Shown here piece after piece: positions 1 to 64,000 of a DNA stretch of 64,000 nt (its first letter is position 1; each line of letters opens with the position of its first letter). The position numbers and the translations under genes were made by a program. This DNA comes from a virus: IMG/VR virus record IMGVR_UViG_3300027668_000012, positions 1-64,000 of that record; one strand, given 5' to 3'. The notes beneath the pieces are model-generated. The model saw nothing but the letters and a program-made list of their open reading frames with translations. It searched no databases and was not told where the DNA came from.

Positions 1-485
1 TATTCTCCATTCTTATGATTTACATTAAAAACTTCTGTTGTTTTTGAGGCTTTTGGGATTTTATACTTCTTTCCATCTGACATTTGAGGATTGTAAACCA
101 TTATGTCATTTATCTTGTCACTACCTTTTGGAAAGTTTCTCGCATAGCCATTAGAAAAAACAATAACATCTTCAATATTATTTAATGGCTGAAATGATGC
201 TTGTGGAAAATTAGACTTTGTATCTTTTTTCCATATCCAATCATATTTAAACATATTTAAATTTGAGCATCTTAAAACACTTGAAAACGGTTCTTTTCCG
301 AATAATACAATCGCGCCGTTCGGTTTAATTAGTCGCTTCAAATGATCCCACATAGGTTCAAAAGGAATAACAATATCCCATTTACAAGCTGTAGTTCCAT
401 ATGGTGGGTCTGTCAGCACTAAGTCAACAGAACCATCAGGTATAGTCTTCATTAGTTCCAAGCAATCGCCTTGTAGTAGTTTCAC
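1..485 (-). CDS. DNA methyltransferase, beta-class (DPPY), 3' end cut by window
   Basis: Probably methylates adenine (or N4-cytosine) in phage DNA using S-adenosylmethionine. The N-terminal part visible here carries the catalytic motif TDPPYGTTACKWD at about residues 25-37 and, some 35 residues later, FGKEPF. This is the layout of small DPPY-type phage methyltransferases. The start is a GTG at 483-485 that overlaps the TGA of the MazG-like gene (GTGA), which suggests translational coupling. About 160 codons are visible; the C-terminus lies left of the window. Target sequence and base cannot be read from this part. Confidence 0.88.
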   Translation of the reverse strand, partial: MKLLQGDCLELMKTIPDGSVDLVLTDPPYGTTACKWDIVIPFEPMWDHLKRLIKPNGAIVLFGKEPFSSVLRCSNLNMFKYDWIWKKDTKSNFPQASFQPLNNIEDVIVFSNGYARNFPKGSDKINDIMVYNPQMSDGKKYKIPKASKTTEVFNVNHKNGE

Positions 486-784
486 TTATCATCCTCTTTA
501 ACAAACACACCATCAACCATTCTACCTTTACGATCTTTAATATCGTTATAGGCAACTTCAAGACATTCATTTAAAGTTAAGTTATTACGTTCCATAATAT
601 TGATAAGGACAACCATCATATCACCGATGTCGTCACGAATGTCTTTACCTTTACAAATATTATCAGACAACTCACCAGCTTCTTGTATGAGCTTTAGGTA
701 CTGATCTTTGTCTGAACTTCCATCAATCAAATTACGATCATAATGCCATTGAATTATACTATTGATTGTATCTTGTAATTGCAT
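482..784 (-). CDS. MazG-like nucleotide pyrophosphohydrolase
   Basis: A 100-residue all-alpha protein of the phage MazG-like family. These enzymes hydrolyse NTPs or dNTPs, and possibly alarmones, to monophosphate and pyrophosphate. The metal-binding acidic motif is split as EAGEL (about residues 35-39) and DDIGDMM (51-57), followed by a C-terminal KDRKGRMVDGVFVKE tail common in phage members. It overlaps the methyltransferase at its 3' end and the upstream small gene by one base (TAATG), so all three look like one early operon. The in vivo substrate is not known. Confidence 0.85.
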   Translation of the reverse strand: MQLQDTINSIIQWHYDRNLIDGSSDKDQYLKLIQEAGELSDNICKGKDIRDDIGDMMVVLINIMERNNLTLNECLEVAYNDIKDRKGRMVDGVFVKEDDK

Positions 785-981
785 TATACATCCGCTCCTA
801 ATTCATTAACCATAGTAGATTCAATACGATCTGCCATGATCTCATATTCCTCAGCAATTAGACTAATCTCTTCAAGAATAGTGTAACGGCTTTTTCCGAA
901 AAGTGCTGAACGGCGATGCAGACTTCGCATGCGCTTTGCCATTTCTGTCACTGTTTGAATGTCTGTCATAATAAAACTCAT
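784..981 (-). CDS. small hypothetical protein (65 aa)
   Basis: Not recognised. A charged, mostly helical 65-residue protein with no signal peptide, membrane segment or cysteine motif. A second in-frame ATG lies at codon 5, so the true start may be slightly downstream. The stop overlaps the start of the MazG-like gene by one base. A host-type promoter candidate sits just upstream. Context suggests an early accessory function. Confidence 0.6.
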   Translation of the reverse strand: MSFIMTDIQTVTEMAKRMRSLHRRSALFGKSRYTILEEISLIAEEYEIMADRIESTMVNELGADV

Positions 982-1005
982 CTTTCTGTTTATGTTTATA
1001 ATATG

Positions 1006-1034
1006 TGTCTACACGATAACTTGAGAGGTGTCAA
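1006..1034 (-). promoter_or_regulatory. candidate sigma70 promoter for the 981-1 early operon
   Basis: Reading the minus strand, a perfect -35 TTGACA (1029-1034) is followed after exactly 17 bp by TAGACA (1006-1011), a weak -10. It overlaps the 3' end of the preceding small gene and points at the three-gene early operon. The weak -10 makes this less certain than the other promoters in the window. Confidence 0.45.
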
Positions 1035-1219
1035 GATTTTATTCCGACAGATCCTTCTGCCCATTCTTTACATTCTTCAAATGTTTCAAATGCGTTAGAT
1101 AGATTTGGTATACAAACGAACCATGTATTTTCTGAATAATCATCTTTAAAGATGTCCACTGGTTCAATCGAATTAGTTGCTTTGAACCATGTTTTAGGGC
1201 TTTCAATAAATTCCATCAT
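1031..1219 (-). CDS. small hypothetical protein (62 aa)
   Basis: Not recognised. A 62-residue acidic protein rich in aromatic residues (three Trp, four Phe). An upstream in-frame ATG at 1246 is rejected because it lies between the promoter -10 and the expected transcript start; the ATG at 1217-1219 has an AGGAG ribosome site 8 bases upstream. First gene behind the strong promoter at 1249-1277, so very early expression is likely. Confidence 0.6.
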   Translation of the reverse strand: MMEFIESPKTWFKATNSIEPVDIFKDDYSENTWFVCIPNLSNAFETFEECKEWAEGSVGIKS

Positions 1220-1248
1220 AGCATATTCTCCTATGTCAATATACATAT

Positions 1249-1277
1249 CTTATAGAATAAAATGATGGTGTTGTCAA
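1249..1277 (-). promoter_or_regulatory. sigma70 early promoter (TTGACA-17-TATAAG)
   Basis: Minus-strand reading gives TTGACA (1272-1277), a 17-bp spacer and TATAAG (1249-1254). This is near consensus for host sigma70 RNA polymerase. It drives the leftward early genes starting at 1219. Confidence 0.75.
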
Positions 1278-1294
1278 GCACTAATATTGATTGA

Positions 1295-1378
1295 TGTCGG
1301 TTAAGGACTCGAACCTTAAAACTATTTAGTATGACGCCTGTGATACTAATAATAAAGTCTAGCAAACCTGCACCGACC
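1295..1378 (-). tRNA. tRNA-like element, probably degenerate; no readable anticodon
   Basis: Minus-strand reading gives a perfect T arm (1302-1318: 5-bp stem TAAGG/CCTTA around TTCGAGT). The flanking 7-base strands GGTCGGT (1372-1378) and ACCGACA (1295-1301) pair at six of seven positions, like an acceptor stem. The 84-base length fits class II (Leu/Tyr/Ser) tRNAs, and a TAGAC block recalls the Leu D-arm. However, no 5-bp anticodon stem with a 7-base loop can be drawn. The middle instead folds as a 7-bp stem TTAGTAT/ATACTAA with a 10-base loop. CCA is not encoded. It may be a decayed tRNA, a tRNA mimic, or an odd functional tRNA. Confidence 0.4.
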
Positions 1379-1446
1379 ACAATTACTTTTAATTAGTGTA
1401 AAGCAGTTTTAATACATGCTTAGGTATTATGACTTGTCAAGTTTTA

Positions 1447-3306
1447 CTATCTAGGAAATCGTAGGCTTTCAGGATGATGTGACTCAGGAGCTGACAGAAA
1501 AACAGCATCACCGATAGCATTGTTATTATTATTTATCACAGGCGCATCAAGTTTAGCTCCATCGTTATTGGCATTAAATTGTGTTAGTTTACTATTGAAT
1601 ATTTCTGCTTTTAGTTTTTCTCGTCGTTCTTTTAATCGGGTAGAAAATTCTTGCTCTAAATCACTATTCAACATATAAGAACCACTTCCAGTCGCTCTAA
1701 CTTTAGCTAATCTCATATCAGCTCGAAGGTCTTTAATGTTATTAATGTCTTTTATGATTTCACGGATATCGCTGGTACTGTTAATTAAATCATTATTATG
1801 TTGTCGTGAATGTGTTAACCCTAATGCTTTTGCAACTCCTTCAGGAAGCCGATCAATGAAATACTGTGGACTTGGAATAAGGTCTTGTATGAAAAGAGCA
1901 AACTTGTTTATCTTTTCCATCATAGTAGTCTTTTCTCTATCCTGTCCATCCTTAGTGAAATTCTTTAAAAGTGCCTCTAATATTGTATTGACAGGAGAAT
2001 ATACTATTTCAAAGGCAACGCCAGCCATACTAGACACATTCTTTCCGAAACCATTCAGTGTCTTCCAGTTATTCCACCATGTAGTCCATGCGGCTTTTGA
2101 TTTAATTTTTTCGTCTTCAGTTCCAGTCCACCCAAGACCAGTTGTTATAGATGTGATTGCCTCACCCGTCTTTTCAAATGGAATTTGAATAAGGTCTTTA
2201 ATTAATTGATTGAAGTCGAGTGTTTCTATTCCACCTAAAATTTTAGTTAATAGGTTTTTATCTTTATTAATAGTAACATTACCATCTTTATCTGTTATTA
2301 AATAATCTTTTGGTAACAGTTTTTTGATAATAAAAATAGGTATATTTTTTAGCACGTTTGCAAACTCTCCAAAGAAAGAGCCAAGAGTTCCGCCTATCAA
2401 ACCACCTGTACCAGCAAATAATTTATCAACAATACCTTGTTCGTCTTCCATCTCTTTTCTGGCGGTTTTAATACCATCAAATACAGAAAGGATTGCGGCA
2501 AGCGGTTTTACAAACCTAACAATGTTTAGCAACATTCTATTATTTTTAATCGCTTCGAATACTGGTTTTAGTTTTTCTATCGCACTTTTTACTGTTTTGG
2601 TAGGCATAACATTTTTAATCATTCTGTTTATGTCACTAAAAAAACGAACTAAGGCACTTTGAGGTTTTTGTTTTTGAGTAAGCGAACTTTCTCTTGCATC
2701 TGCTAAATTAGTGACCTGTCCAAGTTTAACTAGCTCTCCACTCTTTGTTTTCAACCCCCTTGCAATATCACCTGGAGTCACTCGTCTTAAAAAGGGGCTA
2801 AAACGTTTTTCTACCGAATCCTCGATCAACTTAACATTTTTAAAGACTTTATCGTATATGGATTTTCCAGGAGCTACAACAAGGTCTGTTGCTAATCTTG
2901 CTGGCAAGAGGAATAATTTGTTCATACCTTTTGTAAATTTATTTAGATCTTTTATAGAAGGACCTAAACCTTCAGTAGCCAATGCAAACGCTCCAGCAAA
3001 TGCAACAAGCGAACCTATACTACTGAACAAACCTTTAAAAGGATTACCAAATACAGCTAAACTTTTACCATTACTACTACTTCTACTACTAGTGTTCGTA
3101 TCTGGTTTAGGTTGTTTATTTTTCTTATTGGCCTCAAGTAAAGCTTCACGATTCTTTAATGCGTCGCCTTCCATCTTTTCAAGCAACGCTCTTATGGTAC
3201 TAGACAAGTTTTTAACTGCATCTGTTGTGCTGTGTTGTTCTCTTAATTGTTTATCGTTATCAGCACGTAATTTTAATATTACGTCATTGAGTGTTGCATC
3301 AGCCAT
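1447..3306 (-). CDS. tail tape measure protein (gp29 position)
   Basis: 619 residues, close to T4 gp29 (590). The N-terminal ~70 residues are charged and probably coiled coil, followed by a Ser/Asn-rich linker and hydrophobic stretches (about residues 85-115 and 270-350) typical of tape measures that must be ejected through or into the cell envelope. It starts two bases past the end of the frameshift extension of the gp26-type gene, the standard chaperone-then-tape-measure arrangement. Role: sets tail length and templates tube assembly from the hub. Identification rests on size, composition and position, not on a diagnostic motif. Confidence 0.7.
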   Translation of the reverse strand: MADATLNDVILKLRADNDKQLREQHSTTDAVKNLSSTIRALLEKMEGDALKNREALLEANKKNKQPKPDTNTSSRSSSNGKSLAVFGNPFKGLFSSIGSLVAFAGAFALATEGLGPSIKDLNKFTKGMNKLFLLPARLATDLVVAPGKSIYDKVFKNVKLIEDSVEKRFSPFLRRVTPGDIARGLKTKSGELVKLGQVTNLADARESSLTQKQKPQSALVRFFSDINRMIKNVMPTKTVKSAIEKLKPVFEAIKNNRMLLNIVRFVKPLAAILSVFDGIKTARKEMEDEQGIVDKLFAGTGGLIGGTLGSFFGEFANVLKNIPIFIIKKLLPKDYLITDKDGNVTINKDKNLLTKILGGIETLDFNQLIKDLIQIPFEKTGEAITSITTGLGWTGTEDEKIKSKAAWTTWWNNWKTLNGFGKNVSSMAGVAFEIVYSPVNTILEALLKNFTKDGQDREKTTMMEKINKFALFIQDLIPSPQYFIDRLPEGVAKALGLTHSRQHNNDLINSTSDIREIIKDINNIKDLRADMRLAKVRATGSGSYMLNSDLEQEFSTRLKERREKLKAEIFNSKLTQFNANNDGAKLDAPVINNNNNAIGDAVFLSAPESHHPESLRFPR

Positions 3307-3307
3307 G

Positions 3308-3493
3308 TTAGGCGTTCCTTTGTCTTTCTGCTTCTTTTTCTTCTTTCAAATAATCCATTAACATATTCAAGTAGACTTCTCTTTCCCACGGAATCATTAG
3401 TTCTATTTCAGTCAATGAGTAACTATGATGTTGCATCAATTGAAAGTTTGTTCCGTAATAATTCACCAAGTTGTCGTGAGAAAGGCATATTAA
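3308..3493 (-). CDS. -1 frameshift extension of the tail assembly chaperone (gp26 family)
   Basis: A 61-codon frame that lies -1 to the gp26-type gene and is entered directly from its slippery T-run (3492-3499). It has no convincing start: the first ATG comes 20 codons in and lacks a ribosome site. Its product contains MQHHSYSLTEIELMIPWERE and a charged KEEKEAERQR tail, which looks like a real structured domain. It ends at 3308, two bases before the tape measure ATG. This geometry matches the G/GT chaperone genes of other tailed phages. I infer a minor fusion product of about 298 residues. A homopolymer sequencing error is the main alternative. Confidence 0.65.
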   Translation of the reverse strand, partial: LICLSHDNLVNYYGTNFQLMQHHSYSLTEIELMIPWEREVYLNMLMDYLKEEKEAERQRNA

Positions 3494-4203
3494 AAAAAAT
3501 CTGCCAAACCTTCTAAAACAATTTCGTTGGCATGTTTACATTTGTTACAATCGAAATTGACTGTGTGAGATAGTTTAGGCATAGATTCAATGTAGGCACT
3601 TACTTTAGAAAACTGGTCTTTAGTCATAGAGTCAATAAAGTCTGACACTTCTTTTTTTGGTACATCAGATGTCACAATTCTTTCTTCTTCTGTGACGATT
3701 GCACTAATACATTTAGCAATCATTGCAAACGCACCTTCGTTAGCTGATTGTGCATCTGTGATACCCAACTCTAACATATCAGAATACGAAGGCCATTTCA
3801 TTTCTATACTAATTTCATCAGTAATCTTAATGACATGATCAATATCAGGAACATCGATCGTGATACTTGAAATATCTACATCAATCTCGTTATCAACTTC
3901 ACATTCTTTATTAGAACATTTAAGGTTTATTTTGCTACTTTCGCCAACAGACTTTGCTCGTATCTGTGTGAACAAATATTCAATGTCGAATATAGCCAAC
4001 TCTTTCGTACTAATGTCATTCTCAATACAAGCATCGACTGTATCAGCCACGGCATTAAGAATTGCCGTCATGTCTTGTGATTCCATAGCCATCATCATAA
4101 CCTTTTCTTCTTTCACCAAGTAAGGTCTATATCTAATTTTTTGGTTGCTTGAAGGTATAACAAGTTCGTGCTTTGGAGTATCATTCAGTTTTGGTAGTGC
4201 CAT
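3490..4203 (-). CDS. 26: baseplate hub / tail assembly chaperone, gp26 family
   Basis: 237 residues (T4 gp26: 208). The N-terminus (MALPKLN..., then a conserved K/R-Y-R-P-Y-L-V-K-E-E-K block at residues 22-34) is typical of the T4 baseplate family Pfam PF12322. Two Cys pairs, C96/C101 and C219/C222, may bind zinc. The protein ends GLADFF, and the last codons GAT TTT TTT TAA form a T TTT TTT slip heptamer leading into the -1 frame extension. It lies directly upstream of the tape measure, consistent with a chaperone or hub assembly role. Confidence 0.75.
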   Translation of the reverse strand: MALPKLNDTPKHELVIPSSNQKIRYRPYLVKEEKVMMMAMESQDMTAILNAVADTVDACIENDISTKELAIFDIEYLFTQIRAKSVGESSKINLKCSNKECEVDNEIDVDISSITIDVPDIDHVIKITDEISIEMKWPSYSDMLELGITDAQSANEGAFAMIAKCISAIVTEEERIVTSDVPKKEVSDFIDSMTKDQFSKVSAYIESMPKLSHTVNFDCNKCKHANEIVLEGLADFF

Positions 4204-4214
4204 TCAGGTAGTCC

Positions 4215-4922
4215 TCATATATTAGTTAATAATGTGCCAAGTTGTGACGTTATAAAATCACTGTTAGGTGTTGCTTGTCTGCTCTTTGTTATATTGTATT
4301 TAGTGTACGAGAAAGTGACGTTAAACTCAAGTATCTCACCATTAGCATTACCGAGTTCTACACCTGTTATAGTAGTAGGAAAAGCTTCCTCTAAAGAAAC
4401 TTCATACACTACTTTATCGTCCGTAATGAAATCTAAGTCGAATGTTCCTTGTGCAAGATCAAATCCACCTATACTTGGAAGTCTGTTCTGTATTTCTGCT
4501 GGTAACAAAGGCAGTCCCAATGGTGTAGAATACACAGGAAAACCAATACCTTTCTTTAATTGCTGTATCTTAATCTGTTTTGTATATGTGTTCTTATACT
4601 TTATCTGATAAGAGTCTTGATCTACGATTGCGTCTGTCCAAGTATCAAAATAGTTACGCACACCATAATCATTCAGTAAGAAGAAAGTCATAGTAACATC
4701 TTCATACAATTGTCTGTATGCAATTTTTTCCATCTTGTGACCAATTTCTCGATCATACGTAACAACCTGTTTGCCTGGAATATTTACTCTTGAGCATAAC
4801 AAATTTACATCTGTAGAAGTCGCACCGGGAAGTGACGGAAGTATAACTCTGTAGACATTGCCCATTGCAATGCCACCTTTACTAGACATCAATCCTTTTA
4901 ATTGATCTACACTATATGTCAT
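4215..4922 (-). CDS. tail-tube-fold baseplate protein, probable gp54 tube initiator
   Basis: 235 residues with the tail tube fold pattern: an N-terminal strand (NVYRVILPSL), the loop CSRVNIPGKQ, the conserved YEDVTMTFF strand and a following NYFDTWTDA helix, then a closing C-terminal strand (LEFNVTFSYTKY). Families with this fold in T4 are gp19, gp48 and gp54. gp19 and gp48 are assigned elsewhere in this window, so gp54, which nucleates tube polymerisation on the baseplate, is the best fit. It is shorter than T4 gp54 (320). Its start overlaps the end of the gp2-like gene by 4 bases. Confidence 0.6.
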   Translation of the reverse strand: MTYSVDQLKGLMSSKGGIAMGNVYRVILPSLPGATSTDVNLLCSRVNIPGKQVVTYDREIGHKMEKIAYRQLYEDVTMTFFLLNDYGVRNYFDTWTDAIVDQDSYQIKYKNTYTKQIKIQQLKKGIGFPVYSTPLGLPLLPAEIQNRLPSIGGFDLAQGTFDLDFITDDKVVYEVSLEEAFPTTITGVELGNANGEILEFNVTFSYTKYNITKSRQATPNSDFITSQLGTLLTNI

Positions 4923-5509
4923 TTATTAATCTTTCTTCTTGAATCTGCATGGACTTTAGTTGCAGACGCTTTCTGGAAATCGGCTGTTGGTAAGAAAGCG
5001 GCAATTTCCCACTCAGGTGCTTCTACAAATGCAAACTTACTTCTTACTTGACTAGACAAGTAATGCTTTAGACATGGTTTAAACTCTTTAAACTTTGCCG
5101 CACCTTGTAAAAGATCATACGTCACATCAAATCGAGTGCTTCTATTATATTTTTTATTGCTTGTCACATCAAGTAAATTGTCTAAAAACTTTGCTCGTAG
5201 AACTAATGGTAGGTAGTGTAAGTTCAATCCCATAAAACCACCTTTGGCAGGACCTAAAACGATAACTAAAGGGAATGAATCATAGAATGGTAAAGTGTCT
5301 TTACCTTTTGGGTCATAGAAAAACATACACATAGATCCAAGCACTGTTCTATTCTTTAGAACGATAGGGTCTTCTTTCATTAGAGTTGCACGATTGACTT
5401 TACCCATTGCAACAGCCTTCTTACGAAACCATTCACGCGACTGTTTAGTACGCGGCTGAATTCCGTTACGAAAGGCTTCTAATTCCATGTTTTTAAAAAT
5501 ATTACTCAT
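4919..5509 (-). CDS. probable DNA end protector, gp2-like
   Basis: 196 residues. The block FYDPKGKDTLPFYDSFPLV (about 65-83) followed by GFMGLNLHYLP matches what is annotated as gp2 DNA end protector in marine T4-like phages. Its place beside gp4 agrees, since T4 genes 2 and 4 are close neighbours. gp2 binds packaged DNA ends and shields them from host exonuclease after injection. The C-terminus is basic. A TATAAATA late box lies only five bases upstream of the ATG, so transcripts from it would be almost leaderless. An internal ATG at codon 8 is an alternative start. Confidence 0.55.
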   Translation of the reverse strand: MSNIFKNMELEAFRNGIQPRTKQSREWFRKKAVAMGKVNRATLMKEDPIVLKNRTVLGSMCMFFYDPKGKDTLPFYDSFPLVIVLGPAKGGFMGLNLHYLPLVLRAKFLDNLLDVTSNKKYNRSTRFDVTYDLLQGAAKFKEFKPCLKHYLSSQVRSKFAFVEAPEWEIAAFLPTADFQKASATKVHADSRRKINK

Positions 5510-5514
5510 GTAGT

Positions 5515-5522
5515 TATTTATA
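5515..5522 (-). promoter_or_regulatory. T4-type late promoter box (minus strand)
   Basis: Exact TATAAATA on the minus strand, overlapping the end of gp4 and only five bases from the start codon of the gp2-like gene. If used, transcription would begin at or next to that ATG. Confidence 0.5.
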
Positions 5523-6012
5523 CCTTTTTCTTAGGTTTTTTCTTAGGTTTTCTAAGAGGTTTCAATGGCTTTAAGGCTTTTTTTAATATCCCCATTTGAG
5601 TCAAGGTGTCCTCAGTCCATATCTCAAAACCCCAATTACGATCCTTGGCGTATTCTCTTGCGGCGTCCCACTTATTCATATTCTTAATATAAGTCAATGA
5701 TTCATTCAAGTAACGTCTTGTCTTGTCAGGTCTTTTAGGCGGTTTAGTTTCTTTGTCTGGTTTAATCTCAACTAAACATGTTTTACCATTAGTATAAGTA
5801 ATCTTAAGATCCATGAAGTATCTATGGTACTTTTTATCAACATCATAGTAATATGGTATCACTGTTTCCTCAGAAGACCAATCTTTTATATTAGGGTTGT
5901 TTTCGCACCAAGCGAATGAGTTTCTTTCCCATAAAGAACGATAAGTGACACGTGTATGGTCACCTTTGTACTTAGATGGGTTTTTAACTATATACTTTCC
6001 AGAGTATGCCAT
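5518..6012 (-). CDS. 4: head completion nuclease-like protein gp4
   Basis: 164 residues (T4 gp4: 150). A PD-(D/E)XK nuclease-like core is visible: E29 in YRSLWER, D68 in FMDLKI, and E82-x-K84 in VEIK, with the block WSSEETVIPYY (45-55) conserved in gp4 proteins. gp4 acts after packaging in completing the head before tail joining. The C-terminal 20 residues are a Lys/Pro repeat tail (KPLKPLRKPKKKPKKK), probably DNA-binding. First gene of the leftward late operon, behind the divergent late promoter region at 6.02-6.05 kb. Confidence 0.85.
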   Translation of the reverse strand: MAYSGKYIVKNPSKYKGDHTRVTYRSLWERNSFAWCENNPNIKDWSSEETVIPYYYDVDKKYHRYFMDLKITYTNGKTCLVEIKPDKETKPPKRPDKTRRYLNESLTYIKNMNKWDAAREYAKDRNWGFEIWTEDTLTQMGILKKALKPLKPLRKPKKKPKKKV

Positions 6013-6019
6013 TTTAGTG

Positions 6020-6027
6020 TATAAATA
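6020..6027 (+). promoter_or_regulatory. T4-type late promoter box for gp48-gp53-hub operon
   Basis: Exact TATAAATA 37 bases upstream of gp48 on the plus strand. It is paired with a leftward near-match a few bases away, making a divergent late promoter region at the strand switch. Confidence 0.7.
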
Positions 6028-6045
6028 TCTTATATAATTCCTTTT

Positions 6046-6053
6046 TATTTATC
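6046..6053 (-). promoter_or_regulatory. near-consensus late promoter box for the leftward operon
   Basis: Minus-strand reading is GATAAATA (7 of 8 matches to TATAAATA), 33 bases upstream of gp4. It is the best candidate driving gp4 through the tape measure. Confidence 0.5.
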
Positions 6054-6064
6054 AGGTTAAAAAC

Positions 6065-7075
6065 ATGACAAACGCCAATGCAAGTCCTTATACTTTTCCA
6101 TTTCATAAAAGAGATGATTACAAAGGCACCATTCGATTCACACCAGTTGTGTACACGGCACCTGAAATATCTGGTGCTAATATAGGTGCCGCCTTTAGGA
6201 GAGAAAATGGGGCTGGTGTATTATCACAGTTGGTAAACTCTGCTACAACGGCATATTTAGAAACGCAACGTGAAATTGCAAGAGCAAGTGAATTTGATAC
6301 AAGTGTAGGATTAGGTTCTCCAAATGACCTACAACCGATTGTCTCATCAGCCAAATCAATACCCCAGTATGATACTGGTGTTATACTATATCTTCCATCA
6401 AGTCTTAGGTTTGACGATCAGGTATCATATGAGAATATGGAACTTGGTGCAATAGGCGGTATTGCTTCTGCTGGTATTAAATCTGGTCTTGGTGCGGTAA
6501 GTTCATTAGCAAGAGGTGTTGGTCAAGCAACAGGTAGTACAATAAACTTGTTAAAAGGTGGTATTGCTGATCAAGCGGCGGCAAGATTAGCGGCAACTAG
6601 ATTAGCACAAAAAAGTGCTATAGCTGGTGGTGCCGTTACAAATGCTTTAGCAGTGACAGTAAACCCTAACACTATCAACCTATTTAAATCTGTTGCACTA
6701 AGAGAGTTCTCGTTTACTTTTAAATTAATAGCCACATCTCAAAGAGAAGCAATAGAGATTGAAAATATAATAAAATTCTTCCGTACAACTATGTATCCAG
6801 AAACAATTGATATTGATTTTGATGCACAAGAAGCAGGTGGTCTAAACGTTCCTATTGGTTATAAGTTTCCTGACAAGTTTGATATTACAATGAGATACAA
6901 TGATCAGCCAGTAGGTACTAAAATTCTTACTAGTGTACTTCGTGGATTTCAATCAGTGTATAACCCACAATCTATGAGTTGGCATGAAGATGGAAAACCA
7001 TCAGAAGTTGATATAACATTATCATTTGGAGAAGAAAGAACTCTTACTCGCAACGATATAACAGCTGGATATTAA
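6065..7075 (+). CDS. 48: baseplate tail tube cap gp48
   Basis: 336 residues (T4: 364). The N-terminal region (PYTFPFHKRDDYKGTIRFTP) and an Ala/Gly-rich middle (about 125-205) precede a C-terminal tube-like domain with FSFTFKLIATSQREAIEIEN and FDITMRYN, as in gp48 of marine T4-like phages. gp48 sits on top of the hub and with gp54 forms the platform on which the gp19 tube grows. First gene of the rightward late operon. Confidence 0.8.
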   Translation: MTNANASPYTFPFHKRDDYKGTIRFTPVVYTAPEISGANIGAAFRRENGAGVLSQLVNSATTAYLETQREIARASEFDTSVGLGSPNDLQPIVSSAKSIPQYDTGVILYLPSSLRFDDQVSYENMELGAIGGIASAGIKSGLGAVSSLARGVGQATGSTINLLKGGIADQAAARLAATRLAQKSAIAGGAVTNALAVTVNPNTINLFKSVALREFSFTFKLIATSQREAIEIENIIKFFRTTMYPETIDIDFDAQEAGGLNVPIGYKFPDKFDITMRYNDQPVGTKILTSVLRGFQSVYNPQSMSWHEDGKPSEVDITLSFGEERTLTRNDITAGY

Positions 7076-7077
7076 TA

Positions 7078-7815
7078 ATGTATTTTACAAATCACCCCAT
7101 ATCATTATACAAATTTGGAAACGAAAAATCACAAACTGCTATTCAAAATTTGTCTGTGTATGTAGATATTATAGATCAGATAAAAGACAATGTTAACTTT
7201 TATGAGTATTACAATATTCAAGATGGTGAAAGACCTGATACTGTTTCACAAGATATTTATGCCACTGTAAAATATTACTGGACTTTGTATTTATTGAATG
7301 ACAACCTACGAGAGCGTGGTTGGCCTTTGACAGTACAAGAGATTAGAGCAAAAGCAATTAAAGATTATCCTAACACTATTTTGACTACTCGTAATAGTAC
7401 AGAGCTTTTTATTCATTTTCAAGTGGGAGACGCATTAGTCGGTCAGACATCTGGTGCAACTGGTGTTATCATAAAAAGAAACTTGGATTTAGGTCAATTA
7501 GTTATTAGGACTACAAGTACGGAATCATTCACTAGTACAGAATTGGTCAGAGATAACAGTGATGTTGAATTCCCAGAAACTATTCAACTATCTGGATCTA
7601 CTTTAGAACATCTTGCACCACATCATTATGTAAATGGAGCAAATGAACGTACAGACGTTGATCCACATTCAGCAGTCAGTGCATTATTAACTCCTGTCAC
7701 ATACCTTGAAAGGTATCAAAAAGATAACGACACTTTAAGACAATTAAAAATCATTAAGCCTAATGCAATTGGGCAAGTCGTTAAAGCGTATCAAGATTCT
7801 GTTAGATCCACCTAA
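7078..7815 (+). CDS. 53: baseplate wedge subunit gp53
   Basis: 245 residues (T4: 196). The N-terminal half has the family pattern FYEYYNIQDGERPDTVSQDI (residues 41-60) and YYWTLYLLNDN. A small beta-rich insert (about 120-180) may explain the extra length. gp53 joins the wedges to the hub and to each other in the dome baseplate. It begins two bases after gp48 and overlaps gp27 by one base (TAATG). Confidence 0.88.
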   Translation: MYFTNHPISLYKFGNEKSQTAIQNLSVYVDIIDQIKDNVNFYEYYNIQDGERPDTVSQDIYATVKYYWTLYLLNDNLRERGWPLTVQEIRAKAIKDYPNTILTTRNSTELFIHFQVGDALVGQTSGATGVIIKRNLDLGQLVIRTTSTESFTSTELVRDNSDVEFPETIQLSGSTLEHLAPHHYVNGANERTDVDPHSAVSALLTPVTYLERYQKDNDTLRQLKIIKPNAIGQVVKAYQDSVRST

Positions 7816-9179
7816 TGAACGCAACAACTAAAAATAAAGCAATGAGTGCTCACGACTATGTATTGCAATCTGCAATCATAACGTCTTCTGTTGATACAAG
7901 CAATACTACAGTTGATATTAAAAACATCATTACTGATATTGACATATATGAACATTTAGATAAGCCGTACATTACAGGCGAAATATTGTTTATTGATGAC
8001 GCAAATGTATACAACTACATTGGATTTTCTGGTGCAGAGTTTATAGAATTGACGTTTAAGTTGCCAGACGAAGAAGCAGTAGCAATAACAAAAAAGTTTG
8101 TCATTGAGGACACAATCAAAAACGTAAGAAGCAATGATAGAACTTCAGCAGTCTTAATTCGTATAGTAGAAGTCCATGCGTTTAATTCTACATTGATTAA
8201 TGTAAACAAGGCGTACCAAGGTAAACCAGTTGATATAGTCCAGAACATCATTCGTGACAATCTAGGTAAAGACTTCTCTGGTCCTGTACAAGCTGACGCT
8301 CAATCGCCTATAAAGGTTCTAATACCAAACATGACGCCTCTACAAGCGGCAAGATGGGTAAATGAAAGAGCAACTACTATTGATGGTGTTCCATATTACT
8401 TCTTTTCGACTTTGGCTAATGATAAACTACATATAATACCTTTAAACTTGATGCTATCAACTAATCCTGATCCTGTGCCATACGTCTATTCACAAATTAC
8501 AACATCAATTGCGGCTTCAAAAGGCATAGAAGAACAAGCACAATTAATTCAAAGCTACACTTCAAAGAGTAATGACGAGATTGTTAGTTTAATACAAAAG
8601 GGTTTAGTCGGCGCACAGTACAAGTTCTATGATCCTACTATTGGTTCTGAAATTAAAAATGGTGGTGTGACACACAACCTAGACGATACTTTACAAGTAC
8701 TAAAGTCTAATCAAATCATAGCAAAAAATCAAAATGTGTTGACGTATTCAAATAACTACAAGTTAAATGAAATACCAGTCGCACAATTAAAATCCAGAGT
8801 CGTTACTAAGGTTGTGATGTCAGATGTATACAATTCTAAGAATAGTTATTCAGAAGCAGTCGATTTATCACAACACAAGTTAAAGGTGACAAACGAGGCG
8901 TTGAGAGAAACTATTATAAGAAATGCAATTGAAGTTATATTACCAGGAAGAAACTTTCTCAATGGTGCATATAGTAACACTATAGGCAATCAAATAACAT
9001 TAAAGTTTTTAGACACGGCAGTTAACCCTAGCAGAGAAGAAGAAAGCTTAGAAGATCAGAAAAAGTCTGGTGATTATCTAATGTATGCAGTCAGACATTC
9101 ATTTAAGAATGAGAGATATGATGTAATTGCTAGTTGTGTAAAACTAGCCGATCTTCCAAGGGAAACAAATATAAAATGA
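7815..9179 (+). CDS. 27: baseplate central hub subunit gp27-like
   Basis: 454 residues (T4 gp27: 391). Beta-rich, with the hub pattern DIDIYEHLDKPYITGEILF (about residues 45-63), a VDIVQNIIRDNL helix and a LQAARWVNERA helix, as in gp27/gpD-type hub proteins. It should form the trimeric torus that the gp5 OB domain plugs into. Its stop overlaps the start of the gp5 gene (ATGA), matching the known partnership. Confidence 0.78.
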   Translation: MNATTKNKAMSAHDYVLQSAIITSSVDTSNTTVDIKNIITDIDIYEHLDKPYITGEILFIDDANVYNYIGFSGAEFIELTFKLPDEEAVAITKKFVIEDTIKNVRSNDRTSAVLIRIVEVHAFNSTLINVNKAYQGKPVDIVQNIIRDNLGKDFSGPVQADAQSPIKVLIPNMTPLQAARWVNERATTIDGVPYYFFSTLANDKLHIIPLNLMLSTNPDPVPYVYSQITTSIAASKGIEEQAQLIQSYTSKSNDEIVSLIQKGLVGAQYKFYDPTIGSEIKNGGVTHNLDDTLQVLKSNQIIAKNQNVLTYSNNYKLNEIPVAQLKSRVVTKVVMSDVYNSKNSYSEAVDLSQHKLKVTNEALRETIIRNAIEVILPGRNFLNGAYSNTIGNQITLKFLDTAVNPSREEESLEDQKKSGDYLMYAVRHSFKNERYDVIASCVKLADLPRETNIK

Positions 9180-10009
9180 CGTGCGATAGTTTTTACGGAG
9201 ATGATATTAATAGGTTCTTTTTTGGGACTATTGTTAATAACAATGATGTTTTTTTATCTTTAGGCAGAGTTCAAATTAGAATTACTGGTATTCACAGTAA
9301 GGACATAAAAAATTCTGATCTTCCTTGGGCATCAGTTGTAGTTCCCACAACAGAACCTGGATTTGGTGGTCATGGATCAAACACTATGTTGGAAACTGGC
9401 GCACAAGTATTTGGTGTGTTCTTAGACGGCACAGATTCACAAGTACCATTAGTCTTAGGTACTATTCCTTCTATAATGCGTCCGTCTAGTGAATGCGAAT
9501 CAGTTTTTTCTGGCGAAACATACCAATTGCCACCTTTAAGACCGCCTGGATTATCTGGTGAATCATTGGTTAGTGACTTAGAAGGTAGTACAAATGCAGA
9601 GAAAAGTTTTAACTTTTTTACAGACCGAGGGTTTACTTTAGAACAAGCTGCTGGACTTGTAGGTAACTTTGCGGCAGAATCAGGTGTCTCTATTAGTCCG
9701 ACTGCATTTAATCCAAGTGATGAAGGTAAAGAAGCCTATGGTATAGCACAGTGGAGAGATACTAGATATACTGATCTTATAAACTATTCTCACGAAATCA
9801 ATAAATCAAAAGATTTGTTATCAACACAGCTTTCATTTGTACTGTATGAGCTTGTAGGAAAAGAGAAAAGGGCTTTGTCTAAAATAAGAGCATCTAGTGG
9901 TGTCGATAACGCCGCAATCACAGTAGATAAATATTATGAAAGAAGCGATGGTTCTGCAAGAGATAAAAGAATTGAACTTGCACGCGAAATCTTTAAGAGG
10001 TTCAAATAA
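9176..10009 (+). CDS. baseplate hub OB-fold plus tail lysozyme (gp5 N-terminal and middle domains)
   Basis: 277 residues from the ATG overlapping the gp27 stop; an upstream in-frame ATG at 9134 is rejected. Residues ~10-100 form a gp5-like OB fold (FFGTIV..., LGRVQIRITGIH, LPWASVVVPTT, GAQVFGVFLDGT). After a Pro-rich linker (119-126) comes a phage tail lysozyme domain (residues ~145-230, NFFTDRGFT, candidate catalytic Glu in NFAAESG at E168, GIAQWRD). T4 gp5 carries its beta-helix on the same chain; here the chain ends after the lysozyme and the helix is encoded two genes downstream. Confidence 0.85.
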   Translation: MTCDSFYGDDINRFFFGTIVNNNDVFLSLGRVQIRITGIHSKDIKNSDLPWASVVVPTTEPGFGGHGSNTMLETGAQVFGVFLDGTDSQVPLVLGTIPSIMRPSSECESVFSGETYQLPPLRPPGLSGESLVSDLEGSTNAEKSFNFFTDRGFTLEQAAGLVGNFAAESGVSISPTAFNPSDEGKEAYGIAQWRDTRYTDLINYSHEINKSKDLLSTQLSFVLYELVGKEKRALSKIRASSGVDNAAITVDKYYERSDGSARDKRIELAREIFKRFK

Positions 10010-11574
10010 TGGTTACTACTCCTACAGTAAGTTTAAAAAATTTAAATCAAACAATCAAATCTTTAGCCAATACAAATAACTTTGATGTGATTCAAACTGC
10101 CGCTATATCTGCGCAATCAAAGTTTACTGCCTTACAGTCAACACAGGTTGGGCTTACTGTTGGTAAAATTCATGGTGGTTGGAAAGCATTGACGCAAGAG
10201 ATTGATGGATTAGTTGAAGCAGATACTACTGTTATTAACAAAGGAGTTGCTTTACTTGAAGAAAATCCTCAAGGTGTAAATCTTACGAATGATTTTGCTA
10301 GTGGCTCAAGTGATGCTTTAAAAACTATCACAGGACTTTCAGACGATATAAAGATAGGAATTAATAGCACTGTTTTAGCTATGCCCACACCAGAAGCTAT
10401 TGCGTCTGCTTTGCAACAACAATCGGGTCTTGCCTTAGACAAACTGTCAAGTGCAATGGAAAGTGTTGCACCTAATGCTACTAAAGCATTATCATCAAGT
10501 TCAGTTATAAGCCAATTTGCAAGCACTGTCGATGGTTTACCGAGTGGCATTTTTAAAGATTTAGAGACATCAACTAATAATATCACTTCTGGATTAACTA
10601 AGTTTTTTGATCAGGGGTTTAATCAATCTATTAAAGATATAATAGGTGCAACAATAGATCCTATAGGATATGCAATAGGTCAACTAACACAAGACACAGG
10701 CATCATAGTTCCTAACGAGACAAGGAAACAAGTGTCTGCGCTCTTAGATAAAAAAGATTATCTTACAGCCGCAAATCTATTAAATGGTTATTCTAACTTA
10801 ACTGCAATTCAAATTGAAACCGAACTATCTAATATTGACACATCAGTTGGCTCTTTAGTAAATCAATTGAACTCTGTCTATGCAAACCTTGGCATCTCTA
10901 CTGCACCAGTTTATACTATTGGATCACAAAATGGTGAATGGCAAGGTGCTTCGACTGTAATAAAAAGTCCAGCATCTAATAAGAAAGGCTATTCGTTTAG
11001 TATAGTTTCAAGTTTAGATGAATTAGAGGCAGAACTTTCTAATTGTACAAGAGAAATAACTGAGACAGTAATTCACTGGACAGGTAATTTTATTGATCAA
11101 CCACACATTGGTGCAGAAGATATTCATCAATGGCATACAGGTACAGGATTTTCTGGACTAGGTTATCACTATATAATTAAAAGAGACGGAACAATACAAC
11201 GAGGCAGACCTTTAAATATAGAAGGTGCGCATGCAAACGACTTTGGACACAACCAGTACAGTATTGGTATAGCCCACGTTGCAGGTTATAATTGTCTATC
11301 AGGAACAGACAACCCAGAGTCTTTCTTATCATCAGAATCAATTACAGTGGCACAAATGAAAGCACAGAAAGATTTCCTAAGAATATTCTATAAAGTATTT
11401 CAGAGTGGACAAGTATTAGGTCATAATCAATGTACAGAAAACAACGACATCGATCCTGGGTTTGACGTTGACGCATATATACTAAACACCTTTAGTAAAT
11501 CAAACGCAGTACAATACAATAATAATCTAGGACCTTTAAGTAGGTCTGCATTGATTACAGCGAGACAGAATTAA
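10009..11574 (+). CDS. virion protein with C-terminal N-acetylmuramoyl-L-alanine amidase domain
   Basis: 521 residues. The N-terminal ~320 residues are Ser/Thr/Asn-rich, helical and of unknown fold. The C-terminal part (about 350-490) is an Amidase_2 domain (PF01510): zinc ligand candidates H356 (IHWT), H472 (GHNQ) and D482 (IDPG), with the core GLGYHYIIKRDGTIQRGR at 383-400. It should cut the MurNAc-L-Ala bond of peptidoglycan. Sandwiched by ATGA-type junctions between the OB-lysozyme and the beta-helix spike genes, so it is probably part of the hub or spike and acts during DNA entry rather than in lysis. Confidence 0.82.
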   Translation: MVTTPTVSLKNLNQTIKSLANTNNFDVIQTAAISAQSKFTALQSTQVGLTVGKIHGGWKALTQEIDGLVEADTTVINKGVALLEENPQGVNLTNDFASGSSDALKTITGLSDDIKIGINSTVLAMPTPEAIASALQQQSGLALDKLSSAMESVAPNATKALSSSSVISQFASTVDGLPSGIFKDLETSTNNITSGLTKFFDQGFNQSIKDIIGATIDPIGYAIGQLTQDTGIIVPNETRKQVSALLDKKDYLTAANLLNGYSNLTAIQIETELSNIDTSVGSLVNQLNSVYANLGISTAPVYTIGSQNGEWQGASTVIKSPASNKKGYSFSIVSSLDELEAELSNCTREITETVIHWTGNFIDQPHIGAEDIHQWHTGTGFSGLGYHYIIKRDGTIQRGRPLNIEGAHANDFGHNQYSIGIAHVAGYNCLSGTDNPESFLSSESITVAQMKAQKDFLRIFYKVFQSGQVLGHNQCTENNDIDPGFDVDAYILNTFSKSNAVQYNNNLGPLSRSALITARQN

Positions 11575-13547
11575 TGACAACATCTAATGATAATCTTAAC
11601 GAAAGACAGCTAAGGCTAGGACCTATTGTAGTTCAGCAGGGCAAAGAGACAGATTTGTATTCTGACGTCACTGGCGTATACCCTCAGTTTAAAAATTGGT
11701 ATACAGGTACGACACCAAGAGTTTCTATTGGTGCAGATTATACAAGTCTCAGCCTTGTTGGTGGATTTGATAAGTTAATAAGTTCTGATCCAGTTCCATC
11801 TCAAAGAACATTGAATAGAGCAACCACGACTGCAACTGGTCATAGCTTTGAAATGGACGACACTCCTGGTAACGAAAGAATAATACTAAAGCACAATTCA
11901 GGTAATGGTGTTGAAATACGCCAAGACGGAAGAATGATAATCGCTTCGGGGTCTCAAATTATATCAGTATCAAAAGATCAACATATCACTATCTTAGGTG
12001 ACGCCAAAATAGTATATGGTGGTAACGTAGATATGGAGATAGCTGGTGATTACAATGTTAAAGTCAATGGTGAATATAAATTAACTGTTGGTGAAGATAA
12101 GATTGAGAATATAGAAGGTTCTTCCAGAACTATTGTAGAAAAGAACACTGGTCATATAACAAAAGGACACGCATCTAAAACTGTTATCAAATCAATGACT
12201 AACACTGTATTAGGTGATATGACACAAGTTATCAAAGGTGTTGCAAGAGTTACATCTCAAGGCGATATGCATCTTTCATCAGGCTCAGTTACGCAAATCA
12301 GTGCTAGAACTAGATTACATCAATCGTCTGCTAATATGAACATTGCGGCAACTAATCTATCAGTCTTTGGTGGAACAGGAACAATTGGTGGTACGGATAT
12401 TACAATGTACGGCAAAGGAGCTACGTTTGTAGCTGGAGTTACTGCACCTACATTCCACGGATCGTTAAAAGGTATAGCACAAATTGCAAGATCACAATCG
12501 TATGCCGCAACTGCAACATCAGGTGGTACTGCTATCACAGATACAGCAACTCCTACAACGGCTGCACCGACGACGGCTATTGTAAATGATTTATTATTCA
12601 ACACAACAATAGGTGCTGTAGATGTTAAAGTAGATATTGACGATCATCTATTAAGAGCATTAGATAAAACAAAAGCTACAGGTGGCTTCTCTACAAAAGA
12701 ATTGAATATACAAGAAGTGCGTGCGGCACTAAGAACTCCTAGTAATAAAACTAATACAGCATTTATTGGTCAAGCAATAGCGTCTGGAATTTTATCTCCA
12801 TCATATGCAAAAACCAACCCACCAAATTTAGTTGAGATTAAAAGTAAAAAGTCGTCACCAAGAACTAGTAGAAATTCTGCTGGCAGTGCATCAAGAGGTA
12901 ATAACATTGCTTTTGTTGTGCCAGATACTAATCCAAGTGTTAATTATCAACCAGAGATAGTTATAAAAAACGATGCTATTATTAATAATAAAACTAAGTT
13001 GTCAGGATCAATAACCTTGGCGACATATACTGGTGCTAAAGGTGCGACTGGAATAATATCTCAAGTTCCTAAAAAAGATAGAGCGCAGATAGCCAGAAAT
13101 TTTCAAGTGAACGCTGATATATTACAAAAGTATAATGACCCTCAATTTAAGAATGAGATGCATAATTATAGAATAGTTGTAATAGAAGGTCTTTACAATG
13201 TAAGACCAAACGATGTTGCATCAAAAGGGTGGTCAGATAGTGTTAATAAATACAAGTCAGAAGGACGTGCGGCTGTATGGGAAATACAAAACGAGTCTGG
13301 TATTGTAGATATTGAAAAAACGTTTTGGCTTGCTGATCTTTTAAAAGATTTAGCCACTACACAGAAAATAATATTAGACTATGATAGCTATGATCCTAAA
13401 GTGCCATTAAGTTGTCAGTTGATAATCATAAGCCCTATGTTAAACGAAAGTTATGATGTGACTGATGGTAATTTTAAAAGCGAAGTAGAAACAAGATATA
13501 ATGGTAATGTGTTATCTTCTAGTGATTTAATTTTACATGAATTATAA
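11574..13547 (+). CDS. baseplate spike, gp5 C-terminal / VgrG-like beta-helix protein
   Basis: 657 residues. The block GHSFEMDDTPGNERIILKH (89-107) followed by NGVEIRQDG marks the gp5C/VgrG beta-helix, which continues as short repeating beta strands (GDYNVKVNGEYKLTVGE and similar) to about residue 290. A low-complexity linker follows, then a distinct ~150-residue C-terminal domain (WEIQNESGIVDIEKTFWLAD...) that I do not recognise. It should form the membrane-piercing needle below the gp27/gp5 hub. T4 gp5 is one gene of 575 residues; here the same functions use three genes. Confidence 0.8.
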   Translation: MTTSNDNLNERQLRLGPIVVQQGKETDLYSDVTGVYPQFKNWYTGTTPRVSIGADYTSLSLVGGFDKLISSDPVPSQRTLNRATTTATGHSFEMDDTPGNERIILKHNSGNGVEIRQDGRMIIASGSQIISVSKDQHITILGDAKIVYGGNVDMEIAGDYNVKVNGEYKLTVGEDKIENIEGSSRTIVEKNTGHITKGHASKTVIKSMTNTVLGDMTQVIKGVARVTSQGDMHLSSGSVTQISARTRLHQSSANMNIAATNLSVFGGTGTIGGTDITMYGKGATFVAGVTAPTFHGSLKGIAQIARSQSYAATATSGGTAITDTATPTTAAPTTAIVNDLLFNTTIGAVDVKVDIDDHLLRALDKTKATGGFSTKELNIQEVRAALRTPSNKTNTAFIGQAIASGILSPSYAKTNPPNLVEIKSKKSSPRTSRNSAGSASRGNNIAFVVPDTNPSVNYQPEIVIKNDAIINNKTKLSGSITLATYTGAKGATGIISQVPKKDRAQIARNFQVNADILQKYNDPQFKNEMHNYRIVVIEGLYNVRPNDVASKGWSDSVNKYKSEGRAAVWEIQNESGIVDIEKTFWLADLLKDLATTQKIILDYDSYDPKVPLSCQLIIISPMLNESYDVTDGNFKSEVETRYNGNVLSSSDLILHEL

Positions 13548-13563
13548 GATTAGTAATAAGTGT

Positions 13564-13571
13564 TATAAATA
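13564..13571 (+). promoter_or_regulatory. T4-type late promoter box for gp25-gp6 operon
   Basis: Exact TATAAATA in the 144-base gap between the spike gene and gp25. It faces a strong leftward sigma70 promoter (13635-13663) in the same gap. Confidence 0.7.
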
Positions 13572-13602
13572 AACTTAATTAGTAATGATTCTAAAAGAGC
13601 TG

Positions 13603-13663
13603 AGTATATACTGGGCTTCATATATTACTTCTTTATTATATACACGTTATACTAAGTTGTCAA
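13603..13663 (-). repeat. intergenic repeat copy A (partner at 53551-53611)
   Basis: A 61-base element shared with 53551-53611. Both copies contain GTATATACT, then a 25-base identical core (plus-strand ATTACTTCTTTA followed by TTATATACACGTT), then nine unrelated bases and TGTCAA. On the minus strand this is a full consensus promoter with conserved flanks and initially transcribed region. Confidence 0.8.
13635..13663 (-). promoter_or_regulatory. consensus sigma70 promoter, antisense to the spike gene
   Basis: Minus strand: TTGACA (13658-13663), 17 bp, TATAAT (13635-13640), matching consensus at all twelve positions. The predicted start is near 13628 and the transcript runs leftward across the late promoter and into the spike gene antisense. 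No leftward gene of normal size lies downstream. A 23-codon frame starts just after the promoter but lacks a leader with a ribosome site. Confidence 0.75.
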
Positions 13664-13691
13664 CCCTAAAGTTAATAAAAAGCGAATAAAA

Positions 13692-14135
13692 ATGGTATCA
13701 AGAGCATTTTCAGTGGAAGACGGCAACTTAGGTGCTAGATCTATTGTAACAACTCGTAATAAATTGTTCAGTGATATAGATTTAACATTTGCAAAGAAAC
13801 CTTCTGGTGAAATATTCAAGAAGACAGATGCAGCGGCTGTTAAACAAGCTGTTAAGAACCTACTATTGACTAATAAATATGAGAAGCCTTTTCAACCTAG
13901 TTTTGGTGGGGATTTAAACAACATTCTTTTTCAATTAGCAGATAACGACAGCATATTCGAAATTGATACTGTCATTAGATCAGTTCTAAATAGATACGAA
14001 CCAAGAGCAAAAGTAAAAAACGTCGTTACTAATCTACAACCTGATGCTAATAGTATCAGTATCAGCTTAACATTTCAAGTAGTAAGCTCCGATGAGATTG
14101 TAACACTCGAAACAAACATAACGAGGCTAAGATAA
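13692..14135 (+). CDS. 25: baseplate wedge subunit gp25
   Basis: 147 residues (T4: 132). Gp25/IraD-like fold (PF04965) with the N-terminal SDIDLTF strand, the helix AVKQAVKNLLLT and the family hallmark EPR in LNRYEPRAKV (about 109-118). gp25 sits in the inner wedge and interacts with gp6 and gp53 and with the first sheath ring. It is followed after one base by gp6, its structural partner. Confidence 0.9.
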   Translation: MVSRAFSVEDGNLGARSIVTTRNKLFSDIDLTFAKKPSGEIFKKTDAAAVKQAVKNLLLTNKYEKPFQPSFGGDLNNILFQLADNDSIFEIDTVIRSVLNRYEPRAKVKNVVTNLQPDANSISISLTFQVVSSDEIVTLETNITRLR

Positions 14136-14136
14136 T

Positions 14137-15972
14137 ATGGCTACTAATATCAAGTCAACCCAACTCGACTTTGCAACAATCAAAACAAGTCTTAAAACGC
14201 ACTTGTCACAACAAACCGAGTTCGCTGATTATAACTTTGAAGCATCTGGATTATCAAACATACTTGATGTCTTGGCACACAACACTCACTTCAATGGGTT
14301 AGTTGCAAACTTTGCCCTTAATGAATCATTTTTAAATACAGCACAATTACGATCATCTGTTGTGTCACATGCAGAAACACTTGGATACAATCCAAAATCA
14401 ATTACTTCTGCAACTGCACACGTAGCTCTATCGACTACTATTACTGCTGTAGGCAGACCAGCTACAATAACGCTACCAAAGTATTCTACTTTTACTACAA
14501 GTGTTGATGACATTTCATACACATTCTATACGCTTGAGGCACACACTGCTACTGATGACGGCACAGGTAACTATTCTTTCCTAAGTGCTCTTGGTACTAC
14601 GGCAATACCTTTAGTCGAAGGCACTCTAAAAACAAAAACATTCTATGTTGGTTCAGCCACAGATCGTCAGATTTATGTCATTCCTGAAACGTCCATTGAT
14701 ACAAAAACTGTTGCAATAAACGTATTCACTTCATCAGCTTCTTCTGATTTCATTGTGTACTCGGAATTACATAAGGCAATTACAGTTGACACAAGTTCAA
14801 GGCTTTTCCAATTAAGAGAATCCCCTAATGCTTTCTATGAATTATCATTCAGTGACGGCATTACAACTGGACTAGCTCCTGTTGCTGGCAATAAGATCGT
14901 TGTGTCGTACTTATCCTCTAAAGGTGCATTGTCAAATGGTGGTGCTACATACACTCCAACTAACACAATCACAGTTGATGGTACTGCTTATACTATTGTA
15001 TCAACGACATCTACAGTCGCAAGTGGCGGTGCAGACAAAGAAACAATAGAGTCTATTAGATCAAATGCTCCTATTGCATTCTCTGCTCAAAACAGACTTG
15101 TTACTGCCGACGACTATAAGGCTTTAATTCTTTCAAAATATCCAGCTGTATCTGATTGTATTGCTTGGGGCGGAGAAGATAACTTACCTACACCAGAATA
15201 TGGTAAAGTGTTTGTATCTCTCAAGTTTCCTGATACGACATCAGCCGCATCAAAGGTTGCTACTCAAGATGAAATCATAACTAATCTTATTAAGCCTTTG
15301 GCTATTATGACAATAGATACAAAGTTTGTTGATCCTGTTATAACGTTTCTTGAAACATCGACATTGTTTAACTTCAACCCTAATAAAACCAACGTCACAT
15401 TAAAAAGTGCCGAAACTAATGTTGCTACGATTGTGTCAAACTACTTTACAACTAATCTAAACGCATTCGGTAAAACATTCAGAAGGTCTAATTTACTTAC
15501 AGAGATTGATAACATAGGTGACTCTATTTTAAATTCAAAAATAGACCTAAAGTTGCAACGAAGGTTTGTGCCTACATTGGCAACATCCAAGGCATACGAT
15601 GTCACTTTCCCTGTCCAACTCGCCGTACCAGACGATGTTCACTATATTGTCAGTTCTAACACATTTACATTTAATAGTAAGCTATGTACTATACGCAATC
15701 TATTAAGTTCTACACAACTTCAAGTTGTTGATGCAGATGGTGGTATTCAAATCAGTAACGTGGGTACTTACAATGCTACGACTGGTGTTATTTCAATAAC
15801 AGGGTTTGCACCAGTATCAATTTCTGGTGGAGTTGATTATATTAGAATATCAGTAACTCCTGCAAATCAAGGAACTGTTACACCCCTTAGAAATTATGTA
15901 CTAAATATCGATACAACTAGATCGTTTACTGCTGGTACAGTAGATTACGGCAAGACACAAGTAGCCCTATAA
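14137..15972 (+). CDS. 6: baseplate wedge subunit gp6
   Basis: 611 residues (T4: 660). The N-terminus carries the gp6/GpJ-type pattern (LDFATIKTSLKTHL, SGLSNILDVLAHNTHFNGL, LRSSVVSHAETLGY) and the middle contains SIRSNAPIAFSAQNRLVTAD, seen in baseplate J-like proteins. gp6 forms the inner ring that holds wedges together and changes shape on sheath contraction. It overlaps the next gene by one base. Confidence 0.9.
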   Translation: MATNIKSTQLDFATIKTSLKTHLSQQTEFADYNFEASGLSNILDVLAHNTHFNGLVANFALNESFLNTAQLRSSVVSHAETLGYNPKSITSATAHVALSTTITAVGRPATITLPKYSTFTTSVDDISYTFYTLEAHTATDDGTGNYSFLSALGTTAIPLVEGTLKTKTFYVGSATDRQIYVIPETSIDTKTVAINVFTSSASSDFIVYSELHKAITVDTSSRLFQLRESPNAFYELSFSDGITTGLAPVAGNKIVVSYLSSKGALSNGGATYTPTNTITVDGTAYTIVSTTSTVASGGADKETIESIRSNAPIAFSAQNRLVTADDYKALILSKYPAVSDCIAWGGEDNLPTPEYGKVFVSLKFPDTTSAASKVATQDEIITNLIKPLAIMTIDTKFVDPVITFLETSTLFNFNPNKTNVTLKSAETNVATIVSNYFTTNLNAFGKTFRRSNLLTEIDNIGDSILNSKIDLKLQRRFVPTLATSKAYDVTFPVQLAVPDDVHYIVSSNTFTFNSKLCTIRNLLSSTQLQVVDADGGIQISNVGTYNATTGVISITGFAPVSISGGVDYIRISVTPANQGTVTPLRNYVLNIDTTRSFTAGTVDYGKTQVAL

Positions 15973-16967
15973 TGGTTCAACAAACATTACTTGATGAAGA
16001 TCGCAGAGGTCAGAATCTATCGACTAGCAAGATCCGAGAAGTTCTTCCTGAACACTACATAGCCGAGTATCCTAAGCTAGTAAGTTTTCTTGAGAAGTAT
16101 TACGACTATATGGATTCTGATGCAAATCATGGATTTGATAATGATATACAGAACTTATATAAGTTAAGAGACGTAAGGGCAACAGAACTTACCTATCTAA
16201 ATCAGATATTCGGAGAAATCGGTCAAGGTCTTGTGACTGCCGATTACTTTAAAGACCCACGGCTGATAGCTGGTATGCTTGCTGATAACTATAGAATTAA
16301 AGGTTCTTTATCTTCATCTGAAACTTTCTTTAGAACGTTCTATGGAGAGCAACCTGAGATTGTTTATCCTAAAGCTAACCTGTTTATTGTAGGTGAATCT
16401 AAAATTGGTTCTGAATCATTGAGATATATTCAGAATGGTGCGCTATATCAAGTATTATCTATATTAGTTCGTTCATCAGTACCAATTGCAAAGTGGAGAG
16501 ACTTATACAAATCGTTTGTGCATCCATCAGGCTTTTTTCTTGGTGGTGAAGTTATTCTTGAAAGTCTAGGAAACCTAAACTTAGGAACTCAACCTTTGGC
16601 TATCTTAGATAGTGATGCTGGTCAAGTTACATTACAACTTACAGGCACTCCATTAAGTATGACTGCCTTCACTTCTATCACTGGTATCTTTGATGATACA
16701 AGCGATTCAGGTCTTAATAAAGAACGTGTTGATCTTAATGCAACTGTTAAGGTATACAGCGAACTTACTGTTGCACAGTTTGATGCTATGTACAACGATA
16801 TTGAAGATGCTATTGACGCCAACTCACCTAGGTTCGATGAAGATAGTGACGGAACAATTAAAGCGGTTAAATTCTCTAACACATTCGAGACTATGGATCA
16901 ATCGTACTTTGACGGCAAGCATGGCTCTGTATTTGCAGACTCAGCTGGTGGTATATTAACTAGATAA
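15972..16967 (+). CDS. virion structural protein next to gp6 (wedge-associated)
   Basis: 331 residues. Resembles an uncharacterised structural protein regularly found after gp6 in marine T4-like phages: N-terminal LPEHYIAEYPKLVSFLEKYY (about 25-44) and central LYKSFVHPSGFFLGGEV. Mixed alpha/beta, with no membrane segment or enzyme motif. Overlap with gp6 suggests coupled synthesis, and position suggests a wedge component replacing part of T4 gp7. The function is inferred from context only. Confidence 0.65.
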   Translation: MVQQTLLDEDRRGQNLSTSKIREVLPEHYIAEYPKLVSFLEKYYDYMDSDANHGFDNDIQNLYKLRDVRATELTYLNQIFGEIGQGLVTADYFKDPRLIAGMLADNYRIKGSLSSSETFFRTFYGEQPEIVYPKANLFIVGESKIGSESLRYIQNGALYQVLSILVRSSVPIAKWRDLYKSFVHPSGFFLGGEVILESLGNLNLGTQPLAILDSDAGQVTLQLTGTPLSMTAFTSITGIFDDTSDSGLNKERVDLNATVKVYSELTVAQFDAMYNDIEDAIDANSPRFDEDSDGTIKAVKFSNTFETMDQSYFDGKHGSVFADSAGGILTR

Positions 16968-17003
16968 AACAATAAGACTTGGCAAATCAACTCATATAAC
17001 TGT

Positions 17004-17011
17004 TATAAATA
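17004..17011 (+). promoter_or_regulatory. T4-type late promoter box
   Basis: Exact TATAAATA 32 bases before the start of the structural gene at 17044, in the 76-base gap after the wedge-associated gene. Confidence 0.7.
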
Positions 17012-17043
17012 ACATTAATTAAAGCTTAAAGGATTAAAATTTA

Positions 17044-18033
17044 ATGACTAGGCAAAACATATCGATTGGAGCGGCTGCTAATGACGGCACAGGCGAAACT
17101 TTACGTTCTGCTGGTACTAAAATTAATTCCAATTTTGTAGAACTTTTTCAGAAATTAGGCGGAGACAGTGATGTTCTTTCGGCTGGTATCACTCTGACTT
17201 CAAACTCTATTGTCTTTGAAGGCGCATCTGCCGATAGCTTTGAAACAACATTACTTGTAACAGACCCGACTGCTGACAGAACAATAACAATACCCGATGC
17301 TGGTGGCACTGTAACATTAGATACAGGAACTTCAACGCTAACAAATAAGACTTTGACTTCTCCTGTCATAACAACACCACAAATTAATGACACGTCTGCC
17401 GATCACCAGTATGTGTTTGCTGTAAGTGAATTGAGTGCTGATAGGACTGTGACTTTACCTTTGTTGGCTGGAAATGATACGTTTGCTTTTGCTGGGTTTG
17501 CACAGACATTTACTAACAAGACTTTGACATCTCCTGTAATAAACACAGGTAAGTATGGCACGTCTTTAAATGACACTAATGGTAATGAGTTAGTTAAAGT
17601 AACTGCAACAGGTTCAGCAGTTAATGAAGTAACATTAGCCAATGCCGCAACAGGTAATAGTCCTACGATTATTGCAAGTGGTGGTGATACTAATGTTAAT
17701 GTTACAATTGGTGGTAAGGGTACTGGTTCTGCTGTACTTAATAAGCACGCAATCACATCTGCAACAATAACTGCAAATGGTGCGGCCTCTGCAACAGTAG
17801 GCTATATAATCTGTAATAAAGGTTCTGCATTAGCAGTGTCTTTAGCCGATGGTACAACAGTCGGTGAATCTAAAATATTTACAAACAAAGGAGCTGGAGT
17901 AGCTACTGTAACCCCTGCAAATTATGCACAGGGTTCTACATTTGCGCTAGCTCAATATGACGGCGCAACAGTTATCTGGGATGGTGCTAATTGGTATCTC
18001 GTTGGTAATCAATCAAGCGTTACAGTAGCTTAA
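17044..18033 (+). CDS. tail fibre-like virion structural protein
   Basis: 329 residues rich in Thr/Ser/Gly/Ala. The start NISIGAAANDGTGETLRSAG recurs at the N-terminus of many marine phage fibre or virion proteins. Two TNKTLTSPVI segments (near residues 101 and 158) are short repeats also seen in fibre shafts. The C-terminus (QYDGATVIWDGANWYLVGNQ) looks like a small beta tip. Probably a trimeric appendage or baseplate decoration; attachment partner unknown. No enzymatic motif. Confidence 0.65.
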   Translation: MTRQNISIGAAANDGTGETLRSAGTKINSNFVELFQKLGGDSDVLSAGITLTSNSIVFEGASADSFETTLLVTDPTADRTITIPDAGGTVTLDTGTSTLTNKTLTSPVITTPQINDTSADHQYVFAVSELSADRTVTLPLLAGNDTFAFAGFAQTFTNKTLTSPVINTGKYGTSLNDTNGNELVKVTATGSAVNEVTLANAATGNSPTIIASGGDTNVNVTIGGKGTGSAVLNKHAITSATITANGAASATVGYIICNKGSALAVSLADGTTVGESKIFTNKGAGVATVTPANYAQGSTFALAQYDGATVIWDGANWYLVGNQSSVTVA

Positions 18034-18045
18034 TAGGAAAAACAA

Positions 18046-19395
18046 ATGACAGGCATTATTACTGACAGTTTAAAAAGGGTACTTCTTGATAGTCTTATCG
18101 CAGAAGTTGGAACAACAGCAGCATCTTATTATATCGGTATAGGTAACTCTATCGATTGGGATAGTTCAGACACAGCTCCAACACCTGTTAATACTTTAAG
18201 AGAAGAACGTAATTTAAGATTGCAACTTCAATCAATTAAATCTGGTGAAGACGTTTCTTATGTTGTTCCTAGAAATAACTGGACAGCTGGTACACTTTAT
18301 GATGGTTGGGACGATAACATAGCTTCGCATCCTACTACACCATACTTTGTTATCACAGACGATAATGCAGTGTATATTTGCCTACAACAAGGTAAAGACT
18401 CGACTGGTGCGGCTGTAGCATCTACTGTAGAACCAACTGGCTCTGCAACATCATCATTCTTATTAGCCGATGGTTACACTTGGAAATTCCTTTACACCCT
18501 TTCTGCTACAGACGCAAACAAGTTTCTTTCTGCAAACTTTGTTCCTGTAAAATTGATTGGGACAACAGACAGTTCGTCAGCGGCGGCTTTAGTAGAACAA
18601 AAGGGCGTACAGACAGCGGCAATATCAGGTCAAATCGGTAGTATTCGTGTTGTATCTGGTGGTACTGGTTATTCATCAATTCCTACAGTCACAGTAGTTG
18701 GTGATGGTGACAGTTGTACAGCCACGGCAATTATAAGTGGTGGCGCAGTCGTAGACATCCTATTAGATTCAAATGGTACTGGTGGCATTAGACACGGACA
18801 TGATTTCACTAAAGCTACTATAACATTCGGTGCTGGTTCTGCTACGGCACGTGCTGTACTTTCTCCTAATAAGGGTTTTGGTGCAAACGCTTTAAATGAC
18901 CTTAGAGCAAAGGCTGTTATGTTCAATACAAAACCAGCTGGCAATGAAACAAACACATTTATAACTGATAATGATTTCCGTCAAGTAGCTTTAATTAAAA
19001 ATCCATTAGTCCCTACAACTGATTCCGACTTTACAGCGGCATCTGGATTTGCTCTTAAAAGTTTATTAGTAGCATCACAGACGACAGCATTCACTCCTGA
19101 TAATACTATCTTAGGTGGGTCTTCTGGTGCTAAAGCATACGTTGATACATATAGCACATCGACTAAGATAATACGTTACCATCAGACAGAGGACACAGGC
19201 TTTACTGCATTTACAACTGCCGAAGCCTTGACTGAGACAGATGGTAATGGTGCTGGAACACTAGATAGTGCAAGTACATGGACAACTCCAAACATTAACA
19301 TAAATTCAGGTGAAGTGTTGTATGTTGAAAATAGAGCCGCTATTACTAGAGCCACAGACCAAACCGAAGATATTAAAATCGTAATTCAATTGTAA
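18046..19395 (+). CDS. 8: baseplate wedge subunit gp8
   Basis: 449 residues (T4: 334). Several separated blocks match T4 gp8 in order: YIGIGNSIDW near the N-terminus, VVPRNNW, GYTWKFLYTL, FRQVALIKNPL and the C-terminal SGEVLYVENRAAITRATDQT. Extra length comes from a Gly/Ser-rich insert around residues 195-290 (GGTGYSSIPTVTVVGDG), which resembles a repeated beta module. gp8 dimerises in the wedge and contacts gp7, gp10 and gp6 in T4. Confidence 0.88.
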   Translation: MTGIITDSLKRVLLDSLIAEVGTTAASYYIGIGNSIDWDSSDTAPTPVNTLREERNLRLQLQSIKSGEDVSYVVPRNNWTAGTLYDGWDDNIASHPTTPYFVITDDNAVYICLQQGKDSTGAAVASTVEPTGSATSSFLLADGYTWKFLYTLSATDANKFLSANFVPVKLIGTTDSSSAAALVEQKGVQTAAISGQIGSIRVVSGGTGYSSIPTVTVVGDGDSCTATAIISGGAVVDILLDSNGTGGIRHGHDFTKATITFGAGSATARAVLSPNKGFGANALNDLRAKAVMFNTKPAGNETNTFITDNDFRQVALIKNPLVPTTDSDFTAASGFALKSLLVASQTTAFTPDNTILGGSSGAKAYVDTYSTSTKIIRYHQTEDTGFTAFTTAEALTETDGNGAGTLDSASTWTTPNININSGEVLYVENRAAITRATDQTEDIKIVIQL

Positions 19396-19407
19396 GAAGA
19401 GAAAATA

Positions 19408-22400
19408 ATGGTAAGCAACGTTACAAGCACCAGCTTTAGTCAGACATACAGAGATGATTTCGCAGACAGCGATAATTATCACAGAATACTTTTTAATTCG
19501 GGTTCAGCACTTCAAGCAAGAGAGTTAACCCAACTTCAAACGATTATTCAAAGAGAAGCAGAGCAACATGCTCGTTTTGTATTTAAAGAAGGTGCGCCTG
19601 TCCATTCGGGTGGTATTCAATTAGATACAAGATTTGAATTTGGTAAACTAGATACTACTACATATGCTTTACCTACAACGTTCTCTGCTTTAATCGGTGA
19701 AATTTTTACTGGACAAACATCTACTATTAAAGTTCGCATTGTTGAAATCAAAGCAGCGGCTGATGGTGACCCTGCAACAATCTTTGTTGAGTATGTAAAT
19801 AACAATTCAATTTCTGGTACCACCACACCTGTTCGTTTAACACCAGGTGAAGTTATCAATGGCGATGTCAGTGGAACAAACTTACAAGTACAATCTACTA
19901 ATACTACTGCAAATCCAGCTGTTGGGCGTGGTACAAGGCTCTCGGTAAAAGAATCAGTATTCTTCGTAAGCGGTCACTTCGTTCAGTCTAATGCGCAAAG
20001 CATTGTTATTTCTAAGTATTCAAGTACACCTACGGCTGTAGTTGGTTTTACTGTTTCAGAACAAGTTGTTAAAGCGGCTGATGATACTGCACTTTACGAC
20101 AATTCAACAGACACACCAAACTTGACTGCTCCTGGTGCAGACAGATATAAGATTACATTAGCACTGGCATTACAAGCTAATGTTTCTGCTGGTACTACAT
20201 TCATTCCATCCTTTGATATTGTCAATGGATTAATGGCGGCTGTTAAGTCTGCTGGTGATAGGAGCTTGAGTGTCGTAGGCGACATCTTGGCTCAAAGGAC
20301 ATTCGAAGAGTCTGGTAACTATACAGTTAAGCCATTCATAATAAAAACCCAAGCCAACGATTCTGATGCAACTAAACTTGATATAACAATCAATGCTGGT
20401 ATTGCTTATGTAAAAGGTAAAAGGTTCGAATCTTATAACCCAATACGAATTCCTATTGACAAGCCAAGAACAACTACTACAGTAAACAATGATGTTGTTG
20501 CCTCAGAGTATGGTAATTACATTTTATCTTTGACTAAGTTAGGCTTGCCAAACATTACAACTATGGCTAATGTCAATTTAAGATCGGCTGTTACTCATGG
20601 TGGTGCAACTATTGGTACGGCTAGAATAAGGTCTATTGAGAAATTTGGTTTGTATTATAGAATATACATCTTTGATGTTGTAATGGCTTCGGCTAAACAG
20701 TTTAGTGCTGTTAGAAGTATAGGTCTTAGCACTACTAACTATGCTGATCTTGTTCTTGAAAATAGTGTTGCTGTAATAAAAGACACTTCTAATAATAACT
20801 TATTGTTCCCTTTATCAGGTATCAGACCTTCTGCCATAACTGACATATCATTGACGACACAAAGACGTTTCACTGGTACTGCAGCGGCTAACGCTACATT
20901 GGCTCTTTCATTGTCTGCAACAGGCGAGACTTTTGCCAACTCTACAAATTGGTTACTATCAACAGATTCTTCTGGTGTAGAAAGTGCGATTACTGTGACT
21001 GCTGGTGGTAACGGAACTACAGGTGTTACATTAGGAACGCTTCAAAAATCTTCTGCTGTTTCATTGTTAGCCTATGTCAACAAAGGTGCTGCCACAGTAA
21101 AAACTAAAGCATTAACAAATAGAACGGCTACTATTTCTCCTGAAAGTGACGACACAGTTCAGCTAGAGCGTGGTGACATATTTAGAATTAATGAAGTACG
21201 AGATGCTACATCTGCTGGTAATGTCATTACAGACTATTATGTACTTGACAATGGACAAAGAGATAACTTCTATTCGGAAGGCATTCTAACATTACGTGCT
21301 GGCTTTTCTGCTCCAAGCGGTGATGTTTATGTTAACTTTGATCACTTTGCACACGGAGCTGGCGGAGACTTCTTTGCTGTAAATTCTTACACTGGTCAAG
21401 TTGAATATGAAGACATTCCATCATACAGACAAAAGAATGGTGAGACTGTTTCTTTAAGAGACGTATTAGACTTTAGACCTTTACGTGCTAACACTGCATC
21501 TGACTTTACTTCAACTGGTGCGGTAACTGTAGAAATTCCAGCTAACACTGATCTTATTACTACAGACATTGCTTACTATCTTGGTCAAGGTTACAGAATT
21601 GTATTGAATAAAGCAGGCACATTTGAAGCGGTTGCTGGTGAAAGGTCATTATTTCCTATACACCCATCCGTTCCTGATAATGCAATGGAACTTGCTAGAC
21701 TATCTATAAATCCTTACACATTGAATGATAGCGATGTATCTATGACGTATGTTGATAACAGACGTTACACTATGAGAGATATATCTGATCTTGAAACACG
21801 TATGGACAAGATTGAAGAAATTACTACATTAAACATGCTTGAGCTAGAAACTGCTACTTTAGAAGTTCTTGACTCGGCTGGTGTTAATCGTCTAAAAGTT
21901 GGCCTAACTGCCGACAACTTTACAGACCACTCACAAAGTTTAAGAACTGCATTAGATTATCGTGCATCTACTGATGTATTCAATAGAGAATTAAGACCAT
22001 CATTTGTTGCAAACAGTTCTGAACTTGTTTATGACTCTGATGCTTCTGATCGTGTGTCCTTAATAGGCGATACAGTATACCCTCTTTATGAAGAAGTTGT
22101 ATATGCTTCAAATACTCAGGCATCCAGTGCAACATCAGTAAACGCATTTAACTTAGGTGTGACTATTGGGCATATTAAAATGTCACCATCTACTGATACA
22201 TGGTTCGACACCTCTCGTTTACCTGCTAAGATTGTTGACGGCGGAACAAAGCTAGACCCAGCAAACACTTCCTTGTGGAATGATTGGGGCTTTAACTGGT
22301 CAGGTGTACAAGCAGATTCATTAAAAGCCGGTTACTCTGAAAGTAAGACTTCAAAGAATGGTCGAACGACTTCTACTGTAACAAGTACAATTGTCAAGAG

Positions 22401-23070
22401 TGAAACAGTCGTGACATCAATGGCAGACGAAATACTTTATGAAACATCTATTCAATACCAAAGAGAACGATTTATATTCTTTAAAGCGCAAGGCTTGAGA
22501 CCTAATACTCGTTACTTCCCATTCTATGACGAAACTGATATTTCTGCTTTTGTTCAAACAGGTTCAGGAAAGTTCCAATACTTTGCGGCACAAGCGACTA
22601 ATTCTAATTATCTTGATCCTGGTGATAAGTACATCAATGAAACAGAATTCCCACCTACTTTAGGCGGTAAGACTGCATCCATATTATCAGATGCTAATGG
22701 TGCAATTGAAGGTATTATCTTTGTGCCAAATAAGAATGCAACTAAATTCTTAACAGGAACAAGACAATTTACGCTTATAGATATTAGTGAGCTAAATAGA
22801 GTTAACGCAACATCATACGCATCGTCTGACTTTGTTTCAACTGGTACTATGCAACATTATCAAGAAGATATTAAACACACTAGAAGGCACGCTATTCAAA
22901 CAACAGTTCAAACTACACAAGATCCTAGTTACAACAACACTAGTTCTGGCGATAACGACCATCGTGATTTTGCTGGAAATGGGGCCAGTTATGATGATGG
23001 TGAGATAGGCGGTACAGATAAGTATGATGCTGTCAAAGCTGCAGCACATTACAGCACCAAGTGGGATTAA
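19408..23070 (+). CDS. large virion structural protein, DUF4815-like
   Basis: 1220 residues, the second largest gene here. The N-terminus FNSGSALQARELTQLQTIIQ (about residues 28-47) is the DUF4815 hallmark found in T4-like marine phages just after gp8. Beta-rich with a helix-forming segment near 790-820 (ISDLETRMDKIEEITTLNML). Likely an outer wedge or long baseplate protein taking the place of T4 gp7/gp10. The acidic, His/Asp-rich C-terminus may be exposed. Role inferred from order and size. Confidence 0.7.
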   Translation: MVSNVTSTSFSQTYRDDFADSDNYHRILFNSGSALQARELTQLQTIIQREAEQHARFVFKEGAPVHSGGIQLDTRFEFGKLDTTTYALPTTFSALIGEIFTGQTSTIKVRIVEIKAAADGDPATIFVEYVNNNSISGTTTPVRLTPGEVINGDVSGTNLQVQSTNTTANPAVGRGTRLSVKESVFFVSGHFVQSNAQSIVISKYSSTPTAVVGFTVSEQVVKAADDTALYDNSTDTPNLTAPGADRYKITLALALQANVSAGTTFIPSFDIVNGLMAAVKSAGDRSLSVVGDILAQRTFEESGNYTVKPFIIKTQANDSDATKLDITINAGIAYVKGKRFESYNPIRIPIDKPRTTTTVNNDVVASEYGNYILSLTKLGLPNITTMANVNLRSAVTHGGATIGTARIRSIEKFGLYYRIYIFDVVMASAKQFSAVRSIGLSTTNYADLVLENSVAVIKDTSNNNLLFPLSGIRPSAITDISLTTQRRFTGTAAANATLALSLSATGETFANSTNWLLSTDSSGVESAITVTAGGNGTTGVTLGTLQKSSAVSLLAYVNKGAATVKTKALTNRTATISPESDDTVQLERGDIFRINEVRDATSAGNVITDYYVLDNGQRDNFYSEGILTLRAGFSAPSGDVYVNFDHFAHGAGGDFFAVNSYTGQVEYEDIPSYRQKNGETVSLRDVLDFRPLRANTASDFTSTGAVTVEIPANTDLITTDIAYYLGQGYRIVLNKAGTFEAVAGERSLFPIHPSVPDNAMELARLSINPYTLNDSDVSMTYVDNRRYTMRDISDLETRMDKIEEITTLNMLELETATLEVLDSAGVNRLKVGLTADNFTDHSQSLRTALDYRASTDVFNRELRPSFVANSSELVYDSDASDRVSLIGDTVYPLYEEVVYASNTQASSATSVNAFNLGVTIGHIKMSPSTDTWFDTSRLPAKIVDGGTKLDPANTSLWNDWGFNWSGVQADSLKAGYSESKTSKNGRTTSTVTSTIVKSETVVTSMADEILYETSIQYQRERFIFFKAQGLRPNTRYFPFYDETDISAFVQTGSGKFQYFAAQATNSNYLDPGDKYINETEFPPTLGGKTASILSDANGAIEGIIFVPNKNATKFLTGTRQFTLIDISELNRVNATSYASSDFVSTGTMQHYQEDIKHTRRHAIQTTVQTTQDPSYNNTSSGDNDHRDFAGNGASYDDGEIGGTDKYDAVKAAAHYSTKWD

Positions 23071-23112
23071 TAAACTAAAAAATTATGGTAAAAACACTTA
23101 AAGGACTAATAA

Positions 23113-24714
23113 ATGTCATCTACTTCTGAATTAATCCAACCGATTGCCCAAACGTTTAGGGTCAATCAGGTTTCAGGAATATACATAACTAAAATAGGTA
23201 TCTATTTTGCAACTAAAGCGGCAGATGCAGACTATCCTGTTCAACTTAGTATAAGACCTACTGTTAATGGTGTTCCTGATTCTAGTAAGATAATCGAAAA
23301 CAGTGTCTCTTTTAAAGCGGCAAGTGACATAACTGTGTCTGCTACAGCGGCTACAGAAACAACTTTCACTTTTGAAGAACCAGTATACCTTGAAGGTGGC
23401 AAAGACTTTGCTATTTGCATACAATCAAATGCTCTTGGTAATGCATATCAAGTGTGGACTGCTAAGTTAGGTGACTTCAAACTAGGTTCAACAACAGAAA
23501 GACTTCAAACAGATCCATACGCAGGCATATTCTTTAAGTCTGCTAATGGTAGAGTATTTGAAGCGGATCAGACTCGTGATTTAACTTTTAAAGTATATAG
23601 AGCCAACTTCACAGGCACTAACGCATTAGTAAGATTTAATGCGGCTCCGCCACCTGTAAAATCATTAACAAGTAATCCGTTTCTATTTGCGGCAAGTGAT
23701 GCAACTGTTACTGTTGCACATCCTAACCACGGCTTTCAAGTAAATGACGTCGTACATATATCTTCTGACTCAAGTGGGTTAGATTCTGCTACTAGCATCA
23801 ATGGTGTTTTAGGTGCAAGTATCTTAGGATCAAGAGCTGTTACTCACATTGATGGTACTGGCTATAAATTTGAAATGGACAGTTCGGCAGACTCAGCTAT
23901 ATTCGGTGGTGGTAATAGCATCCTTGCTACACAACAATATATCATAGATAGCTTTAAGCCTAATATTGAAATACTTCAACCAAATGGCACAAATCATCGC
24001 ATGGTAGCTGGTCTAACAACTTCTAAATCTTTTGGTGGTGGTGAAACTGCTTATGGGACTTTACCTAAACACGCAACAGCAAACAAAATGGATACGTTCT
24101 TAAATTCTCCAGCTGTTATTGCGACTGCTGTTAGAGACACAGCCCTTACTAGGTCTTCTTATACTATTGATTTGGAGTTAGTGACAACAAGTTCATATGC
24201 GGCTCCTTCTGTAGACTTACAAAGAGCTTCTGTTATATCAGTCCACAACATTATTGATAATCCAGATTCAGCGGCAACAACTGGATTTAACGTCCCATTA
24301 AGCTATGTAGCTGAGACAGTTGCAAACTTTGGATCTACCTTGGCTAAACACATATCAATACCTGTTTTATTAGCTGAACCTGCAACTGGTATTAAAGTCC
24401 TTGTTGATGTCAATAGACCTCAGGGTACAGACTTTGATCTTTTCTATAAAGTGTTAGATGCTGGTGGTGACGTAAGCATTGAAGACACTGCTTGGATAGA
24501 GGCATCAAAAGTAGAACCTGATTCAAATCATAATACGCTTCCTATTGATACAAATTATAACGTATTCAGAGAGTATAAATATGTCATAGGTGGAACATAT
24601 CAAGGAGACCTTGCACCATTTACTACTTACCAAATTAAAATAGTAATGCGTTCAACATCGTCAACAGACGTACCTAGATTTAAAGCGTTAAGAACTATTG
24701 CATTAGGCACATAA
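23113..24714 (+). CDS. virion structural protein (baseplate/fibre network)
   Basis: 533 residues, beta-rich. The N-terminal domain (LIQPIAQTFRVNQVSGIYIT, residues 7-26, then VYLEGGKDFAICIQSN) resembles a jelly-roll type domain seen in structural proteins of marine T4-like phages, including the C-terminal part of DUF4815 proteins. No enzyme motif. It lies behind the DUF4815-like gene without a late promoter of its own and overlaps the next small gene by one base, so it is likely made together with it and used in the outer baseplate. Confidence 0.6.
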   Translation: MSSTSELIQPIAQTFRVNQVSGIYITKIGIYFATKAADADYPVQLSIRPTVNGVPDSSKIIENSVSFKAASDITVSATAATETTFTFEEPVYLEGGKDFAICIQSNALGNAYQVWTAKLGDFKLGSTTERLQTDPYAGIFFKSANGRVFEADQTRDLTFKVYRANFTGTNALVRFNAAPPPVKSLTSNPFLFAASDATVTVAHPNHGFQVNDVVHISSDSSGLDSATSINGVLGASILGSRAVTHIDGTGYKFEMDSSADSAIFGGGNSILATQQYIIDSFKPNIEILQPNGTNHRMVAGLTTSKSFGGGETAYGTLPKHATANKMDTFLNSPAVIATAVRDTALTRSSYTIDLELVTTSSYAAPSVDLQRASVISVHNIIDNPDSAATTGFNVPLSYVAETVANFGSTLAKHISIPVLLAEPATGIKVLVDVNRPQGTDFDLFYKVLDAGGDVSIEDTAWIEASKVEPDSNHNTLPIDTNYNVFREYKYVIGGTYQGDLAPFTTYQIKIVMRSTSSTDVPRFKALRTIALGT

Positions 24715-24929
24715 TGGATTTAGTGAAGGTAGAAGGTCATAGCGGATTAGCAAGAGATAAAAATACAGGTGCTATAATTAATATAAATAGCACTGAGATC
24801 AATCGCATTAAGAACCTCAGGGTAAACCAAAGAGAGACTAAGGCGGCTGAAAGGGAAGAAATTAACCAGCTTAAAAGTGATGTAAAAGATATTAAAATGA
24901 TGTTAAGCCAGATTATAGAGAAGTTATGA
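24714..24929 (+). CDS. small coiled-coil protein (71 aa)
   Basis: 71 residues. The N-terminal half has GHSGLARDKNTGAIININ, a motif recurring in small proteins of marine T4-like phages; the C-terminal half is a predicted coiled coil with heptad spacing (EEINQLKSDVKDIKMMLSQI). Starts on the last base of the preceding stop. Probably a minor structural or chaperone-like helper for the fibre genes around it; no direct evidence. Confidence 0.6.
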   Translation: MDLVKVEGHSGLARDKNTGAIININSTEINRIKNLRVNQRETKAAEREEINQLKSDVKDIKMMLSQIIEKL

Positions 24930-24930
24930 C

Positions 24931-25251
24931 ATGTCATTAATCAACGTTGATCTTTCAACTACAATTGCTAGTTGGAGAGATAAAACAAATCAACTTGGAA
25001 TATTGCAAGGTGATCTTACATCTTTGACGGACTCTGCAACATCACTTGTTGTTGCTGTTAATAAAGTCCACTCAGATGTTGATAGTGATGTATTATCATT
25101 AAGGACTAATTTTTATGGTGATAGTGGTGGAGTTCTTTCATTGGCATCTTTGACTACTACAAACAAAACATCGCTGGTAAGCTCTGTTAATGAGTTGAAT
25201 AGACGATTACCAAATGTGTATAACGCAGCTGGTACTTTACTGAACACATAA
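24931..25251 (+). CDS. small fibre-associated protein with shared C-terminal motif
   Basis: 106 residues, helical and coiled-coil-like (heptads in LTDSATSLVVAVNKVHSDVD). It ends PNVYNAAGTLLNT; the large fibre at 32418-36296 ends INVYNAAGNLLN, so the two proteins share a terminal tag. Such a tag could be a docking or trimerisation signal. The protein is otherwise unrecognised. Located one base after the coiled-coil gene. Confidence 0.6.
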   Translation: MSLINVDLSTTIASWRDKTNQLGILQGDLTSLTDSATSLVVAVNKVHSDVDSDVLSLRTNFYGDSGGVLSLASLTTTNKTSLVSSVNELNRRLPNVYNAAGTLLNT

Positions 25252-25261
25252 GGAATAAAAG

Positions 25262-26467
25262 ATGAGTGTCCCAATTAAATTAAGTGATACCAATGGTAAC
25301 TTGAAAGAGATGACCACGACTGAGGAAGCATATCTTTCGTATCAAGCTGGATTACATCTTGCCGCACAAGCTCAAACTGCTGTAGCCGCTTTAACAACAT
25401 CTAATTCAAGTTCTACTAATATAGGAACGTACTCAAACACATTCTTCAACCAAGCAATTGGCACACATCCAGGTTCTGGTATCAGTACAGGTACAACTAA
25501 TACAGTTCTATTTCAAAAGTCTGGTTCTGTAGCAACTAATGGTGGCGATTTTCACAGACCTATAACGTGGGATGATGATAACACCGCAACAGATGAATTC
25601 ACAGATGCAAATATGAATACGCTTTTAGCTCGTTTGTCTGCTGTGGTATTCGCAGGCAATTATCCAGGCACTTACAAGTTAGCCTCGTCTACTCCTGGTT
25701 CAGATTACGACGAACATTTGGCAGACGTCTTTACTGACACACAAGCATCAAATGGTAGCACAATCACACATAGTATTTGGCAACGTCAAACAATGACGGC
25801 TCCTACAGCAGTTCGTCCTGTCAAGATAAAAAATGACGATTCAAGCTTCGATGGTCTACAAGAAATGGACGATGCAGAAATTAAACATACATTCGGTACT
25901 TGGTTACGAAAGTACACAATGGCGGCGGCAAATAATGTTGGTGCATATCAATTAAGATCATCTGCTAATGGTGTACCATCTGCAACTGGAACTTGGCAAG
26001 CACAAGGTACAGCAACAGATACAAAGAAAACAACTTCAGATGTAACCTACTCAGCAGATTATTCTGGGACTTATGCTGGTACCTACTCAGCAGATTATTC
26101 TGGTACTTACTCAGCTACTTACTCAGCAGATTATTCTGGTACTTATGCTGGTACTTACTCAGCAGGTTATGTAAATCCAAATGGTGCAAACTTTCAAAGA
26201 GTGCGTACAGTTATTTATTATGAAGGCGGTGGTCAACAATTCCAGTATGTGGCAAACTTCTTAGGTGCGGCAACGTTTACTGGTAACTATGTTGGTAACT
26301 ACACTGGTGCTTATACTGGTAACTATGTTGGCAACTACACTGGTGCTTATACTGGTAACTACGTTGGCAACTACACTGGTGCTTATACTGGTAACTATGC
26401 AGGCGAAACTATTGGTTCTGGCGTTGGTACAATTGAAACATATACTTTGTATGTACGTAAAGCTTAA
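25262..26467 (+). CDS. repeat-rich virion structural protein with YxGxY-type arrays
   Basis: 401 residues. Residues ~1-260 are a mixed domain. Then two tandem arrays of 12-residue units: YSADYSGTYAGT-like (three units plus a partial, codons from 26048) and TGNYVGNYTGAY-like (three units plus a partial, from 26279), separated by a ~35-residue spacer. The Tyr/Gly/Thr pattern with period 4 suggests stacked beta structure, as in fibre shafts. It may be an appendage or tip whose length varies by unit number. No enzyme motif. Confidence 0.65.
   Translation: MSVPIKLSDTNGNLKEMTTTEEAYLSYQAGLHLAAQAQTAVAALTTSNSSSTNIGTYSNTFFNQAIGTHPGSGISTGTTNTVLFQKSGSVATNGGDFHRPITWDDDNTATDEFTDANMNTLLARLSAVVFAGNYPGTYKLASSTPGSDYDEHLADVFTDTQASNGSTITHSIWQRQTMTAPTAVRPVKIKNDDSSFDGLQEMDDAEIKHTFGTWLRKYTMAAANNVGAYQLRSSANGVPSATGTWQAQGTATDTKKTTSDVTYSADYSGTYAGTYSADYSGTYSATYSADYSGTYAGTYSAGYVNPNGANFQRVRTVIYYEGGGQQFQYVANFLGAATFTGNYVGNYTGAYTGNYVGNYTGAYTGNYVGNYTGAYTGNYAGETIGSGVGTIETYTLYVRKA
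26048..26170 (+). repeat. tandem repeat 1, 36-bp unit, in frame
   Basis: Three full 36-base units (12 codons each) beginning TACTCAGCAGATTATTCTGG at 26048, 26084 and 26120, plus a partial fourth. Units differ at a few, partly silent, sites. Confidence 0.9.
26279..26404 (+). repeat. tandem repeat 2, 36-bp unit, in frame
   Basis: Three 36-base units beginning ACTGGTAACTA at 26279, 26315 and 26351, plus a partial fourth. Same period as repeat 1 but a different sequence, and nearly identical between units, implying recent expansion. Confidence 0.9.
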
Positions 26468-26515
26468 ATGTGTTATAATAACTGATATATATAATTAAAA
26501 GTAATGGAGAATACT

Positions 26516-26974
26516 ATGAATAATCGCACTTGGGATAAAAAGTCCTTTTGGGAAAGTTATGATCAAAATAGAATAACAACAATTTTAACGATTGTCGATG
26601 AGAATGAAAATTCTACTACTCAACAACTTACTGTAAATAAATTTGATGTTGATGGAAATGAAAATCCAGACTTTAAAGAAGTTCTTGATGCTATAACTTT
26701 TGAAGCAATCACTGCCAACACTAACGAACGTAACGAAAAGAAATTAGTTGAACGCACTGAAGCAGAACAAGCAAGATTAGAAAGAGCAAGAGCAAAAGAC
26801 CTTCAACAACTATTTGAAGCTAAGATTTCTGCTTTCGAGATAGACGCTATTAAAAATTCTACTAATAGAGTTTTAAAATCTAAATTAAGAAAAGCTCAAA
26901 ACGTCGTTGAAGTTAATGTATATTGTATGATGATTGTGATGGAAGTATTAAATAATGAAAACGGAACCGACTAA
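26516..26974 (+). CDS. hypothetical protein, coiled-coil C-terminal half
   Basis: 152 residues, unrecognised. The start at 26516 is chosen over an ATG at 26504 because GGAG lies 6 bases before it. The N-terminal ~75 residues look like a small globular domain (TTILTIVDENEN, QQLTVNKFDVDGNENP), followed by a long Glu/Arg/Lys-rich helix (about 85-120). It ends inside the start of the first glycosyltransferase. Possibly a fibre chaperone, by position only. Confidence 0.55.
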   Translation: MNNRTWDKKSFWESYDQNRITTILTIVDENENSTTQQLTVNKFDVDGNENPDFKEVLDAITFEAITANTNERNEKKLVERTEAEQARLERARAKDLQQLFEAKISAFEIDAIKNSTNRVLKSKLRKAQNVVEVNVYCMMIVMEVLNNENGTD

Positions 26975-27698
26975 AGGGTTTTTACTTGTAGCATCTACTA
27001 AACCTAGGTTTTTTGATTTAGCTATAAACGCAATAAATTCTATTAGAGATAACTATCCAGACGCTAAAGTTTGTCTTGTTACAGAGGAAGCTTTCTGTGA
27101 TGGGCGCGAATCTATTGCGGACCACTTAATATATTGCGGTGACCATGTAAGAGAAAAGCTATGGGCTTTAGATAAGACTCCTTTTGATATTACAATGTAT
27201 GTTGACGCTGACGTAGAAATCATACATGAAGATATTGAGTTTGCATTTGATCAACTTAAAGGAAACGACATAGCCTTTGTTGATTTGCCTGTGGACAAAG
27301 ATTCTTTGTTTGCAATTCGTAAGTGGCGTGGTGGAGAAATGAAACTTTGTGGTGGCATAGTTCTTTATGATATTAGAAAACCTATAGTTCAAAGTTTTAT
27401 GAAAATGTGGAACGAATATTACCGCAATCAATTTGCTGGAAATTGGTGGCCTGCATATAAAGATGGTAAACAAGATTTTGATTTGCATCCAGAAGTATTA
27501 CGTCAATTCGATCAATTCACTTTATGGTTTTTAACAGAGGAACACCCTTATTATAAAGATCTTAAAGTAGGTTCCTTTGAAGATGGTGAGAGATGGAATT
27601 GGTATATGACGTATGAAATTAAAGGGTTTACAAAGCCAGAGAAAGGTGTTATAATCCAACACTACAGCGGTTTAATAGAAAAATATGATCGGTATTGA
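26955..27698 (+). CDS. glycosyltransferase, GT-A fold (first of three)
   Basis: 247 residues. The N-terminal Rossmann-like part (FLLVASTKPRFFDLAINAIN, residues 9-28) leads to the metal-binding D84-A-D86 in MYVDADVEI, typical of GT8-like/GT-A enzymes that use nucleotide sugars. A Trp-rich segment (NQFAGNWWPAYKDG) may bind acceptor or sugar. It overlaps the preceding gene by 20 bases and is followed 3 bases later by the oxygenase-like gene. Acceptor unknown: modified phage DNA, fibre protein or cell surface are all possible. Confidence 0.75.
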   Translation: MKTEPTKGFLLVASTKPRFFDLAINAINSIRDNYPDAKVCLVTEEAFCDGRESIADHLIYCGDHVREKLWALDKTPFDITMYVDADVEIIHEDIEFAFDQLKGNDIAFVDLPVDKDSLFAIRKWRGGEMKLCGGIVLYDIRKPIVQSFMKMWNEYYRNQFAGNWWPAYKDGKQDFDLHPEVLRQFDQFTLWFLTEEHPYYKDLKVGSFEDGERWNWYMTYEIKGFTKPEKGVIIQHYSGLIEKYDRY

Positions 27699-27701
27699 AG
27701 A

Positions 27702-28406
27702 ATGACAAAGACTATGACAAGTGTTAACATTGTTAATAACGAAGTTCTTGATACACTCAATGAGTTTAAAGACCTTTGGTATAACGATTTAGAATCTTTT
27801 AAAAAACATGCTTATCTTATAAATGCAAACAACGAAAAAAACAAACGTGAAGAAAATATAAGTGACGCATACAAAAAGAAAATCATGGCTGATTATAAAG
27901 ACCACGATGGTTATCCTGAATGTCTTTATGGGTATACATTTAAGCAAGTAAAAACATCTGATTATTGGGATAGAACTCCAAGGACAGACGATGATAAAAT
28001 CAAAGAGAAATACTTTAATGACAACTACATAAGGCTTAATAAAAAGTTGTCTTCTATTTTAAGCACTAGATCTAATGCTTTGGCGGCTGTGTACCCTCCT
28101 GGTGGCTACATTGGTTGGCATAATAATGCAAACGCACCAAGTTACAATATAGTTTTAACTTGGTCTGAAACTGGTGATGGGTATTGGAAACATGTAGATC
28201 CTAAAACTGGTGAAGAAGTTTTAGTAAAAGATAAAGTGGGTTGGCAAGCTAAAGCCTTTTACTTTGGATCATATGAAGATGGTCCTGAAAACTTGGTGTA
28301 TCATATGGCTTCTACTGATTGTTGGAGATTTACAGTGTCTTATGTATTTGATCAAACAAGTAAAGGCTTTTGGGAAGACGTACTAGAAGAAATAGGCATT
28401 GAATGA
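27702..28406 (+). CDS. 2OG-Fe(II) oxygenase-like protein
   Basis: 234 residues. The C-terminal half (about 125-215) contains YPPGGYIGWHNNANAPSYNI, TWSETGDGYWK and a late H201/R209 pair (YHMAS...WRFTVSY). This recalls phage 2-oxoglutarate/iron dioxygenases, but the usual HxD reads HxN here (H140, N142), so activity is uncertain. The first 120 residues are helical and unassigned. Overlap with the next glycosyltransferase by 4 bases suggests the enzymes act together, for example hydroxylation before glycosylation. That order is inference. Confidence 0.55.
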   Translation: MTKTMTSVNIVNNEVLDTLNEFKDLWYNDLESFKKHAYLINANNEKNKREENISDAYKKKIMADYKDHDGYPECLYGYTFKQVKTSDYWDRTPRTDDDKIKEKYFNDNYIRLNKKLSSILSTRSNALAAVYPPGGYIGWHNNANAPSYNIVLTWSETGDGYWKHVDPKTGEEVLVKDKVGWQAKAFYFGSYEDGPENLVYHMASTDCWRFTVSYVFDQTSKGFWEDVLEEIGIE

Positions 28407-29068
28407 TTGATATATGCGTAACACATTTCGGTGAAAAGTATAGCTCAAAATATATTGACAATTTACAAAATGGCATAGCTAGGAATTATTCTGGCGATTT
28501 TAACTTTATTGTAAAGACTGATTGCCCTAATGGTCATTGGGATAAAATATCTTTTTTTAAACGCCAAGATCCTTGCATTGTTATGGACATAGATATTATT
28601 GTTAATGGAAGCCTAGATGAACTATTCAACTATGACATTGTAGAAAATCATATTGGAGCGTTTCCAAGATGGTGGAAAAACAGTGGTTGTAAATATAATG
28701 GTGGGTTTTATAAAATTAATCCTGGTTATAATCAACTTGCCGTTTACGACAAATTTTATTCTAATCCTGATTTCTGGATTAATCACTATGGAAAATTAAT
28801 TGGTATTATGGGAATGGGCGAACAAAACTTTGTTACTGATTCTAATTACTTTATAGAGGAACTCCCAGGCCAATGGTTAGGTGTTCATACAGAAGGTTCG
28901 TCCAGAAACAACAAGGATATAATAAATAAATACTACGATTACTATAACAAGCCTTTGATAACTCAAGAGAAGTTTGGCGATCAAATCAAGCTAGTACATT
29001 TCATATATGACGACAATATGATTGAGGACAAAGCAGAATGGGTACAAAAGATTTGGAACACAACGTAG
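28403..29068 (+). CDS. glycosyltransferase-like, DxD (second of three)
   Basis: 221 residues. CIVMDIDIIVNGSL (about 58-71) holds D62-I-D64, the nucleotide-sugar and metal site of GT-A enzymes. Upstream, FNFIVKTD resembles the UDP-binding beta-alpha unit. C-terminal KLVHFIYDDN is reminiscent of the closing H-x-F of GT8-like families. Starts within the stop of the oxygenase-like gene (ATGA) and overlaps the third glycosyltransferase by 31 bases. Donor and acceptor unknown. Confidence 0.7.
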   Translation: MIDICVTHFGEKYSSKYIDNLQNGIARNYSGDFNFIVKTDCPNGHWDKISFFKRQDPCIVMDIDIIVNGSLDELFNYDIVENHIGAFPRWWKNSGCKYNGGFYKINPGYNQLAVYDKFYSNPDFWINHYGKLIGIMGMGEQNFVTDSNYFIEELPGQWLGVHTEGSSRNNKDIINKYYDYYNKPLITQEKFGDQIKLVHFIYDDNMIEDKAEWVQKIWNTT

Positions 29069-29820
29069 TATGTGTTAAATGGGGTGACAAGTTCACTGCT
29101 GAACATGTAAATAGACTCTATAGAATGGCAGAGAGAAACATCACTTTGCCATTTAACTTTTATTGTTATACAGAAGATTCTGAGGGTGTTGACGAAAGAA
29201 TAAGCATTGTTTCATTAGACACGCGACTCGATTTAAAAGCTTGGTGGTGGAAACTTACCATGTTTAAACAAAATGATTATGATGGTGTCAATCTTTATTT
29301 AGATTTAGATGTAGTGATACAAAATAATATCGATCATCTATTTGATGAAGCGTCACATAATAAACTAACTCTAATAGATCAAGTTTTTGAGGAAAGTTTA
29401 AATGATTATTCTAATGATTATTTTCAGGAGTTTTCGAAACATACCAAACCTTATTACAATTCTTCAATTATGGTTTGGTACAACAATGAGAATCAAGACT
29501 TATATAATAAGTTTGTAAAATCAATAAAACTTTATACTAATCTATATCATGGCATTGATAGATTTTTTAGCTATGAAATTCCTAGTGCTAATTTTTGTAG
29601 TTTAAGTGAAGATGATTGGTATTTTAGATGTAAACTTACACCTCACATTGATCCAGATAAATCTTACTTTATTAGATTAGACACAGAGTCTACATTAGCA
29701 GCTGGTGGAGCTGTGATCGGTAAAGTATTAGTTTTTTATGATGAAAGTAAAGCTATTTGTGTATTTAATTCTTGCCACGAATCTATTTTTTATTCTGGTA
29801 TGGGGAAATATTTGTTATAA
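29038..29820 (+). CDS. glycosyltransferase-like, DxD (third of three)
   Basis: 260 residues. N-terminal VVCVKWGDKFTAEHVNRLYR and NLYLDLDVVIQNNIDHLF (D89-L-D91) define a GT-A domain close in layout to the second enzyme, so the two may be paralogues. The WWWKLTMF segment (69-76) lies where the donor-binding helix is expected. The start is inside the previous gene. It is the last gene before the late promoter at 29816, which overlaps its stop codon. Confidence 0.7.
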   Translation: MGTKDLEHNVVCVKWGDKFTAEHVNRLYRMAERNITLPFNFYCYTEDSEGVDERISIVSLDTRLDLKAWWWKLTMFKQNDYDGVNLYLDLDVVIQNNIDHLFDEASHNKLTLIDQVFEESLNDYSNDYFQEFSKHTKPYYNSSIMVWYNNENQDLYNKFVKSIKLYTNLYHGIDRFFSYEIPSANFCSLSEDDWYFRCKLTPHIDPDKSYFIRLDTESTLAAGGAVIGKVLVFYDESKAICVFNSCHESIFYSGMGKYLL

Positions 29821-29823
29821 ATA
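29816..29823 (+). promoter_or_regulatory. T4-type late promoter box for the fibre genes
   Basis: Exact TATAAATA overlapping the stop of the third glycosyltransferase, 30 bases before the next gene. Confidence 0.7.
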
Positions 29824-29853
29824 ATGTAAAGAACACAAGTAAAGGTACCATTC

Positions 29854-30210
29854 ATGGCACAATACGAAGAAATTGAAATAGATCAAGGTACTGACGTAGC
29901 TATTGAAGTACACTTAGTAAACTCAATAGATGATACTGCTAAGAATTTAACTAATTTTTCTGCTAAAGCAAAATTAAAAAGATCAATAAATTCTGATAGT
30001 GCAGATAGCCACGATTTCTTAGCCGTGATTACAAGCCCTGCGACATCAGGCATTGTAAATCTTTCTTTGACTAATGCTCAAACTGAAATACTTAAACCTG
30101 GTCGATACCTTTACGATGCTGAAATACAGTATCTTGATAGCTCTTCTACGTTAATTGTTGAAAGAGTGTTAGAAGGAAGAATTAACGTAAACGCATCGAT
30201 TACAAGGTAA
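29854..30210 (+). CDS. small virion structural protein, beta-sandwich-like
   Basis: 118 residues, nearly all beta by pattern: alternating hydrophobic residues in DVAIEVHLV, FSAKAKLKRS, GIVNLSLTN and a C-terminal LEGRINVNASITR strand. Similar small proteins stand at the head of fibre operons in marine T4-like phages and resemble the N-terminal domain of baseplate upper proteins. Probably an adaptor between baseplate and fibre. Directly behind a late promoter. Confidence 0.55.
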   Translation: MAQYEEIEIDQGTDVAIEVHLVNSIDDTAKNLTNFSAKAKLKRSINSDSADSHDFLAVITSPATSGIVNLSLTNAQTEILKPGRYLYDAEIQYLDSSSTLIVERVLEGRINVNASITR

Positions 30211-30219
30211 TACAAAGCT

Positions 30220-31212
30220 ATGGTTGATAGAACTGTCATAATCGCTGGGTTGAATGAAACTCAAGTAAAAAAAGTGGTTGTTGGCGCACCAATACGTAGC
30301 ATTGTTCAATCTGGTGGATCATTTGCAAGTTTATCTGACGTAGATGTTTCGGGTGCATCACACGGCAACCTTCTTGCGTATGATTCGTCTGTTGGCAAAT
30401 GGGAAGCCTCGGATGCTTTACCTCCTGTTAATGTTACTGCTGGAACTTATGGTTCAGCCACAAAAATACCACAAATAAAAATACTTTCGGATGGTAGACT
30501 TGACTCTGCTGGAGAAATAAGTGTTGCTACTAACATTGCTTTGGCTGGCGACTCTGGAACTGATTCTGTATCAATCCTAGCTGACACTTTAACTTTTTCG
30601 GGTGGTAATGGTTTAAGAACAGTAGTAACTAATAACAACGTTGCTATTAATATTGACGACACTTTGTCTTTGGCAAATCTCACAATTACAGGTGGGCTTA
30701 CAGTTACAGGCACACAGACTGTTATTAATTCAGAGACTTTGAACCTTGCAGACCATCACATCAAGCTTAACTCTAATGACTCAGCTGGAAGCCCAAACGC
30801 TTCTATTGATATTGGTTATGCGGCTGGACGCAAAGAAGATAGTTCAGGTTTTGCGTTTACTGGTATGTTCAGAGACGCAACAGATAAGACATTTAAGGTG
30901 TATGATAACTATACACTAGATCCAACAGGATCGACTGCAATTAATATAGCACACTCGTCATTTTCACTTGCGCCATTTAAAGCGAGTACACTTGCTGGTT
31001 CATATTTAGGTTTCGATTCTGATGTAGGAGCAAAGATAACTACTGCTGATGCATCTATCGGTTTTAACTTGGATTCATCAAGCGGTAAGTTTAAAATCAA
31101 TGTATTTAACGCCTCATACACGCAAAGAGGTTTAGCTTTCTTTGATAATACTCAATTCACTGTAGTTAATGGTGGTGTAACTTTGAATATTGTTGACGGC
31201 GGCGAGTATTAA
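30220..31212 (+). CDS. tail fibre-like structural protein
   Basis: 330 residues rich in Gly/Ser/Thr/Asp. N-terminal SLSDVDVSGASHGNLLAYDS is a fibre-type motif, and the middle ITGGLTVTGTQTVINSETLN resembles shaft repeats seen in large phage fibres. The C-terminus has FKINVFNASYTQRG, a weak echo of the VYNAAG tag of two other proteins here. Probably part of a multi-chain fibre with the next three genes. Confidence 0.65.
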   Translation: MVDRTVIIAGLNETQVKKVVVGAPIRSIVQSGGSFASLSDVDVSGASHGNLLAYDSSVGKWEASDALPPVNVTAGTYGSATKIPQIKILSDGRLDSAGEISVATNIALAGDSGTDSVSILADTLTFSGGNGLRTVVTNNNVAINIDDTLSLANLTITGGLTVTGTQTVINSETLNLADHHIKLNSNDSAGSPNASIDIGYAAGRKEDSSGFAFTGMFRDATDKTFKVYDNYTLDPTGSTAINIAHSSFSLAPFKASTLAGSYLGFDSDVGAKITTADASIGFNLDSSSGKFKINVFNASYTQRGLAFFDNTQFTVVNGGVTLNIVDGGEY

Positions 31213-31216
31213 TCGT

Positions 31217-31224
31217 TATAAATA
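31217..31224 (+). promoter_or_regulatory. T4-type late promoter box
   Basis: Exact TATAAATA between two fibre genes. Immediately downstream AACTA/TAGTT (31226-31243 region) can pair as a short hairpin at the 5' end of the transcript. Confidence 0.65.
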
Positions 31225-31267
31225 GAACTAATATTATATAGTTTTACTAAAAAGAAAAGAATAGACA

Positions 31268-31753
31268 TTGTCTAACGTAGAGATTAGATTACTTAAATCA
31301 GATTCGGCTGGCAAGATACCTCTTGTTGGCGATTTGGCCTATGGTGAATTGGCTATTAACTATAAAGACGGAAGACTTTTTTATAAAAATGCCGATAATG
31401 TAGTTAAATTTTTTACTGATTCTGATGCTATAAAGGCTCAAATAGATTCGGCACAATCAGAAACATTGCTCACATCTGGTGGAACAATGACTGGTCAGAT
31501 AAACATGAACAGTCTTAGGATTGTTAATTTATCTTCGCCTTCTGATAATAATGATGCGGTAAATAAAATATATGTAGATAACGCAGTCATAACAGGCGTT
31601 GGAGCAGTTAACTTTCCAGAAGGTAATTATGGAACAGTAGACTCAACAGGTCAAATTGATGCGTTTGGAATTTCAACAGGCGGAACATTTGAATGTATGA
31701 ATCCTGTAGGTTCGTTAGCAACAATAGATCTTGGCGTAGATTCAAGTGTATAG
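31268..31753 (+). CDS. tail fibre segment with TTG start
   Basis: 161 residues. N-terminal IRLLKSDSAGKIPLVGDLAY and GELAINYKDGRLFYKNADN form the small attachment repeat seen at the start of many phage fibre proteins. TSGGTMTGQINMNS (about 79-92) is a common short fibre repeat. No ATG or GTG is available near the conserved N-terminus; the frame opens with TTG at 31268, with an A-rich weak ribosome site. Partner genes on both sides are fibre-like. Confidence 0.6.
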   Translation: MSNVEIRLLKSDSAGKIPLVGDLAYGELAINYKDGRLFYKNADNVVKFFTDSDAIKAQIDSAQSETLLTSGGTMTGQINMNSLRIVNLSSPSDNNDAVNKIYVDNAVITGVGAVNFPEGNYGTVDSTGQIDAFGISTGGTFECMNPVGSLATIDLGVDSSV

Positions 31754-31771
31754 AAATAAGGAATTAAATAA

Positions 31772-32398
31772 ATGCCTACAGTAGTCCAGTTTAGACGAGG
31801 CACAACAGCTCAGAATAATAACTTTACTGGGGCTGCTGGTGAAATCTCATATGATAATCAATTAAATAGTATTAGAGTACATAATGGTTCGACCGCTGGT
31901 GGATTTGAATCTGTTACAACGTCGGGTGCACAAACACTAACTAATAAAACACTTGATAGTGCAACTATTTCTGGTGCATTATTTGCCTCTGATTCAGATG
32001 CGATTGATATTGGCACAGATGATATAAGATTTAGAGGTGCTTACATTGGCACTCTTTATACTAAGAATGGTATAGTTAAAGCACAACCAGTTGGTGTATC
32101 AGTAACAAGCGGATCAGCTACAATCGTTGCATCATATGTAACAGGTGGTGCATCCACTGCAATAGAATTTAATATTTCAGCATACAATGGCAGTTCTACA
32201 GAGACACAAATCTCTAAAATATTGACTGCATTTGACGGAACAAATATAGCAAGTACAGAATATGGTATAGTACATACTGGTGATAGTGATCTAGGATCTT
32301 TAGCTGTAACAAATAACTCAGGCACAATTGAAGTTAAATTTACACGTAATCCTGCAAATACAATATTAGTTAAAGCCCACCAAACAATTATCACATAA
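31772..32398 (+). CDS. tail fibre / receptor-binding-type protein
   Basis: 208 residues. N-terminal VVQFRRGTTAQNNNFTGAAG and IRVHNGSTAGG (residues 4-47) make the attachment repeat common to phage fibres and tropism determinants. TNKTLDSATISG follows as a linker, and the C-terminal ~110 residues form a beta-rich domain (ATIVASYVTGG...FNISAYNG...IEVKFTRNPANTILV) that could be the receptor-facing or capping head. No enzyme motif. Confidence 0.65.
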   Translation: MPTVVQFRRGTTAQNNNFTGAAGEISYDNQLNSIRVHNGSTAGGFESVTTSGAQTLTNKTLDSATISGALFASDSDAIDIGTDDIRFRGAYIGTLYTKNGIVKAQPVGVSVTSGSATIVASYVTGGASTAIEFNISAYNGSSTETQISKILTAFDGTNIASTEYGIVHTGDSDLGSLAVTNNSGTIEVKFTRNPANTILVKAHQTIIT

Positions 32399-32417
32399 CC
32401 ATCGGGGACAATGAACC

Positions 32418-35400
32418 ATGGCAGACAAGAATTTTATAGTTAAGAATGGCATTACAGTCAAAGGACCTTCAACGTTTGATAGTTCAGTAAACGTAAGTGG
32501 CATTATAACTCAGGCAAACCTTCCAGTTGCTACGCAAGCATACGTTGCTACACAAATAGCATCAAAGGATAATACAGATGAGATTACTGAAGGCAGTAGC
32601 AATTTGTATCATACAACATCAAGAGTTGACTCTGCCTTTGATGTACGAATAGCTACAAAAAGCACTACCAACTTAGGCGAAGGTAATAATCTATACTACA
32701 CTACAGCAAGAGCTGATTCTGATGCAAAGAACGCAATCAGTCTAACAGACGCTGGTGGAGATGGTTCTTTTGCATATGTCCCTGCAACAGGCGTATTAAC
32801 ATATACAGGTCCTAGTGTAGCAGAAGTAAGAGCCAAGCTAGTAGCTTCCACAGGAATTACATACGACTCTGCCGCTGGTAAAATATCAATAACAAACACA
32901 GGTGTGACTGCTGGTACTTATGGTTCTGGTTCTTTAGTTCCAAAATTTACAGTAAACGCTCAAGGACTAATAGACTCTGCTGGAGTATTTCCAGTTGCAG
33001 GTGTTGCATCATTTGGATACGATAGTAGTAACGGCATCTTAACAATTGGTACAGCAGATGGTGGTACATTTACTGCAACTGCTACACTAGGTCCTTTCAC
33101 TACAGCTAATCTTACAGAAGGTAGTAACCTTTATTACACGACTGCTCGTGCAGACAGTGACGCTAAGAACGCTATAAGTGGTGGTACTGGTATTACATAC
33201 AATGATAGCACTGGTGTGATTACTACAACTGATGGTGACATTGTACATGACAGTCTAAGCGGATTTGTTGCAAATGAGCATATCGATCACTCAGGTGTTT
33301 CTGTTATTGCGGGCACTGGTTTAACAGGCGGTGGTACTATCGCCGCCAATCGTACACTTAATGTTATTGCTGGTACTGGTTTAACTGCAAATGCAGATAA
33401 CATCACAACTAATGACGGACAAATCGTACACGACAATCTAAGTGGATTTGTTGCAAACGAACATATTGATCACACCGGCGTAACAATTACTGCTGGTGCA
33501 GGTTTGACAGGCGGTGGTACTATTGCAGCTACACGCACATTAAACATTGGTGCTGGTACTGGTGTCACAGTAAATGCCAACGACATTGCTATTGGTCAAG
33601 CAGTTGCAACAACAGACGACGTAACATTCGATGTTGTCACTGCCACTTCAATTGCACCAGGCTTCTTAGATTATTCTGGTATTATCCCTGCACATGCAGA
33701 AGGTCGAGTATTTTACGACTCAGCATTCGGTGCTTTAGCAGTCTACAACGACGAAGCTGCTATGACTTTACAAGTTGGTCAAGAGCAAGTTACTAGAGTT
33801 TATAACGGATCTGGTGCAACAATCCTTGATGGTAAACCAGTCTATTATGTTGGTGTGCAAGGTACTACACCTACAATCGGACTTGCAAACGGATCAAACG
33901 CGGATCACTACGAAGTTTCTGGTCTTGCAACCCATGATATTGAGAATGGCACATTTGGGTACGTAACAAACTCAGGTCTAGTAAATAACATCGACACGTC
34001 TTCTTTGACTGCCAATGCCGCTGTATTCCTTGGAGCATCAGCTGGTGCATTGTCTAGTACAGAAAATTCATTCCCTAACTTTCCAATTACAGTTGGTCGT
34101 GTTTTAACAAGTCATGCAAGCACTGGACAAATTCTGGTCGAGTTAAGCCATGATACGACTCAAACTTTTAGAACTATTGGTGATGCTCACATAGGCACTA
34201 ATTTGGTTGTTGGTAATAACTTAACAGTTTTAGGTACTCAAGTAAACGCATCCACACAGAATATCAATATTGGTGGCGCATTTAATAATCTTAACCAAGG
34301 TGATACAATAGGTGATGCAAACACTGCATTGGTAACAGGTTCAGGTCTTGATGATGCGGTTCTTAAAGGTCACTTTACAGATATTGTCAACAGAGCTTTC
34401 TATCTTGCAATTGATAGTGCAGACTCGGCTGGTGACTCATTCAAGTTTTCTTATGACTCTGCATTTTCTACTGTCCTAGGTGAAAATATTAGAATTAACG
34501 ATAGTGCGCACACATTAGCAAATGGTATTAGTGTAGAATTTGGTGCAGTAACTGGTCACACATTAAATAACGCATGGCTAGGTTCAGCATCTCCTATCAA
34601 TGTTGATACTGGTATATTTACAAACAGAAACACTGGTAGCTCAGGTATAGGCCACACTCACGTGGGTCTATTCTTTGATGTGAGTGAGACTAAGTGGACA
34701 TTCTTAAACGCTTACGACTCTGATGTTTCAGGTACTATAAACATGGCTGATAGTTCAGTCACGTTGGGTATTGTTAAAGCTGGTACATTTGAGGGCGCAC
34801 TTACAGGTGAATTAACTGGTAATGCGGCAACTGCAACCATCTTAGCTACTCCAAGAACAATCGGTGGCGTATCCTTTAATGGATCAGCGAATATAAACCT
34901 TGCTGGTGTTAATGCTGCTGGTAATCAAAACACATCTGGCACTGCAGCAATAGGAACTGCAATTACGGCAACTGCTAACAATACAGCCAATGAAACAGTA
35001 TTTCCTACATTCGTAGATGGTGCAACAGGGACACAGGGTATTGAGACGGATACTGGCTTAACATATAACCCTAGCTCAGGCGTATTAACATCACTTGTGT
35101 CAGCAGTAACAGAACAAAGGTTCCTTGACAGTAACGCAAGTAACTATGTAGGATTTGGTCAACCAGTTTCTCCATCCGCTAACGTTATATGGACATTGCC
35201 AAATGCAGATGGTTCTGCTGGACAAGCCTTAGTAACAAGTGGTGACAAAACACTATCATGGGCAGCTGCTGGTGCTGTAACAACAGCAGACGAATCAACT
35301 AACACAAACTTTACAATTAAGTTTGACGCGGCAACAAGTGGCGCAGTTACGGCGATAAAACATGACACAGGGCTTACTTACAATCCAAGTACAGGTAAAA

Positions 35401-36296
35401 TAACAGCAACTAATTTTACTGGTGAAGTCACTGGTAATGCCGCAACTGCAACTACATTGGCAACTGCAAGAACTATTGGTGGCGTATCGTTTAATGGTGG
35501 TGCTAATATAAATCTTGCTGGTGTTAATGCAACTGGTAATCAAAACACATCTGGTTCAGCCGCTACGCTAACAACTGCAAGAACAATTGGCGGTACATCA
35601 TTTAATGGTAGTGCTAATATTGCAGTGGGTTTAGCGAATACCGCAACTACATTAGCAACTGCAAGGACTATTGGTGGTGTATCATTTAATGGATCAGCGA
35701 ATATAAACCTTGCTGGTGTTAATGCAACTGGTAATCAAAACACATCTGGTTCAGCCGCCACTTTAACAACTGCAAGGACTATTGGTGGAACATCATTTAA
35801 TGGTAGTGCTAATATTGCAGTAGATTTATCGGCAACTGCAACTGCATTAGCAACTGCAAGAACTATCGGTGGTACATCTTTCAATGGTACGGCTAATATT
35901 GATGTTGCTTTAGCAGCTGTTGCTACTGCTGTTACAGTAGCAGATGAATCAAGTGATACGACTTGTTTTCCATTATTTACAACTGGTGCGACAGGCGAAT
36001 TGCCGCCAAAGAGTGGTTCTAATCTTACCTTTAATTCTAGCTCAGGTACGTTAACTGTTGTCAACCTTGCCGCATCGGGAACAGTTGATGGTCGTGACGT
36101 TGCCGCCGATGGTACTAAACTAGACGGCATTGAATCAAGTGCTACAGCCGATCAGACAGCCGCACAGATACTAACTGCCCTTAGAACAGTTGATGTCAAC
36201 GGCACAAGTGGTGTTAATGCTGGTACTTTAGACGGACAAGCGGCTTCTCATTATAGAATTAATGTATATAATGCCGCTGGCAACCTATTAAACTAA
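32418..36296 (+). CDS. large tail fibre protein with internal repeats (1292 aa)
   Basis: Largest gene in the window. Segments in order: repeated NLYYTTARADSDAKNAIS units (about residues 60-260), two copies of FVANEHIDH...AGTGLTGGGTIAA (about 270-380), a middle beta domain, then six copies of TARTIGGxSFNGxANI (about 810-1165), and a C-terminal LDGQAASHYRINVYNAAG end. The layout is typical of long host-contact fibres. The C-terminal tag is shared with the protein at 24931-25251. Near-identical DNA repeats make it prone to length change by recombination. Confidence 0.85.
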   Translation: MADKNFIVKNGITVKGPSTFDSSVNVSGIITQANLPVATQAYVATQIASKDNTDEITEGSSNLYHTTSRVDSAFDVRIATKSTTNLGEGNNLYYTTARADSDAKNAISLTDAGGDGSFAYVPATGVLTYTGPSVAEVRAKLVASTGITYDSAAGKISITNTGVTAGTYGSGSLVPKFTVNAQGLIDSAGVFPVAGVASFGYDSSNGILTIGTADGGTFTATATLGPFTTANLTEGSNLYYTTARADSDAKNAISGGTGITYNDSTGVITTTDGDIVHDSLSGFVANEHIDHSGVSVIAGTGLTGGGTIAANRTLNVIAGTGLTANADNITTNDGQIVHDNLSGFVANEHIDHTGVTITAGAGLTGGGTIAATRTLNIGAGTGVTVNANDIAIGQAVATTDDVTFDVVTATSIAPGFLDYSGIIPAHAEGRVFYDSAFGALAVYNDEAAMTLQVGQEQVTRVYNGSGATILDGKPVYYVGVQGTTPTIGLANGSNADHYEVSGLATHDIENGTFGYVTNSGLVNNIDTSSLTANAAVFLGASAGALSSTENSFPNFPITVGRVLTSHASTGQILVELSHDTTQTFRTIGDAHIGTNLVVGNNLTVLGTQVNASTQNINIGGAFNNLNQGDTIGDANTALVTGSGLDDAVLKGHFTDIVNRAFYLAIDSADSAGDSFKFSYDSAFSTVLGENIRINDSAHTLANGISVEFGAVTGHTLNNAWLGSASPINVDTGIFTNRNTGSSGIGHTHVGLFFDVSETKWTFLNAYDSDVSGTINMADSSVTLGIVKAGTFEGALTGELTGNAATATILATPRTIGGVSFNGSANINLAGVNAAGNQNTSGTAAIGTAITATANNTANETVFPTFVDGATGTQGIETDTGLTYNPSSGVLTSLVSAVTEQRFLDSNASNYVGFGQPVSPSANVIWTLPNADGSAGQALVTSGDKTLSWAAAGAVTTADESTNTNFTIKFDAATSGAVTAIKHDTGLTYNPSTGKITATNFTGEVTGNAATATTLATARTIGGVSFNGGANINLAGVNATGNQNTSGSAATLTTARTIGGTSFNGSANIAVGLANTATTLATARTIGGVSFNGSANINLAGVNATGNQNTSGSAATLTTARTIGGTSFNGSANIAVDLSATATALATARTIGGTSFNGTANIDVALAAVATAVTVADESSDTTCFPLFTTGATGELPPKSGSNLTFNSSSGTLTVVNLAASGTVDGRDVAADGTKLDGIESSATADQTAAQILTALRTVDVNGTSGVNAGTLDGQAASHYRINVYNAAGNLLN
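34850..35920 (+). repeat. fibre gene repeats (six TIGGxSFNG units)
   Basis: Six in-frame copies encoding ARTIGG-V/T-SFNG-x-ANI. The unit encoding AGVNATGNQNTSGSAA is almost identical at DNA level near 35515-35575 and 35705-35765. Confidence 0.85.
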
Positions 36297-36304
36297 GCTA
36301 AATA
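36297..36304 (+). promoter_or_regulatory. variant late promoter box (GCTAAATA) before gp13
   Basis: Six of eight matches to TATAAATA, located right after the fibre stop and just before a stable hairpin. Weak on its own; supported by the same promoter-then-hairpin layout before gp20. Confidence 0.3.
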
Positions 36305-36308
36305 GAAT

Positions 36309-36332
36309 GGAGAGGGAATAATATCTCTCTCC
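36309..36332 (+). other. 9-bp hairpin in the leader of gp13
   Basis: GGAGAGGGA (36309-36317) pairs with TCTCTCTCC (36324-36332) around a 6-base loop, with one G-U pair. No T-run follows, so it is not an ordinary terminator. It could protect the 5' end or separate fibre and neck transcripts. Confidence 0.55.
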
Positions 36333-36357
36333 TATTACACCAGAAGGATTATTTTTA

Positions 36358-37113
36358 ATGGCTATTGTTACAAGCAGAGTACAATTACAAGACCATGCTC
36401 TTCGTAGGCTAGGTGCTCCTGTCATTGAAATTAACGTAGACGAGGATCAAATAGACGATCGTATAGACGACGCTCTACAGTATTATGCAGAGTTTCATTC
36501 TGATGCAGTATCAAGAGGTTTTCATGTTCATTTAATGACTGCTACAGACATTACAAACGAATATATAACTTTACCTACCAATATATTGTATGTTATAAAA
36601 GCATTACCAATACAAACTGGTGCATCAGTTTCAAGAAACTTTTTTAGTATTAAATATCAATTGATGCTACAAGATGTGGCAAACCAAGGTAGCTTTATAG
36701 GTGATCTTGGTTACTTCACACAGATGCAACAATATCTATCTTTACTAGAAAGTCAATTGACTGGCACGCCACAAGTAAATTTCCGTAGACATCAGAATCG
36801 TCTAAAGTGGTTTAGTAACATGAATGATAAATCTATTAAAGCTGGTGATTACGTAGTTCTTGAAACAGACAACATAATTAATCCAGAAACTTTCACATCA
36901 GTCTATAATGATATGTTTGTAAAAGACTTCACCACACAGTTGATAAAACAACAATGGGGTGCAAACCTAATTAAGTTTGAAGGTATGCAACTTCCAGGCG
37001 GCGTTCTTCTTAATGGTAGACAATTGTATGACGATGCTACTGCCGAGATTGCAACACTAAAAGAAACAATGCGACTAGAACACGAATTTCCACCAGATTT
37101 CTTTGTAGGATAA
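36358..37113 (+). CDS. 13: neck protein gp13
   Basis: 251 residues (T4: 309). LQDHALRRLGAPVIEINVDE (residues 10-29) followed by DRIDDALQYYAEFH is the gp13 family start. gp13 sits under the portal and with gp14 closes the filled head and provides the docking surface for the tail. It begins the neck-packaging cluster; gp14 starts one base after its stop. Confidence 0.88.
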   Translation: MAIVTSRVQLQDHALRRLGAPVIEINVDEDQIDDRIDDALQYYAEFHSDAVSRGFHVHLMTATDITNEYITLPTNILYVIKALPIQTGASVSRNFFSIKYQLMLQDVANQGSFIGDLGYFTQMQQYLSLLESQLTGTPQVNFRRHQNRLKWFSNMNDKSIKAGDYVVLETDNIINPETFTSVYNDMFVKDFTTQLIKQQWGANLIKFEGMQLPGGVLLNGRQLYDDATAEIATLKETMRLEHEFPPDFFVG

Positions 37114-37114
37114 T

Positions 37115-38032
37115 ATGGCAACCAATGCATACTTCAATGTCGGCGTTAAAAGCGAACAGACATTATATGAAGACATAATAATTGAGTCTCTACAAATGTA
37201 TGGTCAAGACGTTTTCTATATTCCTCGTGAATTAGTAAACGAAGATCGTATATTTGGTGACGACTCTGTTTCTAAATTTAAAAAATCTCATAAGATTGAA
37301 ATGTATATTGAGAACCTAGAAGGTTTTGATGGTGAAAGAGACTTGTTTTCAAAATTCGGTGTTGAGATAAGAGACGAAGCAACGTTTATTGTTGCACGAC
37401 GTCGCTTTGATCAATTAGTCGGTAAGAATGATATTGCTTTCTATAGACCTAGAGAAGGTGATTTAATACATTTGCCTATGTCAAACTCTACTTTTGAAAT
37501 TCAAAAGGTCGAAGACGAATCGCCTTTTTATCAGCTTAAGAATCTACCAACATTTAAAATGCGTTGTTCTCTATTCGAATACAATGATGAAGATTTTGAT
37601 ACAGGTGTCAAAGCTATTGATGATATTGAAAAGCATAGTGCCTATCAAATGGATCTTACATTACATCAAGATTCATCAAGCGCAACTTTGTTCCAAGTTG
37701 GCGAAAACGTTTCACAGACACTTGACAGTGACCTTGGAATATTTATGAGGGGTGAAGTCGTCGCATTTGCACCAGCGGCTAACTTTGCTTCTGATTCTGA
37801 TAGCGTGTTATCTTTGGCTCACATTGGTTCTACAGATGGTAAGTTCCGTGAATTCCTTGACTCTGGAACAATCACAGGTCTAACATCGGGTGCAAAAGGT
37901 GTCGTACAGGCTAGTGGTGTTGTAGAGGATAATAGAATTTCTGACGATGAACAAAATGCTGATTTTAAAACCATAGCTGGTGGCTTCTTAGACTTCTCTG
38001 AAAGCAACCCATTTGGTGACGTGGAGACTTAA
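37115..38032 (+). CDS. 14: neck protein gp14
   Basis: 305 residues (T4: 256). The N-terminus YFNVGVKSEQTLYEDIIIES with QDVFYIPRELVNEDRIFG (about residues 32-49) is diagnostic for gp14, the second neck ring bound to gp13. The C-terminal ~110 residues hold a beta-rich segment with an ASGVVEDNRISDDEQN-type stretch often seen in larger gp14 versions of marine phages. Confidence 0.88.
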   Translation: MATNAYFNVGVKSEQTLYEDIIIESLQMYGQDVFYIPRELVNEDRIFGDDSVSKFKKSHKIEMYIENLEGFDGERDLFSKFGVEIRDEATFIVARRRFDQLVGKNDIAFYRPREGDLIHLPMSNSTFEIQKVEDESPFYQLKNLPTFKMRCSLFEYNDEDFDTGVKAIDDIEKHSAYQMDLTLHQDSSSATLFQVGENVSQTLDSDLGIFMRGEVVAFAPAANFASDSDSVLSLAHIGSTDGKFREFLDSGTITGLTSGAKGVVQASGVVEDNRISDDEQNADFKTIAGGFLDFSESNPFGDVET

Positions 38033-38035
38033 ATA

Positions 38036-38818
38036 ATGTTTGGTACATATTTCTATCATCAAAGAATTCGTAAATCAGTTGCCGTGTTTGGCAGTCTGTT
38101 TAATAACTTACATGTGTTACGTAAGAACTCTGCTGGCGCAGTAATAAGTCAAGTTAAAGTACCATTGACATATGCGCCTAAACGTGATTTTATTGAACGT
38201 CTTAGATCACAGACTAATGGTGAAGATGCTGAAAGACAATTGGCTATCAAACTTCCTCGCATATCATTCGAGATTGTTAATATTGTTTATGATCCAGTCA
38301 GACAATTAAGTAAGGTCAATCAGTTTAACACTACAGGCACTAGTGTTTACGATAGAAACAAAGTTAAAACACCAGTACCTTATAATATAAACTTTCAATT
38401 AAACATCTATGCAAAGTCTCAAGATGATGCGTTACAAATAGTTGAACAGATTGTTCCTTACTTTGCTCCACAATATACTTTAACAATAAAGCCTATTGCA
38501 GGTGAAGATATATTAGAAGACAGCCCTATTTCTTTGCAGAGTGTTTCATTCACAGACGACTATGAAGGTGCTTTAGAGCAAAGACGTAGTATTCTTTACA
38601 CTTTAGACTTTGAAATGAAAATTAATTTCTATGGTCCTGTTACAACTGGTAAGATTATACGTCAAGCAGACATGAAATTACACACTATAAATAGTGGTAT
38701 AAAAGACTCTGATGAGTTAGTTTCAACAATCAGAGTGATACCTAACCCAGCATCCGCAAGTCCAGATAGTGATTATGGATTTACGACAACATTCTATGGA
38801 GCTTTAGATAGCGCATGA
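38036..38818 (+). CDS. 15: tail terminator / sheath stabiliser gp15
   Basis: 260 residues (T4: 272). N-terminal MFGTYFYHQRIRKSVAVFGS and VPLTYAPKRDFIERL (about 41-55), plus the strand pattern ISFEIVNIVYDPVRQLSK, identify gp15. It caps the finished tube and sheath and binds the neck. It overlaps gp16 by 4 bases (ATGA). Confidence 0.92.
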   Translation: MFGTYFYHQRIRKSVAVFGSLFNNLHVLRKNSAGAVISQVKVPLTYAPKRDFIERLRSQTNGEDAERQLAIKLPRISFEIVNIVYDPVRQLSKVNQFNTTGTSVYDRNKVKTPVPYNINFQLNIYAKSQDDALQIVEQIVPYFAPQYTLTIKPIAGEDILEDSPISLQSVSFTDDYEGALEQRRSILYTLDFEMKINFYGPVTTGKIIRQADMKLHTINSGIKDSDELVSTIRVIPNPASASPDSDYGFTTTFYGALDSA

Positions 38819-39177
38819 TTGATTCATCTGATAATGTAGATAATGATTTTGAGTATGCAAGACAAACTTACCACGACATCCTAGTAAAAGGTTCAGCAGC
38901 CTTAGAAGATATGATCGAAGTTGCAAGATCAACAGAACACCCTCGCGCATTTGAAGTGCTTTCTGGCCTAATGAAAACAATGGCAGATGTCAATGGTAAT
39001 CTATTAGATTTACACAAAAAGAAAAAAGATATTAAGAAGGAAGACCCTTCTGATATTCCAGCTGGTGGCATCACTAATAATTTATTAGTTGGGTCTACTG
39101 TAGAGATACAAAAAATGCTATCAGACTTACAGAAAAAAGAGGGTGACGTCATAGACGTACTACCAGACAAGGATTAA
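38815..39177 (+). CDS. 16: terminase small subunit gp16
   Basis: 120 residues (T4: 164). Short, helical DNA-packaging protein (PF11053 type): N-terminal FEYARQTYHDILVKGSAALE, central HPRAFEVLSGLMKTMADVN and a charged KKKKDIKKED linker. It forms a ring that regulates gp17 and recognises phage DNA. The gene sits between gp15 and gp17 as in T4. Confidence 0.88.
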   Translation: MIDSSDNVDNDFEYARQTYHDILVKGSAALEDMIEVARSTEHPRAFEVLSGLMKTMADVNGNLLDLHKKKKDIKKEDPSDIPAGGITNNLLVGSTVEIQKMLSDLQKKEGDVIDVLPDKD

Positions 39178-39179
39178 TA

Positions 39180-40799
39180 ATGGCTATTGTGATGGATACG
39201 AGTAAAAGTTATAATGGTAATAGACAAGTTAAAGCCGATAACGTTGTACAAGAATGGTCTGAATGGCAAGTCAAAGAGTATGCTAAGTGCATGCACGATG
39301 CTTCTTACTTTGCAAGAACATACTGTAAGGTTATCAGCTTAGATAGAGGGCTTGTTCCATTTGATTTGTATCCTTATCAAGAGCAAATGTTTAGTCACTT
39401 TCAAAATAATAGATTTTCTATTGTGCTTGCCTGTAGACAGTCTGGAAAATCAATAAGTTCTGTTGCTTACTTATTGTGGTATGCAATATTCCATGCCGAG
39501 AAAACTGTTGCTGTTTTAGCAAACAAGGGTGCTACTGCGCGTGAAATGTTGGCAAGAGTTACTTTGATGCTAGAGAACTTACCTTTCTTTTTACAACCAG
39601 GCACAAAGGCTTTAAATAAAGGTTCTTTAGAATTTTCTAATCTAAGCAGAATTATTGCAGCCGCAACTAGTGGTAGCTCAATTCGTGGTATGTCTGTTAA
39701 CCTATTGTACTTAGACGAGTTTGCATTTGTTGAACGTGCGGCAGAATTTTACACGTCTACATATCCAGTTGTTTCATCTGGTAAGGACACAAAGATTATT
39801 ATCACTTCTACTGCTAATGGTATAGGTAACATGTTCCATAAAATTTGGGAAGGTGCTATGCAAAACACAAGTGAATTTGTGCCATTCAGAGTTGATTGGT
39901 GGGACGTTCCTGGTCGTGATGAAAAATGGAAAGACAAGACTATTGGTAATACAAGCCAATTACAATTTGATCAAGAATTTGGTAACACTTTCTTTGGCAC
40001 AGGCGCAACTTTAATTTCAGCAGAACATTTATTACGACAAAAAGCCAAACCTCATGTACAAGTGTTAGAAGGCGGTAGTTTTTTAATGTATGAAAATCCT
40101 GATCCCAAACATAGCTACATAATGTTAGTTGATGTTGCGAGAGGTAGAGGATTGGACTATAGCACGTTTAACTTGATCGATATTAGCCAAAGACCTTTTA
40201 AGCAGGTTGCTGTGTATCGCTGTAATACTATCTCACCAATCCTCTACCCTACAATTATTTATAAGTATGCAAATCTCTACAATGAGGCTTATACTATTAT
40301 TGAAGCTAATGATCAAGGATCGCTGGTTTGTAACGGCCTATATAATGATTTAGAGTACGAAAACCTTCACATGGATTCTCTTATAAGAGCTGATCGTATT
40401 GGTGTAGAGATGACTAGGAAAACAAAACGTATTGGGTGTTCTGCCATTAAAGACATTATTGAACATGGCAAGTTAGATATTGTAGACCCTCAGACTATAT
40501 TAGAGATGTCCACGTTTGTAGCCAAAGGTGCATCATACGAAGCATCAGAAGGAAACCATGACGACTTAATGATGAACCTAGTGTTGTTTGGATATTTTGC
40601 CGTGGGTAATAACTTTGAAGAACTGACTGATGTTAATCTAAAGGAAATGATGTTTGAACAACGTATGAAAGAGATTGAAAACGATTTAGTGCCATTCGGG
40701 TTTATAAACGATGGTCAAGACGACGAAAGTAATATACTAGAAGAAGATATGGGTGTATGGACAGTCGATAAAAACGTTAAGGTAAATATGGGATTTTAA
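39180..40799 (+). CDS. 17: terminase large subunit gp17
   Basis: 539 residues (T4: 610). The packaging ATPase has Walker A CRQSGKS (85-91) and Walker B LLYLDE (175-180). The C-terminal RNase H-like nuclease starts with D318 in MLVDVARGRG, with IIEANDQGS and HDDLMMNL as further acidic positions. It pumps DNA into the head through portal gp20 and cuts concatemers. Acidic C-terminal tail. Confidence 0.96.
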   Translation: MAIVMDTSKSYNGNRQVKADNVVQEWSEWQVKEYAKCMHDASYFARTYCKVISLDRGLVPFDLYPYQEQMFSHFQNNRFSIVLACRQSGKSISSVAYLLWYAIFHAEKTVAVLANKGATAREMLARVTLMLENLPFFLQPGTKALNKGSLEFSNLSRIIAAATSGSSIRGMSVNLLYLDEFAFVERAAEFYTSTYPVVSSGKDTKIIITSTANGIGNMFHKIWEGAMQNTSEFVPFRVDWWDVPGRDEKWKDKTIGNTSQLQFDQEFGNTFFGTGATLISAEHLLRQKAKPHVQVLEGGSFLMYENPDPKHSYIMLVDVARGRGLDYSTFNLIDISQRPFKQVAVYRCNTISPILYPTIIYKYANLYNEAYTIIEANDQGSLVCNGLYNDLEYENLHMDSLIRADRIGVEMTRKTKRIGCSAIKDIIEHGKLDIVDPQTILEMSTFVAKGASYEASEGNHDDLMMNLVLFGYFAVGNNFEELTDVNLKEMMFEQRMKEIENDLVPFGFINDGQDDESNILEEDMGVWTVDKNVKVNMGF

Positions 40800-40802
40800 A
40801 TT

Positions 40803-41438
40803 ATGGACTTACCTGATTCTGGAATGGTCGGTGTTGGTATTTCTGGTGGATTAGATTCATTGGTTTTATTATTTTATATATGTGATATAATATCTCCAAA
40901 TGTGTCTATCCTTCCTATGCAATCAATTGGTAGTAGAGTTACAAACACTGCATCTATTACCAAAGGTATTTTATCTGATGCAAGAATTAAACATCCAAAT
41001 CTTAATATAAAAGAAATTGAAGTATTTCATTGGGAAGAGGATGGTATTAATGAACAACATGAAATTCATGGTATTTTTGATAAGAAAATGTATGAAAAGT
41101 ACAAGGATTTAAAAATAATTATAACTGGCCTTACTGCACTACCTTCATGGAACATTGTTAATACTTGGGGTAGTATGTACAAAGATGAAAGAAGAGTCAA
41201 TAAGACTAATACTATCTATCAAGTACATCATGCAACTGGTGCAAAAACCTATAGACCTTTTGCTCATATGGACAAACGAGACATAGCTCTTTTGTTTAAG
41301 CAATTAGATTTACCTGAAAGGTATATTAAAGAGAGTTGGTCTTGTACGTATTATGCTGAGAGAACTAATAATTACACAGAACCATGTAAAATATGCTATC
41401 ATTGTCAGGAGAAGAAATGGGCATTTGGACAATATTAA
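40803..41438 (+). CDS. QueC-like PP-loop ATPase (7-cyano-7-deazaguanine synthase family)
   Basis: 211 residues. PP-loop SGGLDS at 14-19. The C-terminus has SWSC (C181), then C195-xx-C198-xx-C201 and a closing WAF, matching the QueC zinc site WSC...C..C..C...AF. QueC turns CDG into preQ0 using ATP and ammonia, and in phages preQ0 or derivatives can replace G in DNA. Sequence between the motifs is not obviously QueC, so a related PP-loop enzyme is possible. Its place between gp17 and gp18 is unusual, and no queD/queE/folE is seen in the window. Confidence 0.65.
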   Translation: MDLPDSGMVGVGISGGLDSLVLLFYICDIISPNVSILPMQSIGSRVTNTASITKGILSDARIKHPNLNIKEIEVFHWEEDGINEQHEIHGIFDKKMYEKYKDLKIIITGLTALPSWNIVNTWGSMYKDERRVNKTNTIYQVHHATGAKTYRPFAHMDKRDIALLFKQLDLPERYIKESWSCTYYAERTNNYTEPCKICYHCQEKKWAFGQY

Positions 41439-41443
41439 AATGT

Positions 41444-41451
41444 TATAAATA
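41444..41451 (+). promoter_or_regulatory. T4-type late promoter box for gp18-gp19
   Basis: Exact TATAAATA just after the QueC-like gene, 64 bases before gp18. CATAATG/TATTATG (41454-41460 and 41473-41479) can pair just downstream. Confidence 0.7.
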
Positions 41452-41515
41452 CACATAATGATAAAGAACTCGTATTATGATAACTTATTAATTAATATCT
41501 GAAAAGGATCTATAC

Positions 41516-43255
41516 ATGGCAATATTCAGTCCATCAGAATCCCCAGCAATTGTAGTCAAAGAAGTTGATTTAACTGGCGTAGTGCCAAATGTACAATCGA
41601 CAACAGGCGCATTTGTAGGTGATTTTAGATGGGGACCAGTTAGAAAAGCTACTCTGATAGACACAGAGGCTAATCTTGCGGCGACATTCGCTTCCCCATC
41701 ATCTACTAAGGCTGTAGACTTTCTGTCTGCCGCATACTATTTAAAATATTCAAGTTCTCTACAAGTGGTACGAGAAGCTACAGCGCATGCATACAATGCA
41801 AACTCCGCAGGGCTAACGTTACTTGTGAGAGAAGAAGAGCACTTTGACTCGTTATCAAGTACGTTTGGTTCTGACTCTGGTGACACAAATGCTGGTGGTT
41901 GGATTGCAAGATATCCAGGCGCACTAGGTAACTCTTTAAGAGTTTCTTTATGTCCAGCAGGCTCAGATTCTTCAGGCACATACTTTTCAGTATGGGGTCA
42001 AAGAGCGGCTTTCGATTCACCACCAGTAACATCTGCCTATGGATTAGCAAGAAGTGCTGTAAATGACGAAGTACACGTTGCAGTTATAGACGAGGATGGT
42101 CTGTTTACAGGAACTCCTGGTACTATATTAGAGCGTTACGCATTTGTCTCTGTTGCATCTGATGCAAAATCTTCAGACGGATCATCTAATTATGTTAAAG
42201 ACGTAATTAATAGTGCATCTAAATATGTTTACCTTGCAACTTTTGAAGGTACATTAGCTGCACTAACTAATGCTGGCACAGCCGCTCAAGGTACAACGTA
42301 TCAAGCATCTGCATCTGCTCCAATAACATCTAGTTTAACTGCTGGTGCTGATTCAGCCGCACTTACTGCAAGTAAGTATGGCACAGGTATGGCATTGTTT
42401 AGTGACGTTGACACAATTACTGTTGACTTCTTAATCGCTCCTGGTATGTCAGCACAAGGTGATATGACAACTGTTGTTAATAACATGATTGTAATTGCTG
42501 GAACTACACGTAAAGATTGTGTCGTAGTAGCATCACCTAACAGAGCTGCAGTTGTGAATGCATCAACACCAGTTGCTACTTCAATTGTAACAACAGACAC
42601 GTTTACAAGGTCGTCTTACTTGGTTGTTTCAAACAACTATCTTAAAGTATATGACAAGTACAATGACCAATATATCCAAATTCCAGACGCATCTTCGGTT
42701 GCAGGTATTATGGCGGCTTCTGATCTTCAAGCGGCACCTTGGTTTTCACCAGCTGGTCAAAGACGTGGTTCAGTTTTAGGTATAACTGCCTTAACATATT
42801 CTCCGACTAAAGCAGAACGAGACACACTATATAAAGCTGGTATTAATCCAGTTGCAAATATTCCTGGTCAAGGCGTATTGTTATTTGGTGATAAAACATT
42901 CTTAGCCAGACCATCAGCTTTCGATCGTATCAACGTTCGTCGCTTGTTCCTGACTATGGAAAGAGCAATTGCAATTGCTGCAAGAAATGTTATGTTTGAA
43001 TTCAATGACGAATTTACACGTGCAGAATTTGTAAACATCGTAGAACCTTTCTTGAGAGAAATCCAAGGTCGTCGCGGTATTACAGATTTCCGTGTTGTTT
43101 GTGACGAATCAAATAACTCCGCAGCCGTTATAGATAGAAATGAATTCATAGCAAATATCTTCATCAAGCCTGCACGTTCAATCAACTACGTTACACTAAA
43201 TTTCGTAGCTGTTAGAACTGGTGTAGACTTCGAAGAAGTTGTTGGCTCGGTCTAA
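41516..43255 (+). CDS. 18: tail sheath protein gp18
   Basis: 579 residues (T4: 659). N-terminal FSPSESPAIVVKEVDLTGVV and the GDFRWGPVRKATLI block (about residues 35-48), with the conserved C-terminal core (TFLARPSAFDRINVRRLFLT..., ARSINYVTLNFVAVRTG) identify the contractile sheath. The shorter length suggests fewer protruding insert domains than T4. Own late promoter; a good ribosome site AAAAGGA precedes the ATG. Confidence 0.95.
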   Translation: MAIFSPSESPAIVVKEVDLTGVVPNVQSTTGAFVGDFRWGPVRKATLIDTEANLAATFASPSSTKAVDFLSAAYYLKYSSSLQVVREATAHAYNANSAGLTLLVREEEHFDSLSSTFGSDSGDTNAGGWIARYPGALGNSLRVSLCPAGSDSSGTYFSVWGQRAAFDSPPVTSAYGLARSAVNDEVHVAVIDEDGLFTGTPGTILERYAFVSVASDAKSSDGSSNYVKDVINSASKYVYLATFEGTLAALTNAGTAAQGTTYQASASAPITSSLTAGADSAALTASKYGTGMALFSDVDTITVDFLIAPGMSAQGDMTTVVNNMIVIAGTTRKDCVVVASPNRAAVVNASTPVATSIVTTDTFTRSSYLVVSNNYLKVYDKYNDQYIQIPDASSVAGIMAASDLQAAPWFSPAGQRRGSVLGITALTYSPTKAERDTLYKAGINPVANIPGQGVLLFGDKTFLARPSAFDRINVRRLFLTMERAIAIAARNVMFEFNDEFTRAEFVNIVEPFLREIQGRRGITDFRVVCDESNNSAAVIDRNEFIANIFIKPARSINYVTLNFVAVRTGVDFEEVVGSV

Positions 43256-43270
43256 GGGAGATATTAGAAA

Positions 43271-43801
43271 ATGGCAATATTAGGCGTTGATGACTTTAAG
43301 TCAAAACTAAGAGGTGGCGGAGCTAGACCAAATCTATTCAAAGCAACCATAAACTTTCCTGCTTATGCACAAGGTGATGTAGAAATTACTTCATTCCTTT
43401 GTTCAGCGGCACAGCTTCCTGGGTCTATACTTGGTACTATCATAGTACCATTTCGTGGACGACAGTTAAAAATGGCTGGCGATCGTACATTTGATGTATG
43501 GACACCGACTATTATCAATGACACAGACTTTGTTGTACGTGACTCAATGGAACGTTGGATGAATGGCATGAACAACCATCAAGCAAACACTGGCTTGACA
43601 AGTGTGAATGATTATTCAGCAGATCTTATCGTTGAACAACTTGATAAAGATGGTTCATCACTTAAGACATACAACTTCCGTGGTTGTTTTCCTACGAATG
43701 TATCACCAATTGATCTTAGTTATGGAGCTACTGATGTCATCGAAGAATTCCAAGTCGAATTCCAGATACAGTATTGGGAAGCGGCTGGCGTAACTAGCTA
43801 A
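43271..43801 (+). CDS. 19: tail tube protein gp19
   Basis: 176 residues (T4: 163). Tube fold with LFKATINFPAYAQGDVEITS and PGSILGTIIVPFRGRQLKMA (about 57-76) and the C-terminal strand VIEEFQVEFQIQYWEA. Hexamers stack into the inner tube through which DNA passes. Directly downstream of the sheath gene, as in T4. Confidence 0.95.
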   Translation: MAILGVDDFKSKLRGGGARPNLFKATINFPAYAQGDVEITSFLCSAAQLPGSILGTIIVPFRGRQLKMAGDRTFDVWTPTIINDTDFVVRDSMERWMNGMNNHQANTGLTSVNDYSADLIVEQLDKDGSSLKTYNFRGCFPTNVSPIDLSYGATDVIEEFQVEFQIQYWEAAGVTS

Positions 43802-43809
43802 AAAGCTGT

Positions 43810-43817
43810 TATAAATA
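43810..43817 (+). promoter_or_regulatory. T4-type late promoter box for portal operon
   Basis: Exact TATAAATA nine bases after the gp19 stop. The predicted transcript start (~43823) lies three bases before a strong hairpin. Confidence 0.72.
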
Positions 43818-43825
43818 AAGATATT

Positions 43826-43850
43826 AGAGGGGTGATTAACTTGCCCCTCT
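43826..43850 (+). other. GC-rich hairpin at the 5' end of the gp20 transcript
   Basis: AGAGGGG (43826-43832) pairs perfectly with CCCCTCT (43844-43850), 11-base loop, followed by TTACTT. It stands out in AT-rich DNA. Either a weak terminator for gp18/gp19 transcripts or a 5' protective stem for the gp20 message. Confidence 0.65.
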
Positions 43851-43875
43851 TTACTTACACTTAGAAGGATATATT

Positions 43876-45438
43876 ATGGCTGGTCCAATAGTTAAATTAT
43901 TTGGTTTTGAACTGCGTAAAGCAGAAAAGAATGCACAGGCTAAAGTAAAGTTACCCTCAATTGTACCACCTATCGACGATGATGGTGCTGGTTACGTAAC
44001 TGCATCTGGTTCACACACAGGTCAGTACATTGATTTTGAAGGCGATAACGCAAAAGGTTCTGTAGAGTTAGTCCAAAGATACAGGGCAGTTGGCATGCAC
44101 CCAGAAGTGGATATGGCAATTGATGAGATTTGTAACGAAGCGGTAAGCACATCTGAACTTGAAGCTCCTGTCAAAGTAAACCTTGATAAGATCAAAGGTA
44201 TGAGTGACAAGGTTAAGAAACAAATCTTTACTGAATTTGATGATGTTGTTTCTATGTTAAACTTTTCAGATTTAGGTTCTGATATGTTTAAACGTTGGTA
44301 TATTGACGGCAGAATGGTGCATCACCTAGTTGTTAATGAAGCCAACTTAAAAGCTGGTATACAAGAAATTCGTCCTATCGATGCGACTAAAATTCGCAAA
44401 GTAAAAGAGATTAAGAAAAAGAAAGATCCTGTTACTAATGCTGACATTGTAGAGAAAGTAAGTGAGTTTTTTGTCTACGAAGAAAAGCCTGGAAACGTAG
44501 CTACAAACGTTGTCAAGATAAACGTAGATGCGATAAGCTATGTGACATCTGGATTGCTTGATGAGCATCGTAAAAAAGTAGTATCATATCTACATAAGGC
44601 GTTAAAGCCTATCAACCAATTAAGAATGATGGAAGACTCATTAGTTATCTATCGTTTGGCACGTGCACCTGAGCGTAGAATATTCTACGTTGATGTCGGT
44701 AACTTACCGCGTGGTAAAGCCGAAGAGTACATGAAAAACATCATGGCTCGTTATAAGAATAAAATTGTCTATGATGCAACCACTGGTGAAGTCAAGGATG
44801 ATCGCAAGCACATGTCTATGCTAGAAGATTTCTGGCTTCCACGTCGTGAAGGCGGTAAAGGCACAGAGATTAGTACACTACCCGGTGGTGATAATCTAGG
44901 TCAAATCGAAGACATCATATACTTTCAAAAGAAATTATATCGTGCATTAAATGTTCCAGTACAAAGACTAGAGCAAGAGTCCACGTTCCAATTAGGTAGA
45001 TCGTCTGAAATAAGCAGAGAAGAACTTAAATTTCAAAAGTTTATCGACAAACTACGTCGTCGTTTTTCTTCTTTGTTCTTAAACATACTAAAGAAGCAAC
45101 TACTTCTAAAACAAATCATAGTCCAAGAAGATTGGGACGATTGGAAATCTAATATCAATATCGATTTTGTTCGTGACAATCACTTTACAGAATTGAAAGA
45201 AACAGAAATTCTACAGGGACGCCTAGGTATATTAAATGAAGTTCAATCATATGCTGGTGAATACTTCTCTAAAGAATGGATTATGAAAAATGTTCTTCAC
45301 TTTGATGAACAACAGATTAAAGAAATGGGCGATCAAATTGGTGCTGAAATAAAAGTAGGCGAAGTTGAAGACCCTAAAGATAAAGAAGATAAAGAAGTAG
45401 ATAATAACAATCAGTCTGATGAAAAAGAAGACGAATAA
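43876..45438 (+). CDS. 20: portal vertex protein gp20
   Basis: 520 residues (T4: 524). VQRYRAVGMHPEVDMAIDEI (about residues 58-77), YRLARAPERRIFYVDVGNLP and the FQLGRSSEISREELKFQKF block are classic gp20. Twelve copies form the portal that nucleates the prohead and conducts DNA. The C-terminus is acidic (KDKEDKEVDNNNQSDEKEDE). Preceded by its own late promoter and hairpin. Confidence 0.96.
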   Translation: MAGPIVKLFGFELRKAEKNAQAKVKLPSIVPPIDDDGAGYVTASGSHTGQYIDFEGDNAKGSVELVQRYRAVGMHPEVDMAIDEICNEAVSTSELEAPVKVNLDKIKGMSDKVKKQIFTEFDDVVSMLNFSDLGSDMFKRWYIDGRMVHHLVVNEANLKAGIQEIRPIDATKIRKVKEIKKKKDPVTNADIVEKVSEFFVYEEKPGNVATNVVKINVDAISYVTSGLLDEHRKKVVSYLHKALKPINQLRMMEDSLVIYRLARAPERRIFYVDVGNLPRGKAEEYMKNIMARYKNKIVYDATTGEVKDDRKHMSMLEDFWLPRREGGKGTEISTLPGGDNLGQIEDIIYFQKKLYRALNVPVQRLEQESTFQLGRSSEISREELKFQKFIDKLRRRFSSLFLNILKKQLLLKQIIVQEDWDDWKSNINIDFVRDNHFTELKETEILQGRLGILNEVQSYAGEYFSKEWIMKNVLHFDEQQIKEMGDQIGAEIKVGEVEDPKDKEDKEVDNNNQSDEKEDE

Positions 45439-45453
45439 ACAAAGGTGATTATA

Positions 45454-45729
45454 ATGAGTACACAAGATTTTATAGACAGTGTTGTAGATAAAGATTTTAA
45501 TGCAGCAGAAAATAGCTTTGAACAAATGATGGGTCAACGTATCGATGATGCTTTAGCCCAACAAAAGGTCGTTGCGGCAGGACATATATTTGGTGAATTG
45601 CCAGATGATGTAGAAGATGTCGATCCTGAGGATTTAGAATTAGACGACGATGAAACAGAAGAAGAGTCTGACGACGACGATGACGACGATGAGGACGATG
45701 ATGAAGATGATGATGATGATGAAGATTAA
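45454..45729 (+). CDS. prohead core protein, gp67-like
   Basis: 91 residues from the ATG with AAAGG upstream; a GTG three codons earlier is a weaker start. The N-terminal ~45 residues are helical with a GQRIDDALAQQK segment, and the C-terminal third is an almost pure Asp/Glu run (about the last 30 residues). T4 gp67 is likewise a small acidic core protein encoded between genes 20 and 21. Acidic peptides from such cores help to fill the mature head. Assignment by composition and position. Confidence 0.65.
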   Translation: MSTQDFIDSVVDKDFNAAENSFEQMMGQRIDDALAQQKVVAAGHIFGELPDDVEDVDPEDLELDDDETEEESDDDDDDDEDDDEDDDDDED

Positions 45730-45768
45730 AGAAGGTTGGAATTAATTAAAGTTGTAAACTTATTTTTG

Positions 45769-45776
45769 TATAAATA
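45769..45776 (+). promoter_or_regulatory. T4-type late promoter box for gp21-gp23 operon
   Basis: Exact TATAAATA in the 69-base gap after the gp67-like gene, 22 bases before the next start. No other late box is seen before gp21, gp22 or gp23, so it may drive all of them. Confidence 0.7.
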
Positions 45777-45798
45777 AAGATAACTGAATGGGATTGAA

Positions 45799-45999
45799 AT
45801 GAAAACCTTAAAAGAACTAAGAGCTGGACTTAAATCCACAAGTAAAAAGATTAATGGATACCCAGTTGTATTCACATCTAGTAAGCAAGGTATGATTGAT
45901 GTGTCTATAGACGGCGACAAGTTTGACACTTTTCCTAATCAAAAGACTGCTGAGAAAATGGCTAAAGAGTTCATCAAACAATTAAAGACAGGTAAGTAA
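45799..45999 (+). CDS. small protein in the gp68 position
   Basis: 66 residues, basic (KELRAGLKSTSKKINGYPVV, ending KEFIKQLKTGK). Stands where T4 has core gene 68, but it is much shorter than T4 gp68 (141) and no clear similarity can be judged by eye. Could be a prohead core or DNA-binding minor protein. Its stop is immediately followed by the start of the next gene. Confidence 0.5.
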   Translation: MKTLKELRAGLKSTSKKINGYPVVFTSSKQGMIDVSIDGDKFDTFPNQKTAEKMAKEFIKQLKTGK

Positions 46000-46290
46000 A
46001 TGGTAAACTTTGTAACACCCACAGGCGCAGAAATTGCAGCGGCTGTACACACTGACTCAGCTGGAGTGCCAGCATTATTGAATATAAATAAAGCCAGAAC
46101 AGTACGTTGTGTTAATACTAATGCAACCACAGCTTATCTTGTGACTATACAAACTGCTGGAAACGTACTTAAAGGATCAATGACATTAGCTCCTATGGAA
46201 TCTGTTGTCGTTATCAAAGCAAAGTCTGATGAGATATTTGCGGCAAATACAGCCGTAAAGCTTTCACCAGTAGATTTCCCTAGAGGATAA
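46000..46290 (+). CDS. small beta-rich protein between core genes and gp21
   Basis: 96 residues. Alternating hydrophobic pattern (TVRCVNTNATTAYLVTIQTA, MESVVVIKAKSDEIFAAN) suggests a small beta barrel or sandwich. Similar small proteins occur before gp21 in marine T4-like phages and might decorate the capsid, but I do not recognise a characterised family. No spacing from its upstream neighbour and 4 bases from gp21. Confidence 0.5.
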   Translation: MVNFVTPTGAEIAAAVHTDSAGVPALLNINKARTVRCVNTNATTAYLVTIQTAGNVLKGSMTLAPMESVVVIKAKSDEIFAANTAVKLSPVDFPRG

Positions 46291-46294
46291 TAGA

Positions 46295-46957
46295 ATGAAA
46301 CTGATTGCAGAATACACAGATAATAATCTTGAATGTTTTTCAGAGGCCAAAGCAGAAGGTGGTAAAGACCACTTTATTGAAGGCGTCTTTATGCAATCAG
46401 AATCAAAGAATAGAAATGGACGAGTTTATCCACGGAAGATCATGGAATCAGCCGTTAATAAATACGTTACAGAACAGGTAAAAACAAGACGTGCAGTTGG
46501 AGAACTTAACCATCCAGAAGGTCCCACTGTAAATCTTGATAAAGTTTCGCACATCATAGAAAGCCTTGATTGGAATGGAAATGATGTTGTAGGAAAAGCA
46601 CGCATATTGGAAACTCCTATGGGGCAGATTGTAAAAGGTCTTCTTGATGGTGGCGTTCAACTAGGTGTGTCAACTCGTGGTATGGGTAGTCTTGAGAATC
46701 GTAACGGCGTAATGTATGTCAAAGATGACTTCATTCTTAGTACAGTTGATATTGTACAAGATCCATCAGCTCCAACGGCTTTTGTCAATGGAATTATGGA
46801 AGGTGTGGAGTGGGTTTGGAACAACGGCATTATCGAATCTCAGGTAATTGAAAAAATGGAGACTGAAATTAAAAAGGCTTCTCGAACTGACCTCTATGAG
46901 GTACAGGCTCGTGAGTTTAAGAATTTCCTCTCGGAACTGAAAAATATAACTTATTAG
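46295..46957 (+). CDS. 21: prohead maturation protease gp21
   Basis: 220 residues (T4: 212). Serine protease of the herpesvirus-like prohead class: catalytic His H73 in GELNHPEG and Ser S126 in LGVSTRG, and VDIVQDPSAP nearby. It cuts gp22 and other core proteins and trims gp23 after assembly, normally at sites ending in Glu. FSEAKAEG near its N-terminus may be a self-cleavage site. Confidence 0.95.
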   Translation: MKLIAEYTDNNLECFSEAKAEGGKDHFIEGVFMQSESKNRNGRVYPRKIMESAVNKYVTEQVKTRRAVGELNHPEGPTVNLDKVSHIIESLDWNGNDVVGKARILETPMGQIVKGLLDGGVQLGVSTRGMGSLENRNGVMYVKDDFILSTVDIVQDPSAPTAFVNGIMEGVEWVWNNGIIESQVIEKMETEIKKASRTDLYEVQAREFKNFLSELKNITY

Positions 46958-46966
46958 GAGTCATAC

Positions 46967-47887
46967 ATGACTGATCAAATCCAAGACCAGGATGTGGTGC
47001 TCGACGAGAATGAAATCGAAGAAGCTCACGATCCGAAGAACGCAGAAGAAGCCTCAATAGCTTCAGTAAAAGCTGCAGAAGGCAAAAGCCCCAAAGCTAA
47101 AAAGCGCAAGGGCGACAAATCAAATTCAGCGAAAGCTGAAAAAATGGATAAAGTGGTAGCCACAGAAGCTGCAGACTTACAAGTAGACTTCCATGACGAA
47201 CTTAACTCATTAGTAGAATCTGAGGCAACTCTTTCAGGAGAGTTTAAAGCTAAAGCAACTATTATCTTTGAAGCTAATGTGAAAGCAAAGCTTGCAGAAG
47301 AAGTTGATCGTTTGGAAGAATCATATGCCACTCAACTTGATGAAGAAGTATCCGCTACTAAAGCAGAGCTTGTTGAAAAAGTTGATAGCTATCTCAACTA
47401 CGTTGTTGAAGCTTGGGTAGAAGAGAACCAATTGGCAATCCAATCAGGTCTCCGTGCGGAAATAGCAGAAGACTTTATGACAGGTTTAAAGACCTTGTTC
47501 ACTGAATCTTATGTAGACATCCCAGAAGCCAAAGTTGATCTAGTAGATGATCTTGCAGAAAGTGTTGATACATTATCAGCTAAATTAAACGAAGCTACAG
47601 AGCAATTACTTGCATCTAAAGCTGAAGTTGCACACCATTTACGTGAAGCGGCTATCCGTGAAGCGTCAAGTGATTTAGCTGACACACAAGTTGACAAATT
47701 ACGCACCATGGTTGAAGGTTACGATTTCGATAATGAATTTGCAAATAAAGTTGCAACCATTAAAGAATCTGTCTTTGCCAAAAAAGCTACAACAAGCGAA
47801 GAATTGATTGAAGATGACACAACTACTCAGGTAGAGTTATCAGAATCAATGCAGCGTTACGTTGCCGCAATCAAATCAACCCAGTAA
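46967..47887 (+). CDS. 22: prohead core scaffold gp22
   Basis: 306 residues (T4: 269). Highly charged, Ala/Glu/Lys-rich and mostly helical with long coiled-coil stretches (for example VDRLEESYATQLDEEVSATK). A Lys/Ala-rich N-terminal segment (SPKAKKRKGDKSN) follows an acidic start. It forms the internal scaffold around which gp23 assembles and is degraded by gp21 before packaging. Genes 21-22-23 keep the T4 order. Confidence 0.9.
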   Translation: MTDQIQDQDVVLDENEIEEAHDPKNAEEASIASVKAAEGKSPKAKKRKGDKSNSAKAEKMDKVVATEAADLQVDFHDELNSLVESEATLSGEFKAKATIIFEANVKAKLAEEVDRLEESYATQLDEEVSATKAELVEKVDSYLNYVVEAWVEENQLAIQSGLRAEIAEDFMTGLKTLFTESYVDIPEAKVDLVDDLAESVDTLSAKLNEATEQLLASKAEVAHHLREAAIREASSDLADTQVDKLRTMVEGYDFDNEFANKVATIKESVFAKKATTSEELIEDDTTTQVELSESMQRYVAAIKSTQ

Positions 47888-47911
47888 ATTTAATTAATAG
47901 GAATACATCCA

Positions 47912-49267
47912 ATGATGGAATCATATGACAGTTTAGTCAAAAAATGGGCACCAGTTCTTAATGAAGAATCTGCGCCTTCAATCAAAGACAAGCATCGCCG
48001 TTCGGTTACTGCTGTCACTTTAGAAAACCAAGAGAAAGCACTAAATGAAGAGCGTGCTCAATCAGGTTTCTTAGCGGAAACACCAAACAACGTTGGTTCT
48101 TCTGCAGCTAATTGGGATCCAGTTTTAATCTCTTTAGTACGTCGTTCAATGCCAAACATGATCGCATACGATTTATGTGGTGTACAGCCAATGACAGGTC
48201 CAACTGGCTTGATCTTTGCAATGAAGTCACGTTATACAGCTGGTACAACTGGTTCAACAGAAGCTTTATTCAACGAAGCAGATACAGTATTCTCTGGTGA
48301 CTCAAGTGTGACACAAAGTGCTGGTGCATCTGGCTTAAATGGTTTAACAGATGACTCGTCTGCAACTTCTGGTGTAGCTAATTCATACAACCTAAAAGAC
48401 AGCTCAATCAACAATGAGCGTACAGGTCCAATATTTGCTGGTGGTATGCCAACAGGCGACGCAGAAGGATTAGGTAGCACAGCTTCTACTTTCAACGAGA
48501 TGGGTTTCACAATTGAAAAAGCTACTGTGACTGCAAAATCACGTGCTTTGAAAGCTGAATACTCATTAGAGCTTGCACAAGACTTGAAAGCAATTCACGG
48601 CTTAGACGCTGAAACTGAATTAGCTAACATCTTGTCAACAGAAATCTTAGCTGAGATTAACCGCGAAGTAATTCGTTCAATCAACAGCCAAGCTAAAACT
48701 GGTGCATTGTCAACTAACGTTGCTATCCAAGGTATCTTTGACTTGTCAACAGATGCAGATGGTCGTTGGTCAGTAGAGAAGTTCAAAGGTTTGATCATGC
48801 AGATCGAACGTGAAGCTAACGTAATTGCAAAAGAAACACGTCGCGGCAAGGGTAACTTCATCCTATGTTCATCTGACGTAGCTTCTGCATTAGCGGCTTC
48901 TGGTATGTTGGATTATACTCCAGCATTGTCAGTAGATCTACAAGTAGACGATACAGGCAACACATTCGCTGGTGTTATGAATGGTCGTACACGTGTGTAC
49001 ATCGATCCATATGCAGTTGCAGATTACGTAACTGTAGGCTATAAAGGTACAAACGCATACGATGCTGGTATCTTCTATTGCCCATACGTACCATTAACTA
49101 TGGTTCGTGCAGTTGGTGAGAATGACTTCCAACCGAAAATCGGATTTAAGACACGCTACGGCATGGTCTCAAACCCATTCGTTGGTTCAACACCAAATGA
49201 CGGATTAGCTACTGCTAAGACTAACCAATACTACCGAATCTTCCGTGTAGACAACATCCTACAGTAA
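47912..49267 (+). CDS. 23: major capsid protein gp23
   Basis: 451 residues (T4: 521). HK97-fold capsid protein with VGVQPMTGPTG-type core (here CGVQPMTGPTGLIFAMKSRY) and the C-terminal PFVGSTPNDGLATAKTNQYY block. A gp21 site FLAE/T is visible at residues 53-57, so the mature protein should start near residue 57. Two ATGs in tandem open the frame. Ends just before a double terminator. Confidence 0.97.
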   Translation: MMESYDSLVKKWAPVLNEESAPSIKDKHRRSVTAVTLENQEKALNEERAQSGFLAETPNNVGSSAANWDPVLISLVRRSMPNMIAYDLCGVQPMTGPTGLIFAMKSRYTAGTTGSTEALFNEADTVFSGDSSVTQSAGASGLNGLTDDSSATSGVANSYNLKDSSINNERTGPIFAGGMPTGDAEGLGSTASTFNEMGFTIEKATVTAKSRALKAEYSLELAQDLKAIHGLDAETELANILSTEILAEINREVIRSINSQAKTGALSTNVAIQGIFDLSTDADGRWSVEKFKGLIMQIEREANVIAKETRRGKGNFILCSSDVASALAASGMLDYTPALSVDLQVDDTGNTFAGVMNGRTRVYIDPYAVADYVTVGYKGTNAYDAGIFYCPYVPLTMVRAVGENDFQPKIGFKTRYGMVSNPFVGSTPNDGLATAKTNQYYRIFRVDNILQ

Positions 49268-49274
49268 GAAATAC

Positions 49275-49303
49275 AAAAAAGGGATAGGTGTTTAACCTAT
49301 CCC
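49275..49303 (-). terminator. intrinsic terminator for the leftward early island
   Basis: GGGATAGGT/ACCTATCCC (49281-49303, 9 bp, 5-base loop). Read on the minus strand the stem is followed by six T (49280-49275), so it ends transcription coming from 49.3-50.3 kb. Confidence 0.75.
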
Positions 49304-49311
49304 ACTTAATT

Positions 49312-49337
49312 AAAGCTCACTTCGGTGGGCTTTTTTT
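49312..49337 (+). terminator. intrinsic terminator after gp23
   Basis: AAAGCTCAC (49312-49320), TTCG tetraloop, GTGGGCTTT (49325-49333) and a T-run to 49337. A strong rho-independent terminator for the head operon. Confidence 0.9.
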
Positions 49338-49527
49338 ATGTCTTACTACCATTATATTTTTTGTAATACACCTCATTCTTTTTGTCTTCTTTAAACCTTT
49401 GTGATCCAGTGACAGTGTGTCCAGTTTTAATTTTTGTGACAGCATTGTTTTTTAAGAATTCAGCAATAAGTATACTTTCTTTAGTTGTAACCTCATCTCT
49501 TGGTTTAATTTTATATGCAGAACTCAT
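49336..49527 (-). CDS. small hypothetical protein (63 aa)
   Basis: Unrecognised, basic. The start at 49527 is preferred over an upstream in-frame ATG because AGGAA lies just upstream and the ATG overlaps the stop of the previous gene (TAATG). Ends HTVTGSQRFKEDKKN... with a Lys/Tyr-rich tail. Last gene of the leftward early island, ending inside the terminator zone. Confidence 0.5.
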   Translation of the reverse strand: MSSAYKIKPRDEVTTKESILIAEFLKNNAVTKIKTGHTVTGSQRFKEDKKNEVYYKKYNGSKT

Positions 49528-49676
49528 TATTTTGTTCCTTCTAAGAATGATTGCACCATATACCATTTACCTGATATATGGTGTGTTGAATGTAACTCAC
49601 GTGCCTCACTGTATGTCAAGCCAGATGTCTTTTCTGTAGACCATTTACTACTAGCAATCACCGACCAACTTCTCAT
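49527..49676 (-). CDS. small hypothetical protein (49 aa)
   Basis: A 49-residue frame starting MRSWSVIASSKWSTEK and ending SFLEGTK. Its ATG overlaps the stop of the gene above (ATGA) and its stop overlaps the start of the gene below (TAATG). Such tight coupling on both sides argues that it is real despite its size. It is Trp/Ser/His-rich, with no known family. Confidence 0.5.
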   Translation of the reverse strand: MRSWSVIASSKWSTEKTSGLTYSEARELHSTHHISGKWYMVQSFLEGTK

Positions 49677-49981
49677 GCTACAACTCCTGTCCTACACATC
49701 TCACGCACCTTTTCATGGTCGATGATATGAGCCGCATGATTATCACACTCGGATCGCTTATTGCCCATAGGCGTATATGTTTGACGCGCAATCACGCCAG
49801 CATCTATCAGCTTTTCCATATCCAAGTAGTATTTCACATCTGCTTTAGAGCAGCTAGAATGAAAACCTTTCTTAATGTAGATTTCAGGAGCTACTACGAT
49901 TTGATCATAGGTTCTCCAATATGCGTCATAATAAGAGACTGCATATGAAAGAGCTTCACGTTGAGACTTAAGTAACTTCAT
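49673..49981 (-). CDS. hypothetical protein (102 aa)
   Basis: Unrecognised. N-terminal REALSYAVSYYDAYWRTYDQ is a Tyr-rich helix. The middle resembles a small winged-helix pattern (KADVKYYLDMEKLIDAGVIA), with Cys residues at 44, 79 and 96. Starts behind a consensus sigma70 promoter. Early accessory gene, possibly host takeover, by context only. Confidence 0.55.
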   Translation of the reverse strand: MKLLKSQREALSYAVSYYDAYWRTYDQIVVAPEIYIKKGFHSSCSKADVKYYLDMEKLIDAGVIARQTYTPMGNKRSECDNHAAHIIDHEKVREMCRTGVVA

Positions 49982-50023
49982 CTATAATCCTCCAAGATTA
50001 TTAAAAATTTAACTCACATTATC

Positions 50024-50052
50024 TTTATATCACATATGATTTTATTTGTCAA
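50024..50052 (-). promoter_or_regulatory. sigma70 early promoter (TTGACA-17-TATAAA)
   Basis: Minus strand TTGACA (50047-50052), 17 bp, TATAAA (50024-50029), upstream of the 102-residue gene. Confidence 0.75.
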
Positions 50053-50058
50053 CACATA

Positions 50059-50268
50059 CTATTTCATGTACCAACGTTCAATGTGGGCTTCTCCATTCCA
50101 TCCTTCGAAGTATCGGACAGTCCATGCACGATCATCATTGTCATCTCGATATACTTCTTGACCTTCTTCACCACAATATTTTAGTGCTACTACAGTTGCT
50201 TTTTTCCAACTAGTGAAAACACTAATGATACCATCTTGTGAACCTGTTACAATATAAGCATTTGACAT
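50059..50268 (-). CDS. small hypothetical protein (69 aa)
   Basis: Unrecognised. The start at 50268 (MSNAYIVTGSQDG) is chosen because an AGGAA site precedes it and because the longer frame would start upstream of the promoter -10. A beta-alpha-beta pattern (AYIVTGSQDGIISVFTSWKK, then YRDDNDDRAWTVRYFEGW) suggests a compact small domain. The adjacent 63-residue protein also begins MS(S/N)AY, perhaps a distant relation. Confidence 0.55.
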   Translation of the reverse strand: MSNAYIVTGSQDGIISVFTSWKKATVVALKYCGEEGQEVYRDDNDDRAWTVRYFEGWNGEAHIERWYMK

Positions 50269-50296
50269 AATACATTTCCTTATTGTTTCTATAATC

Positions 50297-50324
50297 TTTA
50301 TATAGAAAACTAGGATAATGTCAA
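50297..50324 (-). promoter_or_regulatory. sigma70 early promoter (TTGACA-16-TATAAA)
   Basis: Minus strand TTGACA (50319-50324), 16 bp, TATAAA (50297-50302), upstream of the 69-residue gene. Confidence 0.7.
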
Positions 50325-50365
50325 CTACTATTTTCATTGTTTCAAATAAACCCTTTAATTTACCT

Positions 50366-50373
50366 TATAAATA
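50366..50373 (+). promoter_or_regulatory. T4-type late promoter box for gp3-like gene
   Basis: Exact TATAAATA 27 bases before the gp3-like gene, diverging from the early island. Confidence 0.7.
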
Positions 50374-50400
50374 TAAGTGTAAGAAAAATAGGATACGATT

Positions 50401-50961
50401 ATGCCTCAGTTAAATCCAGTTAATACAAGTGTCTTGAATCCAAAAAAGAACATAAGCACTTTGACAACTACTAACTTTTTACAGCCAACAGGCTTTAAGA
50501 TGTTGATCAATCGTAAGAATTTTCCAAACTTAGAATACTTTGCGCAATCGTTTACGCATCCTGACATGACTGCATCTGCTGTAGAGTTACCATATTCACG
50601 TGTGAGTTCAGTGCCTTTTGCACCAGATAAAATATCATTCGGAGAGCTTAGTGTTAATGTTATCCTTGATGAAGAATTAAATTCATATCAAGAGATGCAG
50701 AATTGGCTTGAGAGATTAGTAGAAACAAAAGAAAAAAGACCTATGGGATTAAGTGGTACTGTGGACTATGATGTTAGCCCACCAACGTATGCAGACATTA
50801 CATTGTCAGTATTATCAAGTGCCAATAACACACTCAAACAAATAAGATATATAGACTGTATGCCAACATCGATAGGCTCTGTAAACTTTGAAGCGGTGTC
50901 TACTGAACAAAACATTGCATATCCTGTTAACTTCAGGTATACTTACTTTGAAATTAGATAA
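50401..50961 (+). CDS. tail-tube-fold protein, probable gp3-type tail completion
   Basis: 186 residues (T4 gp3: 176). Tube-like pattern: FKMLINRKNFPNLEYFAQSF, a central VNVILDEELNSYQEMQNWLE strand-helix unit and the C-terminal IAYPVNFRYTYFEIR strand. In marine T4-like phages a gp3 tail completion gene stands between gp23 and uvsY, exactly this position. Its role would be capping the finished tube. The fold is well supported; the gp3 name rests mainly on gene order. Confidence 0.6.
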   Translation: MPQLNPVNTSVLNPKKNISTLTTTNFLQPTGFKMLINRKNFPNLEYFAQSFTHPDMTASAVELPYSRVSSVPFAPDKISFGELSVNVILDEELNSYQEMQNWLERLVETKEKRPMGLSGTVDYDVSPPTYADITLSVLSSANNTLKQIRYIDCMPTSIGSVNFEAVSTEQNIAYPVNFRYTYFEIR

Positions 50962-50977
50962 AATATGAAGGATTATT

Positions 50978-51421
50978 ATGATAGACTTAAATGTGATTTT
51001 AGATATGTGGCAAGAAGATTGCCAAATTAATACAAAGCTAGACGAAGCTTCAAGACTTACCCCAAAACTACACGCCAAGTATTTGAGACTTCTCTCAGAG
51101 GCTAAACTGATGTCTAAGAGATCAGAACAATCTCAAAAGATATTACTAAAGCAAAAATGGCTTTACTATAATGGTAAAATGTCTGGCGATGATATTGTGG
51201 CTAATGGTTGGGAGTACGATCCTTTTCATGGTCTTAAAGTATTAAAGGGTGAAATGGACTACTACTATAACGCTGATACTGATATTCAAAAATCAATAGA
51301 GAAACTTGAGTATTGGAAAACTGTTATAAGTACCTTGAGTGAAATAGTATCTAATATTAATTGGCGACATCAGACAATTGGTAATATGATTAAATGGAAA
51401 ACTTTTGAAGCAGGTGGATAA
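50978..51421 (+). CDS. uvsY: recombination mediator UvsY
   Basis: 147 residues (T4: 137). Helical protein with YYNGKMSGDDI where T4 has YYSGRGDGDE, and a matching C-terminal end KTFEAGG (T4: RAFEAGK). UvsY loads recombinase UvsX onto gp32-covered single strands. uvsX is not in this window. It overlaps the next small gene by one base. Confidence 0.9.
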   Translation: MIDLNVILDMWQEDCQINTKLDEASRLTPKLHAKYLRLLSEAKLMSKRSEQSQKILLKQKWLYYNGKMSGDDIVANGWEYDPFHGLKVLKGEMDYYYNADTDIQKSIEKLEYWKTVISTLSEIVSNINWRHQTIGNMIKWKTFEAGG

Positions 51422-51672
51422 TGAGTAAGCACAACGATACATTTAAATTAGATGTAGAAGATTTGGATATTATAGATCACGCATTACGAATGTACGTGGC
51501 AAAGCTGTCCAGAAGGTATACCCTTGATGTAACTCCAACAGACGCAAATGTGCGAGTGTATGGTGAAGGTCGTGCTGAAGGTACTGAGCTTAGTAAGATA
51601 GAAAATCTCCTAGGTAGACTACACGATCAGAAACAATGGTACAGACCAAAAGGTTCTTATATTAGTGGCTGA
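51421..51672 (+). CDS. small conserved protein between uvsY and uvsW
   Basis: 83 residues, charged and helical (FKLDVEDLDIIDHALRMYVA, then a basic SRRYTLDV and RLHDQKQWYRPKG). Genes of this size are common between uvsY and uvsW in marine T4-like phages, but no function is known to me. It overlaps UvsW by 8 bases. Confidence 0.6.
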   Translation: MSKHNDTFKLDVEDLDIIDHALRMYVAKLSRRYTLDVTPTDANVRVYGEGRAEGTELSKIENLLGRLHDQKQWYRPKGSYISG

Positions 51673-53140
51673 TATTACATTAGAGCTTAAAGACTATAGC
51701 ATGCTCACGATAGACTGTGACCTTGGTATTGCTCAAGAGCTAAGTGATTACTTTTCCTTTTTTGTACCAGGTTACAAATTTATGCCAGCCTTTAAAGCAA
51801 AGGTTTGGGACGGAAAGATACGTCTATACAATTCTATGAATGGCGAGTTGTCTTCTGGACTTTACGTTTATGTTATTAAGTTCTGTGCAGAGCGTAAGTA
51901 TAGCATGGATACAATAGAGACCGCGTATGGGCTTCCAGCGGTGTTAGACGAGATAAATGAAGACCATTTGCTAGAGTTCTACAATTTATTGAATATGCCG
52001 TACACGCCTAGAGAATATCAGCACGATGCAGTTATGATTGGCCTTAGACGTAAGAACGCTATTCTACTATCTCCAACTGGTTCAGGTAAATCTTTAATCA
52101 TGTATATTTTAATGAGGTATATTTTAGCAACGTGTAAGAACAAAATACTTATTATTGTTCCTACAACATCGTTGGTTGAACAGTTGTATAAAGATGTTTC
52201 TGATTATGGATACGATGCTGATGCAAAAGTTCATAGAATATATTCTGGTAAAGATAAAGATACTAATAAACGTGTGATAATTTCTACATGGCAATCGATA
52301 TATAAAATGCCACGTAAATGGTTTCATCAGTTTGATGCGATATTTGGTGATGAGTGTCATGGATTTAAATCAAAGTCTTTGTCGTCTATTATGAACAAGG
52401 CAGTAGAAGCAAAATATAGATTTGGTCTTACAGGAACTTTAGATGGTACACAGACACACAAGCTAGTGTTAGAAGGTTTGTTTGGTCCTGTCTACCAAGT
52501 CACAAAAACAAAGACGTTACAAGATGCTGGAGACCTTGCTCAATTAAAAATTACTATGTTGATGTTGAAGTATGCAGACGAAACAAGACTTGATAATACA
52601 AATAACGATTATCAAAAGGAAATAGAATTTATAATAAAGCATGAAGGACGTAATAAATTTATACGTAACCTTGCCTTAAATCAAAAGGGCAACACTCTAG
52701 TATTGTATCTAAGAGTAGAAGGTCATGGAAAACCTTTGTTTGATATGATACAGGCTAAAGCATCAGAAGGTCGTAAGGTATTCTTTGTTTCTGGTGACGT
52801 TGATGCCAAAGTAAGAGAAACTATTAGAGGGATTGTTGAAACGCAATCTGATGCTATCATTGTGGCTTCTCTAGGGACGTTTTCTACTGGTATAAATATA
52901 CGTAACCTACACAATATAGTGTTCGCATCACCGAGTAAATCACAAATCAAGGTGTTACAATCTATTGGGCGTGGGCTTCGTAAGTCAGATAATGACACGA
53001 CTACACAGTTGTTTGATATAGCAGACGACTTACATTGGAAAGCAAAGAAGAACTTCACGCTCTTACATTCGGCTGAAAGAGTTAAGATTTATCATAAAGA
53101 ACAATTTGATTATAAAATAGTACAGGTGGACATAGAATGA
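51665..53140 (+). CDS. uvsW: DNA/RNA helicase UvsW
   Basis: 491 residues. SF2 helicase with N-terminal accessory domain (1-110), Walker A SPTGSGKS (136-143), DECH box (229-232 in FGDECHGF), GLTGTLDG and the C-terminal motif QSIGRGLRKSDN. UvsW unwinds R-loops and branched DNA and shuts down origin use in favour of recombination-dependent replication in T4. GTG start inside the preceding gene; overlaps the next gene by 4 bases. Confidence 0.93.
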   Translation: MADITLELKDYSMLTIDCDLGIAQELSDYFSFFVPGYKFMPAFKAKVWDGKIRLYNSMNGELSSGLYVYVIKFCAERKYSMDTIETAYGLPAVLDEINEDHLLEFYNLLNMPYTPREYQHDAVMIGLRRKNAILLSPTGSGKSLIMYILMRYILATCKNKILIIVPTTSLVEQLYKDVSDYGYDADAKVHRIYSGKDKDTNKRVIISTWQSIYKMPRKWFHQFDAIFGDECHGFKSKSLSSIMNKAVEAKYRFGLTGTLDGTQTHKLVLEGLFGPVYQVTKTKTLQDAGDLAQLKITMLMLKYADETRLDNTNNDYQKEIEFIIKHEGRNKFIRNLALNQKGNTLVLYLRVEGHGKPLFDMIQAKASEGRKVFFVSGDVDAKVRETIRGIVETQSDAIIVASLGTFSTGINIRNLHNIVFASPSKSQIKVLQSIGRGLRKSDNDTTTQLFDIADDLHWKAKKNFTLLHSAERVKIYHKEQFDYKIVQVDIE

Positions 53141-53550
53141 AACACATAAAGCATATGAAGTTAGGTGATGGTACAGAGATCGTTGCTGACATAGTAGAAT
53201 GGCCTACCGAAGAAGAACACTCATTTGTAATTAAAAATGTGTATGAGATTCATTGTGTAGATAATGAATTGACTGGTAGGTTCTTTCAGTTTAGAACATG
53301 GATGGTATACCAAGATCAGCAACAACTACAGGTATTAAACCCTGATTTTGTTATGGCAGAAGCCAACCCCACACAAGAACTCCTCAAGCACTACTATAAT
53401 GCAATCGAAGCAAAAGAGCTGACCGATGAAGAATTGGCACAGCGTATGAAAGAAATAAGTGGCTTTAAAATAACACATGAAGACGAAGAGATTACCGAAG
53501 AAAAAGATACAGACAATATTTTATCCTTTCCTGGAAAGACAGTACACTAG
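53137..53550 (+). CDS. conserved hypothetical protein between uvsW and gp55
   Basis: 137 residues. N-terminal LGDGTEIVADIVEWPTEEEH gives a small Sm/SH3-like beta pattern, and the block FFQFRTWMVYQ (around 50-60) followed by a helical, acidic C-terminus recurs in marine T4-like phages. Function unknown. Its start overlaps the uvsW stop (ATGA). A strong leftward promoter downstream would produce RNA antisense to it. Confidence 0.65.
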   Translation: MKHIKHMKLGDGTEIVADIVEWPTEEEHSFVIKNVYEIHCVDNELTGRFFQFRTWMVYQDQQQLQVLNPDFVMAEANPTQELLKHYYNAIEAKELTDEELAQRMKEISGFKITHEDEEITEEKDTDNILSFPGKTVH

Positions 53551-53611
53551 GTATATACTACCCTTCAATACATTACTTCTTTATTATATACACGTTTGAA
53601 CAATCTGTCAA
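53551..53611 (-). repeat. intergenic repeat copy B (partner at 13603-13663)
   Basis: Same 61-base architecture as copy A, with a one-base indel, a shared identical 25-base core and shared flanking GTATATACT and TGTCAA. Confidence 0.8.
53583..53611 (-). promoter_or_regulatory. consensus sigma70 promoter, leftward, antisense to the uvsW-side gene
   Basis: Minus strand TTGACA (53606-53611), 17 bp, TATAAT (53583-53588): a perfect match. It diverges from the rightward gp55 promoter at 53646-53674. No leftward gene lies within 3 kb. Confidence 0.75.
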
Positions 53612-53645
53612 TAGCTAAATGAAGTGAGAAAAACCAATTTAAGGG

Positions 53646-53674
53646 TTTACAGTTTATTATTAATGGTTTATAAT
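53646..53674 (+). promoter_or_regulatory. sigma70 promoter for gp55 (TTTACA-17-TATAAT)
   Basis: TTTACA (53646-53651), 17 bp, TATAAT (53669-53674), 22 bases upstream of gp55. Fits early or middle expression of the late sigma factor. Confidence 0.75.
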
Positions 53675-53696
53675 TGAAAGAACATTAGGAGTTATC

Positions 53697-54293
53697 ATGG
53701 CTAGACGCACAAAAGAAAACATCCACTACGTCAACAATAAAGACTTTTCAAATGCAGTGGTAGAGTATTGCACAGTATTACAAGAGGCTCAGGCTAATGA
53801 AACATCTTTACCCATTGTGTACGATTATATTGCTAACTGCTTTCTAAAGATTGCAGAGGGTTTATCTCATAAGTCAAATTTTATTGGATACACATATCGT
53901 GAAGAAATGGTTATGGATGCAGTAGAGAATTGTCTAAGGGCAATTCAGAATTATAACATTGAAGCGGCGACACGTACTGGTAAACCAAATGCCTTTGGGT
54001 ACTTTACACAAATATCTTGGTACGCATTCTTACGGCGCATTGCTAAAGAAAAGAAGCAACAAGATACTAAGTTGAAGTATTTGTCGCAATCTGGTATGGA
54101 AGACTATGTGGTATCAGGTCAAATGGATGTAGGTTCTAGGCAAGTCGTCCAAGGGTTTATTGATACATTAAAGAGCCGTATTGATGCGGTAAAAGAAAAA
54201 GACACCGAAATTAAACAGTTTGCCAAAGATGAGAAGGTTCGTAAGAAGTATCAATTTAAAGTTGATTCAGACCTGTCAGATTTTCTTGACTAA
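53697..54293 (+). CDS. 55: late transcription sigma factor gp55
   Basis: 198 residues (T4: 185). A reduced sigma70-family protein: the region AFGYFTQISWYAFLRRIAKE (about residues 98-117) corresponds to region 2 that reads the TATAAATA box, with upstream SNFIGYTYREEMVMDAVENC. The C-terminal acidic/hydrophobic end SDLSDFLD should contact sliding clamp gp45, as in T4. Its presence explains the TATAAATA boxes in this window. Confidence 0.95.
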   Translation: MARRTKENIHYVNNKDFSNAVVEYCTVLQEAQANETSLPIVYDYIANCFLKIAEGLSHKSNFIGYTYREEMVMDAVENCLRAIQNYNIEAATRTGKPNAFGYFTQISWYAFLRRIAKEKKQQDTKLKYLSQSGMEDYVVSGQMDVGSRQVVQGFIDTLKSRIDAVKEKDTEIKQFAKDEKVRKKYQFKVDSDLSDFLD

Positions 54294-54345
54294 GGAGAAT
54301 GAAAACGACAAGTATCTCATTTAAATAACCTTAGGAATTTATATT

Positions 54346-55407
54346 ATGAAAATAGCTTTACTGAATGATACACATTGTGGTAGCCGTAACAGCTCTAATA
54401 TACTATTAGATAATGCAGAAACATTCTATGAGAAAGTATTCTTTCCGTATTGTATTGAACACGACATAAAGCACATCATACATCTTGGCGATTATTACGA
54501 TAATAGAAAGTTTATAAACTTTAAATCATTGAATAGAAATCGTCACCACTTCCTTAACAAGTTGCGATTACATAATATGACTATGGATATTATTGTAGGC
54601 AACCATGATGTGTACTATAAGAATACTAACAATCTAAACTCTTTAAAAGAACTCTTAGGCCATTATATGGATGTGGTTACTATTATCCACAAGCCTACTA
54701 CTATGAAATATGATGAGTTTGAGATTGCTTTAGTCCCTTGGATAAACTCAGAGAATGAAGAAGAGTCGATGAATTTCATTCGTGATACACCAGCTAGATA
54801 TATGGGCGGTCACTTTGACATCATCGGATATGAAATGGCAAAAGGTGTAGAGAGTATTCATGGCATGGATTCTTCTGTCTTTGATAGATTTGATAGTGTT
54901 TACTCAGGTCACTTCCACACTAAGTCTTCTAAAAATAATATACATTACTTAGGTTCTCAAATGGAGTTCTTCTGGAATGATGCACATGATAAAAAATACT
55001 TCCATGTATTCGACACTTCTACTGAACAAATTGTGTCAATTCATAATCCCTATACATTGTTTGAGCGTATAAGTTATGACGATATAAACAAAGACATGAC
55101 AAACTTTGACTTTTCTAAAGTAGATAATAAGTTTGTAAAGATTAACGTGGTTAATAAGAAAGACATAAAAGCGTTTGATAAATTTGTAGACGATATACAA
55201 AGCAGAGACATACACGAATTAAAGATTGCAGAAAGCTTTGCAGAATTTATAGGAGAGAATGTTGTAGACGAGGATGTACTTTTAGAAGACACTTTTAGCC
55301 TATTGAATACATATGTAGATGCAGTAGATACTGAATTGGATCGTGATCGTATCAAGAAGCAAATGTCAGAGCTATTACAAGAAGCACAAACTTTTGAAAT
55401 AGTATAA
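54346..55407 (+). CDS. 47: recombination nuclease subunit gp47 (Mre11-like)
   Basis: 353 residues (T4: 339). Calcineurin-like phosphoesterase with metal ligands in NDTHCG (D8, H10), HLGDYYD (D49), VGNHDVY (N86, H87) and SGHFHTKS. With gp46 it resects DNA ends for recombination-dependent replication and degrades host DNA. A TTTAAATA sequence in the 52-base gap upstream is a poor late box. Confidence 0.95.
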   Translation: MKIALLNDTHCGSRNSSNILLDNAETFYEKVFFPYCIEHDIKHIIHLGDYYDNRKFINFKSLNRNRHHFLNKLRLHNMTMDIIVGNHDVYYKNTNNLNSLKELLGHYMDVVTIIHKPTTMKYDEFEIALVPWINSENEEESMNFIRDTPARYMGGHFDIIGYEMAKGVESIHGMDSSVFDRFDSVYSGHFHTKSSKNNIHYLGSQMEFFWNDAHDKKYFHVFDTSTEQIVSIHNPYTLFERISYDDINKDMTNFDFSKVDNKFVKINVVNKKDIKAFDKFVDDIQSRDIHELKIAESFAEFIGENVVDEDVLLEDTFSLLNTYVDAVDTELDRDRIKKQMSELLQEAQTFEIV

Positions 55408-55414
55408 TTAACTG

Positions 55415-55443
55415 TTTACAATAGTCTGAAAATCTGTTATTAT
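55415..55443 (+). promoter_or_regulatory. sigma70-type promoter before gp46 (TTTACA-17-TATTAT)
   Basis: TTTACA (55415-55420), 17 bp, TATTAT (55438-55443). Predicted start near 55450, just before a four-codon mini frame (55455-55469). Confidence 0.65.
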
Positions 55444-55470
55444 ACTTTAATATTATGAAAGTTGTTTGAG

Positions 55471-57183
55471 TTGATTTTATTTAAAACATTAAAGTGGAAG
55501 AATTTTTTATCTACAGGTAATGCGTTTACCGAGATAGATTTCCAATCATTTAAGACTACGTTAATCGTAGGTCACAATGGTGCTGGAAAGTCCACATTAC
55601 TTGATGCCTTATCATTCGCATTGTTTGGTAAGCCTCATCGTAATATTAATAAACCACAGCTAGTCAACTCTATTAATAATAAAGACTGCTCTGTCGAAGT
55701 CGTGTTTGAAGCGGCTGGATCAGAGTTTAGGATTGTACGTGGGATTAAACCCGCAGTCTTTGCAATCTATAAGAATGGTGAGATGCTAAACCAAGAGTCA
55801 CATGCAACTCAGTACCAGAAGATCCTAGAACAAAACATCTTGAAACTCAATCATAAAAGCTTTCATCAAATTGTTGTGCTAGGATCTTCTTCATTCGTTC
55901 CGTTCATGCAGTTGCCTGCACAACATCGTAGAGATGTTATCGAAGACTTATTAGACATAGGTGTGTTCTCTAAGATGAACTCATTGATAAAGGAAAAGAA
56001 CTCTATTCTAAAAGGTGTCATTCGTGAAATAGACTACAAGATAGACATACAGAAAAATAAGATAGACGTACAAAAAAAGTATATATCTGATGTCAACAGA
56101 ATTAATAAAGATTTAAAAGACCAAAAACAAACAAATATCATTGAGATGCGTAAAGATATTACTGGCATTTTAAAAGATAACGACGAGTTATTGGACTTGG
56201 TAGAGGCTGGAGCTTCTATTCCTACTACTATTAATAGTACGCAGTCTACTAAATCAAAACTATTAGGTTATCAAAATCAATTCACTAAAGACGTTCGTAC
56301 AGTTGTCAAAGACGCTAAGTTTTTTGAAGACAATTCTACTTGTCCCACATGTAGTCAGGATATAGAAGAACATGTGAAGGCTGAAAAGTTAAATGATGCT
56401 AAGGCTAAAGCGAAAGAATTAAGCAAAGCGTTGACTGATATTGAAGTAAAGCTGACGAGTACACAGAAAGAATTAGAAGCGGCTGAACATAAGATGCAAG
56501 AGATACGCAACTTTCAAACACAGATGAACGCTAATCAATCTGCAATGTCTCGTATTGAATTACAGATTAAAGTATTGAGTGACGAAATAGATAACCTTAC
56601 CGATACAAGTAGTGACATCAATGTTGCCAAAGACGATCTTGAATCTTATGTGATGGAAAAGAACGCTCTTACAGAGACTAGGCTAGAGTCTAATGAACAG
56701 TTTCAGTATAACATAGCTATCACAGAAATGTTAAAAGACACTGGCATTAAGACTAAGATCGTCAAACAGTACATACCAGTTATTAATAAACTTGTGAATA
56801 ATTATTTACAAACCTTAGAATTTTTTGTGCATTTTGAATTGGACGAATCGTTTTCTGAAACGATCAAATCAAGGCACAGAGATAGTTTCTCTTACGCTTC
56901 ATTTTCTGAAGGGGAGAAACAACGTATCGATTTGGCTCTACTGTTCACATGGCGTCAAGTTGCAAAAATGAAGAACTCTGTCTCAACCAATCTTTTAATC
57001 TTAGACGAGACTTTTGATTCTTCTTTAGACTATGAAGGTGTTGATAATCTTATGAAGATAATCGAGACTTTGACTGCTGATACAAATGTATTTGTTATAT
57101 CACATAAGGGTGATATGCTTGAAAGTAAATTTGAAAAGAAACTAGAGTTTTTTAAAGATAAAAACTTTAGTAATATAAAGTGA
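55471..57183 (+). CDS. 46: recombination nuclease subunit gp46 (Rad50-like)
   Basis: 570 residues (T4: 560). SMC-type ATPase: Walker A VGHNGAGKST near residue 35, a coiled coil with zinc hook CPTC in the middle, signature FSEGEKQRIDLALL and Walker B LLILDETFDSSLD near the C-terminus. It works with gp47. Start: no ATG; TTG at 55471 (then ILFKTLKWKNFLSTG) fits the family N-terminus and has GAAAG nine bases upstream; TTG at 55462 is the alternative. A mini frame ATG-AAA-GTT-GTT-TGA ends one base before this TTG, suggesting reinitiation. Confidence 0.93.
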   Translation: MILFKTLKWKNFLSTGNAFTEIDFQSFKTTLIVGHNGAGKSTLLDALSFALFGKPHRNINKPQLVNSINNKDCSVEVVFEAAGSEFRIVRGIKPAVFAIYKNGEMLNQESHATQYQKILEQNILKLNHKSFHQIVVLGSSSFVPFMQLPAQHRRDVIEDLLDIGVFSKMNSLIKEKNSILKGVIREIDYKIDIQKNKIDVQKKYISDVNRINKDLKDQKQTNIIEMRKDITGILKDNDELLDLVEAGASIPTTINSTQSTKSKLLGYQNQFTKDVRTVVKDAKFFEDNSTCPTCSQDIEEHVKAEKLNDAKAKAKELSKALTDIEVKLTSTQKELEAAEHKMQEIRNFQTQMNANQSAMSRIELQIKVLSDEIDNLTDTSSDINVAKDDLESYVMEKNALTETRLESNEQFQYNIAITEMLKDTGIKTKIVKQYIPVINKLVNNYLQTLEFFVHFELDESFSETIKSRHRDSFSYASFSEGEKQRIDLALLFTWRQVAKMKNSVSTNLLILDETFDSSLDYEGVDNLMKIIETLTADTNVFVISHKGDMLESKFEKKLEFFKDKNFSNIK

Positions 57184-57192
57184 TAATATGTA

Positions 57193-57221
57193 TTTACAAA
57201 CATGCTTTGATGTGTTACTAT
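57193..57221 (+). promoter_or_regulatory. sigma70-type promoter for clamp gp45 (TTTACA-17-TACTAT)
   Basis: TTTACA (57193-57198), 17 bp, TACTAT (57216-57221), 28 bases upstream of gp45. Confidence 0.65.
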
Positions 57222-57249
57222 TCAAAGAACATAAATTGAAAGGTTAATT

Positions 57250-57924
57250 ATGGAACTAAATGAAAATGCTTTGCAGGTCTTAAAGAACTTTGCAACTATC
57301 AATCCAAACATAGTGGTTGAATCTGGGAATATTATTCGAACTCTTTCTGAGGGTAAGAATGTATTTGGTAAAGCCGTACTCGATATAAACTTCCCACAGA
57401 AGTTTGGTGTATACGATCTTAACGAGTTTTTGAATGTTATTGGACTTGTAGATAAACCAGCAATGTCTTTTGAGGACACTCATGTACTCATTAAAGACCA
57501 ATCAGGTCTATCTAAGGTTAAGTATTTCTTTACTGACAGTGAATACCTCACTACGTCTACTAAAGACATCACTATGCCAGACACAGAAATTAATTTTGCT
57601 ATCTCAAATGATACGCTAAATAAGATTAAACGTGCCGCTGGTGCGTTAGGTCATTCGACTTTATCCATTCGTGCAAACAATGGTTCTATAAGTCTAACTG
57701 TATTTGATGAAGCTAATCCTACATCAAACACTTTCTCTATCGATGTTGAAGGAACATATGACACTGATGAGTTCAATGTTGTTTTAAGTATCGCTAACAT
57801 GAAACTATTACCAGGAGACTATAAGGTAGAAATCTCGTCTAAACTAATCTCACATTTTATCAACACAACTTCTGATGCAGAATATTGGATAGCATTAGAA
57901 AAATCATCAAAGTATGGAGCATAA
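57250..57924 (+). CDS. 45: sliding clamp gp45
   Basis: 224 residues (T4: 228). PCNA-like clamp: two-domain pattern with VLKNFATINPNIVVESGNII, KFGVYDLNEFLNVIGLVDKP and the second domain LNKIKRAAGALGHSTLSIR. A trimer holds polymerase gp43 on DNA and is the mobile enhancer for gp55-dependent late transcription. Own promoter; followed two bases later by a small conserved gene and then the clamp loader genes. Confidence 0.94.
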   Translation: MELNENALQVLKNFATINPNIVVESGNIIRTLSEGKNVFGKAVLDINFPQKFGVYDLNEFLNVIGLVDKPAMSFEDTHVLIKDQSGLSKVKYFFTDSEYLTTSTKDITMPDTEINFAISNDTLNKIKRAAGALGHSTLSIRANNGSISLTVFDEANPTSNTFSIDVEGTYDTDEFNVVLSIANMKLLPGDYKVEISSKLISHFINTTSDAEYWIALEKSSKYGA

Positions 57925-57926
57925 TT

Positions 57927-58145
57927 ATGGCATCTAAAGTAGCCGAACAACAAGATCACTCACAGGTTTATGACCTTTCAAATCGTGTAGCACGTAGCTG
58001 TATCGCAGTAGTCGATACATTAACCCAACGTGGTGCATTTAAAGGTGAAGAACTTTCAACAATCGGTGGTCTTCGTGATCAAGCGGCACAACTAATTCAA
58101 GTAGCCGAAGCTTTTCAAGCAGAGAATGCCGCTAACAAAGAATAA
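57927..58145 (+). CDS. small conserved protein between gp45 and gp44
   Basis: 72 residues from the ATG right after gp45; an upstream in-frame ATG inside gp45 is rejected. Helical, Ala/Gln-rich (YDLSNRVARSCIAVVDTLTQ, GLRDQAAQLIQVAEAFQAE). A gene of this kind recurs here in marine T4-like phages. It may act with the replisome, but no function is known to me. Confidence 0.6.
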   Translation: MASKVAEQQDHSQVYDLSNRVARSCIAVVDTLTQRGAFKGEELSTIGGLRDQAAQLIQVAEAFQAENAANKE

Positions 58146-58149
58146 AGAG

Positions 58150-58178
58150 TTTACATACCGCTCTAATTGACTTACACT
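58150..58178 (+). promoter_or_regulatory. sigma70-type promoter for clamp loader (TTTACA-17-TACACT)
   Basis: TTTACA (58150-58155), 17 bp, TACACT (58173-58178). Predicted start ~58185 keeps the GGAG ribosome site of gp44 in the message. An overlapping TTGACT-17-TATATT at 58167-58195 would not. Confidence 0.5.
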
Positions 58179-58207
58179 TACAAATTATTTATATTATGGA
58201 GAGCACA

Positions 58208-59149
58208 ATGACTAAAGACTTTTTATGGGTTGAACGCTATCGTCCTACTAACATAGCTGATACTGTTTTACCTAAAAGCCTAAAGAAAACCTTTCAAGCT
58301 ATAGTAGATTCTGGTGAGATGCAAAACATGCTTTTCACTGGAACTGCTGGCCTTGGTAAGACTACTGTGGCTAAAGCGTTATGCAATGCAATCGGATGTG
58401 ATTACATTGTTGTTAACGGAAGTGAAGAAGGTAACATTGATACGTTACGCGGTAAGATAAAGCAGTTTGCATCTTCTATATCACTTACTGGTAGCTACAA
58501 AGTTGTTATTCTTGATGAGGCAGACTATCTTAATCCGCAATCAACACAACCAGCCCTTCGTGGGTTTATTGAAGAATTCAGTAACAACTGTCGTTTCATC
58601 CTTACTTGTAATTTTAAAAACCGCATTATTGAACCATTACATTCACGTTGTAGTATATATGAATTTAATACGACTAAGAAAAACCTTGCATCATTAGCTG
58701 GTCAATTCATGGCGCGACTAAAGTATATCCTTGATGAAGAAAACGTTAAGTATGAAGACAAAGCTTTAGTGCCAATTATTATGAAGCATGCACCAGATTG
58801 GCGACGTGTTGTCAATGAAGCACAAAGCTTGTCAATGAGTGATAATACAATTCATAACATTAATAATTTAGCCGAAAGCAGTGCTGACTCGTTTAAAGAA
58901 CTTATGCATCATCTAAAAAATAAAGACTGGAAAAAAATGCGTGGATGGGTGGTTAATCACCAAGACCTAGACACTTCTGCTATAATTCGTGGTATATATG
59001 ATAGCATGCTAGACTATCTAAAACCTGCATCAGTACCACAACTTGTGTTAATACTTGCTGATTATCAATACAAGTTTGCCTTCGTTGCAGACTATGAAAT
59101 AAACTTGGTTGCTTGTATGACTGAAGTTATGGATTTGGAGTTTTTATAA
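58208..59149 (+). CDS. 44: clamp loader large subunit gp44
   Basis: 313 residues (T4: 319). AAA+ ATPase: Walker A GTAGLGKTT (45-53), Walker B ILDEAD (101-106), and the arginine-finger motif SRC (146-148). With gp62 it opens and loads gp45. The start at 58208 is chosen because GGAG lies six bases before it; an ATG at 58196 overlaps that site. Stop and gp62 start overlap by one base (TAATG). Confidence 0.95.
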   Translation: MTKDFLWVERYRPTNIADTVLPKSLKKTFQAIVDSGEMQNMLFTGTAGLGKTTVAKALCNAIGCDYIVVNGSEEGNIDTLRGKIKQFASSISLTGSYKVVILDEADYLNPQSTQPALRGFIEEFSNNCRFILTCNFKNRIIEPLHSRCSIYEFNTTKKNLASLAGQFMARLKYILDEENVKYEDKALVPIIMKHAPDWRRVVNEAQSLSMSDNTIHNINNLAESSADSFKELMHHLKNKDWKKMRGWVVNHQDLDTSAIIRGIYDSMLDYLKPASVPQLVLILADYQYKFAFVADYEINLVACMTEVMDLEFL

Positions 59150-59526
59150 TGAACCCATTTGAATATTTAAACGCTATAAATTCAAGCAAAAAAGATATTA
59201 TGGTCGATGATATTACTGAGAAGGCGTATGCGCCTTTTATGATTAATAGATCGCTATCTTACTTTCAAGACACTGTATTTTTTGCAAATGTGATGAATCA
59301 GTACCATCATCTTGATAACAAACTGCAATTTGATTTTCTTATAAATACGATTAGGAAACGAAAACGTTTCTCTAAATGGATTAAACCTGAACTGAATAAT
59401 GACATGGACGTCGTGAAAGAATATTATGGTTATAGCAATGAAAAAGCTCGCCAAGCACTCACACTCTTATCATCTAGTCAAGTTGCAGAAATAAGAAAAA
59501 AGGTGAGTAAAGGTGGAAGAAAATAA
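59149..59526 (+). CDS. 62: clamp loader small subunit gp62
   Basis: 125 residues, shorter than T4 gp62 (187). N-terminal MNPFEYLNAINSSKKDIM and the block FMINRSLSYFQDTVFFANVM (about 31-50) are diagnostic. The short form is usual in marine relatives. It completes the gp44/62 complex. Overlaps regA by 14 bases, as in the coupled T4 62-regA pair. Confidence 0.92.
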   Translation: MNPFEYLNAINSSKKDIMVDDITEKAYAPFMINRSLSYFQDTVFFANVMNQYHHLDNKLQFDFLINTIRKRKRFSKWIKPELNNDMDVVKEYYGYSNEKARQALTLLSSSQVAEIRKKVSKGGRK

Positions 59527-59920
59527 AATAGTTCATTGGACTCCTACAGATATGTTAGAGATCTTATTAAATGAACCAGACGACTTTTTAAAAGTTCGTG
59601 AAACGCTAACACGTATTGGTGTGGCATCAAGAAAAGAAAATAAACTGTATCAGTCATGCCACATCTTGCATAAGCAAGGTAGGTATTTTATTGTACACTT
59701 TAAAGAGTTGTTTTTACTTGATGGTAAGAAAGCTAATCTTGAAGAGAATGATATTAATCGTAGGAATACAATTGCAACTTTGCTTAGTGATTGGGGTCTA
59801 GTCTCATTCGCTGTAAAAGTTGAATTAGATTGTGCACCATTAAGACAGATTAAAATCATTCCTTATAAAGAAAAGACTAATTGGGAGCTATGTCCGAAAT
59901 ACAATATCGGTAATGGTTGA
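59513..59920 (+). CDS. regA: translational repressor RegA
   Basis: 135 residues (T4: 122). HWTPTDMLEILLNEPDDFLK near the N-terminus (residues 8-27) and ETLTRIGVASRKENKLYQSC identify RegA, which binds around start codons of early mRNAs and represses their translation. GTG start inside gp62. Candidate targets here would include gp44, gp62 and regA itself, as in T4. Confidence 0.92.
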   Translation: MEENKIVHWTPTDMLEILLNEPDDFLKVRETLTRIGVASRKENKLYQSCHILHKQGRYFIVHFKELFLLDGKKANLEENDINRRNTIATLLSDWGLVSFAVKVELDCAPLRQIKIIPYKEKTNWELCPKYNIGNG

Positions 59921-60483
59921 TGTTTGATGAAACATTCTTAACGCATGTCAGGAATAGGGATTATTATTGCAGTAAACCTTATGACACAATTGACTATGAT
60001 ATGTATGACTTCACAAAGTATTTGGTATCGCATCCTTTAACTTTAACGGATTGGGTTAATCATAGGAAACGTGTAACTTTACGTGATATGCATTTACGAA
60101 GTGGTACACCATCTTTTGCTAAGGATATTCATAAAGCCCTAACAAAAACGTTTCATAAAAACCATATTACCTTGTATGGATTTGCAGGGTTCACTTCCGA
60201 TAGTGAAAGCCATAGTGTCCATAGAGATAAAGAAGATGTGTTGTTTCTTAACGTCATAGGTAGTATTAATTGGAGTATATGGGAATCAGAAGACTGGAAA
60301 GACTATACAATAGACGCAATTACTGATTGGTCAACTGGTGTCGTGAAGTTTGACAAGGTGTTTACTCCTGGTGATCTAATATGGATACCACGTGGCACAT
60401 GGCATTTGATTAAACCACATTGTGCGCGTGTAGGCTTTTCATTCGGAGTAGAAGGTGACATAGATCCTTCTACTTACATATAA
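59920..60483 (+). CDS. JmjC/cupin-like protein, putative 2OG-Fe(II) oxygenase
   Basis: 187 residues from the ATG overlapping the regA stop. HRDKEDVLFLNVIGSINWSI (101-120) gives H101-x-D103, and TPGDLIWIPRGTWHLI supplies the distal His H162 with the usual cupin turn. This is the iron-binding set of JmjC-type hydroxylases. Similar proteins occur near regA and polymerase in marine T4-like phages. Substrate unknown: a protein or modified nucleotide is possible. Lys for 2-oxoglutarate binding is not assigned. Confidence 0.6.
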   Translation: MFDETFLTHVRNRDYYCSKPYDTIDYDMYDFTKYLVSHPLTLTDWVNHRKRVTLRDMHLRSGTPSFAKDIHKALTKTFHKNHITLYGFAGFTSDSESHSVHRDKEDVLFLNVIGSINWSIWESEDWKDYTIDAITDWSTGVVKFDKVFTPGDLIWIPRGTWHLIKPHCARVGFSFGVEGDIDPSTYI

Positions 60484-60513
60484 ATTCTTTCTTACTTAGA
60501 AATAAAAAAAAGG

Positions 60514-60544
60514 TTGACATCCCTTTATAATTCTGATATAAATA
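60514..60544 (+). promoter_or_regulatory. overlapping early (sigma70) and late (gp55) promoter before hsp20
   Basis: TTGACA (60514-60519), 17 bp, TATAAA (60537-60542) is a near-consensus sigma70 promoter. The same -10 extends into an exact late box TATAAATA (60537-60544). The leader is about 90 bases with no convincing gene. Confidence 0.75.
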
Positions 60545-60641
60545 CAGACAGACTAACTATGAACAATTTGTAGTAGTCTAATATACGTGAGATGCAGAAA
60601 TCTGGTCTCATAAATCTTGCTTGTAATTAAGGAGAAACTAA

Positions 60642-61124
60642 ATGACAGGCTTAACTCACACCACATTATTTCCACGTGCATCATTCGTTGGATTTGACCA
60701 CCTCTTTAGCGAACTAGACCATGTTGCAAGACATGCAAAAGATCATTACCCACCTCATAACATCATCAGAATTGGACAATCAGATTTTTTGATTGAATTG
60801 GCTGTTGCAGGTTTCGGTGAAGATGAACTCGACATAGAAGTGAAAGATCGAACATTGAGCATAACTGGTGAGCATATATCAAAGGGGAGAGACTTCGTAC
60901 ATCGTGGTATATCTACGAAGAAGTTTAGACGAACCTTTAGACTGTCGGAGCACGTAGAAGTGCATGGAGCCGATATTCAAGACGGCATACTCGCAATTAA
61001 CTTGAAGTATGTTATCCCAGAAGATCAGCGTCCTCGTAAAATTAACATTGGAAAAAACGAGGAATCCAAAAATGACACATACAATACTACTAGTAAACAA
61101 CTACTTAACGAATCCCCTAACTGA
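60642..61124 (+). CDS. hsp20: small heat-shock chaperone Hsp20
   Basis: 160 residues. Alpha-crystallin domain: NIIRIGQSDFLIELAVAGFG, ELDIEVKDRTLSITGEH, a FRRTFRLSEHVEVHGADIQD strand pair and DGILAINLKYVIPE. Hsp20 is a regular T4-like cyanophage and pelagiphage gene near polymerase, thought to hold folding proteins during infection. C-terminal tail is flexible, Asn/Ser/Thr-rich. Behind a combined early and late promoter; its 3' end overlaps the next gene. Confidence 0.92.
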   Translation: MTGLTHTTLFPRASFVGFDHLFSELDHVARHAKDHYPPHNIIRIGQSDFLIELAVAGFGEDELDIEVKDRTLSITGEHISKGRDFVHRGISTKKFRRTFRLSEHVEVHGADIQDGILAINLKYVIPEDQRPRKINIGKNEESKNDTYNTTSKQLLNESPN

Positions 61125-61308
61125 TGCGATCATGGCAGTGTGCCGTTTTTTCAAAGGTTGTCTTGAATCTCTGATTGAGGCTCGTCAAATACACGCCAAT
61201 TTCTACATTGCAAAACTATTGCATGAAAAAGATTACTACAAGACGCATTCATTCCATGCAGTGTATACAGCAGTGAATGAAGGTAAATTAGAGGACTTGA
61301 AGAAATGA
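61072..61308 (+). CDS. small hypothetical protein overlapping hsp20 (78 aa)
   Basis: 78 residues; start at 61072 with GAGGAA eight bases upstream, inside the 3' end of hsp20. An amphipathic helical region (ESLIEARQIHANFYIAKLLH) is followed by KTHSFHAVYTAVNEGKLEDL. Overlaps the DUF1127 gene by 4 bases (ATGA), so both are likely co-translated. Function unknown; the pair looks host-derived. Confidence 0.6.
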   Translation: MTHTILLVNNYLTNPLTDAIMAVCRFFKGCLESLIEARQIHANFYIAKLLHEKDYYKTHSFHAVYTAVNEGKLEDLKK

Positions 61309-61505
61309 AACTTTTAACAGCAGTCACATCTGCAATATCCGGTGTCGTATTATCTGCACAAAAACCTGCCGACTATCGCAGAACGATAAAAGACTTATCT
61401 TCGCTTACAGATTATGAGCTAAGAGATATAGGTATCTACAGAGGCGACATCGAGACTATCGCCATGTCGAAAGAACCCTATGTTAGGCGTAGACGCTTCT
61501 TCTAA
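61305..61505 (+). CDS. DUF1127-domain small protein
   Basis: 66 residues. The stretch RRTIKDLSSLTDYELRDIGI (about residues 25-44) plus YRGDIETIA is the DUF1127 signature, a short Arg-rich family common in Alpha- and Gammaproteobacteria; some members bind RNA and affect growth or phosphate metabolism. C-terminal YVRRRRFF is strongly basic. Probably acquired from a proteobacterial host. Its role in infection is unknown. Confidence 0.75.
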   Translation: MKLLTAVTSAISGVVLSAQKPADYRRTIKDLSSLTDYELRDIGIYRGDIETIAMSKEPYVRRRRFF

Positions 61506-61525
61506 GTGGTATATATAGCTACTAT

Positions 61526-61549
61526 GATAGGCCAAATACTTGGCCTGTC
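61526..61549 (+). terminator. strong 10-bp hairpin after the DUF1127 gene (terminator-like, no T-run)
   Basis: GATAGGCCAA (61526-61535) pairs with TTGGCCTGTC (61540-61549) around ATAC, one T-G pair. It is followed by ACTTAAAACAC, so a classical U-tract is missing. It may act as a weak terminator, an RNA stability element or a protein site. Confidence 0.4.
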
Positions 61550-61573
61550 ACTTAAAACACATTGGAGTATATT

Positions 61574-61738
61574 ATGAAACAGCAATTAAATGAAGTTGGT
61601 ACAAGAGTAGAAGTAAGTCGCAGACTTGTTAGTGCAGCCATAGATTTAAGCAAAGAATTAAGCACTGAACTGCATGAAGTCACCTATGATGACGGAAACA
61701 CGGCTATGATTGAAGTTGTTAGAAAGGTAGATTTGTAA
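61574..61738 (+). CDS. small hypothetical protein (54 aa)
   Basis: 54 residues starting MKQQLNEVGTRVEVSRRLVS, with a TTGGAGTATATT ribosome site. The N-terminal half is a helix, the C-terminal half beta (HEVTYDDGNTAMIEVVRKV). Good coding character and spacing (18 bases to the next gene) support it. Not recognised. Confidence 0.55.
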   Translation: MKQQLNEVGTRVEVSRRLVSAAIDLSKELSTELHEVTYDDGNTAMIEVVRKVDL

Positions 61739-61756
61739 GTCATAAGGAAGATTGTA

Positions 61757-62410
61757 ATGAGCGTTACGGATTACACTGTATCACCAATAACTATACAAGA
61801 AGCTACACCATTTGTTGTTGATTGGCATTACTCCAAGAACACAAATGGCTTGGCTACTCGTTTCTGTTTCGGTCTTTTTGATAAGGCTGAAATGATTGGT
61901 GTTATGATATATGGGTATCTAGGCATGGCAAGTGTTTGGAAGAAGTATGGGGAAGTTGAAACAGACGTTGTTGAACTAAGACGATTGTGCTGTATTGATG
62001 ATACTCCGAAGAATACCGAAAGTTACTTCATATCTCAGACAATCAATTGGTTGAGACAGAACACAGACTGTAAAGTTGTTGTCAGTTATGCTGACAGTAT
62101 GCAAGGTCATGTAGGCACTATATACTATGCATCAAACTTTTACTATTTGGGTATGACTGCAAAGGGTAGATCGATAAAGATTAAAGGTAATGATCGTCTG
62201 TATCACGAAAAGACAATACGGACGTACTACACACCTAAGAATGGCGAGAGGCGTCTTAAACCATACGCACAAAAAATTAAGGAACAGCTAGAGAACGGCG
62301 AAGCAGAGTACGTTCATAGTAAAGGCAAACACATATTCGTATATCCTCTCAATAAGAAGGAAAGACGGAAGTACAAAATGAAAGCAACGAGTATCAAATA
62401 TATTATATAG
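61757..62410 (+). CDS. Mom-like DNA modification protein (GNAT-related)
   Basis: 217 residues. The central region VVELRRLCCIDDTPKNTESY (71-90), VVSYADSMQGHVGTIYYASN (108-127) and FYYLG matches the phage Mom-like family. Mu Mom modifies adenine to N6-carbamoylmethyladenine and hides DNA from restriction. The N-terminal HYSKNTNG motif (24-31) fits too. The last ~60 residues are Lys-rich (KKERRKYKMKATS) and probably bind DNA. It lies directly before the polymerase gene. The modification made here is not predictable. Confidence 0.72.
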   Translation: MSVTDYTVSPITIQEATPFVVDWHYSKNTNGLATRFCFGLFDKAEMIGVMIYGYLGMASVWKKYGEVETDVVELRRLCCIDDTPKNTESYFISQTINWLRQNTDCKVVVSYADSMQGHVGTIYYASNFYYLGMTAKGRSIKIKGNDRLYHEKTIRTYYTPKNGERRLKPYAQKIKEQLENGEAEYVHSKGKHIFVYPLNKKERRKYKMKATSIKYII

Positions 62411-62411
62411 C

Positions 62412-62440
62412 TTTACAAGTATACTAAATTATGATACAAT
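62412..62440 (+). promoter_or_regulatory. sigma70-type promoter for gp43 (TTTACA-17-TACAAT)
   Basis: TTTACA (62412-62417), 17 bp, TACAAT (62435-62440), 24 bases before the TTG start of the polymerase. Confidence 0.7.
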
Positions 62441-62464
62441 GCTTACAAATAAGGAGTTTGCGTT

Positions 62465-64000
62465 TTGAGTTTTTACACATCAGTTGAGATTATTGGTAAT
62501 CGTATTGCCTATAGAGGTTACAATGATTTAGGACGTCCTATATCAAACAAGTACAGTTATGAACCGACATTGTTTTTTCCATCTGCCGAAGACACTGGTT
62601 GGAAATCTATGTATGGTGATGATGTTAAACCTAGAACGTTTGGCTCTCCCAATGCAATGCGAGACTTTATTAAAGAACAATCAGAAGTGGCAAATCCTAC
62701 ATATCATGGTATGGACAGAGTTGTTATGCAATTCATTCAAGACAAGTTCCCTGGTGAAGTAAACTTTAAGAAGTCGCATATGAACATTGTCAACTTTGAC
62801 ATTGAGGTACATTCTGAAGATGGGTTTCCTGAGCCAGAAGACGCTCTACATCCTGTCACGGCTATTTGTTGTAAGTCTTCTCGTAATAGCATCTATCATG
62901 TTTGGGGTTGTGGCGAGTACGATTATAATAAATCTCCGCACAAGAATCTTCTTATACAATACCATAGGTGTAATGACGAAATTGATTTACTTACTAAGTG
63001 GATTACATGGTGGAAAGCAGACTATCCTGATGTTATCACAGGTTGGAATATCCGCTTCTTTGATGTGCCTTATCTAGTCAATCGTATTGAGCGACTTGCC
63101 TTAGAACACGATATGGATATTTCTTCAAAGAGTATGTCTCCTTGGAATGATGTGCGTCAAAAGACTGTACGTCTTAAATTCAAAGAGATGAAATCTTATC
63201 AACTCATGGGTATCAATCAATTAGATTACCTAGACTTGTTTCAAAAGTTTGGATACAGTTTCGGACCTCAGGCGTCGTATCGCCTAGATCATATTGCCCA
63301 CGTTGTGGTAGGTGAAAAGAAGTTGTCTTATGAAGAGTTCGGTAGCCTTCGCAACTTATACAAAGAAAACCACCAACTTTACATAGACTATAATGTAAAA
63401 GACGTAGAGCTTATTGAGCGTATAGACGATAAGATTGACTTGATGGGATTAGCCTTGACTATGGGCTATAAGGCTGGATGTAATTTGTCTGAAGTTTTCG
63501 GTACGACTGCAATATGGGATAGTATTGTCTATAGAGCATTACATGATCAAAACATTGTTGTCCCACGTGCAAAATCACATAAAGTCCTTTCGTCTATCGA
63601 TAGTACATTTCCTGGTGGCTACGTCAAAGATGTCACCCCTGGCATGTATGATTGGGTTGTGAGCTTTGACCTTGCGTCTCTATATCCTAACATAATTGCA
63701 CAATGGAATATGTCACCAGAAACGTTGACCATAGATCCTGATAGTAATCATTCTATGGCTGCGACAGGTCAGCGTTTTGACAATAGTAAGAAAGGTTTTA
63801 TGCCTTCTCTTATTGAAGAATACTATGATGATCGTAAGCGTTCTAAGACACGTATGCTTGAAGCGCAGTCAGAGTACCAAATAACACCTACCAAAGAACT
63901 TGAGCGTGAGATTGCTACTTTGACTAATCGTCAAATGGCTATTAAAATTCTTATGAATAGTCTATATGGTGCGATGGGTAATAAGTATTATCGTTACTTT
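62465..64000 (+). CDS. 43: DNA polymerase gp43 (family B), 3' part outside window
   Basis: 512 codons visible of a protein expected near 850-900. Exonuclease motif I is FDIEVHSEDG (D112, E114); exonuclease motif II region DVITGWNIRFFDVPYLVNR; the polymerase motif DLASLYPNII starts at D402. Window ends in KILMNSLYGAMGNKYYR, the fingers motif. Start is a TTG with AAGGAG eight bases upstream; no ATG fits the family N-terminus (SFYTSVEIIGNRIAYRG). RegA control of this start is plausible, as in T4. Confidence 0.95.
   Translation, partial: MSFYTSVEIIGNRIAYRGYNDLGRPISNKYSYEPTLFFPSAEDTGWKSMYGDDVKPRTFGSPNAMRDFIKEQSEVANPTYHGMDRVVMQFIQDKFPGEVNFKKSHMNIVNFDIEVHSEDGFPEPEDALHPVTAICCKSSRNSIYHVWGCGEYDYNKSPHKNLLIQYHRCNDEIDLLTKWITWWKADYPDVITGWNIRFFDVPYLVNRIERLALEHDMDISSKSMSPWNDVRQKTVRLKFKEMKSYQLMGINQLDYLDLFQKFGYSFGPQASYRLDHIAHVVVGEKKLSYEEFGSLRNLYKENHQLYIDYNVKDVELIERIDDKIDLMGLALTMGYKAGCNLSEVFGTTAIWDSIVYRALHDQNIVVPRAKSHKVLSSIDSTFPGGYVKDVTPGMYDWVVSFDLASLYPNIIAQWNMSPETLTIDPDSNHSMAATGQRFDNSKKGFMPSLIEEYYDDRKRSKTRMLEAQSEYQITPTKELEREIATLTNRQMAIKILMNSLYGAMGNKYYRYF

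Follow-up and report, generated by a model that had tools for sequence, protein, structure and literature searches.

The window, which is the whole 64,000-nucleotide stretch analysed here (positions 1 to 64,000 of IMG/VR virus record IMGVR_UViG_3300027668_000012), carries on its minus strand a gp26-type gene (3490-4203) encoding a 237-residue product, the putative short form of a tail assembly chaperone (TAC-N, or G-like). This product matches PF12322 (Pfam, 1.6e-60), phrog_150 (PHROG, 2.7e-62), and T4 gp26, and the gene for the tail tube protein lies just upstream (4215-4922, minus strand; phrog_45, 1e-33). Direct reading of the letters confirmed that the gp26 gene ends GAT TTT TTT TAA, as the first-pass annotation had described, with a run of eight T's at 3492-3499 that holds the slippery heptamer T_TTT_TTT (3493-3499, minus strand) directly against the TAA stop. 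The eight-T run recurs in the near-identical contigs L004-L008, in L009 (92% amino acid identity), and in L011/L012 (57%), so the sequencing error in run length that had been raised against the site is unlikely.

An extension in the -1 frame (3308-3499, minus strand, stop included; T-like, or gp51 C-terminal domain) is open for 63 codons counted from the slip codons, or for 61 counted after the last 0-frame Phe, which is the count originally given. Its peptide reads FFLICLSHDNL...IPWEREVY...ERQRNA, and the long product consists of gp26 plus this extension. The extension stop (3310-3308) is followed by one base, not the two first reported, and then, at 3306, by the start codon (ATG) of the following ORF. 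What had been called a plausible domain is a real one that already has a name, the C-terminal domain of gp51: the extension matches phrog_634, the "baseplate hub assembly catalyst" family that is gp51, at 7.5e-26. A weaker match, to the C-terminus of phrog_150 (6.3e-5), suggests that this family includes some fused members.

The next gene (1447-3306, minus strand, 619 aa) starts one base past the extension stop and is a candidate tape measure gene by its position. Since its product matched no PHROG or Pfam profile, we rejected a profile-based assignment and infer the tape-measure identity from position; the first-pass placement of the extension before the tape measure holds for the adjoining ORF itself, but no profile marks that ORF as a tape measure. 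In a scan for another candidate, covering 21 of the 25 window ORFs of at least 280 aa, none matched the T4 gp29 family phrog_1283. Elsewhere in the window, a "tape measure" PHROG is hit (1.4e-19) by a baseplate hub/lysozyme-like protein (9134-10009), which probably has a domain in common with it. The close spacing is general: at 81 of 84 loci the next ORF starts no more than 30 nt away. The gene that follows the chaperone varies in length, from 619 aa in the window to at least 1166 in S-PM2 (L002:3646-7143) and 529 in P-SSM2 (L003:4356-5942), and also in its domains: the S-PM2 product matches peptidase, endolysin, and tape-measure profiles, and those of P-SSM2 and the window match none.

T4 has two distinct, divergent genes, 26 and 51, and we compared their products with the two parts of the marine locus. 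T4 gp26 aligned with the window gp26 profile over 201 columns, nearly to its own end (GLKEFF; 4.8e-16), and did not match the extension profile (0.73). T4 gp51 matched the gp26 profile weakly (1.5e-5) and, through its residues 205-244, the extension profile (2.2e-5); phrog_150 covers almost all of it, and phrog_634 matches it at 147-246. The marine short form thus resembles T4 gp26, and T4 gp51 resembles the short form plus the extension, the difference being that two separate, divergent T4 genes need no frameshift. From these profile matches T4 appears to carry the short and long chaperone forms as two genes, and the available text of a T4 review places both gp26 and gp51 among the hub assembly chaperones (PMC3004832).

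An AlphaFold2 model of gp26, built with 38 relatives (pLDDT 91.1, pTM 0.84), gave a suggestive structural link. When 918 Foldseek candidates were realigned with VIA-align, the top scores went to three entries placed on gp26 residues 1-96, namely 3fgx (Z 7.8), 2ob9, which is the tail assembly chaperone of HK97 (7.5), and YqbN 3klu (7.0), the next score being 2.6; a Z below 8 can reflect a common arrangement. We take 3fgx and 3klu to be phage chaperones as well. The modelled N-terminal domain of gp26 may therefore resemble the HK97 tail assembly chaperone. By Foldseek alone, 2ob9 had an E of 2.4 and no PDB entry matched below 0.001, and a PDB sequence search with the gp26 profile gave a best E of 0.37. 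Foldseek against viral models returned gp26-type proteins, one of them named "baseplate hub assembly chaperone", and no recognisable independent chaperone family.

To place the slip site in its family, we ran tblastn, which matched gp26 to 635 phage records (at E 1e-3) and the extension to 551 (at E 0.01); among the matches listed (60 of 551), the extension match begins at residue 1, that is, at the slip codons. We assembled 87 junctions, made up of 79 viral-contig loci (L018-L096), the viral contigs L009, L011, L013, and L014, the phage records L001-L003, and the window. The viral-contig sample is the best 80 of 600 matches and so represents the best-matching part of the family. L004-L008 and L017 (near-identical to the window locus), L010 (gp26 truncated where the contig ends), and L012 and L015 (duplicates of L011 and L014) were left out. 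Alignment of the junctions, the check proposed in the first-pass annotation, revealed an in-frame T_TTT_TTN near the gp26 stop in all 87, as TTTTTTC (42 loci), TTTTTTT (38), TTTTTTA (6), or TTTTTTG (1). No codon or one codon separates the heptamer from the stop in 85 of the 87, and three and nine codons do so in the other two. Elsewhere in the same genes, with the last 15 codons excluded, T_TTT_TTN occupies 9 of 19,279 in-frame positions. The codon before the two slip codons specifies Asp, Ser, Asn, or Ala, always with T as its third base, and the first slip Phe is TTT at every locus, whereas TTC makes up 24% of Phe codons elsewhere. A quickly built gp26 tree implies no fewer than 11 changes of the seventh slip base and no fewer than 12 of the slip-to-stop distance, with the hexamer constant. 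Extensions close within the contig at 84 loci, all of them 58-68 codons from the slip; the remaining three are cut off where the contig stops, with over 50 codons open in L021 and L083 and about ten in L019.

Fourteen further annotated records, picked for diversity and counted apart from the 87, extended this pattern. T_TTT_TTN lies in frame before an open -1 frame in 12 of them (phiM7, Ps15, S13, RL2RES, XacN1, SH-Ab 15599, Melnitz-3, Mosig, D483, DSL-LC03, S-WAM1, and S-MbCM7) and is absent from two, Vibrio phage K483 and Acinetobacter phage Lazarus; in Lazarus, 26 and 51 are two distinct genes, each carrying the annotation "tape measure protein assembly chaperone". In Xanthomonas phage XacN1 (L102), T_TTT_TTT precedes the gp26 stop by about ten codons, and the long open -1 frame there is without the PWER motif. 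The suggestion that the slip site is a general feature of the gp26 family therefore holds among the relatives sampled, but not for T4, Lazarus, or K483. Overall, 15 of 18 annotated records have the slip site, and a joined gp26-gp51 product is annotated in none of the 15. In five phage records (L099, L103, L108, L109, and L110) the -1 extension is wholly unannotated.

Selection on the -1 frame was tested only past the gp26 stop, using 374 pairs whose nucleotide identity was 70-99.5%. The first, second, and third codon positions of this frame showed 4954, 2472, and 9110 changes, and pN/pS was 0.22, compared with 0.98 and 2.19 in the other frames; these ratios are approximate, with synonymous changes near saturation and pairs non-independent. 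The proposed check of coding conservation was thus borne out, and the substitution pattern indicates that the -1 frame is under purifying selection.

We also looked for elements that could stimulate slippage, comparing the C1 group (TTTTTTC separated from the stop by one codon, 35 loci) with T0, the slip class of the window (29 loci). Over the 87 loci, the strongest mean pairing to the anti-Shine-Dalgarno sequence was found for the 8-mer starting 15 nt before the slip (-5.8 kcal/mol against a gene background of +0.3). That 8-mer leaves about 9 nt to the slip site, within the 9-14 nt given in the available text of PMC5009743 for a Shine-Dalgarno element acting as a -1 frameshift stimulator. When the genes were recoded synonymously, none of 300 simulations was as strong as the observed Shine-Dalgarno-like excess for all loci (86 distinct), for C1, or for the other 52 loci, where the excess was smaller. 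For T0 the element did not exceed synonymous expectation, 41 of 300 simulations being as strong. The window has AGAAGG 9 nt upstream of the heptamer (3509-3514, minus strand; -4.0 kcal/mol to the anti-Shine-Dalgarno), possibly a weak stimulator.

Downstream of the slip, the 48 nt folded more stably than shuffles in C1 (z -2.30, se 0.32) and, to a lesser degree, in T0 (-1.04, se 0.30, n=28) and the rest (-1.15, se 0.29), and the whole set gave z values of -1.2 to -1.5. Within C1, 15 of 35 loci (L003, L059, L061, L071, L072, L074, L076, L079, L081, L083, L085, L090, L091, L093, and L096) form at least 9 of the 11 pairs of a hairpin starting 5 nt past the slip; as a control, sliding the partner by 1-3 bases left 0 or 1 C1 loci able to form it. 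Thirteen of the 15 also carry GGAGGG about 9 nt upstream. Many of the 15 are close relatives, and L096 has changed on both sides of one pair. S-PM2 (L002) has GGAGGG and a different hairpin at about the same place (z -6.6). The weak TCAC/GTGA stem noted earlier in the window is present (3463-3479, minus strand), but at -3.2 kcal/mol against a shuffle mean of -3.6 it is no better than chance and not credible as a stimulator. Two runs against shuffles (z -0.4 and 0.0) found no downstream structure beyond chance and no credible hairpin in the window, and a window-specific downstream stimulator was rejected because folding there is no better than that of shuffles.

We propose, with high confidence, that the gp26 gene yields a tail assembly chaperone in a short and a long version, a G/GT-like pair whose long form arises by a -1 ribosomal slip. 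The first-pass annotation had offered such a reading, and the slip site, the selection on the -1 frame, and the homology to T4 gp26 and gp51 all support it. Most ribosomes would stop at TAA and release the 237-residue short form, and a minority would move one base backwards on U_UUU_UUU and go on to translate the 61-residue gp51-type domain; both Phe anticodons could re-pair after the slip, with the stop codon directly ahead. By analogy with lambda G/GT, from which the binding roles are taken (available text of PMC5009743), binding to the tape measure protein would fall to the short form, and the long form would in addition bring in subunits of the tail tube. Slippage itself, its ribosomal nature, its efficiency, and the partners of each form are predictions.

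The same fusion protein would result if RNA polymerase slipped on the eight-T run and made messages one U longer or two U's shorter. A run of eight T's is indeed present in the window and in 33 of 87 loci, but 49 of 87 have six T's only (42 T6C, 6 T6A, and 1 T6G) and still keep the extension, and one clade adds a Shine-Dalgarno-like element, often with a hairpin, which are known ribosomal stimulators; we consider transcriptional slippage very unlikely. We find it scarcely credible that the -1 frame is a chance opening or a decayed remnant: 31 of 5000 dinucleotide shuffles of the extension's 180 nt kept the frame open, so 63 open codons can arise by chance, but the family-wide purifying selection and the profile matches speak against it.

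Many records annotate the extension as a separate small gene, gp51, and it could in principle have its own start, coupled to the gp26 stop. An in-frame ATG does lie 0-20 nt past the slip start in 28 of 87 loci; in 27 of them, all from C1, it stands 5 nt beyond the first stop-codon base, and S-PM2 and P-SSM2 annotate gp51 from that ATG. Slip site and a -1 frame ATG overlapping the stop occur together in phiM7 (L097), Ps15 (L098), RL2RES (L101), and D483 (L107), so both routes to the extension are possible in these phages, and in Vibrio phage K483 (L100), without T_TTT_TTN, the overlap at the gp26 stop (TAATG; stop at 3080-3082) suggests coupling in place of slippage. Against this, 27 of 87 loci have no ATG, GTG, or TTG in the open -1 frame up to extension codon 18, ahead of the conserved block, though the region is conserved; in 12 of these 27 the -1 frame is also closed within 3 nt upstream of the slip, which leaves the slip as the only plain entry. 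The first -1 frame starts in the window, a TTG and a GTG 23 and 26 nt beyond the first base of the stop codon, would drop the conserved LICLSHDN. Coupling leaves the invariant T_TTT_TTN unexplained, and the C1 ATG lies about 24 nt from the Shine-Dalgarno-like element, too far for normal initiation. At the early-ATG loci separate initiation may add to slippage, but as an account of the family a separate gene seems to us highly improbable.

For the family as a whole, we offer a broader and tentative proposal, which may well prove wrong: that one chaperone family keeps a fixed slippery hexamer and has repeatedly rebuilt the rest of its recoding signal. The nearly bare U7-8 run at the stop, as in the window, and the dnaX-like combination of Shine-Dalgarno element, U_UUU_UUC, and hairpin in one cyanophage-type clade would then be alternative ways to one short-to-long ratio, T4 would have switched to gene duplication, and some Vibrio phages perhaps to stop-start coupling. 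With its varied slip signals for a single product, the family is a natural series in which to ask how phages tune frameshift efficiency.

Vladimirov and colleagues are said to have found, in 2022, that frameshifting is seemingly conserved in several T4-like groups, with T4 itself using genes 26 and 51. The genes concerned, named TAC-N and TAC-NC, we take to be those of gp26 and gp51. Available text of PMC12846349 (2025, citing Vladimirov, Gautam and Davidson 2022, Virology 566:9-15, a study also cited in that of PMC12671138) describes poly-T slippery sequences in the TAC-N genes of T4-like phages, a likeness to the site described here, and that of PMC10885494, citing the same study, describes some T4-like phages with separate short and fused long chaperone genes instead. 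In 2016, the available text of PMC5009743 had called G-T frameshifting widely conserved among long-tailed phages "except T4". The first-pass view that such a frameshift was not established for the T4 gp26 family, and perhaps overlooked, was thus largely wrong: because poly-T TAC-N sites had been reported (available text of PMC12846349), the marine locus is a further, well-supported example of a recognised type, and taken singly it adds one more case to a published prediction. Taken together, the results indicate that a marine T4-like phage very probably makes a long tail-building helper protein by a ribosomal slip on a run of T's, which is mostly not new. They link the marine-phage counterparts of two classic T4 "baseplate hub" genes with chaperoning of the tape measure, and they show that the long protein is missing as an annotated product from all 15 slip-site records. 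New relative to the literature searched, which was mostly open access and yielded no title or abstract describing such a signal, is the clade-specific Shine-Dalgarno-like element with its frequent hairpin.

The -1 signal of Escherichia coli dnaX consists of a Shine-Dalgarno element, a slip site, and a hairpin. Unlike dnaX, the window has the slip site and a weak Shine-Dalgarno-like sequence with no credible hairpin, whereas one cyanophage-type clade shares the dnaX layout, with a Shine-Dalgarno-like element, T_TTT_TTC, and, in 15 of 35 loci, the hairpin. The lambda slip site differs from T_TTT_TTT, and the ratio of short to long form has been measured for lambda gpG/gpGT, whereas the marine pair is predicted. 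In both systems a short chaperone and its -1 extended form would act on the tape measure, as the available text of PMC5009743 describes for lambda.
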